A stretch of DNA of 64,000 bases from Methanothrix harundinacea 6Ac (GCF_000235565.1 NC_017527.1:2294001-2358000); one strand, 5' to 3'; shown: positions 1-64,000, numbered from the stretch's first letter. Program-made: numbers and translations. The notes: a model not told the origin generated them from the sequence alone.

Positions 1-356
1 TCTCCGCCTGCGTCGAGGCTGCCCGGGAGGCAGGGGGCCTCGTCTTCGCCGTTACGGAGATGAGCCACCCCGGGGCGGAGGAGCTGATGGGACCGGCCGC
101 CGAGAGGCTCGCCCGGATGGCGGCGGACTGCGGCGTCGACGGGGTCGTCGCCCCCGCCACCCGGCCCGAGAGGATAAGCCTCGTCAGGTCGATCGTCGGC
201 GAGCGGGCGATAATATCCCCGGGGGTGGGGGTCCAGGGCGGATCGCCTTCGGCAGCCCTGAAAGCCGGGGCCGACAGCCTCATCGTCGGAAGGAGTATCA
301 CCGAGTCGCCGAACCCGGCGGCCTCGGCGGACGCCATCCTGAGGGAGATCCGCTGA
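1..356 (+). CDS. pyrF: Orotidine 5'-phosphate decarboxylase, C-terminal part
   Basis: The reading frame is already open at base 3 and ends with TGA at 354-356, so only about the last 117 residues are present. It should decarboxylate OMP to UMP, the last step of UMP synthesis. The fragment has the family's late barrel features: a V-A-P-A-T-R stretch, the S-P-G-V-G-V-Q-G-G phosphate-binding loop and the G-A-D-S-L-I-V-G-R-S-I strand that ends the TIM barrel. The catalytic D-x-K-x-x-D motif would lie left of the window. A T-rich stretch (about 373-380) follows the stop and may end transcription. Confidence 0.9.
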   Translation, partial: SACVEAAREAGGLVFAVTEMSHPGAEELMGPAAERLARMAADCGVDGVVAPATRPERISLVRSIVGERAIISPGVGVQGGSPSAALKAGADSLIVGRSITESPNPAASADAILREIR

Positions 357-406
357 CGCCTGATTCGTAAAAACTTTTTTATCGTCCGCGGTAGGAGATA
401 CAGTCC

Positions 407-697
407 ATGATAGTCGCGGAGCTTTCCATGATAACGATGGGGACGGGGACGAGCGCCAGCCGGTACGTCCGGGCCGTCCACCAGGTCCTGAAGGAGTCGG
501 GGCTCAAGTTCGTCCCCGGCCCCATGTCAACCTCTATCGAGGCGGGTTCGATGAAAGAGATCTTTGAGGTGGTGGAGAAGGCCGACGCCGTCCTGGCGGG
601 GATGGGGGCGGGGAGGATCGTCACCACCATCAAGATCGACCACCGGCTGGATAAGGAGATCTCCATCGAGACGAAGATGGAGGCGATAAGAAGGTGA
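407..697 (+). CDS. MTH1187-family thiamine-binding protein
   Basis: This 96-residue protein matches the MTH1187/YkoF-like (DUF77) family in length and pattern: an N-terminal V-A-E-L-S strand, the G-T-x-x-S turn, a V-x-x-V-x-x-x-L helix, the P-M-S-T-S-I-E segment and a C-terminal I-K-I-D-x-R strand. Family members are small ferredoxin-like tetramers that bind thiamine or a related pyrimidine and are thought to carry or sense it. It follows pyrF after 50 bases and may be read with it or from its own promoter. The function is inferred from family only. The 105 bases after it, up to dnaJ on the other strand, show no gene. Confidence 0.8.
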   Translation: MIVAELSMITMGTGTSASRYVRAVHQVLKESGLKFVPGPMSTSIEAGSMKEIFEVVEKADAVLAGMGAGRIVTTIKIDHRLDKEISIETKMEAIRR

Positions 698-802
698 GGC
701 GGGAGAGGTAGATCCTGGAGAAGGCGACGGATGAGGGGCCGAGGGAGGCCGATTAAGGGTTGGAGATCAGGGATGATGATGCAGTTTATCGGCAGGGCCG
801 GG

Positions 803-2029
803 TCACTGGACCGCCCCCTTCACCTCGTCGACGATCTTGCCGAGGAGCCCCTTCTCCTTCTTCTCTCCAGGCTTCTCCTTCCCCCTGGCGCCCTCGGTCC
901 CTTTGGACTCCCTCTCTCCCTCGCCGAACTCGACCGCCAGCTCCTCCAGCAGCTCCCTCTGCCTCCCGGTGAGGGTGGCGGGGGTCTTGACGTTCACCCG
1001 GACGTGCATGTCGCCGGTCCCGCCGAAGCCGTGGAGGCGGGGGATCCCCTTCCCCTTCAGCCGGAAGACCGAGCCGCTCTGGGTCCCGGGGGGTACCTTT
1101 ATCCTAGCCCGCATCCCGTCGAGGGTCGGCACCTCCAGGTCGGCTCCCAGAGCCGCCTGGGTGATGGAGAGGTCCGCCTCGTAGAGGAGGTCGTCGTCGG
1201 CCCTCTTGAAGAGGGGGTGGGGGCGGACGTTGACGAAGACGTATAAATCGCCGGATTCGCCGCCGGGGTCGGGGCTCGCCTCCCCCTGGCCACCAAGCCT
1301 CAGGTGCTGGCCGGAGTCCACCCCCGCCGGGACCTTGACGTTGATCCTCCTCGTCTTCCGGACCCGCCCCGACCCCCGGCACTCAGAGCAGGGGTCGGAG
1401 ACGGTCTGGCCGCGGCCCCCGCACTTCGGGCAAGTGGAAGAGGTCATCATCTGCCCGAAGGGGGTCTTCTGGACCCTCGTCACCTGGCCAGATCCCTGGC
1501 ACTGGTCACAGGTCTGGGGACTGGTTCCCGGCTTCGCCCCGGTGCCGCCGCAAGTAGAGCAGGCCTCCATCCGGGGAACCTCGATGGAGGTCTCAACGCC
1601 CTTCGCCACCTCCTCCAGGGTCATCTCCAGGTCGTAGCGGAGGTCTCGCCCCCGGGACGGCCCCCGGCGGCCGCCCCTTCCGCCTCCGAAGAACATCTCG
1701 AAGATGGACCCGCCGCCGCCAAACCCCCCGCCGAAGCCGAAGCCCCGGAGGAGGTCCTCGAAGTCCACCCCCCGGAAGAGGTCCTCCTGGGAGTAGCGGC
1801 CGTCGATCCCGGCGTGGCCGAACTGATCGTACTGCCTCCTCTTGTCGGGGTCGGAGAGGACGGCGTAGGCCTCGGAGATCTCCTTGAACCTCTCCTCGGC
1901 GTCGGGCTCCTGGGACCGATCGGGATGGTACTTGAGGGCTAGCTTCCGGTAAGCGCTCTTGATCTCCTTCTGGTCCGTCTCTTTTCCGACCCCGAGGACC
2001 TCGTAGTAGTCTCTCTTGCTCCCCGCCAC
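803..2029 (-). CDS. dnaJ: Chaperone DnaJ (Hsp40)
   Basis: This 408-residue co-chaperone stimulates DnaK ATPase and delivers unfolded clients. It has the complete type I layout: J domain at about 1-70 with HPD at residues 35-37, a Gly/Phe-rich linker at about 92-125, four zinc-binding C-x-x-C-x-G-x-G repeats at about 155-225, and the two beta-barrel client-binding domains to about residue 365. The last 40 residues are a highly charged Lys/Glu/Gly tail ending in an amphipathic stretch, which is longer than in most DnaJ proteins. It is the third gene of grpE-dnaK-dnaJ on the minus strand, 108 bases after dnaK. Archaea of this group are thought to have acquired the DnaK system from bacteria. Confidence 0.97.
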
Positions 2030-2137
2030 CGCCTATCCTCTCCAGATCCTAAACTCCCACCACAGATCGCCTCTCATCCTCCGGCCAGGGAGGGCGGCTC
2101 CCAAGGGGCCGTCCTCCTCCTACCCGGGACGCGGACC

Positions 2138-3997
2138 TCATCTCTTGTCGTTGACGACCTCGAAGTCGGCGTCTATCGTCTCCCCTGAGGCGGTGGGGCC
2201 TCCCTGGCTCTGCTGCTGTTTCTCCTGCTCTCGCTGCTGCTGCTCTGCCGCCCGCTGATACATCGCCGTCGAGAGCTCGTAGATGGCGTTCTGGAGGGCC
2301 TCAGTCTTCTCCTTTATCTTGGCGATATCCCCGCCGGCCAGAGCCTCCTTCGCCTCCCCGATCGCCCTCTCGATCTTCTCCTTCTGGTCGGCGGTGACCA
2401 CCTCCCCCGCATCCTTGAGGGTCTTCTCCGCGGTGTAGACGAGGGTCTCGGCCTGGTTCTTCGCCTCGATCTCCTCCTTCCTCCTGGTATCCTCGTAGGC
2501 GTGCTGCTCCGCCTCTCGGATCTTCCGCTCGATCTCGTTCTGGGAGAGCTTGTGGGGGGCGGAGATGGTGATCGCCTGCTCTTTTCCGGTGGCGAGGTCT
2601 TTGGCCGAGACGTTCAAAATCCCGTTCGCGTCGATGTCGAAGGCCACCTCGATCTGGGGTATCCCCCTCGGCGCCGGAGGTATCCCCGAGAGGGTGAACC
2701 GCCCCAGGGAGGTGTTGTCCTTGGCGAGGGGCCTCTCCCCCTGGAGGACGTGGATCTCGACGGTCGTCTGGTTGTCGGCGGCCGTCGTGAAGATCTGGCT
2801 CTTCCTCGTCGGGATGGTGGTGTTCCTCTCGATCAGCTTCGTCGCGACCCCCCCGAGGGTCTCGATCCCCAGGGAGAGGGGGGTGACGTCCAGGAGGAGG
2901 ATGTCCTTCACCTCGCCTCCCAGGACCCCGCCCTGGACCGCCGCCCCTATGGCGACGCACTCCATGGGGTCGACGCCCCCCTCCGGCTCCTTGCCCATGA
3001 ACTCGGTGACGAACTTCCTGACGGCGGGCATCCTGGTGGGGCCCCCGACGAGGACGATCTTGTCGATCCCGGACTTATCGAGCTTGGCGTCCCGTATCGC
3101 CTGGATCATGGGGTTGCGGCACCGCTCCAGGACCTCCTTTATCAGCTCCTCCAGCTTCGCCCGGGTTATCGTCATCTCCAGGTGCTTGGGGCCGGTCTGG
3201 TCCGCAGTGATGTAGGGGAGGTTGATCGTCGTCTGGAGGACCGATGATAGCTCGATCTTCGCGATCTCCACCGCCTCCCTCAGCCTCTGCATCGCCATCC
3301 TGTCGCCTTTGAGGTCGATCCCCGACTCCTGCCTGTACCTCTCGACGACGTAATTGGTGAGGATCTCGTCCATGTCCCGGCCGCCGAGCTGGGTGTCGCC
3401 GCTCGTCGACTTGACCTCGAAGACCCCCTCCCCCGCCTCCATGATGGTGACGTCGAGGGTCCCTCCGCCGAGGTCGAAGACCATGAGGGTCGCCTCTCCC
3501 TCCTTGTCCATGCCGTAGGCGAGGGCTGCGGCCGTCGGCTCGTTGATGATCCTGACGACGTCGAGGCCGGCGATGGTGCCGGCGTCTTTGGTCGCCTGCC
3601 TCTGGTTGTCGTTGAAGTAGGCGGGGACGGTGATCACCGCCTTCTCCACCTTCTCTCCCAGGAAGGCCTCGGAGTCATCCTTTATCTTCCGGAGGATGAA
3701 GGAGGAGATGTCTTGGGGGGTGTAGGACTTGCCGTAGACCTCCACCCGATAGTCCTGGCCCATCTTCCTCTTGATGCCGGTTATCGTCCCTTCGGGGTTC
3801 GTCGCCGCCTGCCTCCGGGCCGGCTCGCCCACCAGCCTCTGGCCGTCTTTGGTGAAGGCGACGTAAGAGGGGAAGGCCTTCCCTCCCGCGACGATGCTCG
3901 TACCCTCGGCGCTGGGGATCATGGTGGGCTTTCCGCCGATGAGGACGGCGGCGGCTGAGTTGCTCGTTCCCAGGTCAATGCCTATGATCTTGGACAC
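2138..3997 (-). CDS. dnaK: Chaperone DnaK (Hsp70)
   Basis: This 619-residue ATP-dependent folding chaperone starts with the [10 protein letters not shown] phosphate loop. The actin-like ATPase domain is intact, with D-L-G-G-G-T-L-D and the V-G-G-P-T-R-M-P adenosine motif. The interdomain linker ([13 protein letters not shown]) is present, followed by the peptide-binding beta domain and a helical lid. The Gln-rich C terminus ends in acidic D-A-D-F-E-V-V, close to the usual acidic tail. It lies between grpE (34 bases upstream) and dnaJ on the minus strand. Length and start agree with the family. Confidence 0.98.
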
Positions 3998-4031
3998 GTT
4001 ATCACCTTCTTGGAGTAGAACTGCCGAATAT

Positions 4032-4571
4032 TTACCGTTTTTTGGAGACGAGGACCTTGGAGAAGCGGATCACCTTCGAGTTGAGGGCGTAGCCCCGCTG
4101 GACCTCCTCGGTGACCGTGCCTTCTTCATCCTCGTCGGACTCTACCATCATCAGAGCCTCGTGCTTGTAGGGGTCGAACTTCTCCCCCTTCGCCTCGATC
4201 GGCGAGAGACCTTCCGTCCGGAGGACGTCCAGAAGCTGCTTTCTGACCTTATCCATCCCTTCGACGTGCTTTGCGGCCTGATCGAGGCTGTCGAGGACGG
4301 GCAAGAGCTTCGTCATCAGCCTCTCGGAGGCGAATAGGGTCGAAGCCTCCCTCTCCCGGGCAGCCCTCTTGACGGTGTTATCCAGCTCCGCCCTGGACCG
4401 GAGGAGCTGATCGGTCAGCTCCTCGACGAGCCTCTCCGCCTCTGCGAGCTGCCTCGCCAGCTCCAGATCATCCCCCTCGATCTCCGCCTCATCGCCGACC
4501 TTCCGGGAAGGGGCCGTCCCCACCTCCTCGGTGGGCTCCTCCTCTTTTTTTCCTCTCTTCTTCACCTTCAT
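4032..4571 (-). CDS. grpE: Nucleotide exchange factor GrpE
   Basis: This 179-residue protein is the first gene of the grpE-dnaK-dnaJ operon and releases ADP from DnaK. A lysine/glutamate-rich N-terminal tail is followed by a long coiled coil at about residues 35-95, which includes the family signature L-R-x-R-A-E-L-D-N-x-x-K-R. A compact beta-domain ends with E-E-V-Q-R-G-Y-x-L-N-x-K-V-I-R. The ATG opens on M-K-V-K-K. The 112 bases between it and the thermosome gene upstream contain no gene and would hold the operon promoter. Confidence 0.95.
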
Positions 4572-4683
4572 AAACCACCCTTGCCAGTCGAGATGAAAGA
4601 TGTCGTCGACGAAAAGTTCCCCACCTATCGGAAGGCCGGAGGGGCAAAAGGTCCCCTCCGGACCCCGCGCCCCGTTCCCCTCC

Positions 4684-6330
4684 CTACCTCATGGGGGGCA
4701 TCATCGGGTTTCTGGTGTAGTCGTGGGGGCTCTGGCCTGGCTTCGGCTTCAGCCCCTCGACCTTGGCGGCGATGACGTCGTCGACCCTGAGGACTAAAGT
4801 GGCGGCGGCGGTCCCGGACTTGATCGCCTGGGTCTTCACCTTCAGGGGCTCAACGACCCCCGCCTCGATCATGTCGGCGGGCTTTCCGGTGTTGATATCC
4901 AGGCCGTAGCTCCTCTCCCCCGCCCCGTGGCTCGACCGGAGGCGGACGAGGACGTCGATCGGGTCGAAGCCAGCGTTCTCCGCCAGGTTGAAGGGGATCT
5001 CCTCGACGGCGTCGGCGAAGGCCTTCACGGCGAGCTGGTCTCTGCCGGTGATGGTGGAGGCGTACTGCCGGAGCCTCTCCGCCACCTCGATCTCGGGAGC
5101 CCCACCGCCGGGGACGATCTTCTTCGACTCCAGGACCGTCGCCACCGACCAGAGGGCGTCCTCCAGGGCCCTCTCGATGTTCTCCCGGAGCTGCTCGCTC
5201 GATCCGTGAATGACCACCGTCACCGCCTTAGCCCCGTGGCACCCCTCGACGAAGATCATCTTCTTATCCCTTCCGACCTTCCTCTCGGCGACGAGGTCTG
5301 CGGACCCCAGGTCCTCTCCCCTCATCTCCAGGGGGTCGGTGACGATCCTTCCGCCGGTGGCCAGGGCCAGGAACTTCATCTCTTCGTCGCTGACCCTCCG
5401 GGCGGCGATGATCCCGTTGTTTGCGAGGTATCGGGAGGCGTAAGCTCCTATCCCCTGCTTGCAGAAGACGACGTTCGCCCCGACCTTCGCCATGGCCTCG
5501 ACCTTCTCCCTCAGGACCTCGTCCTCCCCCTCCCGGAAGCTGCTGAGGCTCTCGGGGCTGGAGATGGTCACCTTGGCGTCGGTGGAGAGCTTCTTCAGCT
5601 CCAGGGTGCTGTCGAGGAGGGCGATCTTCGCCCCTTCCACCCTCTTGGGCATCTCGGGGTTGAGCCTCTCCTTATCGAGGACGACCCCCTCCTCGAGGAT
5701 CGTATCCTTCACCGAGCCTCCGCCGATCTTGACGAAGCTGACCCGCTCCTCGACGTCGAACTTCCCCTCCTCCTCGATCGCCGCGGCGGCGACGACGCAG
5801 ATCTCGGCGAGGTCCTTCTTGAAGACCTCGATCCCCTTTCCGGTCATGGCGGTCTCGGCGATCCTCTTCAGGATCTCCCGGTCCTCCTTGGAGACCTCCA
5901 CCGCCATCTCCTCCAGGAACTCATAGGCCTTCTTCTGGGCCGCCTTGTACCCCTGGACGATCACCGTCGGATGGACGCCGATGTCGATCAGCTCCTCGGC
6001 GTTCTCCAGGAGCCCTCCGGCGAGGACGACGGCGGTGGTGGTCCCATCCCCCACCTCATCCTCCTGGGCCCGGGCCACCTCGACGATCATCTTCGCCACC
6101 GGGTGCTCGATATCCATCTCCCGGAGGATGGTGGCCCCATCGTTGGTTATGACGACGTCCCCGGAGCCGTCCACCAGCATCTTGTCCATCCCCTTGGGGC
6201 CGAGGGTGGTCTTCAGGACCGCCGCCACCGCCTTCGCCGCCATGATGTTCCTCCGCTGGGCGTCCCTTCCAGTCTCGCGCTTATGTCCCTCTTTGAGGAT
6301 CAGTATCGGAGCATTTGTCAATCCAGCCAA
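4684..6330 (-). CDS. thsA: Thermosome subunit (group II chaperonin)
   Basis: This 548-residue subunit belongs to the archaeal double-ring, ATP-driven chaperonin. It has the family landmarks: the [11 protein letters not shown] nucleotide-contact stretch, D-G-D/N[10 protein letters not shown], the catalytic G-D-G-T-T-T near residue 95, and a C-terminal E-A-G-V-V-E-P segment. The protein ends in a Met/Pro-rich tail (N-P-M-M-P-P-M-R) instead of the common Gly-Met repeat tail. The start is TTG at 6330, giving M-A-G-L-T-N-A-P. A TATA box about 47 bases upstream supports it. It is monocistronic and divergent from pstS. The a/b subunit assignment is uncertain. Confidence 0.96.
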
Positions 6331-6374
6331 ATCGAGGCCTCCCCATTCGTTCTGGTCACCAGCAGTTTAAAGTT

Positions 6375-6388
6375 CTATATAAATATTT
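6375..6388 (-). promoter_or_regulatory. TATA element of the thermosome gene
   Basis: Read on the minus strand this is AAATATTTATATAG, an archaeal-type TATA box centred about 50 bases upstream of the TTG start at 6330, leaving a short leader of about 20 bases. It stands out as an AT-rich island in GC-rich sequence. Confidence 0.6.
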
Positions 6389-6423
6389 CGTGAGGCCTCC
6401 GCCGACGGGAGGGGTGGTATATA

Positions 6424-6450
6424 GACTATATAGGAAAATGCTATATATAT
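6424..6450 (+). promoter_or_regulatory. Promoter TATA elements of pstS
   Basis: Two TATA-like stretches lie here: ACTATATAGG (from 6425) and CTATATATAT (6441-6450). The second overlaps the furthest upstream ATG (6449) of the pstS frame, so that ATG cannot easily be in the transcript. Initiation about 25 bases downstream fits the ATG at 6488. Two tandem boxes would suit a phosphate-regulated promoter, but no operator is recognised. Confidence 0.55.
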
Positions 6451-6487
6451 GGGTACGACGAAGGTCGATCGATTGAAAGAACCTGAG

Positions 6488-7342
6488 ATGTCACCGGGAA
6501 TTCGGCTTCTTACGGCGGTGTTTCTCGTCCTCGCGGCGGCCGGGTGTCTGGAGGAGGGCGATAGGGTGAACCTGGTCATCACCGGCTCGACGACCGTCCT
6601 CCCCGCCGTGGAGAGGTGCGCGGAGGTCTTCAACCGGGCCCAGGACGAGATCCGAGTCCAGGTGAGCAGCGGAGGGTCGGGGCGCGGAATTCAGGACGTG
6701 GCCTCGGGGCTCGCCGACATCGGGATGGCCTCCAGGGATGTGAAGGACTCCGAGATCCGTATCTTCGGCGACCGTTTTGTCGAGCACCTCATCGGATACG
6801 ACGCCATCGCCGTCGTCGTCAGCCAGGAGGTCTATGACGGGGGCGTCCGCGGCCTCACCTCCGAGGAGGTCTCCAGGATCTACTCCGGGGAGATCACCCG
6901 GTGGAACGAGGTCGGCGGCCCCGAGACCATGATCCTGCCGGTGGCGAGGGTCCCCGGCTCGGGGACCGGCGAGACCTTCAACGAGATGATCATGGGAAGC
7001 ACCATGGCCGAGACCGAGGGGGTCGAGGTGAACGCCATGGAGAACGCCGAGATCAAGACCCTGATCGTCCAGAGCGACAAGGCCATCGGGTATCTGGGGA
7101 TAGGATATGCCAAGACCGGGAAGATCCGGCCCCTGGCCATCGACGGGGTCAGCCCGACGGCGGAGAACGTCAAGGGCCTCCAATACAAGCTCTCACGGCC
7201 CCTCTACCTCTACACCTGGGACGGGACGAGCGAGGCCGAGGCGGAGTTCATAAACTTCGTCCGCGGGCCGGAGGGGCAGAGGATCATGGAGGAGGAGGGG
7301 TTCTTCTCCGTCGCCGCCCCTGAGCAGGAGGGCGGAGGATAG
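6488..7342 (+). CDS. pstS: Phosphate-binding lipoprotein PstS
   Basis: This is the substrate-binding component of a high-affinity phosphate ABC transporter, anchored outside the membrane by lipid. The frame is open from an ATG at 6449, but that codon lies in a TATA box. The ATG at 6488 gives a clean lipoprotein signal, M-S-P-G-I-R then a hydrophobic run ending in A-A-A-G-C. Ligand-loop signatures follow: [15 protein letters not shown]-x-G-I-x-D, [15 protein letters not shown]-x-W-N and P-G-S-G-T-x-E-T-F. It is followed by pstB after 40 bases, with no permease genes between. Confidence 0.93.
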
Positions 7343-7382
7343 TCGGAGACCTTGGGCCAAATTTTATTTATGGAGTCTTACA

Positions 7383-8129
7383 ATGAGATTCAAGATGGAG
7401 TCGAGGAAGCTGAACCTCTGGTACGGCGATAACCACGCCTTAAAAGATATATCCATGGGGATACCGGAGAATCAGATCACGGCGCTGATAGGCCCTTCCG
7501 GCTGCGGAAAGTCCACCTTCATCCGCTGCCTCAACCGGATGAACGACCTCGTCGACATCGTCCGGATCGAGGGAGAGATCCTCTATGACAGCGTCAACAT
7601 CTACGACAAAGATACAGATGTGGTGGAGCTTCGAAAGAACATCGGGATGGTATTCCAGAAGCCGAACCCCTTTCCCATGTCCATCCGCGACAACATCGCC
7701 TACGGCCCCAGGATCCACGGGGTGAAGAACGTGGACAAGATCGCAGAGGAGAGCCTCAAAAAGGCCGCCCTCTGGGAGGAGGTCTCCGACCGCCTCGACA
7801 AGCCCGCCATGGGCCTCTCCGGCGGCCAGCAGCAGCGGCTCTGCATCGCGAGGGCCCTGGCGATGAAGCCGGACGTCATCCTCTTCGACGAGCCCTGCAG
7901 CGCCCTGGACCCCCTCTCGACGGCGAAGATCGAGGAGCTGATGGACGAGCTGAGGGGGTCTTACACCCAGGTGATAGTGACCCACAACATGCAGCAGGCA
8001 GCCCGGGTCTCGGACTACACCGCCTACTTCCTCCTCGGCGAGCTGGTCGAGTTCGGGGAGACGAAAGAGATCTTCGAGAACCCCAGCCAGAAGAGCACCG
8101 AGGATTACATAACGGGGCGGTTCGGATGA
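7383..8129 (+). CDS. pstB: Phosphate ABC transporter ATPase PstB
   Basis: This 248-residue ATPase powers phosphate import. It has Walker [10 protein letters not shown] at about residues 37-45, a Q-loop in F-Q-K-P-N-P-F-P, the ABC signature L-S-G-G-Q-Q-Q-R, Walker B V-I-L-F-D-E-P and the switch histidine in V-T-H-N-M-Q-Q-A, all PstB-specific. An AT-rich TATA-like stretch (about 7360-7372) between pstS and this gene may give it its own promoter; if so, the ATG at 7395 is a possible alternative start. PstC and PstA, its necessary membrane partners, are not in the window. Confidence 0.96.
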
Positions 8130-8154
8130 GTTCACCGAAGGAGGTGGGGGAGAG

Positions 8155-8814
8155 ATGAGCCCTTACAGAGAGCGTTATCATAAGGAGCTGGAGGAGCTGA
8201 AGGCGGACGCGGAGAAGCTGGTGGACCTCGTCGGCTTCGCAGTGGCCAAGTCGGTGGATGCCCTCCGCGACTACGACGTGGAGAAGGCGCGGGAGGTCAT
8301 AAGGGACGATCAGACGATCAACGACCTGAACCTGAGGATAGAAAAGAGGTGCATGCAGCTCTTGGCCCTCCAGCAGCCGATGGCGAAAGACCTCCGGCTG
8401 ATCGTCACCACCCTGAAGATAGGTATCGACCTCGAGAGGATCGGCGACCTGGCGGTGGACATAGCGAGGATCGTCGTCCACTCCAAGAACAAGGTCCACG
8501 TCAAGAGCCTGAAGAACATCCCCAGGATGGCGGAGATCGCGGTGGAGATGCTGGCCCAGGCGAACAGGGCATTCAAGGAGAACGACTCGAACCTCGCCCG
8601 GGAGACTACCAAGTGGGATTACGAGGTGGACGCCCTCTACCAGAAGGTGAGGGACACCCTCCTCAAGATCATCGGCGGAAACCCCGAGCTGATCGAGGAC
8701 GCCACGCCCCTCCTCCTGGTCAACAAGCACCTGGAGAGGATCGCAGACCACGTATGCAACATATGCGAGAGCATCATATACATGGTTGAGGCGAAACGAG
8801 AACATCTCAACTGA
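8155..8814 (+). CDS. phoU: Phosphate signalling complex protein PhoU
   Basis: This 219-residue, all-helical protein consists of two PhoU three-helix repeats. Each carries the metal-binding E-R-I-G-D or E-R-I-A-D-H motif (L-E-R-I-G-D-L-A at about residue 95 and L-E-R-I-A-D-H-V-C-N-I at about 200). PhoU proteins dampen Pst transport and relay phosphate status. It starts 25 bases after pstB behind a GGAGG-like ribosome-binding site (GAAGGAGGTGGGGGAG) and is followed within 15 bases by a second PhoU-type gene, which indicates one operon. Confidence 0.95.
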   Translation: MSPYRERYHKELEELKADAEKLVDLVGFAVAKSVDALRDYDVEKAREVIRDDQTINDLNLRIEKRCMQLLALQQPMAKDLRLIVTTLKIGIDLERIGDLAVDIARIVVHSKNKVHVKSLKNIPRMAEIAVEMLAQANRAFKENDSNLARETTKWDYEVDALYQKVRDTLLKIIGGNPELIEDATPLLLVNKHLERIADHVCNICESIIYMVEAKREHLN

Positions 8815-8828
8815 TCTAGCAGGTTTTT

Positions 8829-9830
8829 ATGGAGACCAGGAAAGTACAGAGGACGGGAAAGTCGACCTTCATCGTCTCCCTCCCCAAGCTCTGGGCGGTG
8901 AAGAACGATATCCAGCCAGGCTCCTTGATCTACATCACCCAGAGCGACAACGGCGCCCTGGTCCTCTCCCCCGACAGGTCTGAGAGGGAGCTGGCCACCA
9001 GGCTGGAGATCGGGGACAAGGTCGGCGACCCGCTGATAAGGGACATCATAGGCTGCTACGTCTCCGGGTACAGGACTATAGAGGTCACGGGAGCCCACAT
9101 GACGGCGGACCAGAAGAGGGACATCCACCAGATCGTCCAGAAGCTGATCGGCCCCGAGATCCTGGAGGAGACGGTGAACAAGGTCCTGATCCAGGACCTG
9201 ATCGATCCGGAGGAGCTCCAGTCGGAGCGGGCCCTCCGGAGGATCAAGACGGTGGTGAGGTCGATGATCCAGGACGCCCTCACCGCCATGGTGACCAACG
9301 ACCGGGAGATGGCCGCCGACGTCGTCCAGAGGGACGACGACGTCGATCGTCTCTACCTGCTCGTATCCCGCCAGTTCACGGAGATCCTCAGGTCCGGCTC
9401 TTTGAAGGAGGAGTCCATCGACCCCATCACCGCCTTCAACTACACCCGAGCTGCGACTAACCTGGAGCGGATGGCGGACCACGCCTCCAGGATCGCGGAT
9501 ATGATCCTGCAGTGCGACTGCACCCTCCCCGCCGAGGTCGCCGAGGGGATGGGCCGCATATCCCCCCAGCTCCTGAGCCTCATCGAGGACTCCATATCCT
9601 CCCTCCTCCTCCTCAACTCCGGAAAGGCGAACGAGGTGATAGAGCTGAGCCGGCAGCTGAGGAGGGAGATGATATTGATGGTCTCCTCCGCCAGCTCCTC
9701 CGGGGAGCACGAGGACGCCCTCCTGAGGATGGTGGCCTCGAGCATCGAGCGGATCCTCGACTACATCAAGAACATAGGCGAGCTGGCCATCAACCTCAGC
9801 CAGACGGGACCCCGCCCCGAGGCGAAGTAG
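8829..9830 (+). CDS. AbrB/SpoVT-PhoU domain regulator of phosphate uptake
   Basis: This 333-residue protein joins an N-terminal AbrB/SpoVT-like swapped-hairpin DNA-binding domain (about residues 1-50) to a PhoU-like helical region. The N-terminal domain contains G-K-S-T-F-I-V-S-L-P-K and an I-x-P-G-S-L-I-Y-I strand. The helical region contains L-E-R-M-A-D-H-A-S-R-I-A-D and, near the C terminus, a degenerate second copy (I-E-R-I-L-D-Y). This fusion is common in euryarchaea beside phosphate transporters. It is probably a phosphate-responsive transcription regulator, although its targets cannot be read from the sequence. It is the last gene of the pst cluster. Confidence 0.88.
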   Translation: METRKVQRTGKSTFIVSLPKLWAVKNDIQPGSLIYITQSDNGALVLSPDRSERELATRLEIGDKVGDPLIRDIIGCYVSGYRTIEVTGAHMTADQKRDIHQIVQKLIGPEILEETVNKVLIQDLIDPEELQSERALRRIKTVVRSMIQDALTAMVTNDREMAADVVQRDDDVDRLYLLVSRQFTEILRSGSLKEESIDPITAFNYTRAATNLERMADHASRIADMILQCDCTLPAEVAEGMGRISPQLLSLIEDSISSLLLLNSGKANEVIELSRQLRREMILMVSSASSSGEHEDALLRMVASSIERILDYIKNIGELAINLSQTGPRPEAK

Positions 9831-9866
9831 GTGGCTCCTCCTTCTGTCCCCTCTTCCGAGGAGAGG

Positions 9867-10556
9867 ATGCGTCTATTCTCCCTCCAGGAGGAGATCGCGT
9901 CTTTGGTCGTCCTGGAAAACCGGTTCTCTGAAGAGGTGATCGGCGGGGTTGATCAGGCCTTCATATCGGGAGAAGATGGCCGAGAGATGGTGGTCAGCGG
10001 GGCCGTCGCCTTCGACTCGTCCTTTCGGCCCCTATCCAGATCGTGGGCCCTCCTCGAAACGACTTTTCCTTACCTGCCAGGCCTTCTCTCCTTCCGGGAG
10101 GGCCCGGCAGCCGTCGAGGCGGTGAAGCGGCTGGAGGCGAAGCCCACCCTCCTCTTCGTCGACGGCTGCGGGATCAACCATCCCCGGCGGGCGGGGATGG
10201 CGAGCGCCATCGGCGTCGCCCTGGACCTTCCTACCGTCGGAGTGACCAAGAGGGTTCTATGCGGATCCTTCGACCCGCCGCGGCGTGAAGGGGAGGCGTC
10301 CCCCCTCCACCACCGGGGACTGGTGGTGGGGCACGTCCTCCTCTCCAAGAAGGAGTGCCGGCCGATAGTCGTCGCTCCGGGGCACCGGATCACCCCCGAA
10401 TCCGCCCTGGACCTCGCCCGACGGTACCTCCGGGGCGAGAAGCTTCCTCTCCCGTCCCTCGCTGCCCATAGAGATGCAAACGACGAAAAGCGACGCATTC
10501 TGATGGGCGAAGCCTCCATATCATCCGGGTCGACTATTTTTCATCCGAAAAAATGA
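9867..10556 (+). CDS. nfi: Endonuclease V (deoxyinosine 3' endonuclease)
   Basis: The enzyme nicks DNA (or RNA) one base 3' of inosine to start repair of deaminated adenine. All catalytic residues are visible: Asp in G-V-D-Q-A-F, Tyr and Glu in Y-L-P-G-L-L-S-F-R-E-G-P, Asp in F-V-D-G-C-G, His in I-N-H-P-R-R, and Lys in V-G-V-T-K-R-V-L-C-G. The His of the usual D-G-H-G is replaced by Cys. The frame is open from a GTG at 9831 directly after the upstream stop. The ATG at 9867 with GAGGAGAGG before it gives the family's usual N terminus. The 3' end overlaps the convergent methyltransferase gene by 16 bases. Confidence 0.93.
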   Translation: MRLFSLQEEIASLVVLENRFSEEVIGGVDQAFISGEDGREMVVSGAVAFDSSFRPLSRSWALLETTFPYLPGLLSFREGPAAVEAVKRLEAKPTLLFVDGCGINHPRRAGMASAIGVALDLPTVGVTKRVLCGSFDPPRREGEASPLHHRGLVVGHVLLSKKECRPIVVAPGHRITPESALDLARRYLRGEKLPLPSLAAHRDANDEKRRILMGEASISSGSTIFHPKK

Positions 10557-11032
10557 CCCTTTCCCGGAGAGGTCCACCTCTCGACCTCCAGAATCCTCCG
10601 CTTGAGGTCGACCCCGGGGTTGTAGCCTCCTAGATCCCTCGACCCCACCACCCGGTGGCAGGGTATGATGACGGGTATGGGGTTTCTCCTCAGGGCCCCC
10701 CCCACCGCCCTGGCGGCGCCGGGCCGGCCGAGCCTCTCGGCGACTTCGCCGTAGGTCGCCGTCTCCCCGGGGCGGATCGCCATTGTGGCGAGGAGGACCT
10801 CCCTCTGAAAGGGCGTCAGCCCCGAGAGGTCCAGCTCGAAAGGCAAAGGCTCGCCGCCGAGCCAGCACCTCAGGAGGGCCCCTTTCCACCAGGCCGGCAG
10901 GATATCATCGGGCGGCTCCGTGGAGAGGCGTGCCCCAGAGATCCGGTCACCCCTCCTCTCCACCAGGAGGTAAAGGCCCAGGGGCTCCAGAAAGAGCCCC
11001 TCCGTCGGACCGGGATCCTCCGCCACCTTCAC
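10541..11032 (-). CDS. ogt: Methylated-DNA-[protein]-cysteine S-methyltransferase
   Basis: This repairs O6-alkylguanine by moving the alkyl group to its own cysteine. It is 163 residues long. The C-terminal domain carries the winged helix (T-P-F-Q-R-E-V-L-L-A), the arginine-finger region (A-T-Y-G-E-V-A) and the active site I-P-C-H-R-V-V. A longer open frame extends upstream, but those residues are Arg/Gly-rich out-of-frame translation of the preceding gene. The GTG at 11032 overlaps the upstream TGA as GTGA, which fixes the start and indicates translational coupling with the phosphodiesterase. Confidence 0.93.
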   Translation of the reverse strand: MKVAEDPGPTEGLFLEPLGLYLLVERRGDRISGARLSTEPPDDILPAWWKGALLRCWLGGEPLPFELDLSGLTPFQREVLLATMAIRPGETATYGEVAERLGRPGAARAVGGALRRNPIPVIIPCHRVVGSRDLGGYNPGVDLKRRILEVERWTSPGKGHFFG

Positions 11033-11571
11033 CCGCCCCGGGGCCGCCTTCCCGTCATATCCCTGATGGAGGGGCGAGATCCCATCTCCACCACCTCCAC
11101 CCCCATCGACTCCGTATCCAGGATCGCGACCGTCTTCCTCCCGGTGAAGTGGCCCCAGACCTCCCCCGGGTTGATCATCAGCGTCTTCCCCGGCACCACC
11201 CGGAGGTGATGGTCGTGCCCCCGGACGACGACGTCGAAGGCCCCCGACTCCACCAGCCCCGTCACCAGGGGCTCGTAGGTCCCGTGGAGGAGGGCGATCC
11301 GTCGGCCGTCGGCCTCCACCTCGCCGAAGTCCTCGAGGAAGACCCCCCCGACCCGGCCGAAGTCGCGCTTGAGGCCGGTTCGATCTCCGTCGTTGTTCCC
11401 GTAGACGAGCTTTAGCTTCCCAGCCCACCCCTCGAAGGCGTAGCACATCCCTGGAGCCACCACGTCGCCTGCATGAAGGATCATCTCGACGCCCCGTCTC
11501 CTGAAGATCTCCACCGCCTCCAGGAGGCCTGGAAAGTTGTCGTGAGAGTCGGACATTAGACCAATCAGCAT
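11029..11571 (-). CDS. MJ0936/YfcE-type metallophosphoesterase
   Basis: A calcineurin-like phosphodiesterase of about 180 residues that should hydrolyse phosphodiesters with two metal ions. It has the metal ligands D-S-H (L-M-S-D-S-H-D-N), G-D-V-V, G-N-N-D, H-G (L-L-H-G-T) and G-H-D-H-H. The frame is open up to an ATG at 11670, but the sequence after that ATG contains a TATA box (CTATAAATG on the minus strand, about 11652-11660). The ATG at 11571 (M-L-I-G-L-M-S-D-S-H) is therefore the likelier start. The true substrate is unknown for this family. It is coupled to ogt downstream by a GTGA overlap. Confidence 0.88.
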   Translation of the reverse strand: MLIGLMSDSHDNFPGLLEAVEIFRRRGVEMILHAGDVVAPGMCYAFEGWAGKLKLVYGNNDGDRTGLKRDFGRVGGVFLEDFGEVEADGRRIALLHGTYEPLVTGLVESGAFDVVVRGHDHHLRVVPGKTLMINPGEVWGHFTGRKTVAILDTESMGVEVVEMGSRPSIRDMTGRRPRGG

Positions 11572-11715
11572 GATAATCACAAACCTTCTGCCGGAGCTTT
11601 GGGCTTTAGGGCTCTCGGCCCCGCTAGCCATGGGAAGGCCGCGGTCCTCATTTATAGCTTTTGACGCCATAATTTCGGAAACGGATATGCGTCACGCCAG
11701 TATGATCCGAAAGGG

Positions 11716-11723
11716 CTATATAC
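11716..11723 (+). promoter_or_regulatory. TATA box of tRNA-Tyr
   Basis: CTATATAC lies centred 27 bases before the first base of the mature tRNA-Tyr, the standard archaeal spacing for initiation close to the tRNA 5' end. Confidence 0.7.
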
Positions 11724-11746
11724 GAGAATGGCTTTGCATCGTTGGA

Positions 11747-11853
11747 CCCGCCTTAACTCAGCCTGGTAGAGTGCGCGGCTGTAGTAGGTTATGCACCGGA
11801 TGGTGCACCGTGCGGCTACCGCGATGTCCCCGGTTCGAATCTGGGAGGCGGGA
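11747..11853 (+). tRNA. tRNA-Tyr (anticodon GTA) with an intron
   Basis: The acceptor stem CCCGCCT (11747-11753) pairs perfectly with AGGCGGG (11846-11852), with discriminator A at 11853. C1:G72 is the archaeal tRNA-Tyr identity pair. The D stem is ACTC/GAGT, the anticodon stem CGCGG/CCGCG (11774-11778 and 11819-11823) and the T arm CCCGG-TTCGAAT-CTGGG. Anticodon GTA is at 11781-11783. About 33 extra bases (roughly 11785-11817) sit after position 37, the usual archaeal intron site, and contain their own hairpin TGCACC-GGAT-GGTGCA. CCA is not encoded. Confidence 0.93.
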
Positions 11854-11864
11854 CCTTGCTTTGA

Positions 11865-11937
11865 GTCCGGATAGTGTAGAGGCCTATCATGAAGCCCTGT
11901 CGAGGCTTCGACCCGGGTTCGACTCCCGGTCCGGGCG
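11865..11937 (+). tRNA. tRNA-Asp (anticodon GTC)
   Basis: The acceptor GTCCGGA (11865-11871) pairs with TCCGGGC (11930-11936) through one T:G wobble, with discriminator G at 11937, as expected for Asp. The anticodon arm is AAGCC-CTGTCGA-GGCTT and the T arm CCGGG-TTCGACT-CCCGG. No intron is present. It starts 11 bases after tRNA-Tyr, so the two are probably one transcript from the TATA box at 11716. Confidence 0.95.
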
Positions 11938-11983
11938 CTGAATCTGGGCGCAACCTTCAGTGCTTGCGCCCCTTACCCCACAT

Positions 11984-12006
11984 CCCCTCCCCGGGGAGGG
12001 GCTTTT
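11984..12006 (+). terminator. Hairpin with T tract after the tRNA pair
   Basis: CCCCTCCCCGGGGAGGGG is an 18-base perfect palindrome at 11984-12001, followed by CTTTT. It sits 47 bases after tRNA-Asp and is a plausible end for the tRNA transcript. Confidence 0.5.
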
Positions 12007-12024
12007 GTAAGAATCCAATCGAAA

Positions 12025-12033
12025 AGTTTATTA
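12025..12033 (+). promoter_or_regulatory. TATA-like box before a structured intergenic RNA candidate
   Basis: AGTTTATTA is centred about 27 bases before 12056, the first base of an 8-bp closing stem. Spacing fits an archaeal promoter for the candidate RNA. Confidence 0.4.
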
Positions 12034-12055
12034 CTGGCTGATACGATCTTTGAAC

Positions 12056-12128
12056 GTCGTGTGCGGCATTCCATCTATCCATCAAAGAACCGCAAGATGA
12101 GCGCCCCTCGGGCGGTGAGACGCACGAC
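12056..12128 (+). ncRNA. Candidate small structured RNA
   Basis: This 73-base intergenic segment is closed by GTCGTGTG (12056-12063) pairing with CGCACGAC (12121-12128). Inside are a GCGG...CCGC stem and a strong CGCCC-CTC-GGGCG hairpin, giving a branched, tRNA-sized shape. TCTTTGA (12047-12053) is an exact complement of TCAAAGA (12082-12088) and could form a competing helix. A TATA-like box lies at the correct distance. No known RNA family is recognised, and the next gene is on the other strand, so it is not an obvious leader. Confidence 0.3.
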
Positions 12129-12204
12129 CCTGCCGGGGGGGAGCAAAGGGGCTCCCTGGCCCATCCGGGGCCGGGGAACCTCGAAGTCCTTCTGATCGAT
12201 TTCT

Positions 12205-12621
12205 TTAGGCTGCCCTTCGGGATCCGGAGCCGAGCTTATCCTCCAGCTCCTCGATCCTCCTCCTGAGGGCTCCGATCTTCTCCTCGAACTTCTCCCGATC
12301 GGCGCTCCTCCTGGCGGTGAAGACCTCCAGGAGGCGGATCAGCTCCTGGGTGGACTCGTCCTCGGAGAACCAGGGATGGGCCGCCGAGAGCCCTTCGAGC
12401 TGCTCCTTCAGGGCCTCATATCTCTCGATCAGCTCCTCCCCGGGGGATTCCCTGTTCTCCTGGAGGAGGTCCAGGGGCCTCATCAGCCGTTCGAGGCACC
12501 TGTAGTACTCGAGGAGGCCCTCTCCGGGAAGTATTGGAGGAGCCATATCCATCTCGAGGGGCTCATAGGGCTTCGTGATCTGCTGAAGTTTATCGCACCA
12601 CCTTGCCCAATAATCAGTCAT
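12205..12621 (-). CDS. Hypothetical coiled-coil protein
   Basis: A 138-residue protein, not recognised. It starts M-T-D-Y-W-A-R-W, has a proline-rich stretch around residues 20-35 (P-P-I-L-P-G-E-G), then a mostly helical acidic region. A heptad-like coiled coil runs from about residue 108 to 132 (E-E-K-I-G-A-L-R-R-R-I-E-E-L-E-D-K-L), and the tail is basic. No signal peptide or membrane segment is seen, so it is probably cytoplasmic. It stands alone between the tRNA pair and the next minus-strand gene. About 230 bases upstream (12622-12851) hold no gene. Confidence 0.6.
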   Translation of the reverse strand: MTDYWARWCDKLQQITKPYEPLEMDMAPPILPGEGLLEYYRCLERLMRPLDLLQENRESPGEELIERYEALKEQLEGLSAAHPWFSEDESTQELIRLLEVFTARRSADREKFEEKIGALRRRIEELEDKLGSGSRRAA

Positions 12622-12851
12622 ACGCCGGATTCCTCCATCAATTGAATAAGGCCGCTCCGTACTTAGTTCTATCGGAGATCGGGTGAGAGGCCAGGATCAC
12701 CCGACCATAATTGGGATAGAAGGGGAGGCGGGGACGCCGGCGTGAGGAGGGAGAGGCCCAGGATGATGGAACGGATCGCCGATAGTCTGATGGCGGGGGC
12801 CATCTCCCTCCGGTGGGCCGGAGGATCTAGGGGGCCTGGGGCGGCCCTGAG

Positions 12852-13283
12852 CTAGAAAAGCCGGGAGCAGGTCCTGACCTTGCTGGCGCACCGGCTCGAC
12901 CAGAGGGGGCCCTCCGCGGCCATCGGCCCCAGCTCCCTGAAGTTGTAGAGCCTCCAGCCTATCCTCATGCCGTCGGAGGCCTCAACGCCGTCGGCCATCT
13001 CCCGGGGGATCCGCCAGCCGGAGTCCCCCCGCTCGAAGATGTAGAATATCCAGCCGCGGTCTATGTCCCTCGCGACGCCGTCTATCGCCGTCACCATCGA
13101 GCCCCGGTGGCCACAAGCCCCCTCATCGGTGGCGAGGACCACCTCCGCCGAGGCCCTGAGGGCGTCGAGGACGGTGGCCCCGGAGGCGAGCTGAACCTTC
13201 TGGTGCCTGATCCTATCCTCCCCATAGTTTATGGAGACGAAGGCCGTCACCTCGCCTCCGACCCTCCTCCTAAGAAAGAACAT
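12852..13283 (-). CDS. DUF4430-like small protein
   Basis: A protein of up to 143 residues resembling the DUF4430/transcobalamin C-terminal-like fold. It has a V-L-D-A-L-R-A helix, then W-I-F-Y-I-F-E-R-G-D-S-G-W and a S-D-G-M-R-I-G-W-R-L-Y strand near the end. In other proteins this fold sits at cell surfaces. Here no signal peptide is seen. A GTG at 13250, preceded by GGAGGCGAG, is a likely start and would shorten it by 11 residues. It contains several cysteines (A-C-G-H; C-A-S; T-C-S). Function unknown. Confidence 0.55.
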   Translation of the reverse strand: MFFLRRRVGGEVTAFVSINYGEDRIRHQKVQLASGATVLDALRASAEVVLATDEGACGHRGSMVTAIDGVARDIDRGWIFYIFERGDSGWRIPREMADGVEASDGMRIGWRLYNFRELGPMAAEGPLWSSRCASKVRTCSRLF

Positions 13284-13406
13284 CCACCGGGACTTTGGGG
13301 CGGGGATAGAAAACCCTGGCGGCCGCTACCCATCTCCCCGACCCATCCATCCGGTTTCGGCCGCCGATCCATAGAAAGATCGCCGCCGGGCAGCTCGGCC
13401 CCGGCC

Positions 13407-15277
13407 TCAGGCCTTCAGATACCTGTTCTTGAAGTAGGAGTACTCGCTGAGGGCTTTGCGGATCGTCTCCCTCGCCTTCAAACCTTCGGCCTCATCGCCG
13501 CAGCACCGGGAGGCGACCTCGCCCAAGAGCTCCTCCGGCTCGTAGTTGAAGAACCGCAGGAGCTTCTCGCAGGCGTCCCCTTCCACCACCTTCGATATCC
13601 TCCAGCTCCCCTCCTCGACGGCGACGTGGACCTCGTTGACGCAGCCGAGGAGGTTGTGGAAGTCCCCCAGGGTGTCCTGGTAAGCCCCCAGGAGGAAGGT
13701 GCCGAGGAGGTAGTCCTCGTCCCCCGAAGGTCGTGGAGGGCGAGGAAGTCGGAGTTCTCCCCGGCGAAGGACCTGATCTCGCCGTCGGAGTCGCAGGTGA
13801 TGTCGGCGATCGTACCTTTGACCAATGGCTCCTCGTCGAGCCTGTGGAGGGGCATCGTCGGGAAGATCTGCTGGACCCCCCACATGTCAGGGACCGACTG
13901 GAAGAGGGAGAAGTTCCCGATGTACTTCTTGCTCAAAAGCTTCTTTAAGCTCTCGAACTCCTCGGAGTCGTTCTCGTCCGCCTCGGCGAAGGAGGCGGCC
14001 TTCTGGCAGACCTTCCAGAAGAGGAGATCCCCCTTCGACCTCTCCTCCAGGCCGATGTTCCCCAGGTTGAAGGCGTTGAAGAGCTCCTCCCGGTAGTGGA
14101 GGGCGTCGTGGTAGAACTCGGCGTAGTTCTCCAGGTCCATATTCTCCAGGGCCTGGCGCATATCCTCGATCTGGACGGGGTCGTCCTCCTCCGCGACGAC
14201 CTCGAGGCCGTCCTTGGAGTTCTTCTTCCCGATCACCCTGAAGGCGAGGAAGGAGTGGTAAGCGGCGATCGCCCGGCCGCTCTCGGAGACGATGGTGGGG
14301 CAGGGGACCTCCTCCTCGTCGCAGGTCCTCTGGAGGGTGTAGACGACGTCGTTGGAGTACTCCTGGAGGGTGTAGTTGGCGCTGGCGGGGGTGGGGGTCT
14401 GGGAGCCGTCGTAATCGACGCTGAGGCCGCCGCCGACGTTGAAGTACTCCACCTCGGCCACCTTCCTCACCTTGGCGTAGATCCTGGCCGCCTCGTTCAT
14501 GGCGACCTTGATCTTCCGGATGTCGGTGATCTGGGAGCCGATGTGGAAGTGGAGCATCTTCAGCCGGTCGATCATGCCGTTCTCCTTCAGGATCTCCATC
14601 GACTCCAGGATCTCGGCGGTGGAGAGGCCGAACTTCGACAATTCCCCGCCCGACTCCTCCCACCGGCCGCTCCCCCGGGAGAAGAGCTTCGTCCTGAGGC
14701 CGAGGATCGGCTTTGCCGATAGCTCCTTAGAGCACCGGAGGAGGTCGAAGATCTCCTCGAAGATGTCGATGACGATGACGATCTTGTTCGTCTCCCCGAA
14801 CTTGAGGGCGAGCCTGAGGTAGTCCCGGTCTTTGTAGCCGTTGCAGATGATCAGGGCGTCGGGGCCGAGGCCGAGGGAGAGGGCCGCGAGGAGCTCCGCC
14901 TTCGTCCCCACCTCCAGCCCGACTTTCAGATCCCTCCCGCCATTGACGATGTACTCCACCACCTCCTTCCTCTGGTTCACCTTCATCGGGAAGACGAGCC
15001 TGTATCCACCCCGGTACTCCAGCTCCTCCATCGAGGCGAGGAAGGCGCCGTTGATCTCCTGGAGCCTGTCCTCCAGGATCTGGGGGAACCTGAAGAGGAT
15101 GGGAAACTGGGCGGTCTCGGCCTCCTCGATCGCCTCGACGATCTCCATGACGTCGACGGTCCCTCCCGCCTCCTTCCTCGGTGAGACCGAGAGGTTACCC
15201 TCCTCATTTATGCTGAAGTAGCCATTCCCCCAGCCGTCGACGCCGTAGAGGTTGGTGGAGTCTTCAATCGTCCACAT
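13407..15277 (-). pseudogene. speA: Biosynthetic arginine decarboxylase with a one-base frameshift
   Basis: The PLP-dependent enzyme makes agmatine from arginine. Reading from 15277, the first about 517 codons match SpeA: M-x-x-I-x-D-S-x-x-L-Y-G-V-D-G-W-G-N-G-Y-F, L-R-T-K-L, S-K-F-G-L-S, H-F-H-I-G-S-Q, V-G-G-G-L-S-V-D-Y-D-G-S and S-E-S-G-R-A-I. At C5 13721-13725 (G5 in the coding strand) the frame breaks; one more G restores L-R-G-D-E-D-Y-L-L-G-T-F-L-L-G-A-Y-Q-D and a normal C terminus ending at 13407. The repaired protein would have about 623 residues, the family size. It may be a sequencing error in a homopolymer, not real decay. It is divergent from deoxyhypusine synthase. Confidence 0.85.
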
Positions 15278-15429
15278 CCATCCTCCTCCTGCAGATCCCG
15301 ACTAGGCCGAGCCTTTCGCCCTTTTTACCGACCGCCCTCATGATCCTGAAATAGCCGCACAACATCATCATGCCATCACGAACCCCGGGATCGGCCCCCG
15401 GGCGGGGGCGTCCCGTCCTTCGACCTTGA

Positions 15430-15495
15430 ACTGGGCATTGAGGGAGATCGGAGTATAAATAGCTTAGATATCGGGATTATTTATAAAATGGATCC
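15430..15495 (+). promoter_or_regulatory. Divergent promoter region speA / deoxyhypusine synthase
   Basis: The 270 bases between the two divergent genes contain AT islands GAGTATAAATAGC (about 15450) and ATTATTTATAAAATGG (about 15476-15490). The second lies about 60 bases before the deoxyhypusine synthase ATG. No operator or riboswitch is recognised. Confidence 0.4.
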
Positions 15496-15546
15496 CCGGC
15501 GTGTGACAACTTTTAATAATCGGGGGGACGATCCCCCCCGGCCGGG

Positions 15547-16584
15547 ATGAAAATGAGAGACCAAGACGATCTTTCCGGGGGCCTGGAGGAGCTCGCCACC
15601 ACCATGGGGATGGAGGACCGGTCCGTCCATCAGCTCGCGATGGCCATGGCGAAGCTCGGGTTTCAGGCGGGGCAGCTCGGCCGCTCGGTGGAGGCCTGGG
15701 AGAGGATGCTCGCCGAGGAGGAGATCACCATATTCTTCGGCCTCGCGGGGGCGATGGTCCCCGCCGGCCTCCGAAAGCTCATCGCCACCATGATATCCAG
15801 GAGGATGGTGGACTGCGTCGTCAGCACCGGAGCCAACCTCTTCCACGACCTCTGCGAGGGGCTCGGCGTCGTCCACTACCGGGGAGACCCGGGCGCCGAC
15901 GACGCATCCCTCAGGGAGGAGGGGATCGATCGGATATACGACGTCTACGTCTCCGAGGCGGGGCTCCAGAGGGGGGACCTGTACGTCGCCGAGTTCGTCA
16001 AGACCCTGGACCCTCGCCGGACGTACACCTCCCGGGAGCTGATGGAGGGGCTTGGCCGGAGGATGCCGGAGGATACGATCCTCGGGAGCGCCAGCCGGGC
16101 AGGGGTCCCGATCTTCGTTCCAGCCCTATCCGACAGCTCCATCGGGATCGGGATGGTCCTCGCCTGGAGGGAGGGGCACCGAGTAGTCGTCGATCAGATC
16201 CAGGACGTCGACGAGATCAGCCAGATCACTGAGAAGTCGACCCAGACCGGCGTCGTCTTCGTCGGGGGAGGGGTCCCGAAGAACTTCATCCAGCAGACGA
16301 AGGTGGTGGCGGACCTCTGCGGGAGGTATCGGGGCGGCCACAACTACGCCATCCAGTACACCATCGACCCCCCCCAATTCGGGGGGCTCTCAGGCTGCAC
16401 CTTCAGCGAGGGGGTATCCTGGGGGAAGATCGCGAGGGAGGCGAGGATGATCCAGGTCTTCGTCGACGCCACCATTGCGCTCCCCATTGCAGTCCACGCC
16501 CTGGAGGAAGGCGGCAGCCGGCGGAGATCTCCGCCCCGGTTCGCCTGGCGGGACGGCGACCTCACCCTCGCCTACGATGGATGA
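15547..16584 (+). CDS. dys: Deoxyhypusine synthase-family protein
   Basis: This 345-residue enzyme should transfer an aminobutyl group (from spermidine or an agmatine-derived donor) to a lysine of aIF5A. It has the NAD-binding stretches F-G-L-A-G-A-M-V-P-A-G and V-V-S-T-G-A-N-L-F-H-D, G-G-G-V-P-K-N-F-I-Q-Q, and the active-site lysine in S-W-G-K-I. The start is the ATG at 15547 (M-K-M-R-D-Q-D); a second ATG two codons later is also possible. Divergence from arginine decarboxylase fits a polyamine-to-hypusine route. Some DHS-like archaeal paralogues act on other substrates, so exact activity is inferred. Confidence 0.9.
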   Translation: MKMRDQDDLSGGLEELATTMGMEDRSVHQLAMAMAKLGFQAGQLGRSVEAWERMLAEEEITIFFGLAGAMVPAGLRKLIATMISRRMVDCVVSTGANLFHDLCEGLGVVHYRGDPGADDASLREEGIDRIYDVYVSEAGLQRGDLYVAEFVKTLDPRRTYTSRELMEGLGRRMPEDTILGSASRAGVPIFVPALSDSSIGIGMVLAWREGHRVVVDQIQDVDEISQITEKSTQTGVVFVGGGVPKNFIQQTKVVADLCGRYRGGHNYAIQYTIDPPQFGGLSGCTFSEGVSWGKIAREARMIQVFVDATIALPIAVHALEEGGSRRRSPPRFAWRDGDLTLAYDG

Positions 16585-16696
16585 AGGGCTGGGGAGGAGA
16601 TGGATGGAGAGGAGACGAAGATCAGAGAGGAAGAAGGCGTAGAAGGGAGATGATGAGGCAATATGGCGATGGAAAAAGAAGAGGGGGACGGCGCCG

Positions 16697-17248
16697 TCAG
16701 AGCCCCGTGGCGCTGGCGAGCTCCAGGCTCTCGGCCCGGTTGCCGTTCCCCTCCACCAGGACCGCCCGGCTGCCGTCGTTCCAGATGTAGACGTACTTCA
16801 GCTCCTTTCCGACCTTCTCCCGGATCTCCGTCACCTGGCGGCCGTTGACGACGGCGGTGCTGAACCTGTCGACGCCCACGAAGGGCGGGTTCTCGTACTT
16901 GGGCTGGGCCAGGTAGTTTGCGACGGCGGCCTCGGCCCCGGCCTCGGTCTCGCATTCGATCACCAACACCCTAGCGTCGTAGTCCTTGCCCATCTCACCC
17001 CACTGGTACTTGCCCAGGGTGGCGTTGACTCTGCCGATATCCTCATCTCCCCTGAAATCGGCGATCTCATCCTCCATATTTATGCCCACAGTCGATTCGT
17101 CGACGACGGCGATGAGGGAGAAGCCCTCGGGGAGGTTCTCGGTGGGCACCGCCGCCGCTTCGCCTCCCGCCTCCTCGTCGCTCAGGCAGCCGGAGGCGAG
17201 GACTAAACCTGCGATCAGCAGCATGCAAACCGCGCACTTCAGGTTCAT
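16697..17248 (-). CDS. Putative lipoprotein of unknown function
   Basis: This 183-residue protein starts at the ATG at 17248 with M-N-L-K then a hydrophobic segment ending in the lipobox L-A-S-G-C, so it is probably exported and lipid-anchored. The mature part opens with an acidic, Ala/Glu-rich linker and then a small alpha/beta domain without a recognised signature. The open frame continues 31 codons upstream to 17341, but those bases are the end of a transposon inserted at 17285-17293; the gene itself is intact. A T-rich TATA-like stretch (about 17268-17278) remains between the gene and the insertion. Confidence 0.75.
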   Translation of the reverse strand: MNLKCAVCMLLIAGLVLASGCLSDEEAGGEAAAVPTENLPEGFSLIAVVDESTVGINMEDEIADFRGDEDIGRVNATLGKYQWGEMGKDYDARVLVIECETEAGAEAAVANYLAQPKYENPPFVGVDRFSTAVVNGRQVTEIREKVGKELKYVYIWNDGSRAVLVEGNGNRAESLELASATGL

Positions 17249-17284
17249 GGGGGAGAAGACCGGCTGAAGCAAGATAAAGGCTTT

Positions 17285-17293
17285 GCTGGCCGT
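17285..17293. repeat. Left 9-bp target-site duplication of the transposon
   Basis: GCTGGCCGT, immediately followed by the left terminus GGCTTTGCACGTAAA. The same nine bases directly follow the right terminus at 22677-22685. Confidence 0.9.
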
Positions 17294-17308
17294 GGCTTTG
17301 CACGTAAA
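17294..17308 (+). repeat. Left terminal inverted repeat
   Basis: GGCTTTGCACGTAAA, the exact reverse complement of the right terminus at 22662-22676. Confidence 0.92.
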
Positions 17309-17316
17309 CCCCTTTC

Positions 17317-17350
17317 TGCACGTAAAGTCTGATGTCTGCACGTAAAGTCT
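17317..17350 (+). repeat. Left subterminal direct repeats
   Basis: TGCACGTAAAGTCT occurs at 17317-17330 and again at 17337-17350, a 20-base period. The core TGCACGTAAA is also part of the left terminus at 17299. These are likely transposase-binding sites. Confidence 0.8.
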
Positions 17351-17436
17351 TTGGAGTACCTATCTTAAGTTACTAGCATTGCAGTAACCAAAACGTTTTC
17401 CTAGATGCCGGGCATCGATGTGTTGAGGGCAAAATT

Positions 17437-17889
17437 ATGAATATCGTATCGAGCACGAATGCCAATTGCTGGCTTGCGCCGGTAAAGGGTGATAAAAATA
17501 AGTCTGCCGAGAAAGTAATCCAAACCTTGGTAGGCAATGAAGGGATCTTTGGATTCGGTGAGAGAACACCTGCGAGGAAGCGTCTAAGACCTGGAGATTT
17601 GATATGTTTTTACGCAAAAGGCAGCGGTATAGTTGCACATGCAGAAGTTGCGTCTAGCCCAAGAGAAATGCATCGTCATAGAATCAACATGTTGAGTAAG
17701 TACCCCCGCGCGTTTAGCGTCAAGAATGTCGAATTGTATTTAAATAATCCGAATGCAATAGATTCTGTTTGTAGAGGCAGACTGGAAGCTTTCAGAGATC
17801 GAGATCCAAATGCTCCATGGGGTTGGTTCGTGTTGACAACCCGGCGAATAAGCAACCACGATTTTAAGATATTAACTTCGGCCCGATAA
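17437..17889 (+). CDS. EVE-domain protein (transposon cargo)
   Basis: This 150-residue protein consists of one EVE (PUA-like) domain. The signature is the L-R-P-G-D-L-I-C-F-Y-A-K-G-S-G-I-V-A-H-A-E-V stretch at about residues 50-71, preceded by a conserved N-C-W near the N terminus and followed by a W-G-W-F-V strand. EVE domains bind modified bases in DNA or RNA and are common beside restriction genes and in defence islands. No nuclease or helicase is fused here. It is the leftmost gene of the transposon, on the opposite strand from the restriction genes and convergent with them. Codon use is AT-rich, unlike the host. Its role is inferred. Confidence 0.8.
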   Translation: MNIVSSTNANCWLAPVKGDKNKSAEKVIQTLVGNEGIFGFGERTPARKRLRPGDLICFYAKGSGIVAHAEVASSPREMHRHRINMLSKYPRAFSVKNVELYLNNPNAIDSVCRGRLEAFRDRDPNAPWGWFVLTTRRISNHDFKILTSAR

Positions 17890-17945
17890 TTATTTTTATT
17901 TTGGAGATCGAAAGCCAAAGACAGAACAAAATACGGTGGTATATA

Positions 17946-19292
17946 TTATATTAATTCATTTTCGATAATTTTTCTGGACGAATCTACAAATTGATTTCTT
18001 TTATTTTTTGCATTAAAAGCTTCTTTGCATAAGCATGTTACCTCATCTATAATATCCTTTTCTACATAAGGTATATCAATATAATTTAATCCATCTTCTA
18101 TTGTGGGTATTGTAGATTGGACGAATATTCTTCTGTAGATTTGGTACAAACCAAACTTTGTATTTAAAAAAATAAAAATGAATTCCGGTGTGAAATAATC
18201 ATCTACTATTCGAATTCGTTTAATGTGACTCTGAATTACACAATCATCCCCTTCTAAACACATTGCAGATAATCCAATTTTTCCATCGTTGGTAAAAAGA
18301 ATATCATTCGGTCGCAAATCTTGTTTATATTCATCATATATCTTTTTATTTATTTTATGGTGTGAATCGCGATCTATACCGTGGTTCACTAGATCTGAAG
18401 TCCGAATAAATGGTATGCCATGGTCGCTGTAATTTTTTGAGCCCACCTCTTTTCCTTTTATAATTTTCGCTATTTTCCACAAATTTGTGGTTTCAAATCT
18501 TTCTTTTAGAAGCCGATTTGTTTCCCGATACGGTGGGTAATAAAAGGTAGGTGAAAATTTCGATTCTAACTCTGTCACAGGGATCTGGAAAGTTGAACAA
18601 TTTTGATAATTCATATCTATATTAAAATATTGTTCTAATTCGCACTGGGCTTTGGTTAGATTGGTAAAAAAATCCACTTCGAATTTAGCCGCCTTTTCCA
18701 TCAAATCCGATACTTTATTTACGCATTCTTTGTTAAATACTACCAACAATTCCCTGAGGGGGGCAAGTGTTAAATGCGCATGAGTTTGCTGTGTTTTCAC
18801 TCTTTGCATTTGGATTTTCCCTAATTTACTGGATAGGTAGGCTGCCAAAAATCCAGAAAAATTTTTATCATTCACATACAGACCGACGATGTCCTGGCTT
18901 ATGTTGGATTTTCCTAGATATTCGGGCACCAAAGCAATGTTCCCAACTGTACCACTTTTACTTATTACTATATCCCCCGGCGACACTTCTGTTTTAATAT
19001 TACTATCATGCAAATCAGCACTCAGATATGTTATATCATTAATATCTATCGTTAAATACTTGATACAGGATACTCTAATAAATGGAACCCCCGCATCTTT
19101 ATATTCCGATGCGGATATACTAAAGATTCCCTTTTTTAAATTGCCAAATGCGGCCAGTTTTCTTACTTCGTAGTCGTTACTATTTGATTTATCTTTAATA
19201 ATTCTAAGCAAGCCTAGCGCCGATGGATCGTAATATCTAACATCAAATCTATTTTCTAATTCAGACGAGTATAATTCTGCTGTATAGTGCAT
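17946..19292 (-). CDS. hsdS: Restriction-modification specificity subunit (HsdS-like)
   Basis: This 448-residue protein has the two-fold plan of S subunits: a first target recognition domain at about residues 40-200, a helical spacer at about 200-240, a second recognition domain at about 265-420 and a C-terminal helix. Each half carries family phrases such as G-V-P-F-I-R-V-S / G-I-P-F-I-R-T-S, S-P-G-D-I-V-I-S-K-S-G-T-V-G / R-P-N-D-I-L-F-T-N-D-G-K-I-G, and a late I-P-x-V-E segment. It should read a bipartite DNA site for the upstream nuclease-methyltransferase. Its ATG overlaps that gene's TAA as TAATG. The gene is strongly AT-rich. Confidence 0.92.
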   Translation of the reverse strand: MHYTAELYSSELENRFDVRYYDPSALGLLRIIKDKSNSNDYEVRKLAAFGNLKKGIFSISASEYKDAGVPFIRVSCIKYLTIDINDITYLSADLHDSNIKTEVSPGDIVISKSGTVGNIALVPEYLGKSNISQDIVGLYVNDKNFSGFLAAYLSSKLGKIQMQRVKTQQTHAHLTLAPLRELLVVFNKECVNKVSDLMEKAAKFEVDFFTNLTKAQCELEQYFNIDMNYQNCSTFQIPVTELESKFSPTFYYPPYRETNRLLKERFETTNLWKIAKIIKGKEVGSKNYSDHGIPFIRTSDLVNHGIDRDSHHKINKKIYDEYKQDLRPNDILFTNDGKIGLSAMCLEGDDCVIQSHIKRIRIVDDYFTPEFIFIFLNTKFGLYQIYRRIFVQSTIPTIEDGLNYIDIPYVEKDIIDEVTCLCKEAFNAKNKRNQFVDSSRKIIENELI

Positions 19293-21133
19293 TAATAATT
19301 TCTCCTCTTGAAACTTTGATATTCTTCCGCGATTAGCGGTAAATCATCATCCGGTATTAGTTCTCCGTGTTCATCTTTCTTAAATATCGGCTTGGCCCGT
19401 CTATCGTGTCCACACTTCTCGGCAAAAGCCATGAAAATTTTATAATCCGTTTCCATTACTTGATCCTTTTTCTGTAGAAAAACTACACTTGTTTTTGTGC
19501 TAGTACTCGGTTGGAATGTCTCATTTGGTAAATCAACCACGGCGAGCAAGTTTGCTCTAGATAAAATAAACTCTCGTATGTATCCGTCTGATTGATTGCC
19601 AACTATACTATCTGGTAAAACTATGCCAATTCTTCCGCCCGGTTTTAGCAGTTCCAAGCACCGTTCTATAAAGAGAATTTGGGGTGGGCGCCTATCTGCA
19701 AATTTTTGCGTCCTTTCCCATTTTTGCTCGTTTTTATTAAATCTCCATTTGTAACTAAGAGAATATTGAGAAAGCACTTCCTTCGATGTTATTGATATTT
19801 TCGACCCGAACGGCGGGTTTGTCAGTAATACATCGAATGATCCAAAATTTATCCTATCCTGAGTCTTATTTTGCCAATCTAAGGGACTAAATAGGCTATT
19901 TTCACAAAAGACGCCCCCACGCCCATCTCCAATAATTGCCATATACGCCTTAGTGACCTTCGCAAGAAAAGAATCTTTATCAATTCCAAAGAAATACTTA
20001 TTTGAAATATCCTTTTTCTTCTGAACAATCAACTCCTGCGACCAATTTTTTCGTTTCCCCTCTTCTTCAATTTTGTCCCATACATATTCTAATGCAACTA
20101 TTAAAAATCCTCCACTCCCACAAGCGGGATCAATTACATATTCTCCAGGATCGGGATCTAATATTCGCACGACCATTTTTACAACATTCCTGGGTGTAAA
20201 AAATTGCCCTTCTCCCCCTCGTAGTGCTGGCCCAATAAAAACTTCAAATGCGTCACCTAAAGCATCCCGTTCCGCCGAAATTATACAGTACTTCTGAAGT
20301 TCCCCAACCACATAGATTAAAGAGTCATCATCAAGTTTTATGCTATCCTCTTCATCAAAAACATCGTCATAATCCTGCTTTACTTTTGTAAACAAGTTTT
20401 CAATTCTCGTTCTGACATCGATTTTATCTTCATCAATTCCAGCGCGAAATTTAACATTTTCATCAGGTGCGGTATTGATTTCATCATACAATTTACAAAA
20501 CAATATATTAATTATCTGCTGTGCTATTGCCTCATCTCTTGTGATTCCTGTAGCCGAACCAGCTAAATGGTTTCGAATATCGTTGAACACAACCTTTAAA
20601 TTATTAGGAGTTTGTAAATCTTTTCGTTTATATAACCCAATATCCGCGACCCGTTCTCCATGTTTTGGTATGTCTGGTATTTCTTTCCAAGTTATGCGGC
20701 CATCATCGAATGCCTTTCTTAGATACAAATGATCTTTACCATTAAACCAGACGCCTATTTCGACGCTGGGTATGAGGTTGAGATAAATACTTAGTTGCTT
20801 GAGACCATCGCTCCGATTCGGTTGCTTACATTCCACGACAATACGCATATTATTATATTCCTTCTTATCATTATAAAATACAGCGATATCTACAGGGTAT
20901 TTTTCTTCTCCAGACGGAGCAGTCTTTGTACGAAATTGGGGATGAGTTTGTATCTGGTGTTTACGATACCCATAGTCTTCGACAAGTTTTTTGGCAAAAA
21001 CTTGAACTGCCTCGGCTTCCTCTGGGGTAGCTAAAACTTCAATACCGGATATATAATCAATTAAAGTTCTTTTTCCCTCGTTAGTAGAATTGCCGACTTC
21101 GCTATTACTTTCCCATTTAGATCTCGTCATCAT
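19292..21133 (-). CDS. Fused PD-(D/E)xK nuclease and N6-adenine methyltransferase (BcgI-like RM subunit)
   Basis: This 613-residue protein combines two activities. The N-terminal part (about 30-130) has an HSDR_N-type nuclease motif: Asp82 in P-V-D-I-A-V, Glu101-x-Lys103 in V-V-E-C-K-Q, and Q113-x-x-x-Y117. A linker leads to a HsdM-type methyltransferase with F-F-T-P-R, the SAM motif D-P-A-C-G-S-G-G at 335-342 and the catalytic N-P-P-F at 439-442. There is no helicase/translocase domain and no separate hsdR gene. With the adjacent S subunit this is the layout of type IIB enzymes such as BcgI, which cut outside their site without translocation. It lies downstream of the DUF2080 gene (6-base gap) and is coupled to hsdS. 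Confidence 0.88.
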   Translation of the reverse strand: MMTRSKWESNSEVGNSTNEGKRTLIDYISGIEVLATPEEAEAVQVFAKKLVEDYGYRKHQIQTHPQFRTKTAPSGEEKYPVDIAVFYNDKKEYNNMRIVVECKQPNRSDGLKQLSIYLNLIPSVEIGVWFNGKDHLYLRKAFDDGRITWKEIPDIPKHGERVADIGLYKRKDLQTPNNLKVVFNDIRNHLAGSATGITRDEAIAQQIINILFCKLYDEINTAPDENVKFRAGIDEDKIDVRTRIENLFTKVKQDYDDVFDEEDSIKLDDDSLIYVVGELQKYCIISAERDALGDAFEVFIGPALRGGEGQFFTPRNVVKMVVRILDPDPGEYVIDPACGSGGFLIVALEYVWDKIEEEGKRKNWSQELIVQKKKDISNKYFFGIDKDSFLAKVTKAYMAIIGDGRGGVFCENSLFSPLDWQNKTQDRINFGSFDVLLTNPPFGSKISITSKEVLSQYSLSYKWRFNKNEQKWERTQKFADRRPPQILFIERCLELLKPGGRIGIVLPDSIVGNQSDGYIREFILSRANLLAVVDLPNETFQPSTSTKTSVVFLQKKDQVMETDYKIFMAFAEKCGHDRRAKPIFKKDEHGELIPDDDLPLIAEEYQSFKRRNY

Positions 21134-21139
21134 ATCAAC

Positions 21140-21295
21140 TCATCTTTCGGAGCTTGCTGGTTCCATCAATATGATCTTAACCCGCTTGTCTACCCATTCT
21201 CTTGGTACATATACCCTTCCAGAGTTACCTCCGGCTTTTACAACTTTTTCTATGACTTGGTAGGCATCTAGAGTAATCTTCATCGGATCAGTCAT
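21140..21295 (-). CDS. DUF2080-like transposase-associated small protein
   Basis: A 51-residue frame with good coding sense: M-T-D-P-M-K-I-T-L-D, then E-K-V-V-K-A-G-G-N-S-G-R-V-Y-V-P-R-E-W-V and K-R-V-K-I-I-L-M-E-P. This K-x-x-G-N-S-G-R-(V/I)-Y-(V/L)-P pattern is that of DUF2080 proteins, AbrB-like swapped-hairpin DNA binders commonly encoded by archaeal insertion sequences. It ends six bases before the nuclease-methyltransferase ATG, on the same strand, so it can be the first gene of the RM operon. It may regulate the restriction genes or the transposase. Its function is unproven. Confidence 0.75.
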   Translation of the reverse strand: MTDPMKITLDAYQVIEKVVKAGGNSGRVYVPREWVDKRVKIILMEPASSER

Positions 21296-21315
21296 ATGAT
21301 GGCTGTAAAATGGAG

Positions 21316-21330
21316 TTATAATATATATAC
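21316..21330. promoter_or_regulatory. AT-rich divergent promoter between the RM operon and the transposase
   Basis: TTATAATATATATAC is a near-symmetric TATA region 20 bases from the DUF2080 ATG on one side and about 85 bases from the transposase ATG on the other. It could serve either direction. Confidence 0.45.
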
Positions 21331-21344
21331 TTTGTGGTTGTTAA

Positions 21345-21410
21345 TAGATACATAATAGTTTATATTAATCTATCAGTTATCTTTAAATGCTTGTAGTTAC
21401 TATGTATCTA
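21345..21410. repeat. Inverted repeat upstream of the transposase gene
   Basis: TAGATACATA (21345-21354) and its exact complement TATGTATCTA (21401-21410) are 46 bases apart; the second ends 2 bases before the transposase ATG. They could form an operator pair or an RNA hairpin that masks the start. Confidence 0.5.
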
Positions 21411-21412
21411 CT

Positions 21413-22642
21413 ATGGAACGTGGTGTAAAGAACATTCGAGAAGAACGCGGCAAAGCAATCGCAGATCAGGGCAACCAGATCAAGAAGGTTAGTGAAACCT
21501 CATTCAAGGTGAGATCGCAATCAGGAAACAAAACCTACGAGGTAAAGAGTACTCCTAATGGCATGACCTGTACCTGTCCTGATTTCGTTTACCGAGGAGG
21601 TAAGTGCAAGCACATAATGGCAACCCGCTATTACCTCGAAGTTGAGAAGGATACTCCAAAAGGCGTAGTTACTGAGAAGGTCCACCTAACCTATGCTCAG
21701 GCATGGAACGCATACAATAAAGCGCAGAAGGCAGAGGTCAAACTCTTCGATGAGTTACTAAAGGACTTAGTGAAAGCCATACCCGAACCAGAGCAAACCA
21801 CAGGGAGACCTCGCCTACCCCTTCAAGAGAACCTGTTTTGCGCTATCCAAAAAGTCTACTCGCAACTCTCCAGCCGTCGCGCACACAGTTTGTTCCAGAA
21901 CGCGACAGACAAAGGACAGATCAGCAAAGCACCCCACTTCAATTCAACATCAGAACTCTTTAACAAGCCCGAGACAACAGCGATCCTTCATCAGCTTGTA
22001 ACCCTCTCCGCCTTGCCCGTTGCTGGAATAGAAACCGATTTTGCGATCGACTCAACGGGATTCCGTACAACTACGTTTAACGCCTATTGCGGCACAAAGC
22101 ATGGTGAGAAGAAACAACACCGATGGGTGAAAGCTCATCTATGTGCGGGTGTTAAAACCAACATCGTAGCAGCCATATCGATAACTGATGAGTACAGCAA
22201 TGACTCGCCTCAGTTTGGACCCCTGGTAAGGAAGACCGCTGAAGGATTCACCATAGATGAAGTCTCTGCTGATATGGCATACTCTTCAAGGAAGAACCTC
22301 GAACTTGTAGGTGATGTTGGAGGCACAGCCTACATCCCTTACAGGAAGAATGCAACGGGTAAGGCTGGCGGTTCTCCTCTCTGGAAGAAGATGTATCACT
22401 ACTTCCAACTCAATCGTGACGAGTTCATGGACCACTATCATAAGCGAAGTAACATCGAAGCTACCAACGCTGCGATCAAGCGTAAGTTCGGAGAGACCTT
22501 AAAGTCAAAGAACGAAGTTGCCCAAGTCAACGAACTGCTGGCAAAAATTGTAGCTTACAATCTCACGGTAGTCATCCATGAGATGTATGAGAATGGGATC
22601 AACCCTGAGTTCTTGCACGTAAAGTCCGAAGTCTGCACGTAA
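21413..22642 (+). CDS. DDE transposase with N-terminal SWIM zinc finger
   Basis: This 409-residue transposase has a SWIM finger at about residues 40-75 (C-T-C-P-D-F-V-Y-R-G-G-K-C-K-H) and a later RNase H-fold catalytic domain: Asp in F-A-I-D-S-T-G-F, Asp in V-S-A-D-M-A-Y-S and Glu in R-S-N-I-E-A-T-N-A-A-I-K-R-K-F-G. The R-x-x-x-E spacing is that of IS4/IS5-clan enzymes. The last codons (L-H-V-K-S-E-V-C-T) and the stop are encoded by the right subterminal repeats. The frame is complete, so the element may be active. GC content is intermediate between cargo and host. Confidence 0.92.
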   Translation: MERGVKNIREERGKAIADQGNQIKKVSETSFKVRSQSGNKTYEVKSTPNGMTCTCPDFVYRGGKCKHIMATRYYLEVEKDTPKGVVTEKVHLTYAQAWNAYNKAQKAEVKLFDELLKDLVKAIPEPEQTTGRPRLPLQENLFCAIQKVYSQLSSRRAHSLFQNATDKGQISKAPHFNSTSELFNKPETTAILHQLVTLSALPVAGIETDFAIDSTGFRTTTFNAYCGTKHGEKKQHRWVKAHLCAGVKTNIVAAISITDEYSNDSPQFGPLVRKTAEGFTIDEVSADMAYSSRKNLELVGDVGGTAYIPYRKNATGKAGGSPLWKKMYHYFQLNRDEFMDHYHKRSNIEATNAAIKRKFGETLKSKNEVAQVNELLAKIVAYNLTVVIHEMYENGINPEFLHVKSEVCT

Positions 22643-22647
22643 AGTCC
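22614..22647 (+). repeat. Right subterminal direct repeats
   Basis: TGCACGTAAAGTCC at 22614-22627 and 22634-22647, with the same 20-base period and the same orientation as the left-end pair, although the terminus beside them is inverted. They overlap the 3' end of the transposase gene. Confidence 0.8.
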
Positions 22648-22661
22648 TCTATTTTTACCCT

Positions 22662-22676
22662 TTTACGTGCAAAGCC
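22662..22676 (-). repeat. Right terminal inverted repeat
   Basis: TTTACGTGCAAAGCC, the perfect complement of the left terminus at 17294-17308. Confidence 0.92.
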
Positions 22677-22685
22677 GCTGGCCGT
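22677..22685. repeat. Right 9-bp target-site duplication of the transposon
   Basis: GCTGGCCGT directly after the right terminus, identical to 17285-17293. Confidence 0.9.
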
Positions 22686-22734
22686 CTCCGGAGCCGGACC
22701 GAAAGGTCGGGGATGACGGGAGGGCTAGATCTTT

Positions 22735-22820
22735 CAGATAATAAATTTTAAATAGATATAAAAATAATCTTTATTTAAAAATAATATTTTTCATAATAGC
22801 GAAGTGTTTAAATATATTGC
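22735..22820 (+). promoter_or_regulatory. AT-rich leader region of the DUF2589 gene
   Basis: About 85 bases of nearly pure A/T (several ATAAATTTTAAATA and TTTAAATATATTG stretches) precede the DUF2589 gene in otherwise GC-rich host sequence. It probably contains the promoter, but which TATA box is used cannot be told. Confidence 0.45.
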
Positions 22821-22908
22821 GAGACCACTTTGAACTATTGGTTGCAGCGAGGCTGCCAGGGAAACCGGCAGCTATGGAACGAGCGGTAAAATAAAAAGGT
22901 GATAATCC

Positions 22909-23562
22909 ATGGTAAACCCAGGACAGGAGCTTTCGAGCATCGATTTCGAGTCGATGATAGGTGGGCCCTTGATCGCGGTGGTGAACGCCCAGGCCCAGGC
23001 AGCTCTGAGCACAGTGAACTTCATAAAATCGGTGGGCTTCAAGGCCGGCGAGAGCGACGACCCCGAAGCGAGCGATACGGGGGACCCGATATATGTGACC
23101 TTCAAATATCCCAAGGAGATCTCCCCATATCAGCCGGCAGTTCCGGCATCGGGTGACACCCCTGCCACCCCTGCCGTACCAGCCCAGATTCAGCAGATGA
23201 AGCTGGAGGTCCCCATCCTCACCATGCTCCCGATCCCCTTCATCCGGATCGAGGAGACGACCATCGATTTCAACGCCAAAATCACCAGCATGGAGTACAG
23301 AAAGGTCGACACCAACCTGAAGGTGGACGCCTCTCTCGAGGCCAAAGCCGGGTGGTTCTTCGGATCGGCAAAGCTGAAGGTGTCCACATCTTACCAGAGG
23401 TCCACCTCCGAGGGATCGAACGTCAACCGGACCTACTCCCTGGCGATCCACGTGAAGGCCGTCCAGGACGAGATGCCCGGGGGCATGGAGAAGATCCTGA
23501 GCATCCTGGAAGAGTCGATGAGAGGACAGCCGGTGAGCGCACAGGCTCCGGTAGTGAGCTGA
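22909..23562 (+). CDS. DUF2589 family protein
   Basis: This 217-residue protein matches the DUF2589 pattern: an N-terminal I-G-G-P-L-I-A-V-V-N-A-Q-A-Q-A-A helix, a V-P-x-L-T-M-L-P-I-P-F-I-R-I-E-E-T-T-I-D-F segment at about 103-122, and a G-W-F-F-G-S-A-K-L-K-V-S-T-S-Y strand. A Pro/Ala insert (about 80-98) is lineage-specific. There is no signal peptide. The family has no known function and in bacteria tends to lie with a second, similarly patterned protein, as here. It starts 223 bases right of the transposon and is followed by a hairpin terminator. Confidence 0.82.
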   Translation: MVNPGQELSSIDFESMIGGPLIAVVNAQAQAALSTVNFIKSVGFKAGESDDPEASDTGDPIYVTFKYPKEISPYQPAVPASGDTPATPAVPAQIQQMKLEVPILTMLPIPFIRIEETTIDFNAKITSMEYRKVDTNLKVDASLEAKAGWFFGSAKLKVSTSYQRSTSEGSNVNRTYSLAIHVKAVQDEMPGGMEKILSILEESMRGQPVSAQAPVVS

Positions 23563-23570
23563 AGAGGAGG

Positions 23571-23606
23571 GGGCAGCGTCAGCTGCCCATACCTCTCAAT
23601 TTTTAT
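23571..23606 (+). terminator. Hairpin between the first two genes of the DUF2589 cluster
   Basis: GGGCAGC (23571-23577) pairs with GCTGCCC (23582-23588) across a GTCA loop; a T-rich stretch follows from 23600. It may end or attenuate the transcript of the first gene. Confidence 0.5.
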
Positions 23607-23610
23607 ATAG
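23601..23610 (+). promoter_or_regulatory. TATA-like box for the second gene of the DUF2589 cluster
   Basis: TTTTATATAG lies about 80 bases before the ATG at 23684, just after the hairpin, so genes two and three can have their own transcript. Confidence 0.45.
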
Positions 23611-23683
23611 GGTCGAGAGTCTCAGGGTCAAAGAGCGGTCAGACCTGCGGAAGGATTTGAAGATACCTTAAAAGGGGGATATT

Positions 23684-24433
23684 ATGCCCTATTTAGGCGA
23701 TTACATCGGCCATTTGTTATCAGAGGTTACCAACGCCAGGGTCCAGGCGGACCTGGAGTCGGTGAGGATCGCCGAGATTTATGCGAGCCACCCGCTCCTC
23801 CGGAATATGCCCGTCCCTCACTTCAGGCTGCCGAAGGTCGATCTCGACGTTCCGGTAGCGATAAGCGATATGAAGTCTGCGGAGGATCCGGAGGCGACCG
23901 GCCGGGTCCTCACCAACATCCGCGAAAGCTTCCCCCGGGTCTTAGCCATCCAGGCGAAGAAGGCCCAGATCGAGATGAAGGACGATGAAAAGATCCGGAT
24001 CGAGAAAGAGCTCGACAGGAGGATCTTGGCTCTGAAGAAGGAGCCAGTGATATTGAAGGCCGATCTATTCTCGGCCGCGGAGAGGGTGGAGGCGGCCAAG
24101 CGGTTGAGCATAACGACCATCACCGACGATTTCATCTCCGCCGCGGCCAAGATCCTGGAGCCGAGGCTGAAGAAGGAGGCTGGGGGGGCAGAGAGGCTTC
24201 AGAAGCTGAAAACGGATCTCAAGAAGGCGGCGTTCATGGAGTTTTCCAAGTTTTTGCATGAGAACACCCGGCTCGATGTCTCCATGACCTCCTCGGAGCT
24301 GAAAGAGATTGGTCGCGAGTCCGACCCGGGGAGCATCATGGTCAAGATCCATCTCTCGATATCCGAAGAGGCCTTTGAATGGTCCGTCGTCGACTCTGAA
24401 GGAGAGGTCCGGGAGCTGTTGGTGCCAGAGTGA
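23684..24433 (+). CDS. Hypothetical protein of the DUF2589 cluster
   Basis: This 249-residue protein is unrecognised by name but patterned like its DUF2589 neighbour. It starts with L-G-D-Y-I-G-H-L-L-S-E-V-T-N-A-R-V-Q-A-D (cf. the neighbour's membrane- or partner-contacting helix) and continues with M-P-V-P-H-F-R-L-P-K-V-D-L-D-V-P-V-A-I (cf. L-P-I-P-F-I-R-I). A long charged helical middle (about 90-200) and a short beta C terminus ending E-W-S-V-V-D follow. The ATG sits behind an AAAGGGGG ribosome-binding site. It is 12 bases upstream of the third gene. Likely partner of the DUF2589 protein. Confidence 0.7.
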   Translation: MPYLGDYIGHLLSEVTNARVQADLESVRIAEIYASHPLLRNMPVPHFRLPKVDLDVPVAISDMKSAEDPEATGRVLTNIRESFPRVLAIQAKKAQIEMKDDEKIRIEKELDRRILALKKEPVILKADLFSAAERVEAAKRLSITTITDDFISAAAKILEPRLKKEAGGAERLQKLKTDLKKAAFMEFSKFLHENTRLDVSMTSSELKEIGRESDPGSIMVKIHLSISEEAFEWSVVDSEGEVRELLVPE

Positions 24434-24445
24434 AGGCGGGATGAG

Positions 24446-25003
24446 ATGCAGATCGCAAGCCTTGAAGAGATCGAGAGGATACTCCTCCGACTCCCAGAGA
24501 TCGTTGACCGCCTGGATTCGAAGGACCCGAGATTCTCAGATCTGGTGAAGAGCTGGCTACAGGATCTGGAGAGGGCGTTCGCTGAGAACCGGCTCTTCCA
24601 AGCTGCAGAGGTGGCGGCCCTGAGGGCGATGGTCATCTCCGCCGAGAGGGGGGTGATCTGCCCAGGGATGGAATTTTCGGGCCCGAAGACGCCCCGCAAA
24701 GTCAGAGAGGCGGTAGCCGCCGATTCTTTGAAGAGGGCTGAGGGGATCGCCGCCGACGCCATCCGAGGAGATTCGGCGCGGATCGCCGAGGGGGAGAGGC
24801 TGGCCCGGCAGCTGGTAGCTATAGCGGAGCAGAAGGGGATCATTAAGAGGTTCTCCGCCGAAGAGGACCACACCACCATGTTGACCGGGATCTGGTCCGA
24901 GATCTCCCTGGATCCAGATCTGATGGCTGGAGCCACCGCCCTGAAGGGGCTGGTGGGATTTCGAGACGCCCTCATCCTCGTCGACAGGGCGCTTCCCCTT
25001 TGA
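24446..25003 (+). CDS. Hypothetical helical protein, third gene of the DUF2589 cluster
   Basis: This 185-residue, almost entirely helical cytoplasmic protein is not recognised. It has an N-terminal E-E-I-E-R-I-L-L-R-L-P-E-I helix, a D-P-R-F segment, then Ala/Arg/Glu-rich helices with a C-P-G-M turn near residue 72. Spacing of 12 bases from the previous gene and a GGCGGGATGAG context suggest joint translation. No homologous function can be named. Its conservation with the other two genes would decide whether this is a fixed module. Confidence 0.65.
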   Translation: MQIASLEEIERILLRLPEIVDRLDSKDPRFSDLVKSWLQDLERAFAENRLFQAAEVAALRAMVISAERGVICPGMEFSGPKTPRKVREAVAADSLKRAEGIAADAIRGDSARIAEGERLARQLVAIAEQKGIIKRFSAEEDHTTMLTGIWSEISLDPDLMAGATALKGLVGFRDALILVDRALPL

Positions 25004-25092
25004 ATAGGTTGTAAGATTCCCGTCCTGATGATGGCGACCAGAAAAAGTATTTATCATCAGTCCGGCGAAATAGGGTGGCGAGGTGAAATGGT

Positions 25093-25698
25093 TTGCAGAA
25101 GAGTCTCCTTCTCCTCGGCCTGCTATTCTTCACCGCCGCCCTGGCCAGCGGCCAAACGTGCTACGAGCCCTCGCAGGAGTCCGAAGGCCTCGACGATCCC
25201 GTCGACGGCTCGGAGGGGATCAGCCTCTCCGACCTCGGCGAGCTCCTCCTATTCGAGAGCAGAGCTTACGGCTTCGCCGTCGCCTACCCCTCCGCCTGGA
25301 CCGCCGAAGAGGCGGACCCCAACGACCTCGGGATCGTGGCGGGCTTCCTCCCCCCGGGGGAGAACCTGATCGACCCCGACAACTACGTCACCGTCCAGAT
25401 CGAGGATCTCCCCGGGGGGACTAACCTTCCCGAGTACACCGAGGCGGTCCTGGCCAACCTGAGAAGCTCTTACGACGACTTCGAGGTTCTGGCCGAGGGG
25501 GAGATGAAGATCTCCGAGGAGCCGGCCACCGTCATCGGCTACGGGGCGACCGTTGAAGGGACGGCGTACCAGGTCCTCCTAGCCTACACCATAAAGGAGG
25601 ATAGGGCATACGTCATAACTTACCGCGCTCTGGCGGAGAGGTACTCCGAGTTCGAGGACGACGCAAAACGGATGATCAACTCCTTCAGCCTGAGTTGA
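25093..25698 (+). CDS. Secreted PsbP-like protein
   Basis: This 201-residue protein begins at TTG (25093, behind GGCGAGGTGAAA) with a typical signal peptide, M-Q-K-S-L then a hydrophobic run ending A-L-A-S-G-Q. An acidic linker leads to a compact domain with Y-G-F-A-V-A-Y-P-S-A-W at about 59-69 and a final F-E-D-D-A-K-R-M-I-N-S-F-S-L helix, the hallmark of PsbP/DUF1795-like folds that occur in exported archaeal and bacterial proteins. It is monocistronic. Role unknown. Confidence 0.75.
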   Translation: MQKSLLLLGLLFFTAALASGQTCYEPSQESEGLDDPVDGSEGISLSDLGELLLFESRAYGFAVAYPSAWTAEEADPNDLGIVAGFLPPGENLIDPDNYVTVQIEDLPGGTNLPEYTEAVLANLRSSYDDFEVLAEGEMKISEEPATVIGYGATVEGTAYQVLLAYTIKEDRAYVITYRALAERYSEFEDDAKRMINSFSLS

Positions 25699-25777
25699 GG
25701 GACCATCGGGCCCCTCTCCCCCATTTTTTGTCGGCATTTTAATGAAGAAGGATCCGCTCCTGATTAAAAGCACCACG

Positions 25778-26107
25778 TCACCTTATCATCAGGTTTCCTA
25801 GCCCCACCAGGAAGAGGGCGAGCATCAGCCACCCCAGGATCCCCTCGAAGATCACCAGGTACCTGTACCTCCCGCGGGCCCGGTACTCGGCCGGCGCCTG
25901 GGCGATGAAGACGAGGGAGCTGAAGTAGATCGCCTCCCCGAGACCCGGGGGCTCCGGGCCCGCGGAGCCTGCGGCTGCGGCCGCCTCCATTGGCGAGGCC
26001 TCTTTTGCCCCGCCCGCGCTGGAGGGCTTTGACACACCCCCCTCCGGCTGGAGGAGGCCGCCGGTACGGCGGTCCGAAGGAGGGGCAAATCGCAGGCCGT
26101 CGATCAT
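25778..26107 (-). CDS. Small membrane protein, degenerate ion-channel-like pore
   Basis: This 109-residue protein has a hydrophilic Pro/Ala/Gly-rich N terminus (about 1-55) followed by a pore-helix-like segment (E-A-I-Y-F-S-S-L-V-F-I) and a membrane helix (I-F-E-G-I-L-G-W-L-M-L-A-L-F-L-V-G-L). This is the order seen after the filter of two-helix K+ channels (Y-F-S-x-x-T-x-x-x-G-Y-G-D then E-x-x-x-G). The filter G-Y-G-D is absent: A-Q-A-P-A-E-Y stands in its place. It may be a decayed or non-conducting relative. Its ATG overlaps the protease stop as ATGA, so the two genes are translated together. Confidence 0.55.
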   Translation of the reverse strand: MIDGLRFAPPSDRRTGGLLQPEGGVSKPSSAGGAKEASPMEAAAAAGSAGPEPPGLGEAIYFSSLVFIAQAPAEYRARGRYRYLVIFEGILGWLMLALFLVGLGNLMIR

Positions 26108-27315
26108 CCCCTCTGGGCCATGCTCGAGTACTCCGCAGCGTACTGGTTATTCGGGTCGAGGGCGAGGATGGCGTCAAACTCCCCCCTCGCCTCCGGGCGG
26201 CTCCCGTTCCAGTAGAGCTCAAAGCCCCTCTCGAAGTGCTGGGTCACCTCGCTCGGGGTGGTGTCGATGTTCAGCTCCGATATGAAGCTCTTGGCTACGT
26301 TTATCGGGATCAGGAAGTTGTATCCCTGAACGTCGAGCCATTCCCCAGAGACGAGGGTCCTGCCCGAGCCGAAGGTGGCGATCCCGATCACCTCGCCTTC
26401 AGCGTTGAAAGCAGGGCCTCCGCTGTTTCCGTGGTAGATGGCGGCGTCGGTCTGGAAGACCTCTGACTTGTCAGGCAGCCTCTTTTCAGCGCTTATGATC
26501 CCCGAGGTGACCGAGGGGACGTATTCGGTCTCCGGGGAGAGGAACGCGTTCTGCCAAGAGGTGGTAACCCCCGGATACCCGATCACCACGACCTTGTCGC
26601 CCACCTCGACGTCCTTTGAGTTCCCCAGGGTTGCCGTCGGCAGATCATTGGAGGTCTCGATCTTTATGATCGCCAGGTCCTTTCCAGACCTGTACTTGTA
26701 GTCGCCGTAGGAATACCACACCTCCTGGGGGCTGATCTTCCTGATCTCGGCGGGGTAGCCCACTGGCGACCGATCCAGGATGCTGGGGGCTCCGAAGTAT
26801 ACCATGATCTCCCGTTTGTAGTCGAGATCGTATTCCGCGAGGAACAAATTATATAGCCACTGAAGATCTTCCTCGGTAACAGGATATGGGTCCTTACCGT
26901 TGGCGATATAGGTCGGCGGGAACTCTCTCGCCGCCCACTCCAGGGCCTGGCGTGCGAACTCCGCCTTCAGCTCCTCTTCCGTCTCCTGGACGACGTGGGC
27001 GTTGGTGACGATGTAGCCGTCAGAGTTCACCACAAACCCTGACCCGGAATAGCCGACATAAAACTGGGGGATCTGTACCTCCAATTCGGACACCTCATCG
27101 TCTCCCTTAAAAAGAAAGACCGAATGTTTTCCGTCATCATTCAAGAGGTAACCGTTGTATTCTGTGGTTATCATCACCACGGATGGCCTTCCCAGATAGC
27201 TCACCCGATTTTCGACGGTGATCTCATCGCTTGCAAAGGCGGCGGATATTATCGACCCGACAAATAATATCGAATATACGACCTTCAACGAGACTTCGAT
27301 TCTTTCGGACGCCAT
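26104..27315 (-). CDS. Exported HtrA/trypsin-like serine protease
   Basis: This 403-residue protease has a signal or anchor helix at about residues 9-28, then a chymotrypsin fold with His in I-V-T-N-A-H-V-V, Asp in K-D-L-A-I-I-K-I-E and Ser in Y-H-G-N-S-G-G-P-A-F. A large insert of about 90 residues rich in Tyr/Glu lies between His and Asp. The C-terminal 60 residues look like a TPR hairpin (F-E-R-G-F-E-L-Y-W-N; A-L-D-P-N-N-Q-Y-A); no PDZ domain is seen. It is co-translated with the small channel-like protein downstream, which suggests a membrane-associated quality-control pair. Confidence 0.88.
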   Translation of the reverse strand: MASERIEVSLKVVYSILFVGSIISAAFASDEITVENRVSYLGRPSVVMITTEYNGYLLNDDGKHSVFLFKGDDEVSELEVQIPQFYVGYSGSGFVVNSDGYIVTNAHVVQETEEELKAEFARQALEWAAREFPPTYIANGKDPYPVTEEDLQWLYNLFLAEYDLDYKREIMVYFGAPSILDRSPVGYPAEIRKISPQEVWYSYGDYKYRSGKDLAIIKIETSNDLPTATLGNSKDVEVGDKVVVIGYPGVTTSWQNAFLSPETEYVPSVTSGIISAEKRLPDKSEVFQTDAAIYHGNSGGPAFNAEGEVIGIATFGSGRTLVSGEWLDVQGYNFLIPINVAKSFISELNIDTTPSEVTQHFERGFELYWNGSRPEARGEFDAILALDPNNQYAAEYSSMAQRG

Positions 27316-27463
27316 GATCGACCCTCTTATCCGAGAGAGACCTCCAAGGTCTTTAATTTTTCCGGCCGAAGATCAGGGCGCCAAGATTTCTATGGCTGAA
27401 GAGATCCCAGAGGTTACTGAGGTTACAAAATCCCGGAGCTTCGGCGGGATCTGGATCATAAAA

Positions 27464-27470
27464 TTTATAA
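27464..27470 (+). promoter_or_regulatory. TATA box of the secreted 496-residue protein gene
   Basis: TTTATAA within AAAATTTATAAGTATC. Initiation is expected near 27490-27495, which would place the true start of translation upstream of the first in-frame start codon at 27560. Confidence 0.5.
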
Positions 27471-27559
27471 GTATCAAGAGGGTATTTTTATGTGAGGTAT
27501 AATAGTTTGTCTCGTATAAAATTCATAATATACTGTGGGTCGCCCTTTTTTCTCTGATT

Positions 27560-29050
27560 TTGACGGTCGGCATCGGAGCTTCAGAAGATGCATATTCTGG
27601 CAGCACCTCGACGGCTGATGAAATGGCCAAAGATAACTCGGAAGGCGACATCAGCGCCCTCCGATCTGCGTTGGAAGAGGATGGGTTTATCGTACAGGAA
27701 GGGGTCTTGAGCTACTTCGACATCATCGGCCTGTATAATAAAGGCCTCATCCAGAGCTGCTTCGGGAATAACCCCGCCACTCCCTACGTGGCGTTCTGGT
27801 TGCCTGCGGGGCCGGGACAGACGGGAAGAAGCCTCCTCAAAACTCCTGGAGGGCTGGCGGTGGACTGGCACCTCCGACAGGACGAAGCGGTGGTTTACAT
27901 CGGCAAAACCCCTCCGGAGTGCAGCTACTTCAGCTATCGAAGCTACGTATTTGACAAGTTCTATCCCAACGAGGGCGTATATAAGCGGATCTTCGGAGAT
28001 CTCGGCGATGCGCTGAACCTGAGGACGATAAAGACGGAAGGGACGCCGGATGGCACCGACGGCGATCCGTTCGACGAGACCACCCTCATCATATCAACCG
28101 CCGACGGGGGCATCGATGAACGCGTAAGAGAGGCGGCTTTATTGGCGGGGTATTCTCCGTCCATCATGAACACCGACGTGATCCCCTCGTCCATATTGAA
28201 TATGGGCCTTGAAAACCGGTCAGATACCTTCGCCTTCGTCATCCGGGTGAACTTCTTCAAAGACGAGGTTGCAGGCGAAGCGTACGTAAACGATCCTCCG
28301 GGCACCGTCCTTCGAATAACTCCCGCAGAGCCAGCAACGCTGGACCCCTACAAAGTGCCCGATCTGAGGGTCCGTGGCAGCGGGAACGCCAGCGAGCTGG
28401 ATCTGACGCCGAACCTCAACGATCTGAGACGGGCCATCCTCGAAAGGTATGGCGACTTGGAGGCGACAGAGCTTGAAACCCATGTCTGGCTTTACAACCC
28501 ACCCCAGGGATACGACGGCATCCAGAGAGGTGCGAACGTCTTCGGCCCCAATCGAGATACGTTCTATCTCAATTCCACCTCCTTCACCCTCGGCGACGAT
28601 CCCGACGAGTTCCTGATAGTCTACGGCGTCAACCACGCGGCGACGGGGAAGGCCACCTATTCGAACTTCGCCCTCTACGGCGCGGACATCCTGAACGGCG
28701 TCGGCTGCGTCAACAACCAGGACCTTTCGGGCACCGCGAAAGAATACATGCCGGAGAACCCCGACGCAGATCTCCTATACGTCTGGAAGGTGGCTCGCAA
28801 CTGCAGCGGAGATCCTCACTGCCTGGAGATACCGTGGGGCGTCAAGGCCTATGGGATCGAGCTTGATCAGCCGGCATATGTGGGGTTCAGAGGGTATCTG
28901 GAGCAGAATATGGCGGTGAGTTCCAGCTACGACGAGATCCTCTACGACTCGAGGAGTTTATACATGGCTGAAGTAGTTGTTATGGCGGTGAGTTCCAGCT
29001 ACGACGAGATCCTCTATGACAGGGTGATCAAGTTCAGCCCGACAAAATAG
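27560..29050 (+). CDS. Large secreted protein of unknown function, N terminus uncertain
   Basis: A 496-codon frame from TTG 27560. The same frame is open back to 27506 and there encodes a strong signal-like stretch (Y-K-I-H-N-I-L-W-V-A-L-F-S-L-I-L-T-V-G-I-G-A split by the TTG), yet has no ATG, GTG or TTG, so the annotated start probably cuts the signal peptide. The mature protein is acidic, rich in Asp/Tyr, with no recognised domain; the stretch P-G-T-V-L-R-I-T-P and several N-x-S/T sites fit an exported protein. The C-terminal region contains a 13-residue duplication (M-A-V-S-S-S-Y-D-E-I-L-Y-D). Confidence 0.7.
   Translation: MTVGIGASEDAYSGSTSTADEMAKDNSEGDISALRSALEEDGFIVQEGVLSYFDIIGLYNKGLIQSCFGNNPATPYVAFWLPAGPGQTGRSLLKTPGGLAVDWHLRQDEAVVYIGKTPPECSYFSYRSYVFDKFYPNEGVYKRIFGDLGDALNLRTIKTEGTPDGTDGDPFDETTLIISTADGGIDERVREAALLAGYSPSIMNTDVIPSSILNMGLENRSDTFAFVIRVNFFKDEVAGEAYVNDPPGTVLRITPAEPATLDPYKVPDLRVRGSGNASELDLTPNLNDLRRAILERYGDLEATELETHVWLYNPPQGYDGIQRGANVFGPNRDTFYLNSTSFTLGDDPDEFLIVYGVNHAATGKATYSNFALYGADILNGVGCVNNQDLSGTAKEYMPENPDADLLYVWKVARNCSGDPHCLEIPWGVKAYGIELDQPAYVGFRGYLEQNMAVSSSYDEILYDSRSLYMAEVVVMAVSSSYDEILYDRVIKFSPTK
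28909..28948 (+). repeat. Direct repeat, copy 1, in the secreted protein gene
   Basis: Forty bases repeated 72 bases downstream (28981-29020) with a single silent difference; the frame is kept, so it duplicates 13 residues. Confidence 0.85.
28981..29020 (+). repeat. Direct repeat, copy 2, in the secreted protein gene
   Basis: Second copy of the 40-base repeat at 28909-28948; one base differs (TAC to TAT, silent). Confidence 0.85.
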
Positions 29051-29174
29051 GCACCTTATAAATGCCTTCTAAATGGCGGGGCGTTCAAAAGACGCCCTAT
29101 CCCCATTCTTTCTAAACCAGGAGCTTCAGAGGTTCAAAGCCAGGGAGATGATTTTAGTCGCCGAGGCGACCCTT

Positions 29175-29357
29175 CTAAACCGGCTCCAAAAACGCCTTCT
29201 GGCTGGTGATGTTGACCTCGAAGATCCGGCCTTTTGCCTCTTTCGTCCTGCCCAGGATGTCCTCCATCAGGACCTTGTCACCTCTGGTGACGAGGACGAC
29301 GACCCCCTCCATCAGGCTCTCCTTCTCGCCCTTCATGTAAACGGACAGCTCGCACAT
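29175..29357 (-). CDS. CooT-family nickel-binding protein
   Basis: A 60-residue protein with the CooT signature: M-C-E-L-S-V-Y at the start, L-M-E-G-V-V-V-L, D-K-V-L-M-E-D-I-L-G and a final F-E-V-N-I-T-S-Q-K-A-F-L. In CooT the N-terminal Cys2 region binds Ni(II) and may deliver nickel to CO dehydrogenase, which acetate-using methanogens need in quantity. It is preceded by GAGGGG and by an AT-rich TATA-like stretch (about 29389-29400). It stands alone between a convergent gene and tRNA-Arg. Confidence 0.8.
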   Translation of the reverse strand: MCELSVYMKGEKESLMEGVVVLVTRGDKVLMEDILGRTKEAKGRIFEVNITSQKAFLEPV

Positions 29358-29408
29358 TTTTAATCCCCTCGAAAAATCCCGGTTGTTTTCTAAAATTTAA
29401 GTAGCAGG

Positions 29409-29483
29409 CGGACCCGGTGGGATTCGAACCCACGACCCCCGGGTTAGAAGCCCGGTGCTATATCCTGGCTAAGCCACGGGCCC
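29409..29483 (-). tRNA. tRNA-Arg (anticodon TCT)
   Basis: On the minus strand the acceptor GGGCCCG pairs with CGGGTCC (29416-29410), with discriminator G. The anticodon arm is CCGGG-CTTCTAA-CCCGG and the T arm GTGGG-TTCGAAT-CCCAC. No intron or encoded CCA. It begins 16 bases after the prefoldin gene with no TATA box of its own visible, so it may be cut from the 3' end of the superoperon transcript. Confidence 0.94.
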
Positions 29484-29499
29484 GCTACTCCGTCGAAGT

Positions 29500-29862
29500 T
29501 CAGGCCGCCTCGGGGAGCTTCTGCCCCAGGGACGCCTTCAGCTGATCCTGGAGCTGAGTGAAGCGCTTCTGGATCCGCTCCTCCTGCTTTCCGAGGGTCT
29601 TGAGCCGGAGGTCGAGGACCTCCTTCTTCTCCTGGTACTCCTCGATAAGCTTCGTCCGATCGGCCTTGAAGAGCACCTCGCCGACGCTCTTATAAATAAC
29701 AGCGCCCTCGGGGCTCGCCTCCAGCTCCTTGACCGCGGACTCCGTCTCCCTTATCATCATCTCTATCTGGCTCTTCTGGCCCAGCAGCGCCTGAGCCTGC
29801 TGCTGAAGCTGCTGAAGCTGTGCTATCTGGTTCTGTACCTGGGGTGGCAATTCGGTGCTCAT
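29500..29862 (-). CDS. pfdB: Prefoldin beta subunit
   Basis: This 120-residue subunit of the archaeal hexameric prefoldin captures unfolded proteins and passes them to the thermosome. Two coiled-coil helices flank a beta hairpin (A-V-I-Y-K-S-V-G-E-V-L-F-K); the N-terminal coil contains Q-Q-L-Q-Q-Q-A-Q-A-L. The ATG at 29862 overlaps the Pcc1 stop as ATGA, which fixes the start although the frame is open further upstream. Last protein gene of the superoperon. Confidence 0.95.
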   Translation of the reverse strand: MSTELPPQVQNQIAQLQQLQQQAQALLGQKSQIEMMIRETESAVKELEASPEGAVIYKSVGEVLFKADRTKLIEEYQEKKEVLDLRLKTLGKQEERIQKRFTQLQDQLKASLGQKLPEAA

Positions 29863-30086
29863 ACCTTCACCATCTTGATTGCTATATCGACCAGCCTGAT
29901 CCACGTGTTCAGGGCAGCCCTGAGGGATACCAGGTCCTCGCTCTCCACCTTCAGGAGGACCGCCCCCTCCACCGCCTCGATCCGGACGTGGCTCCTCTGG
30001 ATCTGATCCTCCGCCTCGGGGGCGAGGGCGGCGGCGACAGCCTCGGGATCCTCGACCTCGAAGGCGATCTCCGCGCTGCCCCTCAT
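29859..30086 (-). CDS. pcc1: KEOPS complex subunit Pcc1
   Basis: This 75-residue protein is the dimerisation subunit of KEOPS, which adds threonylcarbamoyl to A37 of tRNAs. It has the small KH-like pattern I-A-F-E-V-E-D-P-E-A-V-A-A-A-L-x-P-E, then L-L-K-V-E-S-E-D-L-V-S-L-R-A-A-L-N-T-W-I-R-L. Position between the Brix and prefoldin genes is the usual one in euryarchaea. It overlaps both neighbours by four bases. Confidence 0.9.
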   Translation of the reverse strand: MRGSAEIAFEVEDPEAVAAALAPEAEDQIQRSHVRIEAVEGAVLLKVESEDLVSLRAALNTWIRLVDIAIKMVKV

Positions 30087-30493
30087 ATCTCCAACCTGAG
30101 GATCAGATCCCCGTCGTCGACGAGATCGATCGTCCCGTCTTGGACCCGGACGAGCCGCCCCTCGGAGGCCGTGGGCGAGAGGTCGAGGCCGAAGAACTCC
30201 GCCACCTCGGCGGCGGCCTTCCCCGATCCGACCACCGCGGCCCTCTTCCTCGTCAGCCTCTTCGCCCCGCCCTCCTGGACGGCCGAGAAGCGGAGGATCC
30301 GCTCCTCCCCGCCCGACCTCCGGGCGAGGCCCGCGGGGCCTCCGGACCCTTCGACCACCACCATCCAGACCTCGTCGCCGTCCTCGAGGCCGCTCTTCCC
30401 CCGGGTCATGTACCGAGCGCCGAAATAGTTCGCTAGAACCCGGCCGAACCTCCTCGCCCGGGGCGAGGGCCTCCTGGAGGTGGTGAACCTCAT
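30083..30493 (-). CDS. Brix-domain ribosome biogenesis protein
   Basis: This 136-residue archaeal short Brix (Imp4-like) protein is predicted to act in rRNA processing. It opens [16 protein letters not shown] and has the G-K-S-G-L-E-D strand-turn. The open frame continues to 30619, but that part is rpoP read out of frame. The ATG at 30493 overlaps the rpoP stop as ATGA and gives the correct N terminus. Confidence 0.88.
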   Translation of the reverse strand: MRFTTSRRPSPRARRFGRVLANYFGARYMTRGKSGLEDGDEVWMVVVEGSGGPAGLARRSGGEERILRFSAVQEGGAKRLTRKRAAVVGSGKAAAEVAEFFGLDLSPTASEGRLVRVQDGTIDLVDDGDLILRLEI

Positions 30494-30630
30494 CAGACCG
30501 CTTTCATCCTCTTGACGGTCGTCGGCCTCTCCTTCATGAGGATCCGATGGCCGCAGTAGGGACACCTGATGCCGCTGTACTCGTAGTCTACCTCCACGGT
30601 CTTCTTGCATCTGGTGCACCTGTAGGCCAA
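30493..30630 (-). CDS. rpoP: DNA-directed RNA polymerase subunit P (Rpb12)
   Basis: A 45-residue zinc-ribbon subunit of RNA polymerase. It starts at TTG 30630, one base after the rpl37ae stop, and reads [10 protein letters not shown] ... [11 protein letters not shown]. Zinc ligands are Cys5, Cys8, Cys24 and Cys27, as expected. The stop overlaps the Brix ATG. It is short enough to be missed by ORF cut-offs, but gene order rpl37ae-rpoP-brix-pcc1-pfdB is standard. Confidence 0.92.
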
Positions 30631-30631
30631 C

Positions 30632-30913
30632 TTATTCAGCCTCCACAGCCCTCTTGACGGACCGGGCCACAGACTGGCCGACGGAGGTCACGGGTATGTA
30701 GGTTCCGCCGGCGAAGGTGTGGCCGCATTTGGTACACCTCCAGATCCCGGTCCCCTCTCTCCTCACCCGGATCCGGCCGCAGACGGGACAGTCGTACTTC
30801 CTCGTGCTCCGCTCCTCGATGTCCGCGACCAGCTTTCGGATCTTCCTTCCGTACCGAGGCCCAAACCTTCCGGCGGACCTGGTCTTCCTTCCCTTCTTGA
30901 ACTTCTTGACCAT
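30632..30913 (-). CDS. rpl37ae: Large ribosomal subunit protein eL43 (L37Ae)
   Basis: This 93-residue ribosomal protein has a zinc ribbon C-P-V-C ... C-T-K-C-G between basic termini ([12 protein letters not shown] and A-R-S-V-K-R-A). The G-R-F-G-P-R-Y-G segment is characteristic. It is followed after one base by rpoP and lies 3 bases after rrp42. Confidence 0.97.
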
Positions 30914-30916
30914 GAT

Positions 30917-31696
30917 TTATACTTCCAGAAACTTCTCCCGGATCTCCTTAGCCCGCTCACATGCTATATCAACGATGCGGTAGATCTTATCCTGGCTGAG
31001 GAATCCGGGGCCGCTCTTCTGCATCCCGCAGACCGATCCATCGGCGGTGGTGATCACCGTCAGCTTCGTGTCCGCCACCGACTCCTCGTCGGTGTCGGGA
31101 TCAAAGATAATGGCGTCGCCGAACTCGACGGCCGTGGTGGCCACGGGGACGTCCCTCACCGGCAGCGGGTAGTCCTCCCCGAGGCCGTACTGGGCCGCGG
31201 GTACCGTCGCCGTCATCAGGGCGGCGATCGCGCCGAGGCTCGAGGCGTCCATCAGGTTTCCGCAGTCGTCGAGGACGTGGACGTCGATGAAGACTATCCA
31301 GACCTTCTCCCCCGGGGCGATGCAGAGGGAGGGGAGGTCTATCGCCCCCGACTCCCGGACGCCCCGATCGACGACCCGGGCGAGCTCGATCCCCACCTCG
31401 TTGGGGGGGCCGGGCTCGAAGTTCGGGGAGGCTAGAGGCACCAGCTCCGCGTTGGTGATGATAACCCCCTTGTTGGGGGTGTCCGCGAAGGGCTCCCCCG
31501 GCTGGATCTTGACCCCCACCAGAACCCGGGTCTTTCCGAGCCTGACGTCAGCGCTGCCGTCGGCCTTCCTGATCGTCCCCGTCTGGAGGGTGATCTCCCG
31601 GTACTCGTCGAAGGCCCTCCCGTCGGCCCTCTCCCCCTTTAAGACCAGGTGGTAGAGGTAGTCCTTCCGAATCTCCGCCATTACAACGTCGCTCAT
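30917..31696 (-). CDS. rrp42: Exosome complex protein Rrp42
   Basis: This 259-residue RNase PH-fold subunit is the inactive partner in the archaeal exosome hexamer. Evidence: [33 protein letters not shown] and [10 protein letters not shown]. The phosphate-binding arginines of Rrp41 are not conserved, as usual. Its ATG overlaps the rrp41 stop by four bases, so the two subunits are made in equal amounts. Confidence 0.97.
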
Positions 31697-32457
31697 GCCT
31701 CTTCCTCCGCCTCGGCCGCCTCGCAGCTCTCCGGAGCGGCGATGGAGCTGTACCTATCGACGAGGACCCGCCTCTGGACCTCGTATATCTGCTGGCACCC
31801 CACCTTCGCCAGCTCCAGGGCCCGCCGGAACTCGTCCCTCGAGAGCCGCCCGTCCATCTGGAGGAGGGTGATCTCCCCCCCGGGGGTCATGGCTATGGGG
31901 ACGTCCGCCTCCCCGAAGTTGTCCTCGGCCTTCATCGGATCGAGGACGATCTCGCCGTCGACCTTCCCGGCGGCGCAGGAGGATATCAGCCCCTTCATCG
32001 GGATCCCGGCGTCCGCCAGGGCGACGGAGGCCGCGTTGATCCCGGCGGTCCTGGTCCCGGCGTCCGCCTGGAGGACCTCGACGAAGATGTCCACCACGGA
32101 CCGGGGGAAGTAGGAGGTGAGGATCACCGACGCCAGGGCCTCCCGGCTGACCTTCGATACCTCGTAGCTCCGCCGGTCGGGGCCGGGCCTCTTCCTCTCC
32201 TCGACGGAGAAGGAGGCCATGTTGTACCTGTACCGGACTATCGCCCGGGTGACCTCCTGGAGATGGCGGGGGTGGACCTCCCGGGGGCCGTAGACGGCCG
32301 CTATCACTTTGTTGTCCCCCATCTCGATGTAGCAAGAGCCGTCGGCCCTCTCCAGGACGCCCACCTCTATCTTGATGGGGCGGAGCTCGTCGGGCCGCCT
32401 CCCGTCGAGCCTCAATCCATCTTTGAAGAATGATAACTTCTCATCCATGCCGATCAA
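31693..32457 (-). CDS. rrp41: Exosome complex exonuclease Rrp41
   Basis: This 254-residue RNase PH-fold subunit carries the phosphorolytic 3'-5' exonuclease site. Visible: [28 protein letters not shown], and [12 protein letters not shown] with the phosphate-binding arginine, followed by the acidic metal site near D-V-P-I-A-M. Four-base overlaps with rrp4 and rrp42. Confidence 0.97.
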
Positions 32458-33152
32458 CTTCTCGCCTCTTTCTCAGATCTCAGAAACTCCATTATCCTGT
32501 CGGTGAGCCCCGTAGTATGAGCCTCCTTCTCGATGATGAGGATCGTCTTCAGGGCAAGGTCCATGTCGTCGTCGTTGCCGTCGACCCAGATCCTGCCGTT
32601 CTGGCCGACGAAGAGGTTGCAGTTCAGCTCCTTCTTGAGCATATTTATCATGGAGCCTCCCTTGCCGATCAGCCTCGGGACCCTCGTCGGGCTTATCTCC
32701 GCCACCCTCCCCCTCGTCAGGATGCCGAGCCTCCTGTCGTTCATCGTCAGCTCGACCTTCATGGTGGAGTCGACGTCCTTGACCCTGGTCATCACGGAGC
32801 TTCCGATCCGGAGGTACTTGGACATCTCGTTCATCTCGATCTTCCTCGGCAGCTCGGATATGTGGAGGAGCCCCTCGTAAGGGGAGTTTATGTTGACGAT
32901 CCAGTTGGAGAAGACTATGTCCTGGACGGTGCCTATCACCGTATCTCCCGGGGCGGGGACGTACTTTCCGGCGAGGGGTATCACCCGCACCTTATCCTTG
33001 TAGCTGCTGGCCATCCCGTAGAGGAGGGAGCGGACCTTCCCGTCCTTTACGTAGGTGCCCTCCCCCGACGCTTTGGGATCGTCCGATAGAAGGTCTCCGG
33101 GCACCACCACGTTGCGGTCGTTATTGTGATCCATTCCTAAATCCTCGATCAA
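32454..33152 (-). CDS. rrp4: Exosome RNA-binding cap protein Rrp4
   Basis: This 232-residue cap protein forms the entry pore of the exosome. An N-terminal domain (V-P-G-D-L-L) is followed by an S1 domain at about 70-145 ([17 protein letters not shown]) and a KH domain with [12 protein letters not shown] at about 165. Between sbds (4 bases upstream) and rrp41. Confidence 0.96.
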
Positions 33153-33156
33153 ATCG

Positions 33157-33861
33157 TCATCGTTTCAAGAGCTTCGTCTCCGCATCCCCTTTGGAGAGGC
33201 GGTTGACGAGGCCGTAAAACTCGTTCTGAAGGCCGGCGGGGAGCCGAACCACCCCGATCCACGAACCGTCGTTCTGCCACTGCTCCCTCTGGAGCTTTCC
33301 GAAGGAGGCGATCTCGCCGTAGGCCTTGGGGGCGTACGCCGGCGGGATCTTGACCGCCACGTCCACCTCCTCGAACCTTATCGGTATTATCGGCCTTATC
33401 GCCTTCATGGCGAGGTTGACCATCTCCTCCACCGACTTGGTGGGATCGACGTTGAAGTGGGCCTCTTCCATCGCCCTTTCGATCCGGGCGGGCGGATGAG
33501 GGGTCCCCGTCTGGGGGTTGATGGCGTTGGTGGCTATGACGTGGACGACCTGCCGCCGCTTGTTCTCGATGATCTTCTTCCTCTGATCAGCCGTCAGCTG
33601 GATCTCACCCTTCTTGAGGATCTTCGCGGCTATCGTCAGAACGTCCGTCGTCTCGAAGGCCCGGAGGAGATCCTCCTCGGAGCTCCTGTCGCCGCGGCCC
33701 GCGTTCTCGAAGACGTCCTCGGCGGCGAGGATCTTCTCCAGGTCCAGATCGTCCCCCTGACGATAGGCAAGAGCCCCCTCGGGGTCCACCAGGACCTCGA
33801 AGACCGTCCCGTGGGTCTTGAGCCTGGCCGTCACCGCCTCCTCCAGGGTGACCATCTTCAC
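33157..33861 (-). CDS. sdo1: Ribosome maturation protein SBDS (Sdo1)
   Basis: This 234-residue protein helps release the anti-association factor aIF6 from the large subunit. Three domains: FYSH ([14 protein letters not shown], about 20-90), a helical middle with the [13 protein letters not shown] segment, and a ferredoxin-like C-terminal domain. It overlaps psmA by four bases. Standard neighbour of the exosome genes. Confidence 0.96.
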
Positions 33862-34610
33862 GCCTCGCCAGCACCCTCGCCGCCGATCTTGGCCTTCATC
33901 TCCGCCACCCGGGAGGCGACGTCATCCTCTTCGAGCTTACAGAAGAGCTTCTCGTGGAGCTTGATCACCCCGATCTCGGTGGTGGAGGCCTCGAACTTCC
34001 CCTCGGCGGCCTTGTAGAGCGCCTCCAGCCCCAGGAGGATCGCCTCGTCGCAGTTCATATCCTCCCGGTACTTCTCCTCGAAGATCTCCATGACGGCAGA
34101 CCTTCCAGCGCCGATGCCGGTGGCCTTATACTCGAGGAGGGCGCCGGAGGGGTCGGTCTCGAAGAGCCGCACCCGGGCGTCGTCGGCGCCGACGATGAGG
34201 AGCGAAGTCCCGAAGGGGCGGACGCCCCCGTACTGGGTGTAGGTCTGCTTGAAGTCGCAGATCTTCTTGGCCAGGACCTCGACCCCTATGCTCTCGTCGT
34301 AGACGAGCCGGTTGATCTGGGACTCCACTCGGGCCCGGTCGATGAGGACCCGGGCGTCGGCGACGAGGCCGGAGGTAGCGGCCCCTATGTGCTGGTCGAT
34401 CTGGAATATCTTCTCTATCGACTCGGGCTCCATCAGCCTGCTCGTGATCCTCTTGTCCACCAGGACCGCCACGCCGTCGACCGCCTTTATCCCCACGGCG
34501 GTGGTGCCTCTCCTAACGGCCTCGCGGGCGTACTCCACCTGAAACAGCCGCCCATCGGGGCTGAACACCGTTATAGCCCTATCATAACCCATCTGAGGTG
34601 CCATCTGCAT
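33858..34610 (-). CDS. psmA: Proteasome subunit alpha
   Basis: The alpha subunit forms the outer gating rings of the 20S proteasome. It starts [20 protein letters not shown], exactly the methanogen N terminus, so the ATG at 34610 is chosen over one at 34634. [12 protein letters not shown] follows, and E-K-I-F-Q-I-D lies near residue 60. It ends with an acidic Glu/Ala-rich tail. The start overlaps the 3' end of the RNase P protein gene by 29 bases. Confidence 0.97.
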
Positions 34611-35118
34611 CAATATCCTCTCCGCGTAAATCAAAAGAGGTCAGTCCCACGTATCGTGTGCCTGATCCTTCCGTCATCTTCGGGTCGTCTGGAGAGAGGT
34701 CGATCTCCCGACCACGAACTCGCACCACGGATCCAGAAACTGGACCTAAATCGACTCTTCTCTTATTTTCGTCGGGCTGTAAGATCGATTGCGGTATATA
34801 CTTTTCTGTCGCCGCTTTTATCGAGCCCGAGATCCCCCTAACCCTGATCGCCGCCCTCATCCCCCCTACGGAGTTGACGGTGGCGAGGAGGGCCCGGCAC
34901 TCCTCCGTCCTGGTATGAGTGGAGCGGAGGAGGCCGAACCGGCCGTCGAAGGAGATTACCCGGAGCCGGTTCTTCGCCGCCCCCAGATCTCCGAAGAGGG
35001 AGGTCTGGGCCGCCCTGATCTCGGCGACGAGGTCTCCACCCCTCACCCGCCCCTCCGCCTCCACCTCGAAGGCGATGTACCTCCTCCGGTCCCGGAGGAC
35101 GGGAAGCCAGCTCCTCAA
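34582..35118 (-). CDS. rnp2: RNase P protein component 2 (Pop5)
   Basis: This protein subunit of archaeal RNase P pairs with Rpp30. It is recognised by [12 protein letters not shown] near the start, the L-F-G-D-L-G-A-A helix, [12 protein letters not shown] and [12 protein letters not shown] start at TTG 35118 overlaps the rpp30 stop (TTGA); an ATG at 35145 would add nine Gly-rich residues. The C-terminal 55 residues are a lineage-specific extension running into psmA. Confidence 0.9.
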
Positions 35119-35801
35119 ACCAGCTCCACCCCCACCGACGTCCACCTCCTCCGGTTGAGGGCGAGGATCGATTCCGGAAGGGAGAACGCCTCGGACGCCC
35201 TATCCCGATCGAGGCCGAGGAGGGCGGCCATGGCCGTCAGTTCCCGGGGGGACCGGAGGTCGAGATGGGACCGGCCCCCCGTCGTGATCATCAGGGGGAT
35301 GTCGAACTTTCCGAAGAGGTCGAGGTCCCTTCTCACCGTCTCCATCCACCTGATCCGGGCCGGGCCCCGGAGGAGGATCATGGGGGAGAGGTCCAGGGCT
35401 ATAGCCACCTGGTTCTCCTGGGCTGCCTTCGCCGCCGCCACTCCGATCCCGGCCCGGCCCTGGTGAGGGTGGGCGAGGAGGTCGACGTTCGGTTCCTCGC
35501 AGGCCGCCCGGTTGATCTTCTCATCCCCCCCGTGGACGGCGAGGAAGTCGACCCTCTCCCGGAGGGAGGCGGCCTTGGAGTGGAGGGACCTCTGGTCAGA
35601 GGCGACGATCTCGGCCCCGATGACGACCTCGATCCCGCCCACCCGCCTCGCCGCCTCTACCCCGATGGGCCGGCCGCAGGTGGTGGTGTGGTTTGTTATG
35701 ATGATCCCGGCGTAGCCGAGCCTCTTCGCCGCCAGGGCGAGCCTGCTCGCCGAGGCCGAGCCTTCGGGGAGGGAGTGGAGGTTCGGCTCGAAGGGCCTCA
35801 T
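35115..35801 (-). CDS. rnp3: RNase P protein component 3 (Rpp30)
   Basis: This 228-residue, TIM-barrel-like RNase P protein should stabilise the catalytic RNA with Pop5. Features: a P-N-L-H-S-L-P-E start, Y-A-G-I-I-I-T-N-H, V-V-I-G-A-E-I, V-D-L-L-A-H-P, A-I-A-L-D-L-S-P and the I-T-T-G-G-R-S-H-L-D-L-R-S-P-R-E-L motif typical of Rpp30. Four-base overlap with the RNA-binding gene upstream. Confidence 0.94.
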   Translation of the reverse strand: MRPFEPNLHSLPEGSASASRLALAAKRLGYAGIIITNHTTTCGRPIGVEAARRVGGIEVVIGAEIVASDQRSLHSKAASLRERVDFLAVHGGDEKINRAACEEPNVDLLAHPHQGRAGIGVAAAKAAQENQVAIALDLSPMILLRGPARIRWMETVRRDLDLFGKFDIPLMITTGGRSHLDLRSPRELTAMAALLGLDRDRASEAFSLPESILALNRRRWTSVGVELV

Positions 35802-36214
35802 AAGAGCTCTCCGGCTGCCAGAACCGCCTTCTCCCGCCGGGCGGGATAGGACTCAATATGGGCGGATACGGTGATCGAGTCCCCGGAGTCGGTGAGCCGG
35901 GCCACCCCTCGATAGGCGGCCTGCTTGTCCAGCCGGAAGTGGAGGCGGCATTCGTCGTCGACCCGGAGGTCCACCTCCCGGCGGAGGCGGGCGATCTCCC
36001 CCTCCGACAGGACCTCCCTCAGCCGGTCGAAGAACCGCAGCCCCTCCTTCTTCCGGAGGTCGATGGCGAGGATGATGATCTCGTTTCCGTGGTGGCCGAC
36101 GACCCGGGTTCTGGTCAAGGACTCCGGGGGAACGAAGAGGGATAGGGCCTCTCTCACCTTCTCCTCGTCCTCGGTGGAGGCTACGAAGGCTCGAAAGGTC
36201 ACCCTGTGAATCAA
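35798..36214 (-). CDS. RNA-binding protein of the COG1325 family
   Basis: This 138-residue protein belongs to the family often listed as an exosome-associated RNA-binding protein. It begins I-H-R-V-T-F-R-A-F-V-A-S-T-E-D-E-E-K-V and has the central G-H-H-G-N-E-I-I-I-L and C-terminal D-D-E-C-R-L-H-F-R-L-D-K-Q-A-A segments. Position between rpl15e (1 base away) and rpp30 is conserved in euryarchaea. Biochemical role not established. Confidence 0.88.
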   Translation of the reverse strand: MIHRVTFRAFVASTEDEEKVREALSLFVPPESLTRTRVVGHHGNEIIILAIDLRKKEGLRFFDRLREVLSEGEIARLRREVDLRVDDECRLHFRLDKQAAYRGVARLTDSGDSITVSAHIESYPARREKAVLAAGELL

Positions 36215-36215
36215 A

Positions 36216-36812
36216 TCACTTTCCTCTGCCTTCGTTTGCCCTGATGCTGGGGCGGACCTTCTCGGCCCCGATCCCCTTCTTCCGCAGGCCCCTGCCCCGC
36301 TTTCCGGCGCTGGTCTTCCCCCGGTTAGCCCTGCCCCGGTGGCTTCCGCCGGAGATCCAGGCGAGGTCCGGGTCGGAGGCTATGGCCGGATGGTTCGGGT
36401 CGACGAGGATCACCTCGTACCACTTCTGCATCCCGTCTTCGCCCACCCAGTAGGAGTTCAATACCTCCATGTTGGGGTGCCTTCGGCCCGCCCGCTCCTC
36501 CGCGATCCTCTGGAGGCTCTTGCCTGCGGTGATCTTGTTTGCGCCCATGTGCTTGGACCTTCTTCCGCGGATGTACCTGGACTTCCTCCGGCCGCCGCGC
36601 CTCACCTTCACCCTGACGACGGTGATCCCCTGCTTCGCCTTGTAGCCGAGGGCCCGGGCCCTATCGAGCCTGGTGGGCCGGTCGATCTTCTGGACGGAGG
36701 CCTCCCGCCGCCACCCAATCAGCCTCTCCTGCCGCAGCTCGCCAACGTAGCTCTCGCTGGGGGTCTTCCACGCGTCGCGGATGTATGCATAAAAAGACTT
36801 CAATAGCTTCAC
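36216..36812 (-). CDS. rpl15e: Large ribosomal subunit protein eL15
   Basis: About 198 residues, strongly basic. It is recognised by [29 protein letters not shown] and [14 protein letters not shown]. The GTG at 36812 gives the family-like start M-K-L-L-K-S-F-Y; the ATG at 36842 would add ten residues. It is the first gene of the 7.4-kb superoperon that ends with tRNA-Arg. Confidence 0.96.
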
Positions 36813-36870
36813 CTCGATCCGGTTCGGCCACCTGGACCACATTCCGGACCGGACTTCCTATCGGCTTATA

Positions 36871-36880
36871 GGAGATAAAC
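36871..36880 (-). promoter_or_regulatory. TATA box of the ribosomal/exosome superoperon
   Basis: GTTTATCTCC on the minus strand, about 30-60 bases before the two possible starts of rpl15e; the only clear AT island in this GC-rich gap. Confidence 0.5.
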
Positions 36881-37002
36881 CTTTTCCGGCCGGGTCCTCG
36901 GAAAAACCCCCTCCCGCCGCGGAAGCCGTCTTCGGCCCGGCGGTCGGGATCGGCCGGGACCCCTAAAGGACCATCCGGGCCCGCCCCCGGCCGGGGGTCC
37001 TT

Positions 37003-37479
37003 TCAATCGTCGATCCGCTCCGATAAAAGCCAGCGGCGGGGCTCCCGATCCTCCTCCAGGGCGAAGGAGGCGAGGAGCCTCCCCTTCACCTTCACCCGGG
37101 TGTAGACGAGCTTTTCGCCGTTCTTGGTATCGAGGACGGCCAGGAGCCGGTCCATCTCGCCGTCGGAGAGCTCGATCAGCCCCTCCCTCCCGGTGAGCCA
37201 GTTGAAGACCCTCACCTCGTTTATTTCCCGGACCCGCTTGAGGGTGGAGAGGTCGGTCCCGGCGTCGATCCGGACGCTCCTCCCCTCCTCCGGAGACCAG
37301 CCGATCCTCTTCTTCTCCGAGGCGATGAAGGAGATGGGGACCCGCTCCCCCTCCAGGGGCTTGGGGTAGAGGCCGGAAAGCCTCTTCTCCGCCCCCTCCT
37401 CCAAGGCGGCAGAGTCCCGCTCCTCCGCCCCGGAAGGCCTCCTGGGGAGGCGAACCTCCCCCCCCGCTCCGTCTTCCAT
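37003..37479 (-). CDS. Hypothetical protein
   Basis: A 158-residue protein, not recognised. The frame is open to 37599, but the upstream part is Arg/Gly/Ser-rich out-of-frame sequence, so the ATG at 37479 (M-E-D-G-A-G-G-E-V) is taken. After a charged N terminus come I-S-F-I-A-S-E-K-K-R-I-G-W, a L-S-T-L-K-R-V-R-E-I-N-E-V-R-V-F-N-W helix-strand and a final R-W-L-L-S-E-R. No signal or membrane segment. It follows mmp14 by 70 bases and may share its transcript. Confidence 0.55.
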   Translation of the reverse strand: MEDGAGGEVRLPRRPSGAEERDSAALEEGAEKRLSGLYPKPLEGERVPISFIASEKKRIGWSPEEGRSVRIDAGTDLSTLKRVREINEVRVFNWLTGREGLIELSDGEMDRLLAVLDTKNGEKLVYTRVKVKGRLLASFALEEDREPRRWLLSERIDD

Positions 37480-37549
37480 CGTCCTCTCACCAGCCGTCAA
37501 AGATCTCCGATCCAGCCCCCGGACCGATCGGGGGCGCCTCCCCTGGGGG

Positions 37550-38989
37550 TCAGGTCCTCGCCTCGTACTCGATCCTCTGCCGGAGGATGCAGCCCCCACC
37601 CCGGAGCCCCCCCATGGGGTGCCTGGGGGTCCCCATGGAGTTCATGCACCTCGCCATAACCGCCGCCCCCCGGGCGAGGCCGTCGTCGACGAAGACGATG
37701 TTCTTCTCGGGCTGGTCGTAGAGGCCGAGGGTCCCGATCTCCTCCAGGATCAGCTCCGGCTTGTTCCCGCTGATGCCGGCGCGGCCGGTGACCCCTATCG
37801 CCGTATCCCTGGTGACGAGGCCGGCATCGACGGCCACCTTCACCAGCCGCCGGGCGGTGATGGCGGCGGCGACGTCGATCGCCGCAAAGAGGGTCTTCAG
37901 CCCCTTCTCCTGGTGGATCTTCCTCCCCAGCTGGGAGAGGCGGTTGAGCTCGCTTCCGTTCTCGCCGACGTCGCAGCCTATCAGGACGACCCCGATCTTC
38001 TCCGCGGCGGCGGGGTCGACGGGGACGGAGCCGTACCTGGACCTCCCGACGGGAACCCGCTCTATCCTGATATGCTCGTCGATCACCCTCGCGTAGTCCC
38101 GGGCGGTCCTATCGACCTTCACCTTCTTTCCGCTGAAGAGGTCGAGGGTCGTCCCCGTCTGGGGGTCGACGAGCCCCGTCCCCTGGATGAGGGCGTCGGG
38201 GATCGCCCCCGCCAGGCCGCAGAAGTTGCCGATGGTGTTCGAGTAAGGCATCTCTGCCGAGGTGATCCTCCCGTCGAGGGTCGTCCCGAAGTCGAGGGAT
38301 AGGCACGGGTTTCGGAAGTCGACGTCGGTCCACTTCGACCCCTCCTTTATCCCGGCGGTGGCCAGCTCCCCCTCCATCTCGTTGGCGACGATCTCGACCC
38401 CGGTCGACCCCTTCGGCGGAAAGACCGAGGCGACGGGGCCGTTGAAGACGATCTTCTCCATCAGGCTGTAGGGCCGGAACCGATCGGGGATGTTCTGGAT
38501 CGACATCGCCGGGGTCATCAGCCTCGGGGGGACCCCGGCGATGAGGCAGCCGTCGGCGAGGGCCTGGATGAAGGTTCCCACCTCGTCCGGCGACGAGAAG
38601 CCGGCGACGACCCCCGTCGACCGGACGACGAAGTTCAGGTCGTCCTTGATGGAGAGCCTCGCCGTGGCGTGGCTTTCGAGGAGGGTGTCCCGGACGAGCT
38701 CCGAGACCGACTCCCGGGTGAGGGGGGTGCCGCAGAGGGTGTGGGCGAAGACCTCCTCCCCGGGCCTCGGCTTTCGCACGTCCCGGGTCATCTTCACCGT
38801 CTTGTTGACGATCCGGGTCTGGCCGTTCTTCATGTTGGTGGCGGTGAGGATGCATTTGGTGGTGCTGTTTCCCACCTCCACAGAGGCGACGATGTAGTAG
38901 GGGTCCTTCTTCAGCTCCAGGATGTCCACCGGGGGGCTCTCGGCGATCCTGGGCTTGGGCTTCGATCTGAGGAGACGGGAGATGCTCAT
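37550..38989 (-). CDS. Methanogenesis marker protein 14
   Basis: This 479-residue member of the methanogen-specific marker set belongs to the ASKHA/corrinoid-activation type ATPase fold. Visible: the phosphate loop V-A-S-V-E-V-G-N-S-T-T-K-C, C-L-S-L-D-F-G-T-T-L-D-G-R-I, V-L-I-G-C-D-V-G-E-N-G-S-E-L and I-G-V-T-G-R-A-G-I-S-G-N-K-P. Proteins of this set are found in nearly all methanogens, and some act in methyl-coenzyme M reductase maturation or activation; the exact role of marker 14 is unproven. Supports methanogen origin of the window. Confidence 0.93.
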   Translation of the reverse strand: MSISRLLRSKPKPRIAESPPVDILELKKDPYYIVASVEVGNSTTKCILTATNMKNGQTRIVNKTVKMTRDVRKPRPGEEVFAHTLCGTPLTRESVSELVRDTLLESHATARLSIKDDLNFVVRSTGVVAGFSSPDEVGTFIQALADGCLIAGVPPRLMTPAMSIQNIPDRFRPYSLMEKIVFNGPVASVFPPKGSTGVEIVANEMEGELATAGIKEGSKWTDVDFRNPCLSLDFGTTLDGRITSAEMPYSNTIGNFCGLAGAIPDALIQGTGLVDPQTGTTLDLFSGKKVKVDRTARDYARVIDEHIRIERVPVGRSRYGSVPVDPAAAEKIGVVLIGCDVGENGSELNRLSQLGRKIHQEKGLKTLFAAIDVAAAITARRLVKVAVDAGLVTRDTAIGVTGRAGISGNKPELILEEIGTLGLYDQPEKNIVFVDDGLARGAAVMARCMNSMGTPRHPMGGLRGGGCILRQRIEYEART

Positions 38990-39096
38990 AGGTCTCGGGA
39001 CGAACTTTCAGACCATAAACTCTTCGGGCCCCGCCGCAGAATGGTTCCCCCCGTGGATCCGAAAGTTTGATCCCTTTTGGAAAAGAACCCACCAAC

Positions 39097-40218
39097 GTGT
39101 ATTCAGCAGCGGTGGTGGGCGCGGGTCCCGCCGGAAGCACCGCGGCCCGCTTTCTATCGGAGATGGGCCACAAGGTCCTCCTCATCGACCGCAAAGAGGT
39201 GGTGGGGGTCCCCAAGCAGTGCGCCGAGGGGCTCTTTGCCGCCTGCCTCCCGGAGTTTGAGACCGCCGTCGGCGACTTCATCACCGGCAAGGTCCCCTAC
39301 CTGGAGGTGGTATTCCCGAACCGTGCGAGCTACAGGGTGAGAGGGGAGGTGTTGATGCTCGATCGGCCCCGCTTCGACCAGCATCTCCTGAGGCTGGCAG
39401 AGGGTGCAGGCGCTGAAGTCGCCCTGGAGAGGAAGGTCGAGGAGATCGACCCCGAATCCGGCGTCCTCCGCCTCCGGGGGGGCGAGACGATCAGGGCAGA
39501 GGCGATCGTGGGGGCCGACGGCCCCGCCTCCAGAGTCGCAAAGTCGATTGGAGCCAGAAACCGGCTCCTCCCCGCAGCCCAGGTGGAGATGACCTGGCCC
39601 GAAGACGACGCCATATACGCCATCATCGACCGCGACCTCCCCTCCGAGCCCTACTCCTGCTGGATCTTCCCCAAAAATGAGCGCGGCACCGCCAACGTCG
39701 GCTGCTTCGGGACGGTCCCGACCCTGGAGGCTTTCATATCGAAGTACAGAATCGAGGGCGAAATCGTGGAGAAGAACGGCGGCGCCATACCCCTGGGCGT
39801 CGCCGAACGGCTCCAGCGGGGGAGGGCCGTCCTCATCGGGGACGCCGGGGGGCTCACCAACCCCTTCACCGGCGGCGGCCTCTACCCGGCGGCCCGGTCC
39901 GCCCGGATCGCCGCCGAGGCGATCGACCGCTTCCTCCGGGGCGAGACGAGGACGATCGAGTACGAGCCGCGAATGAGGAGGGACTTCGTCGCCTCCGACC
40001 TCCATCTGAAGGCGAGGAACGCCCTCGCGGCCCTCTCCAACGACGAGCTCTGCCGCCTCGGGACCGCCATGGACGGCCTGGTCTTTCCCGGCCTCAAGCT
40101 CACCGCCAGCCCCAGGCTCGTCTTTCGAGGCCTTCGCCATCCGGGGATCGCAAAGCCGAAGTACGCGCCTCTTCTGAAGCTTCTGGTCAGATACTGCCTG
40201 GCGGGGAAGGTATGGTGA
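39097..40218 (+). CDS. Geranylgeranyl reductase-family flavoprotein
   Basis: A FAD-dependent oxidoreductase of about 373 residues with the Rossmann motif V-V-G-A-G-P-A-G-S-T-A-A at its start, the C-A-E-G-L motif, a R-F-D-Q-H-L-L-R segment, G-A-D-G-P-A-S-R-V and the second FAD motif L-I-G-D-A-G-G-L-T-N-P-F-T-G-G-G. The family saturates geranylgeranyl chains of archaeal ether lipids; several paralogues normally coexist, so the substrate (lipid, menaquinone-like or other isoprenoid) is open. The frame is open from TTG 39067, but GTG 39097 begins right at the nucleotide-binding strand. Confidence 0.88.
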   Translation: MYSAAVVGAGPAGSTAARFLSEMGHKVLLIDRKEVVGVPKQCAEGLFAACLPEFETAVGDFITGKVPYLEVVFPNRASYRVRGEVLMLDRPRFDQHLLRLAEGAGAEVALERKVEEIDPESGVLRLRGGETIRAEAIVGADGPASRVAKSIGARNRLLPAAQVEMTWPEDDAIYAIIDRDLPSEPYSCWIFPKNERGTANVGCFGTVPTLEAFISKYRIEGEIVEKNGGAIPLGVAERLQRGRAVLIGDAGGLTNPFTGGGLYPAARSARIAAEAIDRFLRGETRTIEYEPRMRRDFVASDLHLKARNALAALSNDELCRLGTAMDGLVFPGLKLTASPRLVFRGLRHPGIAKPKYAPLLKLLVRYCLAGKVW

Positions 40219-40465
40219 GGGCGATGGGCTGTTGAGAGGGATTCGACTCCGGGCTGAAGAGGAGATCTTCTTGAGGCACCATCTTCCCGGCGGGATGGGC
40301 CGGGGGGGGTAAATTAGAGTTTTCTTCTTAGGGGTAGATCTGCCCGCGGATCGAAAGGCGAGCCGGGGTAAATCTCAGCCCTCCCACCTCCGGGATTGAG
40401 GGTGACCCCGGAAGAATATCCTTTTACGCACCGAAGTCTCCACCCCTGAGATAGGAGAGATCCCC

Positions 40466-42274
40466 ATGGCCCAAAAATACCTCCTGCTCCTGGCCTTGAT
40501 CCTCGTCCAGGCCTGCGGCCCCGGCCAGGCGAACCTGACCGTGTCCCATCAGGTCTCCCCCTGCCAGATCTGGCCGGCGACCTCGGGGAGGGAGCCCTCC
40601 ATCGGGACGGTGACCCTGACGGTGGCGGGGGAGGGGCAAAACAGTACCGTGCCGATAGACGTCGTCCTCGCCATCGACAGCTCCGCCAGCATGACGGAGA
40701 CCGACCCCACCAAGATGAGGCTCGACGCCGCGAGGAGCTTCGTCGTGAGGATGGACCCCGCCCGGGACAGGGTCGGAATCGTCAGCTTCGACGACGACGT
40801 CGACTTCTCCCTCCCCCCGACGGGGGAGTTTGCCCGGGTCCTGGAGGCGATAGGGGGGGTGGACAGCGACGGAAGAACAAACCTGGACCGGGGGCTAGCG
40901 GAGGCGATAGACCTGCTGGCCGCCAATTCGACCGGGTCCGACGAGCGGGCCCGGTTTCTGGTCCTCCTCTCCGATGGCGACGGGGACTACACCCCCTCCG
41001 GGAGGAGCGGCTCCCAGGCGGATCGGGCGAAGGGTGAGGGGGTCGTCATCTACACCATCGGCCTCGCCCTCGGCGACCCCGCGAAGAGGAGCCTCGAGGA
41101 GATGGCCGGAGCGACCGGAGGGAAGCACTTTGACGCCTGCAACGCCTCCGCCCTCGAGGCGATCTACGTGGCGATCGGGGAGGAGGTGAAGAACCTCGCG
41201 GGGAGGGAGGTGACCGTCAGGTACACCCTCCCCGGGGAGCTCTCGGCGGCCGGCTTCACCGTCCCCCCCGCCGCCGACTCCACCTCCGACGCCCCCGGCT
41301 CTGAGGGGAGGGTCCTGGTCTGGGAGGCCGGCGACCTCTCGGCCGGGGAGGCGTGGTCGACCTCCTTTGCCGTCTCCTCGGAGGCCCCGGGGGTCTTCGA
41401 GCTCGGCAAAGCCGGCTCGATAGTCGAATACCAGAGGCGGAGCGGGTTCGTCGAGATCCTGAAGATCGAGGGGGCGCTCCTGGACGTCGCCGAGATCCGG
41501 TCCGGCGCCTCCACCTCCCTCGAGATCCCCTTCAACTTCAGCTCTGCAAAGGAGATCGTGGGGGCCGTCCACGAGGTGGAGGAGGAGGACGAGACCACCA
41601 TCCTCTGGAGGTTCTCCGGCTGCAACTCGGGTTGCGGGAGGGACTGGGCCTTCCTCTCCGACGACGGCAGGATCGTCGTCGGAAGCCTCCGCCCCTTCAC
41701 CCTCGCTACCAAGGACTCCCTGGTGGAAGACCTCCACCAGGTGATGGAGATCATAGCCGCGGCGGGGGCGAACGTCTCCGAATACAACAGGTCTGCGGCC
41801 GAGAACGCCGCCGAGTTCTACGCGCCGGAGCGGGGGGTCTACCACCAGATAAGCTACTCCTTCGGCGCCGACTTCGACCTGGTCCTCGTCGTCCCCAACT
41901 CCACCCTGCGGGAGGCCCGCCTCTCGGTCACCGGCCAGGAGATGGACCGGTTCGGAGGGGTCGCCGACCAGGAGTACTATATAGACGGCAACTACGTGAC
42001 AGGCTGCGAGCACCACGCTTTTCCCTGGAACGGGTACTGCACCGCCGAGGCGGCCGATATCACGGGGATCGTCCCCCCCGGCGACCACCTCATCTCCGGA
42101 AGGAAGGTCACCGACCCCCACACCATCATCCTCGAGGCGATCACCGCCGAGGAGCCCGAGAAGGAGTTCTTCCTCTACAGCAGAGACTATCGGTCGGTCT
42201 GGATCCCGGCGAAGACCAACGCCCTCCGGACTCCGGCGGAGATGATCTGGGCATCTTCAGAGACGAGGGGTTGA
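40466..42274 (+). CDS. Secreted von Willebrand factor type A domain protein
   Basis: This 602-residue protein has a signal peptide (M-A-Q-K-Y then a Leu-rich run; a Cys at residue 17 could be lipidated). A VWA domain at about 62-235 has an intact MIDAS: D-S-S-A-S, a conserved Thr in S-D-G-R-T-N-L-D and a later S-D-G-D-G-D. Beta-rich domains follow, with a pair of cysteines (S-G-C-N-S-G-C-G). Many N-x-S/T sites suit glycosylation outside the cell. Probably a surface adhesion or sensing protein; no partner is nearby. Confidence 0.85.
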   Translation: MAQKYLLLLALILVQACGPGQANLTVSHQVSPCQIWPATSGREPSIGTVTLTVAGEGQNSTVPIDVVLAIDSSASMTETDPTKMRLDAARSFVVRMDPARDRVGIVSFDDDVDFSLPPTGEFARVLEAIGGVDSDGRTNLDRGLAEAIDLLAANSTGSDERARFLVLLSDGDGDYTPSGRSGSQADRAKGEGVVIYTIGLALGDPAKRSLEEMAGATGGKHFDACNASALEAIYVAIGEEVKNLAGREVTVRYTLPGELSAAGFTVPPAADSTSDAPGSEGRVLVWEAGDLSAGEAWSTSFAVSSEAPGVFELGKAGSIVEYQRRSGFVEILKIEGALLDVAEIRSGASTSLEIPFNFSSAKEIVGAVHEVEEEDETTILWRFSGCNSGCGRDWAFLSDDGRIVVGSLRPFTLATKDSLVEDLHQVMEIIAAAGANVSEYNRSAAENAAEFYAPERGVYHQISYSFGADFDLVLVVPNSTLREARLSVTGQEMDRFGGVADQEYYIDGNYVTGCEHHAFPWNGYCTAEAADITGIVPPGDHLISGRKVTDPHTIILEAITAEEPEKEFFLYSRDYRSVWIPAKTNALRTPAEMIWASSETRG

Positions 42275-42295
42275 CAGGGCCCCGTCCCGAGCCCT

Positions 42296-43279
42296 TCAGC
42301 CCTCCCGGTTGGCGACCTCGAAGCCGAAGGACTCCTTCAGGACCTGGGGGTTGAGCCTCCCCGCCACCAGGGTCCGCCTCGAACGAAGGTCGTTGACGAC
42401 GACCTTGGCGGGAGCGAAGACGTGGTGGTCGACCTTGAAGAAGTCAAAGCCGCACTCCTTGAAGGTCTTGTAGAAGGGGGCGCCGTAGTCTCTCGAGGTG
42501 TCAGAGGGGATCGCCTTCACGTAGCCGAGGAGCTCGTCGAAGGGCTCGTACTCGACGGTGTAGTAGGTCTCGCCGCCGTAGATGATGGCGTCGTTGGAGG
42601 CGCCCATGCACCTCGTCGCCTTCCCGACGACCGGAGCGATCGGGGCCCTCCCCCAGCCGTTCCTTATCGTCCTGACGTCGAAGCCCAGGGTGAAGAGCTT
42701 GTGCAGGCCGGTCTCGACGACCCGGGCCGAGACCTGGACCAGCCCCGCCACCGAGTCGGTGGGGGCGACGGCGAGGCGGAGGTCGGCGGGGTCGATCCCG
42801 CAGGCCTCGGCGATCTTGTCGGCGGCCGCCTCGTCGGGGAGGGTGTCCGACTCCAGGAAGAGGACGCCGACGTCGGAGTACTCCTCGAACTCCAGGGCGT
42901 CGTAGAGCTCCTTCGTCTTCCTCGCCAGGATCCGAGCTGGGCCGGACCCCATGGCGAAGTAATTGCCAGCCTTCACCTGCCACATGGCGCACTGGGAGGC
43001 CATGCAGGAGATGGCGGGGTGGTCGGTCGCCACCTGGACCCCTGGGATGGTGATCCCGTCGATCTCGATGGGGGTCGGCTGGATGTCGGCTAGGTCGGCC
43101 ATGCAGAGCCTGGCAAGGTAGATCCCGGCCCCGAGCCCTCCCTTCGCCTCCACCCCGGCGTCGGCGACGACCGTACCGTTATCCAGCTCCACCACCCCCA
43201 CCCGGAGCTCATCGGCGTAGTCCAGCATCTCCTCGAAGACCTCTAACCCAAGCTCGTTCAGCGGCTGCAGAGTTCTCAC
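42296..43279 (-). CDS. mch: Methenyltetrahydromethanopterin cyclohydrolase
   Basis: This 327-residue enzyme interconverts methenyl- and formyl-H4MPT in the C1 pathway of methanogenesis. Recognisable: N-G-T-V-V-A-D-A-G-V-E-A-K-G-G, D-H-P-A-I-S-C-M-A-S-Q-C-A-M-W, Y-F-A-M-G-S-G-P-A-R, P-T-D-S-V-A-G-L-V-Q-V-S-A-R-V and N-D-A-I-I-Y-G-G. It starts at GTG 43279. In an acetate-splitting methanogen it would serve oxidative or biosynthetic C1 flow. Confidence 0.97.
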   Translation of the reverse strand: MRTLQPLNELGLEVFEEMLDYADELRVGVVELDNGTVVADAGVEAKGGLGAGIYLARLCMADLADIQPTPIEIDGITIPGVQVATDHPAISCMASQCAMWQVKAGNYFAMGSGPARILARKTKELYDALEFEEYSDVGVLFLESDTLPDEAAADKIAEACGIDPADLRLAVAPTDSVAGLVQVSARVVETGLHKLFTLGFDVRTIRNGWGRAPIAPVVGKATRCMGASNDAIIYGGETYYTVEYEPFDELLGYVKAIPSDTSRDYGAPFYKTFKECGFDFFKVDHHVFAPAKVVVNDLRSRRTLVAGRLNPQVLKESFGFEVANREG

Positions 43280-43356
43280 CTGGAAGATGAAGAGGCTGGA
43301 GCCGATTTAAATTTGCCGATGCCAAACCTTTTCATCGGGGCGGCCAAATCCCGGCC

Positions 43357-43674
43357 ATGTTCGAAGCGGATGAGGAGTCGGTGATCCTGGAGATCGTCTG
43401 CGGGATCCTGGGCGTATCCCCCGAAGATATGATGGAGATCGGCGAGAGGGCGAAGAGGATCATAACCTTCGACCCCGACCTCGAGGAGGAGGGAGAGGCG
43501 ATGGGTAGGGTCAGGGAGGCGGTGAGGGATATGTCGTCGGAGGAGGCGGTGGTGGCGGGGGTCTTCATATCAGGCCTCCTCCGGTGCAGCCTAAGAGAAC
43601 AGTACCTCCGGGCCTCGGCCGAATACGGCGTCGAGGAGGCGGATGGCGGACCGGAGGAGAAGAGAGAGGAATAA
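43357..43674 (+). CDS. Hypothetical acidic protein
   Basis: A 105-residue protein, not recognised. It is helical and strongly acidic: E-S-V-I-L-E-I-V-C-G-I-L-G-V near the start, a D-P-D-L-E-E-E-G-E turn and a Glu-rich tail. No signal peptide. Divergent from mch, with which it shares a 77-base promoter gap. Confidence 0.55.
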   Translation: MFEADEESVILEIVCGILGVSPEDMMEIGERAKRIITFDPDLEEEGEAMGRVREAVRDMSSEEAVVAGVFISGLLRCSLREQYLRASAEYGVEEADGGPEEKREE

Positions 43675-43723
43675 TATAACAGAAAGAAGGGCGGATCGGA
43701 GCGAGGCTCTCCAGTGGAGGGCT

Positions 43724-44182
43724 TCAGCCCACGGCCCGCACCGCCGGTCCGGCGAGGGACCAGGGGAGCCTCTTCCTCTCCGGCCTGGGTGACCTGTCCC
43801 TCGTCCTGTCCCCATCCCCGACGGGGTCAGCCCTGGCGGGGAGGGCGGGATCCTCCGGGGATGAGGCGATAGGTCCCGAGCAGGGCCCTCCTGGGGCCCC
43901 CCCTTCCATCGACGGCATCATCTCAGCTCCGCAGCCGCCGCCACAGCCTCCGCCGCAGCTGCCATCGCCACAGCCGTCGCCTCCGCATCCGCAACCCCCA
44001 TCTTCGGGGTCTCCGCCAGCCGGGGCATCGGAGTCGTAGTCGCTGCCGTCGCCGACCTTCTCATAGCTGGCCTTCTTCAGGTCCATCCTCACCGGGAGGT
44101 CTCCGGCGAGGACCGGCTCCCTCAGGTCGGCGAGGAGGAGCTCCAGGGTCACCAATCCCAGTCTTGCCATTTTGTCGTACAT
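43724..44182 (-). CDS. Cysteine/glycine-rich hypothetical protein
   Basis: A 152-residue protein with three zones. Residues 1-45 are an ordinary helix-strand segment (M-A-R-L-G-L-V-T-L-E-L-L-L-A-D-L). Residues about 60-85 are a Gly/Cys repeat (G-G-C-G-C-G-G-D-G-C-G-D-G-S-C-G-G-G-C) with seven cysteines in about 23 residues. The rest is Pro/Arg/Asp-rich and low complexity. The Cys cluster could bind metal ions. A TATA-like ATATATAG (about 44239-44248) lies upstream on this strand. The C-terminal part is less certain to be coding. Confidence 0.5.
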   Translation of the reverse strand: MYDKMARLGLVTLELLLADLREPVLAGDLPVRMDLKKASYEKVGDGSDYDSDAPAGGDPEDGGCGCGGDGCGDGSCGGGCGGGCGAEMMPSMEGGAPGGPCSGPIASSPEDPALPARADPVGDGDRTRDRSPRPERKRLPWSLAGPAVRAVG

Positions 44183-44622
44183 CTCCTGGATCGTCTTCGA
44201 CGATCGCCTATTTTGAATAAGGCGGTTAAAGTGAACTTACTATATATAGGTTACTAAGGCCATATTAGATGGACAGATCTGACCAGCCAGAATGAAGGTG
44301 GAGCCATCCGAACGCCCCAGGGTGAGGAGCCTGAGGATGGAGGATCTGACCCCCTCCAGGGGTATGGGGGGGGCCTGAGGGGGGCCCCTCATCTCCGTCA
44401 TCCAAAGCCGGATAACAAAGCGCCGGGGATAGGCTTGGAGCGCCGGCGGGCTTGATTGTAGGGATAGAGCCACCGATTGGTGGAGGCGGGGGAAATCCGG
44501 GGGGGAATCGATCCCGCCTCGGCTCCGGGCCGGATGCAGTAGCACCCCCGGAGGATGAGGTGGCGATAGAGCTTCAGATGGCGCGAGGGCGGCCCAGACC
44601 CCATCCTCCCCGATCCCGCCTA
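44183..44622. other. Intergenic region without a supported gene
   Basis: 440 bases between the Cys-rich gene and uspA. Apart from the ACTATATATAGG box near 44237-44248 and short GC-rich palindromes (for example CCGGGGGGG and GGGGGGCC runs), no coding pattern is seen; the one longer frame is Pro/Ser/Arg-rich and unconvincing. Confidence 0.5.
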
Positions 44623-45054
44623 TCACCTCACCACGAGGACGGGGACCGTCGCCCGGTAGAGGACGTTCTTTACTACGCTCCCGATGATGAACTTGGTGAC
44701 GCCGCTCTGACCGTGGCCGCCCATGACGATCATATCGACCCCCTTCTCCTTGGCGAGCTCGATGATGGAGTTGGCGGGCACCCCGAAGGTGACAACCGTC
44801 TCGACGGGGACTCCGGCCTCCTCGGCGATCCTCCTGAGATCGCTCACCGCCTCCTCCCCGCCTGCCTGGAGCTTCCTCTCCAGATCCTCCTTGTCGGCGC
44901 CAAAGAGCCTCACGGCATTGGCCACAGCCAGCTCGTCGACTACGTAAACCCCGAGGACCTCCGCCCCCGTCGCCTTCGCCAGGTCTACCCCCTTCTTAAC
45001 CGCGACCATCGCCGCGGCGGAGCCGTCCGTTGCCACCAGAATCCTATCGTTCAT
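44623..45054 (-). CDS. Universal stress protein, UspA family
   Basis: This 143-residue, ATP-binding type Usp begins I-L-V-A-T-D-G-S-A-A-A and has the C-terminal nucleotide motif G-G-H-G-Q-S-G-V-T-K-F-I-I-G-S-V (pattern G-x2-G-x9-G-S) and V-L-Y-R-A-T-V-P-V-L-V-V-R. Helices carry E-L-A-K-E-K-G-V-D-M-I-V-M-G. Probably a soluble dimer active under stress or starvation; partners unknown. The leader has GAGGTG about 8 bases before the ATG. Confidence 0.93.
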   Translation of the reverse strand: MNDRILVATDGSAAAMVAVKKGVDLAKATGAEVLGVYVVDELAVANAVRLFGADKEDLERKLQAGGEEAVSDLRRIAEEAGVPVETVVTFGVPANSIIELAKEKGVDMIVMGGHGQSGVTKFIIGSVVKNVLYRATVPVLVVR

Positions 45055-45457
45055 TTATATCACACCTCTCAAATATCTCCACTACCATCTGCACTTTTGA
45101 TTTATGGATTATTGATATAAATACGCTACTTCCGGATTCGCCCCATTCCAGACCCGTCGTTAAGGAGACGATCTCGACAGGACGAAGACCGGCGTTGATG
45201 CAGCGGTGGCGCCTTCCCCCCACCACCATCCCGATGGCTCCGACCTCGGAGAGCCTTGGAGGATTTGGCGATCCTTCCGGGTTTTGAGGTAAACCTGGGA
45301 TGAAAACGCAAGGGTCCGGGGCCTGGGGATGGCGTCGCCGGAGGTCCAGGGGCTGTAAAGGCGACGGGGGCCCCAGGCGGCCGGATCTCCGGGACGGGGG
45401 AGATGGGATAAGATAATACGCCATCATGCCCAGTAGCGACCCAAGAGGTGGCAGATC
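45055..45457. other. Intergenic region with the uspA promoter
   Basis: About 400 bases. GTATTTATATCAAT (minus strand, 45111-45124) is a clear TATA box about 60 bases before uspA. The remainder contains GC-rich direct and inverted segments but no convincing gene or RNA. Confidence 0.5.
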
Positions 45458-45724
45458 TTGCGAAAACTGGATGGCGTCGTCCAGGAGCTGGAGGCTCGGG
45501 GGCTGAAGTTTCGGCTCTCGACCTCTCTTCGGATCGGGTACGTCGCCGACGTATTATTTAAAAAGGAACGGGTGATCGTCCTAGACACCCGGAACGCCGA
45601 CCCCTTCGCCGTCCGGAAGCTCGCGGCTGCGGGGTATAAGGTCTTCGTGATCCCCGAGGGGAAGCTGACCGACGACCAGATCAGGGGCTTCTGCGACGAG
45701 GTGGAGAAGGGGCTCGGGAGATAG
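45458..45724 (+). CDS. Small hypothetical protein
   Basis: An 88-residue alpha/beta protein from TTG 45458 behind GAGGTGG. Pattern: V-V-Q-E-L-E-A-R-G-L-K-F-R-L, then I-G-Y-V-A-D-V-L-F-K-K-E-R-V-I-V-L-D, A-A-A-G-Y-K-V-F-V-I-P-E-G and D-D-Q-I-R-G-F-C-D-E-V. The order of strands and helices recalls the core of small restriction-like folds (V-A-D-V-L-F then V-I-V-L-D), but a full nuclease motif is not present. Function unknown. Confidence 0.6.
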   Translation: MRKLDGVVQELEARGLKFRLSTSLRIGYVADVLFKKERVIVLDTRNADPFAVRKLAAAGYKVFVIPEGKLTDDQIRGFCDEVEKGLGR

Positions 45725-45854
45725 GGGGGAGGATGGCGGAGGATGGAGAGGAGGAGACGGTGGGCGGATCGCGCCGGGGACGGGGCCGGGGCTCCACCGG
45801 CCGCGACGCCGAAAGATTTTAGATGCTAAAAGGCTCTGGCGGTGGCGTGATCCT

Positions 45855-46181
45855 ATGAAACAGACGGGGATATTTGTATTAATCCTGGGGATCGCCATCC
45901 TCGCCCCAGGGAGTGCCGAGAGCGATCTCTGGAGAATCAATTCGCCGATGGGGTTCACATCCGGCCCCGAGCTGAACATGAACTACTTTAAGATCTGGAC
46001 GATCAACTCTTCGACGCAGATCGATCCAGCCCTCGGCCCCGGAGGTGACGAGGTGGTCAACCTCCCCATCAGGACCGAGAGGAGGATCAACATCACCCAG
46101 GGGACTGACGCGGGGATCCACCTGGCCACGGGAGCGGACGGGGGGATCAACAGAACCGGCTTCATCTGTAACATCGTATAG
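45855..46181 (+). CDS. Small secreted protein of unknown function
   Basis: A 108-residue protein with a signal peptide (M-K-Q-T-G-I-F-V-L-I-L-G-I-A-I-L then P-G-S-A-E). The mature part is polar, with N-x-S/T sites (N-S-S-T; N-I-T; N-R-T) and several short similar phrases (I-N-S, I-N-I-T, G-I-N-R-T). TATA-like GATTTTAGATG is about 30 bases upstream. No family is recognised. Confidence 0.6.
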   Translation: MKQTGIFVLILGIAILAPGSAESDLWRINSPMGFTSGPELNMNYFKIWTINSSTQIDPALGPGGDEVVNLPIRTERRINITQGTDAGIHLATGADGGINRTGFICNIV

Positions 46182-46714
46182 GCCGAAAAAATATATTTAA
46201 TTTTTTTATGAGCTTCTGGCGGCGAAGACCATCCCGGCGGCCGTAACTGCCGGACGACGAGATCTCCAGCTGCCCCCTCGACCTTTATCCGTCCCGGCAG
46301 CCCTCCCGCCAGGCGCGAAAGCGCCGGGCGGCGCAGGCATTCATGAGGCCAGAAGGAGGAGGCGCGCCGGAGCGCAGGCGACCGGCGGCGGGGGTGGCGG
46401 TCCGGGGCCGCCTGTCTGGCGGGCGAATCATCGGGCGGCGGTGCGGGCGAGGAGACGGGAGGCGGCGGAGAGAGATGGAATGTCATCAAGGGCACCAGCT
46501 ATTAAAATATAATCTAAAATATACTCCCGGCGGCGAAACCACCCGCCCGGCCGCTCCCGTCGGGCGACGCGAATCACCGGGCGGCCTCCTCCATGATGGC
46601 AATCCGCTCTGCTTACAATCCGTGCCAGGAGCGGAAGAGACCTAGCTCCGGGCGGCTGGAAGCCGAAAGATCGGAGAAAGTCTTTTACTTAAGGAGATTT
46701 ATAACTTCGCTGAC
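46182..46714. other. Non-coding stretch with repeat remnants
   Basis: 530 bases without a credible gene. It holds an AT-rich box followed by CTTCTGGCGGCGAAG (about 46190-46222), many GGCGG/CCGCC-rich palindromes (46250-46480), and from 46501 to about 46608 a copy of the 3' end and downstream flank of the type IIG restriction gene. The end (46680-46712) is the toxin-antitoxin promoter. Confidence 0.6.
46501..46608 (-). repeat. Remnant tail of the type IIG gene, copy A
   Basis: On the minus strand it encodes I-A-I-M-E-E-A-A-R and a TGA (46576-46574), followed by the same GC-rich flank and AT-rich ATATTTTAGATTATATTTTA element as copy B at 47221-47330. The two copies are colinear with a few substitutions. 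Confidence 0.8.
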
Positions 46715-46909
46715 ATGAAGACGAAAGAGCTGATCCTCCGGGAGATCGAGGTCTTTCCCGAGCCTTATCTCAAGGAGGTTCTAGATTTCGTCCGCTTCTT
46801 GAAGGAGAGATCCTCCGAAAGGGGGATCGAAGGGGCCATATTGAGCGAGCCGGTCCTCGCCGAGGAGTGGCTCGCCCCTGAGGAGGACGAAGCCTGGGAC
46901 GATTTGTGA
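46715..46909 (+). CDS. Antitoxin of a MazEF/PemIK-type pair
   Basis: A 64-residue protein: M-K-T-K-E-L-I-L-R-E-I-E then P-E-P-Y-L-K-E-V-L-D-F-V-R-F-L-K, the pattern of DUF2281/VapB-like antitoxins. An acidic tail (E-E-D-E-A-W-D-D-L) could cover the toxin. Its TGA overlaps the toxin GTG (GTGA), the usual coupling. Located between two remnant tails of the restriction gene. Confidence 0.75.
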   Translation: MKTKELILREIEVFPEPYLKEVLDFVRFLKERSSERGIEGAILSEPVLAEEWLAPEEDEAWDDL

Positions 46910-47226
46910 AGGGGGATGTGGTAGTGGTTCCGTTCCCATTCTCGAACCTGGCCGAGGCCAAGAGGCGTCCTGCCCTGTTGGTGGCGGAGCTCGAGGGGGA
47001 CGACAGGATCCTATGTCAGATAACCAGCCGACACTTCAAGGACAGGTATGCCGTTGGGATAAATGATGCCGACTTCGAAGAGGGATCCCTCAAGAAGGAT
47101 AGCAACGTCAGGCCCAACCGGCTCTTCACCGCCGACAGCAGGATAATTTTGTACCGCGCAGGGCACCTCAAAGCTGAGAGGGTTGGAGAGGTCGTCGAGA
47201 GGATAATTAATATATTGAATAGTTAG
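46906..47226 (+). CDS. MazF/PemK-type toxin (endoribonuclease)
   Basis: A 106-residue toxin starting at GTG 46906. It opens K-G-D-V-V-V-V-P-F-P-F-S-N-L and continues K-R-R-P-A-L-L-V-A, I-T-S-R and S-N-V-R-P-N-R-L-F-T, all features of the MazF/PemK ribonuclease barrel. It should cleave mRNA when freed from its antitoxin. Stop is 1 base from an AT-rich repeat and copy B of the restriction-gene tail. Confidence 0.88.
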   Translation: MKGDVVVVPFPFSNLAEAKRRPALLVAELEGDDRILCQITSRHFKDRYAVGINDADFEEGSLKKDSNVRPNRLFTADSRIILYRAGHLKAERVGEVVERIINILNS

Positions 47227-47430
47227 AATATATTTTAAGATATACTCCGGGCGGCGAACCCCACCCGCCCGGCCGCTCCTGTCGGGCGACGCGAATCACC
47301 GGGCGGCCTCCTCGACGATGGCGATCTCCTCCTCCGAGAGGCCGTAAAGCTCGTAGACGAGGGCGTCGATCTGCCTATCCGTCGTCTCGATCTGCCGCGA
47401 GAGGAGGGTCTTCTCGTGGCCATGTCTATC
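47221..47430 (-). pseudogene. Remnant 3' end of a type IIG restriction gene, copy B
   Basis: On the minus strand 47421-47296 encodes the C-terminal 41 residues of the restriction enzyme, ending E-E-I-A-I-V-E-E-A-A-R and TGA. Bases 47310-47421 match 48052-48163 of the intact gene without gaps (112 bases, few substitutions). Beyond the stop it shares its flank with copy A. It is cut off abruptly at 47421. Confidence 0.85.
47310..47421 (-). repeat. 112-bp direct repeat flanking the PD-(D/E)xK gene, distal copy
   Basis: Gapless near-identical match to 48052-48163, same orientation. The segment between the two copies holds the nuclease-like gene. Confidence 0.88.
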
Positions 47431-47624
47431 GATTCCGAAAGCCGCCTGTAAAAAGCGAGGATATGATCGGCGCGGACCACCATCGAAGGGTGGCGGGAGA
47501 GACCGTTTGGGATATATTGAGTAGTTAAAATATAGTTTAAAATATATTCCTGGCGGCGGGTATATCGTCCCGCCGGAGCTGCCCCCCGGCCGATGGAACG
47601 ATCAGCGCTACGGATCTGAAAAGA
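47422..47624. other. Gap with a third AT-rich/GGCGGCG repeat
   Basis: No gene. Bases 47520-47560 repeat the module seen after copies A and B: TTAAAATATAGTTTAAAATATA followed by TTCCTGGCGGCGG. It therefore occurs at about 46501, 47221 and 47521, with a weaker relative near 46188. Confidence 0.6.
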
Positions 47625-48038
47625 TCATATCGGCCTTCGGCAGTCTCCGATGCGATCCCACGCCTCTCGGAATTCGTCCCTGTCATATGATATGCGCTGA
47701 AGCCAGTAGGAAATCCTGCCGTCTTTTTCTCCTCGATGAGCCATATCCTTGACTTCTGAGGGCAACAGAACAAACGCATTCGGCTCTTTGACCACGTTGT
47801 TAACTATGACCCAGAAGTCGCCCATGACATTATCCAGCTTGGATCCGATGGGTACAGGGTCCTTTTTGCTCAGGGTCTTAACTTGCACACCTACGAAACT
47901 TGTAGCATCGGCGTCGTAAGCGATTATATCGATGCCGCGCGCATTTCGGGAAGTGGGCATCACATTCCAGCCCATAAGGGAGAGACGATAGCAGGTGTAG
48001 TACAAACCTACATTTCCGATTATCTGGGGTTTTAGCAC
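47625..48038 (-). CDS. PD-(D/E)xK-type nuclease-like protein
   Basis: A 137-residue protein starting at GTG 48038, whose first base is the last of the restriction gene's TAG. It opens G-N-V-G-L-Y-Y-T-C-Y-R-L-S-L-M-G-W-N-V and then has S-R-N-A-R-G-I-D-I-I-A-Y-D and F-V-G-V-Q-V-K-T, i.e. the Asp and Gln-x-Lys of a PD-(D/E)xK fold, followed by D-F-W-V-I-V-N-N-V. Similar small proteins occur beside restriction systems. It replaced the native last residues of the type IIG gene. Could be a nuclease, a resolvase-like factor or a regulator. Confidence 0.72.
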   Translation of the reverse strand: MLKPQIIGNVGLYYTCYRLSLMGWNVMPTSRNARGIDIIAYDADATSFVGVQVKTLSKKDPVPIGSKLDNVMGDFWVIVNNVVKEPNAFVLLPSEVKDMAHRGEKDGRISYWLQRISYDRDEFREAWDRIGDCRRPI

Positions 48039-51000
48039 TATTTTGTCGCCCCCTCGACGATGGCGATCTCCTCCTCCGAGAGGCCGTAAAGCTCGTAGAC
48101 GAGGGCGTCGATCTGCCTATCCGTCGCCTCGATCTGCCGCGAAAGGAGGGTCTTCTCGTGGCCGGTCTTCGCCTCAGCAAGCCGCTTGTTCAGGTCGAGC
48201 ATATTCTCGACGAGCTTCACCATCTTATCGTGGCGGGCGACATCCTCGGGGTCGGAGAAGTCGATGGTGCGGATGGGAAGCCGTTCAACATATATAATCT
48301 TGAGTCGATAAAACCCCCCTTGCACCTTATCACATATGCTCTTCAATATCGTCCGAATAAGACTTGAATTGAGTATGCCTAACAAATATTTATCATCGCT
48401 AATTATCAATTGGTTATTATCATTTCCATAATATCCATTGTCATCAAAGGCAAATGCACCAACCTGTGCACTTATCCCCGGCCATAAAATTTTACCTTTC
48501 TCAAACTCCGCATAATAGGCGGTGATATCTTGAATCTCATACCATTTATATTTACCCGGCTTTCTCCCATTCCATTTATCTCCTTTCCAATTCAATGGTT
48601 TGGGCATTAGTCGATCTTTAAATTGAGTTAGATGTCGCTTGATCGCGGGGTAGTTTTCAATCTCCACCCCGCGCCGTGTGAAGATCAAATATCTATCACT
48701 TCTTGGCGTTTGATATCTTTTTATATCTTTGCCAACAAGAAACGGTTTAATAAGCTCTACACTATTTGGGTCCTCATAGATTAGATTCTCCCGTGTCTGA
48801 GCATCGATTACAAAGGCTTCATTATACCCCGTTAGGATTCCACGGTATATTTTACCCGAAACGTACTCTGCCAGGGGAATTTTGGACCTTCGGAGTTTTT
48901 CGATTAGCCTTTGCGATCTTTCATCGACAAGAGACCAGCCCGAGTCATCTAGATCAGATTGTCTGACTAAATAGAGATGTTCTTCGACATAATCACTCAA
49001 ATTTGTGAAGCTTAGAGTATTTATCTGAACGACGATAAACAGATCATGTTGCGACTCATTGGATATACGAATTATGCAAGGATACGTGGTAGCCTTCTGG
49101 AAGACTCGCAGGTCGCCAAAATCCACTATCTCCTCGATGTTTTTTCCCTTCAGCCACGCTCGTAAAGGTTGACCATAATTTGCTCTCATCCATTTACTGG
49201 CTACGATATAGGAGAAGACACCCCCATGACGCAGTAACGAGACCCCTTTCTCTATAAAGTAGGCGTAAAGATCTGCAACTCCATGATAAACCTGGTATCG
49301 CTTCTGGAAGTATGTTTTGAACTCACCCAGTTCCTCTTGTCGTACATAGGGAGGATTCCCGATCACCGCGTCGAACCCGCCCCGGCCCATGATCTCGGGG
49401 AACTCGGCCTCCCAGTCGAAGGCGTTCACCCTGTACATCTCCTCCTCGTCGAAGAGGGAGGTCTGGCCGTCGTAGAAGTCGGGGCCGATGAGGGAGTTTC
49501 CGCACTTGATGTTCTCGCCGAGGTCGGGGAGGGCCCGCTCCTTGAAGAGGGTCAGCTGCTGGGAGAGGGTCTCCTGGTTTTCGCCCTCCAGGACCTTCAG
49601 CTGGAGGGAGAGCTTCGTCACCTCCACCGCCGCAAGGTCGATGTCGACGCCGCAGATGTTATTGAGGAGGATCCGCTTCCTCTCGGCGGTCGCAAGCCTC
49701 CACTCGCCGCCCGCGGCCTGGAAGATGGGGAAGGACCCGGCCCGCTGGCCGTTGGTGGCGCTGGCACTGGCGCTGGGGCTCGCGGCGGCGCTGTTCTTCC
49801 TCGGCCGCCCCCGCCCCCGCCTCTTCGCCGCCCCGGCGGCGTTCCCGACGGCCCCAGCCCCGGCCCCGGCCCCGGCGTTGGCGTTGGCCCCGGCGGGCCC
49901 TCCGGGCGGGAGGAGGGCCAGGACCTCCCTGGAGCTCTCGGCCTTCCCGGCCAAAAGGTGCGGGACAAGGTGGCGGGTGTACCATTCGAGGTGCCAGTCC
50001 AGGAGCCGCTGGTATGCGCCGATGAGAAACGAGCCGGAGCCGCAGGCGGGGTCGAGGATGCGAAGCTCCGAAACGGTGGTGGGGGTCTGCCCCGCGAGGA
50101 GCTTTCCGACGGTGTTTTCGACGATGTAGTCGACGATGTACGTCGGGGTGTAGTAGACGCCCCCCGCCTTCCGGACCTCGGGCTTGTACTCCACCTCGAC
50201 CCCGCCATCCTCCCCGAGGCGGATCACCTTTCCGAGGAACTGCTCGTAGACGTGGCCGAGGATCTCGGCGGGGATCACCGAGAACCGGTAGGGGCTCCTT
50301 GGAGGATATAGGTTCTCGATCATCTCAGCCAGGGCCGAATCGTCGATCTTGAGGGCGAGGGCCAGCCGGTCCGGCTCGCCGATCCGGCCGGGGTCGTCGC
50401 CGAAGTGGAAGAGGCCGGAGTTGTACCTCTCGTCCGCCTCCTTGAAGAGCTCGACGAGCCTCGCATATACCGCCATCTCCCCCTTCAGGAGCCCCTTCAG
50501 CTGGCCGAACCGCTCGATCCCCCGGTCCTCGCAGATCCGGAGGAAGACTATCCGGTCGATGGTGTTCTGGACCGAGGAGTTCAGCTCTCTGATGGTGAGG
50601 TCGGGGTTGTTCCTGTGGACGTTCTTGGCCAGGATCTCCCGCCAGGAGTCGATCTCCCGGAGGAAGGCCTCGTCGACGGCGATCGTTCCCCTCGCCTTCT
50701 TCTTCGACTCGATGTACCTCTCAAGAGACCCGCCCAGGACCGCCTCCTGGGAGAAGAGGGTGGCGATCTCGTCCCAGTGATCGACGTACTTGTCGTAGGT
50801 GAAGTGGCAGAGGAGCCCGACCCTCGGCGAGTCGGTGTTTGCAGGCTCGATCCTGCAGTCGTAGATCGAAAACTCCTCGAAGTCGGTGAGAAGGCTTATC
50901 GGAAGCCCCGCCGACCAGGCGTAGCTCCGGAGCTGGAACGACGCTCTGACGTCATTCTCCAGGTTGACGGAGGGCTTCTTCGCCTCGACGAAGAACTTCC

Positions 51001-51253
51001 GGGCTCCGCCGATTCGAAAGGCGTAGTCGGGGGCCTTCGTCGAACCCCTCACCTTCACCGAGTCCTCGTGGACCACATCCCGGTAAAGCTCGGAGCTGCC
51101 GGCGGTGTTCGCCACGTCCCAGCCGAGGGCCTTGAAGAAGGGGTCGATGAAGTCGCGCCGGAGCTTCGTCTCGTTGTACCGACCTGACCGATACTCGTCC
51201 AGGTTCCGCTCAAACCGCTCCACCAGCTCGACGATCTCCCTCGGCGCCGCCAA
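48038..51253 (-). CDS. Type IIG restriction-modification enzyme (Eco57I-like)
   Basis: A 1071-residue single-chain enzyme. N-terminal nuclease: Asp76, Glu90-x-Lys92 (F-F-V-E-A-K-K-P) and Q107-x-x-x-Y111. A helical connector leads to the N6-adenine methyltransferase: Y-Y-T-P-T-Y-I-V, D-P-A-C-G-S-G-S-F at 401-409 and N-P-P-Y at 633-636. The C-terminal half is the target recognition domain, ending with a helical E-K-T-L-L-S-R-Q-I-E-A-T-D segment. Between motif I and IV lies a low-complexity insert (about 450-506) with an AT-hook-like R-R-G-R-G-R-P-R-K. The part encoded by about 48270-49340 is AT-rich, unlike the rest of the gene. Confidence 0.93.
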   Translation of the reverse strand: MAAPREIVELVERFERNLDEYRSGRYNETKLRRDFIDPFFKALGWDVANTAGSSELYRDVVHEDSVKVRGSTKAPDYAFRIGGARKFFVEAKKPSVNLENDVRASFQLRSYAWSAGLPISLLTDFEEFSIYDCRIEPANTDSPRVGLLCHFTYDKYVDHWDEIATLFSQEAVLGGSLERYIESKKKARGTIAVDEAFLREIDSWREILAKNVHRNNPDLTIRELNSSVQNTIDRIVFLRICEDRGIERFGQLKGLLKGEMAVYARLVELFKEADERYNSGLFHFGDDPGRIGEPDRLALALKIDDSALAEMIENLYPPRSPYRFSVIPAEILGHVYEQFLGKVIRLGEDGGVEVEYKPEVRKAGGVYYTPTYIVDYIVENTVGKLLAGQTPTTVSELRILDPACGSGSFLIGAYQRLLDWHLEWYTRHLVPHLLAGKAESSREVLALLPPGGPAGANANAGAGAGAGAVGNAAGAAKRRGRGRPRKNSAAASPSASASATNGQRAGSFPIFQAAGGEWRLATAERKRILLNNICGVDIDLAAVEVTKLSLQLKVLEGENQETLSQQLTLFKERALPDLGENIKCGNSLIGPDFYDGQTSLFDEEEMYRVNAFDWEAEFPEIMGRGGFDAVIGNPPYVRQEELGEFKTYFQKRYQVYHGVADLYAYFIEKGVSLLRHGGVFSYIVASKWMRANYGQPLRAWLKGKNIEEIVDFGDLRVFQKATTYPCIIRISNESQHDLFIVVQINTLSFTNLSDYVEEHLYLVRQSDLDDSGWSLVDERSQRLIEKLRRSKIPLAEYVSGKIYRGILTGYNEAFVIDAQTRENLIYEDPNSVELIKPFLVGKDIKRYQTPRSDRYLIFTRRGVEIENYPAIKRHLTQFKDRLMPKPLNWKGDKWNGRKPGKYKWYEIQDITAYYAEFEKGKILWPGISAQVGAFAFDDNGYYGNDNNQLIISDDKYLLGILNSSLIRTILKSICDKVQGGFYRLKIIYVERLPIRTIDFSDPEDVARHDKMVKLVENMLDLNKRLAEAKTGHEKTLLSRQIEATDRQIDALVYELYGLSEEEIAIVEGATK
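48052..48163 (-). repeat. 112-bp direct repeat flanking the PD-(D/E)xK gene, proximal copy
   Basis: Codes for the C-terminal helix of the intact type IIG enzyme; matched by 47310-47421. Confidence 0.88.
48270..49340 (-). other. AT-rich mosaic block in the type IIG gene
   Basis: About 1.07 kb encoding roughly residues 640-995 (everything from just after N-P-P-Y through the recognition domain) is plainly AT-rich with A/T-ending codons, while sequence on both sides is GC-rich host-like. The reading frame is unbroken. Confidence 0.75.
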
Positions 51254-51527
51254 CTTCTCTCAAGCCTCCTTGAATCTTCAATGGTGAAATGGTACTTACC
51301 CTTTGCCTTTCGGGTTGGGCCGCCCCAGCGCCGCAAGATAGATATGATGATAAGAATAAAAATCTAATGAATTAAAACCCTCTCGGGGCGACCTTCGATC
51401 CCGACCCATCGGCGACCCCTCATCTGATCGACCCCAGCGGCTGCCGGCGGCCGCCCCGCCAACGCGCCGCCGGAGATATAATCCGATTAGAATAAAAGTG
51501 TGGCCAAAAATTATAGGGGAGGTCCCC

Positions 51528-52790
51528 TCACCGCCAGATCGTCTGCTCCCTTCCCGGCCCCACCGATACGATGGTGATCTTCACCCCGAGAAGCTCCTCG
51601 ATCCTCTCGACGTAATCCCGGACGGCTTTCGGCAGCGCCCCGTAGGACTTCGCCCCGGTGATATCCTCGGTCCAGCCCTTCGCCTCCTCGTATATCGGCC
51701 GACAGCGGGCGAACTCGACGGTGCTCTCCGGCGGGTAGTTTAAGGTTTTACCGTCGAGCTCGTAGCTGGTGCAGATCTTGATGGGGTCCAGGCCCCCCAG
51801 GACGTCCAGCTTGGTGATGGCAAGCTCGGTGTAGCCGTTGAGGTACATCGACTTCTTGGCGAGGACGGCGTCAAACCACCCGCACCTCCTCGGCCGGCCG
51901 GTGGTGGTGCCAAACTCTTTGCCGATCTTGCTGAGGTGAGCGCCGACCTCGTCCTTCAGCTCCGTGGGCATCGGCCCCTCCCCCACCCGGGTCATATACG
52001 CCTTGACGATCCCCACCACGTTGTCCACCCGGGCGGGCCCTACGCCCAAGTTGGCACAGGCGCTCCCGGCGGTGGTAAACGACGAGGTGACGAACTTCTG
52101 GGTCCCGTGGATGACGTCGAGGAAGGCGCCTTGCGCCCCCTCCGCCAGGACCTTTTTGCCGGCGTCCAGGGCTACGTTTATCTCGTAGGAGACGTCGGCG
52201 ACGTTCTCTTTGAGAGATCGGCCGATCTCGAGGTACTCGCCGAGGAGGACGGGGTCTCTGACGACTGCAGGATCGCCGCCCATCTCTGCGATCGCCTTCT
52301 CCCTGGCGGGTCCGATCTCGGCGAGCTTCGCCTCCAGGAGGGCGGGGTCGGTCAGGTCCTTCATCTGGACCTCGTCGCGGCTGAACTTATCGATGTAGGC
52401 GTAGCCGATCCCCCTCTTCGTCGTCCCGATCTTCTCCTTTCTGCCGCTCTCCCGCAGCTCGTCGAGGGCGATGTGGTAGGGCATGATGATGGAGGTCTTG
52501 GCGTCGATCCCGAGGTTGGGGCGTATGCCTTCGGCCCGGAGCGCCTCGATCTCGGACCAGAGAACTTTGGGGTTCAGGACCACGCCGGGGCCGATGAGGA
52601 GCCTCGCCCCGAAGAGGACGCCGCTGGGGGTGAGGTGGAGCTTGTAGGTCCGATCCCCCACGATGACGGTGTGGCCGGCGTTGTCCCCGCCCTGGAACCG
52701 GACGACGATGTCGTACTTCTCAGCCAGGAGATCGACGACCTTCCCCTTCCCCTCGTCCCCGAACTGAGAGCCGGTGAGTATGGTGAACAT
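51528..52790 (-). CDS. purA: Adenylosuccinate synthetase
   Basis: This 420-residue enzyme makes adenylosuccinate from IMP, aspartate and GTP. It begins with the catalytic G-D-E-G-K-G-K-V-V-D-L-L-A and F-Q-G-G-D-N-A-G-H-T-V, and continues with G-T-T-K-R-G-I-G-Y-A-Y, E-G-A-Q-G-A-F-L-D, T-T-T-G-R-P-R-R-C-G-W-F-D and a C-terminal V-S-V-G-P-G-R-E-Q-T. Monocistronic; the 270 bases to the restriction gene hold AT-rich promoter-like stretches only. Confidence 0.98.
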   Translation of the reverse strand: MFTILTGSQFGDEGKGKVVDLLAEKYDIVVRFQGGDNAGHTVIVGDRTYKLHLTPSGVLFGARLLIGPGVVLNPKVLWSEIEALRAEGIRPNLGIDAKTSIIMPYHIALDELRESGRKEKIGTTKRGIGYAYIDKFSRDEVQMKDLTDPALLEAKLAEIGPAREKAIAEMGGDPAVVRDPVLLGEYLEIGRSLKENVADVSYEINVALDAGKKVLAEGAQGAFLDVIHGTQKFVTSSFTTAGSACANLGVGPARVDNVVGIVKAYMTRVGEGPMPTELKDEVGAHLSKIGKEFGTTTGRPRRCGWFDAVLAKKSMYLNGYTELAITKLDVLGGLDPIKICTSYELDGKTLNYPPESTVEFARCRPIYEEAKGWTEDITGAKSYGALPKAVRDYVERIEELLGVKITIVSVGPGREQTIWR

Positions 52791-52880
52791 GATCTCGACC
52801 AGTCGCCCTAGGGTAAATAACCTTACCCTGAAGACCGCTCCCCCTTCCGATCGCCCTTTCGATCGCCGTCTCGATGGAGC

Positions 52881-53768
52881 CTAACCCGAGCCGCCGGCGA
52901 GGCGGAGGACGGCTCGGGCGATCAGCTCGCCGACGTCGATCCCCCAGGCCTGGTGGAGACCCCACCCCGAGGGGGTCCCGTTCACCTCCAGGACCCGAAG
53001 GCCGGAGGAGGTCTCGATCAGGTCGACGCCGCAGTAGACCGCCCCGACGGCGGAGGCAGCCCGGACCGCCAGATCCTCGATCTCCGGAGTGAGGGGGCAC
53101 CTCTCGGGGGCGCCTCCCCTTGCGAGGTTGCTGATCCAGGACCCCGGCGGCGCCACCCGGAAGATCGCTCCGGCGACGCGGCCGCCGACGACGAAGGCCC
53201 TGATGTCCCTCGGCCTTTGCGCCGTCGATTCGAGGAACTCCTGGAGGTAGACGGCCCCCCTCTCCTCCAAAAGCTCCCGGAGGGGGGAGGGGTCCCCGGG
53301 GGCGAGGAGGCGGAGCCCCCGCCCTTTGAAGCCGAAGAGGGGCTTGTACACCGCCCCGCCGTGGGCCGAGACGAACTCCGCCGCCGACGAGAGGCTCGTC
53401 GTCACCAGGGTCTCGGGATGGGGTATCCCCGCCCGCTGGAGGGCGACGGAGGTGGCGAACTTGTTCGCCGCCCTCGCGATCGCCGCCGGAGGGTTGACGA
53501 CCCGGACCCCCGACTCCTCCAGGGCGGATAGGGCCTCAAACCGGAAGGCGACATCCGAGGAGCCCCGCCTCCCCAGGTCCCTGACGATGAGGGCGGATAG
53601 GCCCAAAAGGTCCCTCCCCTCCCCCAGGAGCCGGAGGTCGGAGCCGACGAGAGCCGCCAGCTCCGAGAAGTCGAGATACTCGGCCTTTGCCCCTTGCCTC
53701 GATAGCCCCGAACCGATCGCCTCCGCCGTCCAGTCCCCCCGATCGGTGACCACAACTCCAACGCGCAT
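52881..53768 (-). CDS. RimK-family ATP-grasp ligase
   Basis: This 295-residue ATP-grasp enzyme has N-P-P-A-A-I-A-R-A-A-N-K, the lysine strand A-V-Y-K-P-L-F-G-F-K-G-R-G, Y-L-Q-E-F-L, D-I-R-A-F-V-V-G-G and the metal site V-D-L-I-E ... L-E-V-N-G-T-P-S-G-W. Methanogen RimK-like enzymes add glutamate to tetrahydromethanopterin (MptN) or coenzyme F420 (CofF). With mch and mptD in the window, MptN is attractive but not provable here. A TATA-like GATATATCC lies 25 bases upstream. Confidence 0.85.
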   Translation of the reverse strand: MRVGVVVTDRGDWTAEAIGSGLSRQGAKAEYLDFSELAALVGSDLRLLGEGRDLLGLSALIVRDLGRRGSSDVAFRFEALSALEESGVRVVNPPAAIARAANKFATSVALQRAGIPHPETLVTTSLSSAAEFVSAHGGAVYKPLFGFKGRGLRLLAPGDPSPLRELLEERGAVYLQEFLESTAQRPRDIRAFVVGGRVAGAIFRVAPPGSWISNLARGGAPERCPLTPEIEDLAVRAASAVGAVYCGVDLIETSSGLRVLEVNGTPSGWGLHQAWGIDVGELIARAVLRLAGGSG

Positions 53769-53799
53769 GAGGGGTTGGAGTCGGCCGGGATATATCGGG

Positions 53800-54144
53800 C
53801 TATCGGCCGACCGTCGGCAGCCCCAGCTTCGTCCAACTCCGGATCCCGCCGGCGAGGTTGAAGACCTCCCCGAAGCCGAGGCGGGCCATCGCCTCCGCCG
53901 CCGCCCTCGACCTCACCCCCACCAGGCAGTATACCAGATAGGCCTTCCTCCTATCGAGGGCCGACACCTCCGCGAGGAAGGCGGGGGAGTGGAGGTCGAG
54001 GTTCACCGACCCCTCGATCCTGATCCTCTCGTGCTCCTGGGGGGTCCGGACGTCCAGGATCAGAAGCTCGGGATCGCCCCCTCCGTCCTGGATGAGGCGG
54101 ATAGCCTCCCGGGGGTCCAGGTCTCGCACCATCCCTTCGGACAT
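53800..54144 (-). CDS. Rhodanese-like domain protein
   Basis: A single-domain sulfurtransferase-like protein of 114 residues. It has L-L-I-L-D-V-R-T-P-Q-E-H, G-S-V-N-L-D-L and the active-site loop Y-C-L-V-G-V-R-S with the catalytic Cys, then L-A-G-G-I-R-S-W. Could move persulfide sulfur for cofactor or tRNA thiolation. The ATG at 54144 touches a TATA-like ATATATAT; M5 (54132) is an alternative start. Confidence 0.9.
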   Translation of the reverse strand: MSEGMVRDLDPREAIRLIQDGGGDPELLILDVRTPQEHERIRIEGSVNLDLHSPAFLAEVSALDRRKAYLVYCLVGVRSRAAAEAMARLGFGEVFNLAGGIRSWTKLGLPTVGR

Positions 54145-54198
54145 ATATATCGAGGGGAGATGGGTTATCGGAGATAAAAAGCGAGGGGCTCGCAGCTA

Positions 54199-54222
54199 GG
54201 GGCGCAAGCCCCCAAGAAAAAA
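54199..54222 (-). terminator. T-tract and hairpin after the acidic exported protein gene
   Basis: On the minus strand a TTTTTT run (54222-54217) is followed by GGGGGCTTGCGCCCC. Either or both could end transcription of the gene stopping at 54248. Confidence 0.35.
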
Positions 54223-54247
54223 TGAGCTGATATGAAGAGCCCGAGGT

Positions 54248-54739
54248 TCACTCGGCCTCTTCCTCAGCCTCTTCTTCGAGTTCGCCCGTAGCGACCTCGG
54301 TCTCCTCTACCTCTTCCTCAGCCTCTTCCTCAGCGGCGAGGACGAAGTAGTACTCCTCGGAGCCCTCCAGGGTCACCATGCATCCGGTCTCGTCCTCGAC
54401 GTAGGCGCCGAAGACCTCGACGACGGAGCCCTCGGTGACGTTCTCGTCAACGAATCCCCAGGGACCGGGGGTCGCCTGGAAGACGGTGACGTTGACGACC
54501 TGGCTGCAAAGGACGAACTCGTCCTCGGCGGCGGTCACATTGACGGCCCAGACGGTGGGTGCGCCGGGCATATCGGCCTCGGTGAGGGTCTCGGCGACGC
54601 CGGTGAAGGCCACCGTCACTACCTCAGCGACCTCATCGACGACCTCGTCGACGGCCACATCCTCAGTCATCTCCTCAGCTAGACCAGCTCCTGCAGATAG
54701 CAGGAACGCTACTAATACCATAAAGAGGCTTTTATACAT
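54248..54739 (-). CDS. Exported acidic protein of unknown function
   Basis: A 163-residue protein whose ATG at 54739 gives a clear signal peptide (M-Y-K-S-L-F then hydrophobic, A-G-A-G-L-A-E-E). The frame is open to 54787 without gain. The mature part is a small beta-rich domain with two cysteines (V-L-C-S-Q; T-G-C-M-V), resembling OB-fold modules, between two Glu/Val-rich repeats; the tail is almost pure Glu/Ala/Thr and may keep the protein soluble. Function unknown. Confidence 0.7.
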   Translation of the reverse strand: MYKSLFMVLVAFLLSAGAGLAEEMTEDVAVDEVVDEVAEVVTVAFTGVAETLTEADMPGAPTVWAVNVTAAEDEFVLCSQVVNVTVFQATPGPWGFVDENVTEGSVVEVFGAYVEDETGCMVTLEGSEEYYFVLAAEEEAEEEVEETEVATGELEEEAEEEAE

Positions 54740-54905
54740 TGCAGTATTCCTCCCTGAGGAGGAGGACTGAATTACCAGTATAAACATTTATTCCATGTTT
54801 TATTCAGCCGGGTTTTAAAATATCGGAGTTGGATCAGGCCGTAACGGCTCTTGGGGCCGAATGTAACAACTATTATGAAGTTAGAGGGCAGATAGGCGAT
54901 ACGAC

Positions 54906-55880
54906 ATGGCTCAGAGGTGCGAAGATCTGGGGGAGCGGCGGCTCGTCAGGAGGATCGCGGAGATCCTGGGGATCTCGGAGAGGGACGACTGCGCCATGGT
55001 GGAGGATGGCGAAGATTACCTCGTCTGGACGACGGACATGCTCCATCGGAGGGCCGACTTTCCTGACATCGCGACGGGTTGGCAGATCGGCTGGATGGCC
55101 GCCGCCGTCAACCTCAGCGACGTCGCGGCGATGGGCGCCGCCCCCACGGGCCTCCTCTCCGCCGCGGGGATCCCGCCGGAGACGGAGTTGGAGTACGTCG
55201 AGGAGATCTTCGCCGGGATGAAAGACTGCGCCCGGCGGTTCGGGACCCGGGTCCTCGGCGGAGACCTGGACAGCTCCGACGAGCTGACCCTGGTGGGGAC
55301 CGCCCTCGGCCGGGTCGAGCGGAACCGGGTCCTCCGAAGGCGGGGCGCCCGCCCCGGCGACCTCCTCTGCACCACCGGAACCCTGGGGGCGGCGGGGGCG
55401 GGGCTCCGGGTCGCCCTGGAGGCCGAGGGAAAGGGGATCGGATCCGACCCGGGGCTCATCGCCCTGACGAGGAGGCTTTTGGAGCCGTTCCCGAGGCTGG
55501 AGGAGGGGAGGGCCCTCGCCCTATCGGGGGCTGCCACCTCCATGATGGACAACAGCGACGGCCTCGTCCTCTCCCTCTACGAGCTCGCCGAGGCGAGCGG
55601 CGTCGGCTTCCTCCTCCAGGAGGAGAAGATCCCCATCGACCCCCTGGTGGCCCTCGTCGCCGAGGATCGAGACGACGCCCTCGACCTCGCCCTCACCGCC
55701 GGGGGGGACTTCGAGCTGATCTTCACCCTCCGCCCGGAGATGATCGGTGAGGCGGCCCGGGCCTGCCGCCTCGCCGTCATCGGGGAGGTCACCGCAGAGG
55801 GGGTCCGCCTCCAGTCGGCTGGGGGGACGGAAGATCTGAAGCCCCGGGGGTACGAGCACTTGAGAAGCCCCGAAGGCTGA
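54906..55880 (+). CDS. thiL: Thiamine-monophosphate kinase
   Basis: This 324-residue enzyme phosphorylates TMP to thiamine diphosphate. It has the AIR-synthase-like fold: D-D-C-A-M-V, the metal site T-T-D-M-L-H-R-R-A-D-F-P, N-L-S-D-V-A-A-M-G-A-A-P, G-G-D-L-D-S-S-D, L-C-T-T-G-T-L-G-A-A-G-A-G, M-M-D-N-S-D-G-L and T-A-G-G-D-F-E-L-I-F-T. The stretch 54788-54905 upstream shows an AT-rich promoter region. Confidence 0.95.
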   Translation: MAQRCEDLGERRLVRRIAEILGISERDDCAMVEDGEDYLVWTTDMLHRRADFPDIATGWQIGWMAAAVNLSDVAAMGAAPTGLLSAAGIPPETELEYVEEIFAGMKDCARRFGTRVLGGDLDSSDELTLVGTALGRVERNRVLRRRGARPGDLLCTTGTLGAAGAGLRVALEAEGKGIGSDPGLIALTRRLLEPFPRLEEGRALALSGAATSMMDNSDGLVLSLYELAEASGVGFLLQEEKIPIDPLVALVAEDRDDALDLALTAGGDFELIFTLRPEMIGEAARACRLAVIGEVTAEGVRLQSAGGTEDLKPRGYEHLRSPEG

Positions 55881-55953
55881 AGAACGGCTCCGGACCCGGG
55901 GCGCGAGGACGTAACGGGCGTTGGAAGGCGATTCCACCGCCGGGCCGGAGAGA

Positions 55954-56859
55954 TCACCGCCCCCGGCCGCCCTCTCCGCAGAAGTAGGGGCTCCGGAGGA
56001 GGACGGCCCTCTTTATCCTCCTCTTCGTCTCCTCGAGGTCCGCCCCCGCCAGGTCCACCAGGTTGTCGTTTCGGAGGAGGCAGGGCTTCAGCCTCCCGTC
56101 GGAGGTGACCCGGAGCCTGCTGCAGTGGGCGCAGAACTCGGTGTTGTCCATCGGCCGGACCACCTCCACCTCCGCCCCCGAGAGGAAGTACTTCCGCCGC
56201 CGGTGGAGATCTCTCGTCACCACGCCATCCGCCCTCGCCTCCAGGGCCGCCTCGATCCCGGCGATGTCGCCGGCGGCCCCCCGCCCCGGCAGGTTCAAGA
56301 GCTCGATCAGCTGGAGGATGACCCCGCGGTCCCGGGCGAAATCTACCATCTCCCAGACCTCCCCCTCGTTCTCCCTCAGGACGACGACGTTCACCTTGAC
56401 GGGGAGGAGCCCCGCCCCGAGGGCGGCGTCGATCCCCTCCAGGACCCGCCGGTGGTCCGCCGCCGTACCGCCGGTGATCCCCGCGTAGACGGCGGGGCGG
56501 AGGGAGTCGAGGCTGACGTTCACCCTGGCAAGCCCCGCCTCCGCAAGAGACCTCGCCCTCGCGGCGAGGAGAACGCCGTTGGTGGTGAGGGAGACCTCGA
56601 CCCCCTCCGGGGTCCTCTCCAGGATCGACTCGAGGTCGCCCCGGAGGAGGGGCTCGCCCCCCGTCAGCTTCACCCTCCGGATCCCGAGGTCTGCCCCGGC
56701 GGAGATCACCTTCACGATCTCGTCGGCCGAGATCTCTCGCCCCCGGCCGCCCACCAACTCCCCCTCGTGGTGGCAGTAGAGGCAGGCGAGGTTGCACCGG
56801 GGGGTGACGGCTATCCTCAGCCCCGTCACCCTCCTGCCGAAGGGGTCTGCGAGGGTCAT
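55954..56859 (-). CDS. moaA: GTP 3',8-cyclase MoaA
   Basis: A radical SAM enzyme starting molybdenum cofactor synthesis. The N-terminal 4Fe-4S site is C-N-L-A-C-L-Y-C-H-H-E-G; K-L-T-G-G-E-P-L-L-R and N-V-S-L-D-S-L-R-P follow; the second cluster uses F-C-A-H-C-S-R-L-R and a later K-P-C-L. The ATG at 56859 gives M-T-L-A-D-P-F-G-R-R-V, the family start; an ATG at 56916 adds 19 unlikely residues and overlaps the TATA-like CTAAATACC. Molybdopterin would serve formylmethanofuran dehydrogenase. Confidence 0.94.
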   Translation of the reverse strand: MTLADPFGRRVTGLRIAVTPRCNLACLYCHHEGELVGGRGREISADEIVKVISAGADLGIRRVKLTGGEPLLRGDLESILERTPEGVEVSLTTNGVLLAARARSLAEAGLARVNVSLDSLRPAVYAGITGGTAADHRRVLEGIDAALGAGLLPVKVNVVVLRENEGEVWEMVDFARDRGVILQLIELLNLPGRGAAGDIAGIEAALEARADGVVTRDLHRRRKYFLSGAEVEVVRPMDNTEFCAHCSRLRVTSDGRLKPCLLRNDNLVDLAGADLEETKRRIKRAVLLRSPYFCGEGGRGR

Positions 56860-56936
56860 CAGAGGGGCATGGAGGGGTATGGTATTTAGATTTCGGATCG
56901 GAAGGCTTATGGCCACGTAAACCTTTGTGAGCAGAG

Positions 56937-58298
56937 ATGGTTTACGATCCCTGGACGACGGGGCTTCTCCTGGCGGGATACCTCCTGGCGATGACGGCCG
57001 TCGGCGCCGCGGCGGCGAGGCGGTCTAAGACCGTGGAGGGGTTCTTCCTCGCCGAGAGGGGGCTTGGGCCCGCCATCCTCACCGCCACCCTCACCGCCAC
57101 CATCCTCGGCGCCTCCTCGACCCTGGGGATGGCGGGGCTCGGCTTCCGCGAGGGGCTGACGGGGGCCTGGTGGCTCCTATCGGGGACGGCAGGGCTCCTC
57201 ATCCTATCCTTCTTTTTGGCGGAGAGGGTGAGGGCGACGGGCTGCTTCACCCTCCCGGAGCTCTTGGGGGCGACCTACGACCGACGGGTCCGGCTGGCCG
57301 CCTCCGCCCTCATCCTCGTCTCCTGGGTGGGGGTGATCGCGGCCCAGATCGTCGCATCCGGAAAGCTCCTGGGCATCCTCTTCGGCCCCCGGCAGGAGGC
57401 CTTCATGGTCGCCGCCGCCCTCGTCTTCGTCGGCTACACCGCCCTGGGAGGGCAGCGGTCGATCGTCAAGACCGACGCCCTCCAGCTTCTCGTCCTCCTT
57501 CTGGGGCTTGCCCTGGTATCCTGGAGGGCTCTGCAGCTCGCCGGCCCCGACCTCCTGGCGGGGGAGTCCTTCCCGACCTCGGAGGCGAGGGGGTGGCCGG
57601 AGGTGGCGGGCCTCGTCCTCGTCGTCGGCTCCGCCTACCTGGCGGGGCCCGACATCTACTCCCGCCTCCTCTCCGCCTCCGATCCGGGGACGGCGAGGAG
57701 GGCGGCCCTCGCCGCCGCCGTCATCCTCGTCCCCATCGCCTTCGTCATCACCGCCCTCGGTATCGCCGCAAGAGCCCTCTACCCCGCCATCCTTCCGGAG
57801 GAGGCCCTCCCCGTCCTGATGGCGGAGACCCTCTCCCCCCTGGGGGCGGGGATCGTCGCCGCCGCCCTCCTCTCCGCCCTCATCTCCTCGGCGGACACCA
57901 CCCTCCTGACGGCGACCTCGATCCTCGCCCTCGACCTCTTCGGTGCAGCGAAGCCCGACGCCTCCGCCGGGGAGATCCTCTGGGTCTCCAGGGCGGGCTG
58001 CCTTCTGATCGGTGGGGTGGCCCTCCTCTCCGCCCTCCGCCTCCCGGAGATCATATCCAACCTCCTCGCCGCCTATACCGTCTTCGCCGGGGGGCTGATC
58101 GTCCCCCTGGTGGCGGGGTTTGAGAGGGAAAGGCTCAGGCTGACGCCATCGGGAGCCCTCGCCGGTCTCCTCGGCGGGGGGACGGTCGCCCTCCTCTTCG
58201 GCGGGAGGTGGCCCCTCCTGGGGATGGCGACGAGCGCCGTCCTCTTATTTGCCGTCAGCTGGCTCCTCCCTCAGTCCAAGAGGCTCATCAGGGGGTAG
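56937..58298 (+). CDS. Sodium/solute symporter family transporter
   Basis: This 453-residue protein has about 13 membrane helices, with the SSS-family start G-Y-L-L-A-M-T-A-V-G and the K-T-V-E-G-F-F-L-A-E-R-G-L-G loop, then T-L-G-M-A-G-L-G-F, Y-T-A-L-G-G-Q-R-S-I-V-K-T-D and S-A-D-T-T-L-L-T-A-T, a sodium-site segment. The substrate (amino acid, pantothenate, acetate or other) cannot be read. Its last 28 bases overlap the convergent mptD gene. Confidence 0.9.
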   Translation: MVYDPWTTGLLLAGYLLAMTAVGAAAARRSKTVEGFFLAERGLGPAILTATLTATILGASSTLGMAGLGFREGLTGAWWLLSGTAGLLILSFFLAERVRATGCFTLPELLGATYDRRVRLAASALILVSWVGVIAAQIVASGKLLGILFGPRQEAFMVAAALVFVGYTALGGQRSIVKTDALQLLVLLLGLALVSWRALQLAGPDLLAGESFPTSEARGWPEVAGLVLVVGSAYLAGPDIYSRLLSASDPGTARRAALAAAVILVPIAFVITALGIAARALYPAILPEEALPVLMAETLSPLGAGIVAAALLSALISSADTTLLTATSILALDLFGAAKPDASAGEILWVSRAGCLLIGGVALLSALRLPEIISNLLAAYTVFAGGLIVPLVAGFERERLRLTPSGALAGLLGGGTVALLFGGRWPLLGMATSAVLLFAVSWLLPQSKRLIRG

Positions 58299-58600
58299 TC
58301 GGCCTGGGGATCGTACTCCAGCCTCGCCCTCACCCTCGCCCCGTGGCGGTCTATCTCCACCTCGGCCCGGAGCATCTTTCCGGCGAGCTCCCCGTAGCCG
58401 AAGACGTTCCTTCCGAGCATCTGGCGGTCGATCTCCACCGAGACGGACCTGACGAAGGGCTGGAGGGATATCGACTCCTCCATCGCCACCTCCAGGCTCT
58501 CCGCCGTCTCGGCGGAGACGGGCGACCCCACGAACTGGTGGTACAGCGCCCCCAGCTTTATCCCCGCCTCGAAGGCGGCCGCTTCCCTCTCCGTCGGCAT
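58271..58600 (-). CDS. mptD: Archaeal dihydroneopterin aldolase (MptD type)
   Basis: A 109-residue protein with the MptD/DUF381 pattern: E-R-E-A-A-A-F-E-A-G-I-K-L-G-A-L-Y-H-Q-F-V-G-S-P-V, then V-E-I-D-R and F-G-Y-G-E-L-A-G-K-M-L-R-A. It should release glycolaldehyde from dihydroneopterin in methanopterin synthesis. Its start overlaps the end of pssA by 43 bases, which indicates co-translation; its 3' end overlaps the symporter gene. Confidence 0.9.
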   Translation of the reverse strand: MPTEREAAAFEAGIKLGALYHQFVGSPVSAETAESLEVAMEESISLQPFVRSVSVEIDRQMLGRNVFGYGELAGKMLRAEVEIDRHGARVRARLEYDPQADYPLMSLLD

Positions 58601-59244
58601 ATCTCCATCACCACCGGTGATCCGAGATATCCGGCCAGGGCTAAAAATACGATCCCGGCAGAGAGGCGGACCGCCCCGAGGGCCCAGGCGGCGGCGGCGG
58701 CCGCCCCCAACCCCAGGACGGGGGGAAAGAGCCTCGGGTCCCTGAACTTGGGGTAGGGGACGGAGCTGATCATCAGAAGGGAGGTGGCGAAGAGGATGAG
58801 GGCGGTGGGGAGGGGGCCGGCGAGGAGGACCGCCGCCGCCACCATCCCTCCGGCCCCGGGGATCGGCATCCCCTCGAAGGCGAGAAGCCTCGGCGATAGG
58901 TTGAACCTCGCCAGGCGGAGGATGCCGCAGGCGAGGTAAAAGGCGCCCAGCGCCCCCCAGCCGGGGGCGGAGGCCGCCCCGAAGGCGGACCAGGCGAGGA
59001 AGGCGGGGGCGGCCCCGAAGGAGACGAGGTCGGCCAGGGAGTCGATCTGGGTCCCCAGGGGGCCGTCGCCGACTTTTCGGGCGAGGAGGCCGTCGAGGCC
59101 GTCGGCGGCGACGGCCAGGAAGATGAGGGCCGCCGAGAGCTCGAGCCTTCCGGCCGCCGCCATCAGGAGGGAGGAGAAGCCCAGGGAGGCGTTGAGGATC
59201 GATACCAGGTCCGGCAGGCGGAGGAGGCGGATGATGCCGGTCAT
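58558..59244 (-). CDS. pssA: Archaetidylserine synthase (CDP-alcohol phosphatidyltransferase)
   Basis: A 228-residue membrane enzyme with about six to seven helices. The CDP-alcohol motif is D-G-L-D-G-L-L-A-R-K-V-G ... G-T-Q-I-D-S-L-A-D (D-G-x2-A-R-x8-G-x3-D-x3-D). It joins L-serine to CDP-archaeol. The ATG overlaps the psd stop by four bases. Gene order artA-psd-pssA suggests lipids made here are used by archaeosortase. Confidence 0.92.
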   Translation of the reverse strand: MTGIIRLLRLPDLVSILNASLGFSSLLMAAAGRLELSAALIFLAVAADGLDGLLARKVGDGPLGTQIDSLADLVSFGAAPAFLAWSAFGAASAPGWGALGAFYLACGILRLARFNLSPRLLAFEGMPIPGAGGMVAAAVLLAGPLPTALILFATSLLMISSVPYPKFRDPRLFPPVLGLGAAAAAAWALGAVRLSAGIVFLALAGYLGSPVVMEICRRRGKRPPSRRG

Positions 59245-59798
59245 CTCTCCCTCACGGCGACGACCGTCTCCCCGGCCCGGACCCTCTCCCCCTCGGCTAC
59301 CAGGAGGCGGTAGCCGGAGGGGATCGATAGCTCCACCCGGGACCCGAACCTGATCATCCCCACCCGCTCCCCCCGCTCTACCAGGTCCCCGGGGCGGACG
59401 TAGCAGACGATCCTCCGGACGAGGACGCCGGTGATCTGGGTCAGCCTCACCTCCCCGGCGGGGGTGTCGATGACTATCAGGTTCCTCTCGTTCTCCGAGG
59501 ACGACCGGAGGAAGGCCGGCCGGTGGGGGCCGTCGGAGTGCTCGACCCTCTCCACCCTCCCCGCCAGGGGGGACCGGTTGACATGGACGTTATGATGGTT
59601 CATGAATATGGCTAGCCTTCCGGGAGAGGCCTCCATCACCCGGCCGTCGGCGGGGGAGACGACCCCCTCCCCCCGGGGGGTCCGCTCCGGGTCCCGGTGG
59701 AAGAGGGCGATCGCCATCGAAAGGACGAGGGCCGCCCCGGATAGAGGCCAGCTCCCGAGGACCGCCAGCAGGGCCGAGGCGAGGAGGGGGGCCCCCAC
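59241..59798 (-). CDS. psd: Archaetidylserine decarboxylase (pyruvoyl type)
   Basis: A 185-residue short-form decarboxylase with an N-terminal membrane segment (about 3-33), R-D-P-E-R-T-P-R, V-S-P-A-D-G-R-V, I-F-M-N-H-H-N-V-H-V-N-R-S-P and the self-cleavage site R-F-G-S-R-V-E, where Ser becomes the pyruvoyl group. It converts archaetidylserine to archaetidylethanolamine. Located 26 bases after artA. Confidence 0.94.
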   Translation of the reverse strand: MGAPLLASALLAVLGSWPLSGAALVLSMAIALFHRDPERTPRGEGVVSPADGRVMEASPGRLAIFMNHHNVHVNRSPLAGRVERVEHSDGPHRPAFLRSSSENERNLIVIDTPAGEVRLTQITGVLVRRIVCYVRPGDLVERGERVGMIRFGSRVELSIPSGYRLLVAEGERVRAGETVVAVRER

Positions 59799-59824
59799 CC
59801 AGGTGCCGGAGCCTCTGGCGAGCC

Positions 59825-60637
59825 TCAGGCCGGCTCACCCCCGCCCCGCCTGATCTCGACGGCCAGGTCCTCGATCATCTCGAGGAGCTCCGGGAGGAGG
59901 AGGAAGACGACGTAGGCGATGGCGAAGAGGGCGACGGCCGATCCCGCCTTGGCGATGACGTTGTGGGCATAATAGAAGCTATCGGCCCCAAACCAACCCC
60001 ATCCGTAGGCTACGACCACGAAGACGTTCCGGAAGAGGTTGAGGAGATATATCACCGGGACGGAGGCGACGAGGGCCGCCGCCCTCCTCCTCAGGGGGGC
60101 CTGGACCGAGAGGACGACCCCGGCGAAGAGGGCCATGCTCTCGATGGCGGTGCAGGCGAGGACGATCTCCACCGACCGGTCGGCAAGGACTATGACGCTG
60201 CCGCCGCCGGAGGCCGCCGGGATGCCGAGGGCTCCCAAAAGGAGGAGGGTCAGGTCCGCCGTCTCCGATATCAGCCATTCCTTCAGGGGCTGAACCTCGG
60301 CGAAGGGGAAGTAGGCGAACCCCCCTATCGCCACCGCCGAGGCAGCCCAGGCGGAGGAGGCGGAGGCCGATCCCCTGGCGAGGACGATCCAGCCGAGGTA
60401 GAGGCAGAAGAGGGCTACCGCCAGGGTGAGGAGGACGTTGAAGGGGTCTTTGATCTCCAGGTAGTGGGCGGGCTGCTTCAGCCAGTGGACGCCGAAGAGG
60501 ACCCAGCCGAGCCCCGCCAGGAGCCGGCGGCCCGAGAGGGCCGAGGCGGCGAGGAGGGCAAGCCCCATCCAGAGGACGTTCCCGATCAGCCAGCCGATGA
60601 TCATCGGGGATAGAAAATCCACAGGTTTATTTAGCAT
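59825..60637 (-). CDS. artA: Archaeosortase A
   Basis: A 270-residue polytopic membrane transpeptidase of the exosortase/archaeosortase superfamily. The catalytic triad is visible: Cys in L-A-C-T-A-I-E-S-M-A-L-F-A-G, Arg in L-L-N-L-F-R-N-V-F-V-V and His in Y-Y-A-H-N-V-I. ArtA cuts PGF-CTERM surface proteins and attaches them to a lipid. Lying in one operon with psd and pssA matches the known link to archaetidylethanolamine in haloarchaea. The neighbouring secreted protease and VWA protein are possible clients, but no PGF motif is seen inside the window. Confidence 0.93.
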   Translation of the reverse strand: MLNKPVDFLSPMIIGWLIGNVLWMGLALLAASALSGRRLLAGLGWVLFGVHWLKQPAHYLEIKDPFNVLLTLAVALFCLYLGWIVLARGSASASSAWAASAVAIGGFAYFPFAEVQPLKEWLISETADLTLLLLGALGIPAASGGGSVIVLADRSVEIVLACTAIESMALFAGVVLSVQAPLRRRAAALVASVPVIYLLNLFRNVFVVVAYGWGWFGADSFYYAHNVIAKAGSAVALFAIAYVVFLLLPELLEMIEDLAVEIRRGGGEPA

Positions 60638-60713
60638 TATCTACCAACCGGGAAATCTGATACGCCCCGGCCTTTTGATCTGCCGTCGGCGCGGAGTGGG
60701 AGTGGTTAGACTT

Positions 60714-63700
60714 ATGGACGGATATGGATGGGGGCCGATCCTGGCGGTCGGCCTTTTGCTGGCCCTGGCAGCGGCGGCTTCGGCCGGATCCGGGGTCCCT
60801 CAGGACCTCGATCCGCCGATCAGCGAAGCCCTGGGCCTCCTCCTCGGAGACGAGCTGCTGAATGGGACGGAGAAGATTCCGGTGATAGTGGTCTTCGAGG
60901 AGGGCTCGGATAAGGTGGTGCCCGACCTCGAGGTGAAGCACTCCTACCGGACGATAAACGGGGTCTCCGGAAGGGCGAACGCCTCGGTCCTCCAGAGGCT
61001 GGCGGAAGATCCCCAGGTTCTGGGGGTCTATCCCGATGGGACGGTGGCGGCGGCCCAGCCGGAGAACGCGACCCGGGATCTGAGGAACTTCTGCGCCACC
61101 GGCAGGGTGAACGCCAAGCCCCTCTGGGACCGCGGGATCAACGGGACCGGGGTGGTGGTGGCGGTCCTCGACTCGGGGATCGACAAGAACCACCCGGACC
61201 TGGCGGGGAAGGTGGTGGGAGAGGTGAACTTCGTCGACTCCGAGAGGACGACCGACGACCTCCTCGGCCACGGGACGACGGTGGCGGGGATCATCGCGGG
61301 GTCGGGGACCGCCTCCGGCGGCGAGTACGTAGGGGTGGCCCCGGGGGCGAGCCTCCTGAACGTTCGGGTGATCGACAGCAAGGGATCCGGCCAGATCTCC
61401 GACATCATCGCCGGGATCGACTGGGCCATAGATAACGACGCCGACATCCTCACCATGAGCCTCGGCGGCCTCAACCTCGGCGAGAGCAACCCGCCGATAT
61501 CCATGGCCGCCGACAACGCCATGGACGCCGGGACCGTCGTCTGCGTCGCCGCCGGGAACCTCGACGAGAGGCTCCTCCTCCTGATGCTCGTCGCCTCCTC
61601 GGTCTCCCTCGGGGGGGTCGAGTCCCCGGGGGATGGCGTCAAGGTGATCACCGTGGGGGCGACGGACTGCGACGACCGGATAGCCGCCTTCAGCGGCTCC
61701 GGCCCCCTCCGGGACGGGAGGTACAAGCCGAGCCTGGTAGCCCCGGGGGTGAGCGTCGTATCGACGGTCCCCCTGAAACTGGATATCGAGGGGAAGATCG
61801 ACAACTATTACGCCCGGGCCTCGGGGACGAGCCTCTCAACCCCCGTGGTGGCGGGGGTCGCCGCCCTCCTCCTCCAGGCTGACCCCTCCCTCACCCCCGC
61901 CGGGGTGAAGGCTGCCCTGACCAGGGGCGCAAAGAAGCTCTCGAACAGCCAGGACGAGGAGTACGAGGCCTACTACCAGGGGGCGGGGCTCGTGGACGCC
62001 GAGAGGTCCTTCGAGCTTTTGGGGGTCGACCGGCTCTGCAACGCCCTCCCTGACCGCTGGTCGGGGGGGAGGTGGGTCTACGGCGACTTCTGGGTCGTCG
62101 GGGACGACACCGTCTACGGGAGCCTCGACACCGGAGCCGACAGGTTCCAGAAGAAGCTCTACGCCCTCGCCCCCGGAGACGTCGACTGGAGCTCCAAGTT
62201 CCTCTTCTTCACCGACAGACCCCTCGCCAACGTCACCACCACCGCCTCGGGGGAGGTGGCGAGATGGACGATGGTCCAGCCCCTTCCGAGGACGATCCCC
62301 GCCAACGGCCAGCGGATCTTCGGGATCGGGATGAGCGTCCCGGAGGGGGCGGCTCCGGGGCTCTACGAAGGGAGGATAGAGATATCCGAGAACGGGACCG
62401 GGATCCTCTCCATCCCCATATCCGTGGAGGTGGCGGCGCCGGTGGAGATCGTCCGGGGCCGAGGATCGGCGGCGGGCTCCCTCGTCCGGGGCGAGTGGGA
62501 TTACTACTACGTCGAGGTCCCCACCAGCACCGACGAGCTGAAGTGCTCCCTCCGGTGGGAGGGGGAGGCGGACCTGGACCTCTTCCTCCTCTCCCCCACC
62601 AGCGAGTACGTCCCTGCGGAGGGGGGGGACGGCGTGGAGTCGGTCCTGGTGGAGACCCCCCCCACCGGCCGGTGGCTCCTCGCAGCCCACCCGAGGAACA
62701 TAACGGGAGAGATCGACTACGTCCTGGAGGTGGAGAGGACCCTCCTCACCAGCTCGCCGAGGAGGTGGTCGGCGGGCTCCGCCATCCCAGGGGAGACGAA
62801 GGAGGCGACCTTCAGCCTCCGGAACGGGGGCCCCCCCCTCGCCAACGTCACCTACGTCGGGATGATGGAGAAGGTGGAGAAGGTCGCCTGGAACGACTCG
62901 ATCGGGGACAAGGTGATATGGACCGTCCCCATCGAGGTCCCGGCCAACGTCACCCGGCTGGGGGTGAGGCTCACCTGGGACGACCCCGATAGCGACCTCG
63001 CCCTCCTCCTCTTCAACCAGCGAGGCAGGCCCGTCGACGTCTCCTACGGCGGAGAGGTGGTGGAGGTGACGGGGGCGAGCCACCCCGCCCCCGGGATCTG
63101 GAGGGCGATAGTCTACGGCTATCACGTCACCACCAAGGCGAGGCAGACCTTCGACCTGGAGGCGACCTTCTACCTCCAGGACACCTGGTCCTGGGTCTCG
63201 GCCGAGGGCCCCGACCGCCTCGACTCCGGGACGGAGGGGAGCTTCAACGCCACCATCGCCGTCCCCCCCGACGCCCCCAGCGCCGGCCTGGAGGGGTACA
63301 TCCAGATCCGGTCCGACGAGGACCGGTTCACCATCCCCGTCAGCATCACCGTGGCGGGGGCGGCGCTGACGGGGTCGAGCAGGACTGAGCTCTTCGACGA
63401 GGACGGCGACGGCCTCTACGAGAGGCTCTGCGTCGAGGTGGGGGTGGACGTCACCTCCCCCGGCGTGTACAGGGTAGAGGGGAGCCTCCTGGACGGGAAC
63501 GGCTCTTCCATCGGCTGGTTCGGGAGCACCGAGGAGCTGGAGGCCTCCGGGTCGATCGAGATCTGCGTCAGCGGGACCGATATCTGGAGCCGGGGGAGGT
63601 GCGGACCCCTCAGCCTCGAGAACCTCTTCCTCTACAACGGGGAGGGCGAGATCATCGATCGGTACCAGGGGAACATCACCATCTTCCAGTGCCCCCAGGA

Positions 63701-64000
63701 CTTCCAGCCCCTATCGGCGAGGTTTACGGGGATCTTCGTTGACGAGACGAAGGAGGCAGCTCCGGAGGCGATCGTCATCGGGGTGGAGGTCGCCGTCCAG
63801 ACCTCGGGGAGCTACGAGATTGCGGGGAGGCTCGTAGACGACGAGGGGTTTGAGATCGACAGGACAGAGGTGCTGGTGAACCTGGAGGCGGGGGTGTCGA
63901 CCGTCCCCCTCGCCTTCAACCCCATCAGGTTCATCGTGAAGAACGCCCCCTCGAGGCTCCACCTCAAGGACCTCACCCTCCGCCAGGATGGCGAGGAGAT
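60714..64000 (+). CDS. Secreted subtilisin-like (S8) protease, 3' end outside the window
   Basis: The frame is open from ATG 60714 to the right edge, over 1090 residues. A signal peptide (M-D-G-Y-G-W-G-P then Leu/Ala-rich, A-A-S-A-G) and an inhibitor-type prodomain (I-P-V-I-V-V-F) precede the catalytic domain, with Asp153 (A-V-L-D-S-G-I-D), His186 (G-H-G-T-T-V-A-G), the oxyanion Asn in A-A-G-N and Ser373 (S-G-T-S-L-S-T-P). Beyond about residue 440 come several beta-sandwich and pre-peptidase C-like domains with many N-x-S/T sites. The missing C terminus may hold a PGF-CTERM anchor. Divergent from artA. Confidence 0.93.
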   Translation, partial: MDGYGWGPILAVGLLLALAAAASAGSGVPQDLDPPISEALGLLLGDELLNGTEKIPVIVVFEEGSDKVVPDLEVKHSYRTINGVSGRANASVLQRLAEDPQVLGVYPDGTVAAAQPENATRDLRNFCATGRVNAKPLWDRGINGTGVVVAVLDSGIDKNHPDLAGKVVGEVNFVDSERTTDDLLGHGTTVAGIIAGSGTASGGEYVGVAPGASLLNVRVIDSKGSGQISDIIAGIDWAIDNDADILTMSLGGLNLGESNPPISMAADNAMDAGTVVCVAAGNLDERLLLLMLVASSVSLGGVESPGDGVKVITVGATDCDDRIAAFSGSGPLRDGRYKPSLVAPGVSVVSTVPLKLDIEGKIDNYYARASGTSLSTPVVAGVAALLLQADPSLTPAGVKAALTRGAKKLSNSQDEEYEAYYQGAGLVDAERSFELLGVDRLCNALPDRWSGGRWVYGDFWVVGDDTVYGSLDTGADRFQKKLYALAPGDVDWSSKFLFFTDRPLANVTTTASGEVARWTMVQPLPRTIPANGQRIFGIGMSVPEGAAPGLYEGRIEISENGTGILSIPISVEVAAPVEIVRGRGSAAGSLVRGEWDYYYVEVPTSTDELKCSLRWEGEADLDLFLLSPTSEYVPAEGGDGVESVLVETPPTGRWLLAAHPRNITGEIDYVLEVERTLLTSSPRRWSAGSAIPGETKEATFSLRNGGPPLANVTYVGMMEKVEKVAWNDSIGDKVIWTVPIEVPANVTRLGVRLTWDDPDSDLALLLFNQRGRPVDVSYGGEVVEVTGASHPAPGIWRAIVYGYHVTTKARQTFDLEATFYLQDTWSWVSAEGPDRLDSGTEGSFNATIAVPPDAPSAGLEGYIQIRSDEDRFTIPVSITVAGAALTGSSRTELFDEDGDGLYERLCVEVGVDVTSPGVYRVEGSLLDGNGSSIGWFGSTEELEASGSIEICVSGTDIWSRGRCGPLSLENLFLYNGEGEIIDRYQGNITIFQCPQDFQPLSARFTGIFVDETKEAAPEAIVIGVEVAVQTSGSYEIAGRLVDDEGFEIDRTEVLVNLEAGVSTVPLAFNPIRFIVKNAPSRLHLKDLTLRQDGEE

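Follow-up and report, generated by a model that had tools for sequence, protein, structure and literature searches.

A single transposase gene lies beside a block of restriction-modification (RM) genes in the chromosome of Methanothrix harundinacea 6Ac. Are these genes the cargo of one transposon, or do they merely neighbour an insertion sequence (IS)? A preliminary description of this DNA took the former position and placed a complete 5.4-kb transposon at 17285-22685 of a 64,000-nt window, the whole stretch of DNA that was analysed. The 15-bp inverted ends it reported are indeed perfect, and the same sequence, GGCTTTGCACGTAAA, has no other exact copy in the window; the two ends are also its sole occurrences genome-wide when up to two mismatches are allowed. 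By chance, such a pair would be expected about 2e-6 times within the window. The reported 9-bp target duplication, GCTGGCCGT, likewise stands directly outside both ends. The element is complete as claimed, although the span first given for it includes both target copies; the element proper occupies 17294-22676 (5,383 bp; Table 1). The subterminal TGCACGTAAAGTC repeats near its two ends are absent from the preliminary description. It is single-copy in its 2.57 Mb, 2-contig genome and foreign in base composition, with a G+C content of 39.5% vs. 61% for the window (33% in the S gene, 38% in M and 47% in the transposase gene). The insertion point lies upstream of the left-hand, minus-strand gene, about 45 bp from its probable start codon. 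No RNA families were found within the element.

Table 1. Features of the transposon and its target site, in window coordinates.
Feature	Position	Strand	Basis or remark
Left target duplication copy, 9 bp, GCTGGCCGT	17285-17293	.	single copy at orthologous empty site
Left terminal inverted repeat (TIR), 15 bp, GGCTTTGCACGTAAA	17294-17308	+	exact-match search
Two subterminal TGCACGTAAAGTC repeats, left	17317-17349 (starts 17317, 17337)	+	56-bp left end with TIR, common to relatives
EVE-like protein, putative modified-base reader, cargo	17437-17889	+	Pfam EVE, 18.2 bits vs. cut-off 23
Specificity (S) subunit, two target-recognition domains (TRDs), cargo	17946-19292	-	Pfam Methylase_S, two stretches
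Fused PD-(D/E)xK nuclease and N6-adenine methyltransferase (M), 613 aa, cargo	19292-21133	-	Pfam HSDR_N_2 43-156, N6_Mtase 288-587
DUF2080 small protein, divergent from transposase	21140-21295	-	Pfam DUF2080, 33.5 bits, residues 10-46
Transposase, N-terminal SWIM zinc finger and DDE, IS5/IS903-like, 409 aa	21413-22642	+	Pfam, alignment, IS903 homology
Two subterminal TGCACGTAAAGTC repeats, right	22614-22646 (starts 22614, 22634)	+	overlap transposase C-terminal codons
Right TIR, 15 bp, GGCTTTGCACGTAAA	22662-22676	-	exact-match search
Right target duplication copy, 9 bp, GCTGGCCGT	22677-22685	.	abuts right TIR outside

The site as it was before insertion was sought by joining the left and right flanks and comparing them with genomes of the same genus. 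In one of these, G200, the flank match crosses the junction ungapped (query positions 4-645, 88% identity) and contains one target copy, GCTGGTCAT, which is identical to GCTGGCCGT at 7 of 9 positions. In most other genomes of the genus, the left flank is conserved up to the same GATAAAGGCTTTGCTG stretch. Had an ordinary IS instead landed next to a resident defence island, its apparent left end 5.4 kb away would be a chance match or an unrelated repeat. Most IS do have one gene, but here the exact 9-bp duplication spans the whole 5.4 kb, relatives have the same left-end repeats, and an empty site that lacks the entire 5.4 kb refutes the idea, which we give virtually no weight. The defence genes thus lie inside the element, as had been proposed, and there is no second inverted end upstream of the transposase. 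Among close relatives, we saw no IS copy whose left end lies directly upstream of the transposase; the sole IS-only form seen (L091; 1,567 bp) is merely 29% identical.

The transposase is full-length, in keeping with the preliminary description, with a SWIM domain at residues 52-70 and a DDE_Tnp_1 domain at residues 209-384 (Pfam). In an alignment of 19 transposase sequences, the triad D213, D287 and E349, the Y342-R345-E349-K356 signature [Y(2)R(3)E(6)K] and the SWIM residues C53, C55, C65 and H67 are all invariant. As a yardstick we used the IS903 copy in phage HK022 (1,057 bp; ends GGCTTTGTTGAATAAATC; 9-bp duplication TCATTCCAA), with which the transposase shares 27% identity over residues 202-383, the DDE part (hhalign probability 98%). 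Both elements have GGCTTTG-type ends, a 9-bp target duplication and a DDE domain with Y(2)R(3)E(6)K, and the ends GGCTTTGTTTAATAAGT of two relatives (L039 and L045) are very close to those of IS903. In contrast, IS903 encodes a 307-aa transposase and has no cargo, and the SWIM domain, subterminal direct repeats and passenger genes belong to the window element. Because the transposase score of 131.6 bits against the NCBIfam IS5_2 model (NF033579) falls narrowly under the curated cut-off of 140, we term the element an IS5-family relative, not a formal member. Judged by sequence, the transposase family is IS903-like with an added N-terminal SWIM domain. MULE-type Mutator elements likewise combine SWIM with 9-bp duplications; this identity was set aside because the Pfam match is to DDE_Tnp_1 and the homology to IS903 is direct. 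A similar SWIM N-terminus (~41% identical) is present on a different-looking DDE transposase in another family of the class (L095:643-1785); the SWIM module may therefore have been swapped between transposases.

Very probably, then, a complete, single-copy SWIM transposon of the IS903 kind inserted in the Methanothrix chromosome and brought with it a type IIB-like RM pair and an EVE-like protein. Insertion into a promoter-proximal intergenic site would have produced the 9-bp target duplication, and the transposase would act on the 15-bp ends and nearby repeats, moving everything between them, so that the translationally coupled nuclease-methyltransferase and S genes would have arrived with the element together with the EVE-like gene.

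The M stop codon overlaps the S start codon (TAATG). M carries the PD-(D/E)xK residues D82 and E101-x-K103, as well as DPACGSGGF and NPPF motifs. The RM module of the preliminary description is present in the form of these two genes, with the qualification that the restriction enzyme has no gene of its own, forming instead one domain of the methyltransferase protein. The best PDB sequence match of M is the type IIB enzyme RM.BsaXI (1.5e-32), and BsaXI is also the best fold match (5.8e-28) of its AF2 model (pLDDT 77.5). The module thus resembles BsaXI by sequence and, as modelled, by fold: both combine a fused nuclease-methyltransferase with a separate S protein, which in the window element has two TRDs. 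M of BsaXI is longer, at 916 aa, and the EVE-like neighbour is unlike BsaXI. A type I RM system was rejected, there being no HsdR-type translocase gene among the element's ORFs. MADS was rejected as well, with MAD2 at 468 vs. 720 bits and MAD5 at 140 vs. 400 bits, both under the curated cut-offs; no other MAD genes were recognised within the element.

The RM module looks intact, and its activity is predicted from sequence: it would methylate self DNA and cut unmodified invader DNA. Alternatively, the N-terminal nuclease might be inactive, leaving the pair as a methyltransferase only, with an epigenetic or self-marking role. The moderate confidence of the nuclease domain in the AF2 model leaves some room for such a degenerate module, but M retains D82 and E101-x-K103, and cargo relatives almost all have the same lysine, which makes this quite improbable.

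Of 238 genomes in the class, only G200 yielded a homologue of the EVE-like protein (62-64% identical), encoded near a single-chain RM enzyme of 1,044 aa, and in the L031 element a clear EVE protein precedes the RM gene. Comparison of the EVE-like protein with solved structures gave nothing significant. EVE-containing proteins adjoining type I RM systems are known (PMC7641849). Two G200 contigs start with the same 61 bp of an S gene (L119:1-61 and L121:1-61; 98%) and then diverge, one continuing into an EVE gene without its N-terminus; this is either an S-gene rearrangement or an assembly break.

The preliminary description had counted four unrelated cargo genes. The block of EVE, S, nuclease-methyltransferase and DUF2080 genes is there, but the last is more likely part of the transposon kit, because relatives often place MazE/AbrB-like or ribbon-helix-helix proteins in the same slot. 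More generally, a small divergent gene of DNA-binding type is often found in the slot by the transposase, and the DUF2080 protein that occupies this slot in the window element probably regulates the transposon.

Close relatives match one another over the first 56 bp (TIR and two repeats) and the last ~1.2 kb (transposase and right end), and the sequence between these shared ends is unrelated. For example, two elements of G200 have transposase DNA that is 83% identical, with RM and S genes as cargo in one vs. an SDH-type protease in the other. Loci L013 and L014 match at 87% over 1.8 kb and have different RM genes upstream. In L007, the repeats read TGCAAAT at the left end and TGCACGT at the right end, as though its ends were derived from separate sublineages. 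Shell and cargo are thus separable, and we infer that cargo is exchanged when a transposase with its right end is combined with a different left end. The shell, made up of left end, transposase and right end around a cargo slot, can be recognised in sequence and offers a route to finding more such elements.

How often is this slot filled by RM genes? We examined 62 loci with transposase relatives for facing ends and an exact 9-bp duplication. Both were present at 19 loci, one of which (L064) is a remnant, compared with 0.0 expected from local shuffles. The end-search loci other than this remnant, the window element, L055 (which has other ends) and an element split over two G200 contigs (C23/C4), whose outer 9-mers agree (CTAGCATGG on both), gave 21 delimited elements, a count that depends on MAG contigs and on the starting patterns of the similarity search. 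They are 2.3-7.1 kb long, and all 21 carry cargo. Their hosts are Methanothrix, other Methanomicrobia, Thermoplasmata, Micrarchaeota, Woesearchaeota, Nanoarchaeota, Aenigmatarchaeota and two bacterial-labelled MAGs. An N6-methyltransferase RM gene is present in 11 of the 21, or 10/20 without the window (the window element, G200 C23/C4, L007, L018, L021, L024, L031, L033, L036, L039 and L046). L013, L014 and L040 also have RM genes beside the transposase, and are cut by contig ends or have no settled end. The preliminary description held that IS-like elements with one transposase rarely carry a complete RM module; rarity of RM does not apply to the present transposase family, because about half of its delimited elements do.

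Using M of the window as sole query, and leaving out the window and the split element, we found methyltransferase matches inside 9 of 19 elements vs. none in 162.8 kb of same-contig flanks (P = 7.7e-6, treating matches as independent). This bears on whether the cargo is arbitrary, that is, whether the IS family tolerates any passenger and RM genes are frequent since they are common and mobile in archaea. Such indifference would suit the 10 of 21 delimited elements without recognised RM, which carry an SDH-type protease, proteasome-like proteins, tRNAs and unknown proteins. However, it sits poorly with the enrichment over flanks (P ~8e-6) and with RM-bearing L033, which also holds a pair of ParE-like and Panacea genes, and we consider it unlikely. 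Since about half of the delimited archaeal relatives carry RM, defence genes appear to be moved repeatedly by this small transposon family.

A PADLOC scan of the non-RM cargo gave weak matches at most. In two loci of distant archaea (L029:4203-5519 and L030:6695-7522), the cargo protein has an N-terminus resembling a proteasome-type hydrolase, although Pfam gave no match to that fold, and is a candidate for an unknown cargo function. The pair in L033 (9208-10298), a ParE-like toxin and a SocA/Panacea-like protein, lies on the far side of the transposase; a similar-looking pair is found at L010:1849-2863.

RM genes might also stabilise the element, because their loss would be costly, in which case RM and toxin-antitoxin-like cargo would be expected to recur in the family. 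Taken further, RM could be mainly the transposon's addiction module, whose loss kills the cell, and not a host defence. RM does recur, L033 adds a toxin-antitoxin-like pair, and RM systems have been proposed as stabilisers of mobile units (PMC3031569). Sequence cannot separate addiction from defence, but an EVE-like reader beside RM in both the window and L031 would fit defence, and a mainly addictive role seems less likely than not. More broadly, there is about an even chance that a widespread, mainly archaeal IS903-like SWIM lineage recurrently carries exchangeable immunity and addiction modules between archaeal phyla, comprising motor-free RM, toxin-antitoxin-like pairs and some tRNA genes, with one relative adjoining viral tail genes.

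RM genes on mobile elements and IS with passenger genes are both known in kind. The latter, termed tIS, form a recognised class (PMC7986276), with one transposase, IS-type ends and unrelated passenger genes; the window element, in which a single pair of IS ends encloses non-transposition genes, belongs with them. In contrast to tIS in general, one passenger class, RM, recurs here in about half of the delimited members across archaeal phyla. RM systems are known on transposons and between IS copies (PMC3031569), and in composite transposons with IS-flanked RM the genes are likewise mobilised by transposition. The window element is not a composite transposon: there are no flanking IS copies, and the genome has one transposase and one end pair. 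Tn7-like elements also carry exchangeable defence cargo inside transposon ends (PMC8649781), but the window element is far smaller and archaeal, has a single IS903-type DDE transposase, and no Tns proteins were recognised. Thaumarchaeal IS-like transposons are described as having 1-2 genes (PMC6563490). In the literature searched, which did not include ISfinder or subscription journals, we found no description of an archaeal SWIM-IS903 lineage or its RM bias, nor of any compact IS903-like lineage in archaea whose cargo slot is recurrently filled by RM genes.

The window element is a base-exact example of a mobile unit for archaeal RM genes. Should a larger census bear out the RM bias, this would help account for the spread of motor-free RM among methanogens and DPANN archaea, and would make the proteasome-like proteins, the SDH-type protease and a pair of 447- and 342-aa proteins candidate new defence genes.

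This 447+342-aa cargo is found in L012 and again in an IMG/VR contig (L096:5147-9240), where a relative of the window element adjoins tail-fibre-like genes. The two 9-mers flanking this relative differ, which makes its right end provisional; the contig suggests that the family enters viruses or proviruses. Five tRNA genes lie inside delimited elements (Rfam 51-64 bits): Leu(TAG) and Ser(GCT) at L008:933-1140, Gly(ACC) at L023:7572-7644, and Ser(ACT) and Tyr(GTA) at L033:4687-4849. The flanks of the scanned loci gave one tRNA, and BLAST in two genomes found no similar second copy of the element-borne genes. Finally, one contig (L011, L073) holds two head-to-tail copies of a 2,462-bp element with one 9-bp target copy between them, reflecting either a tandem insertion or the assembly of a circular form.
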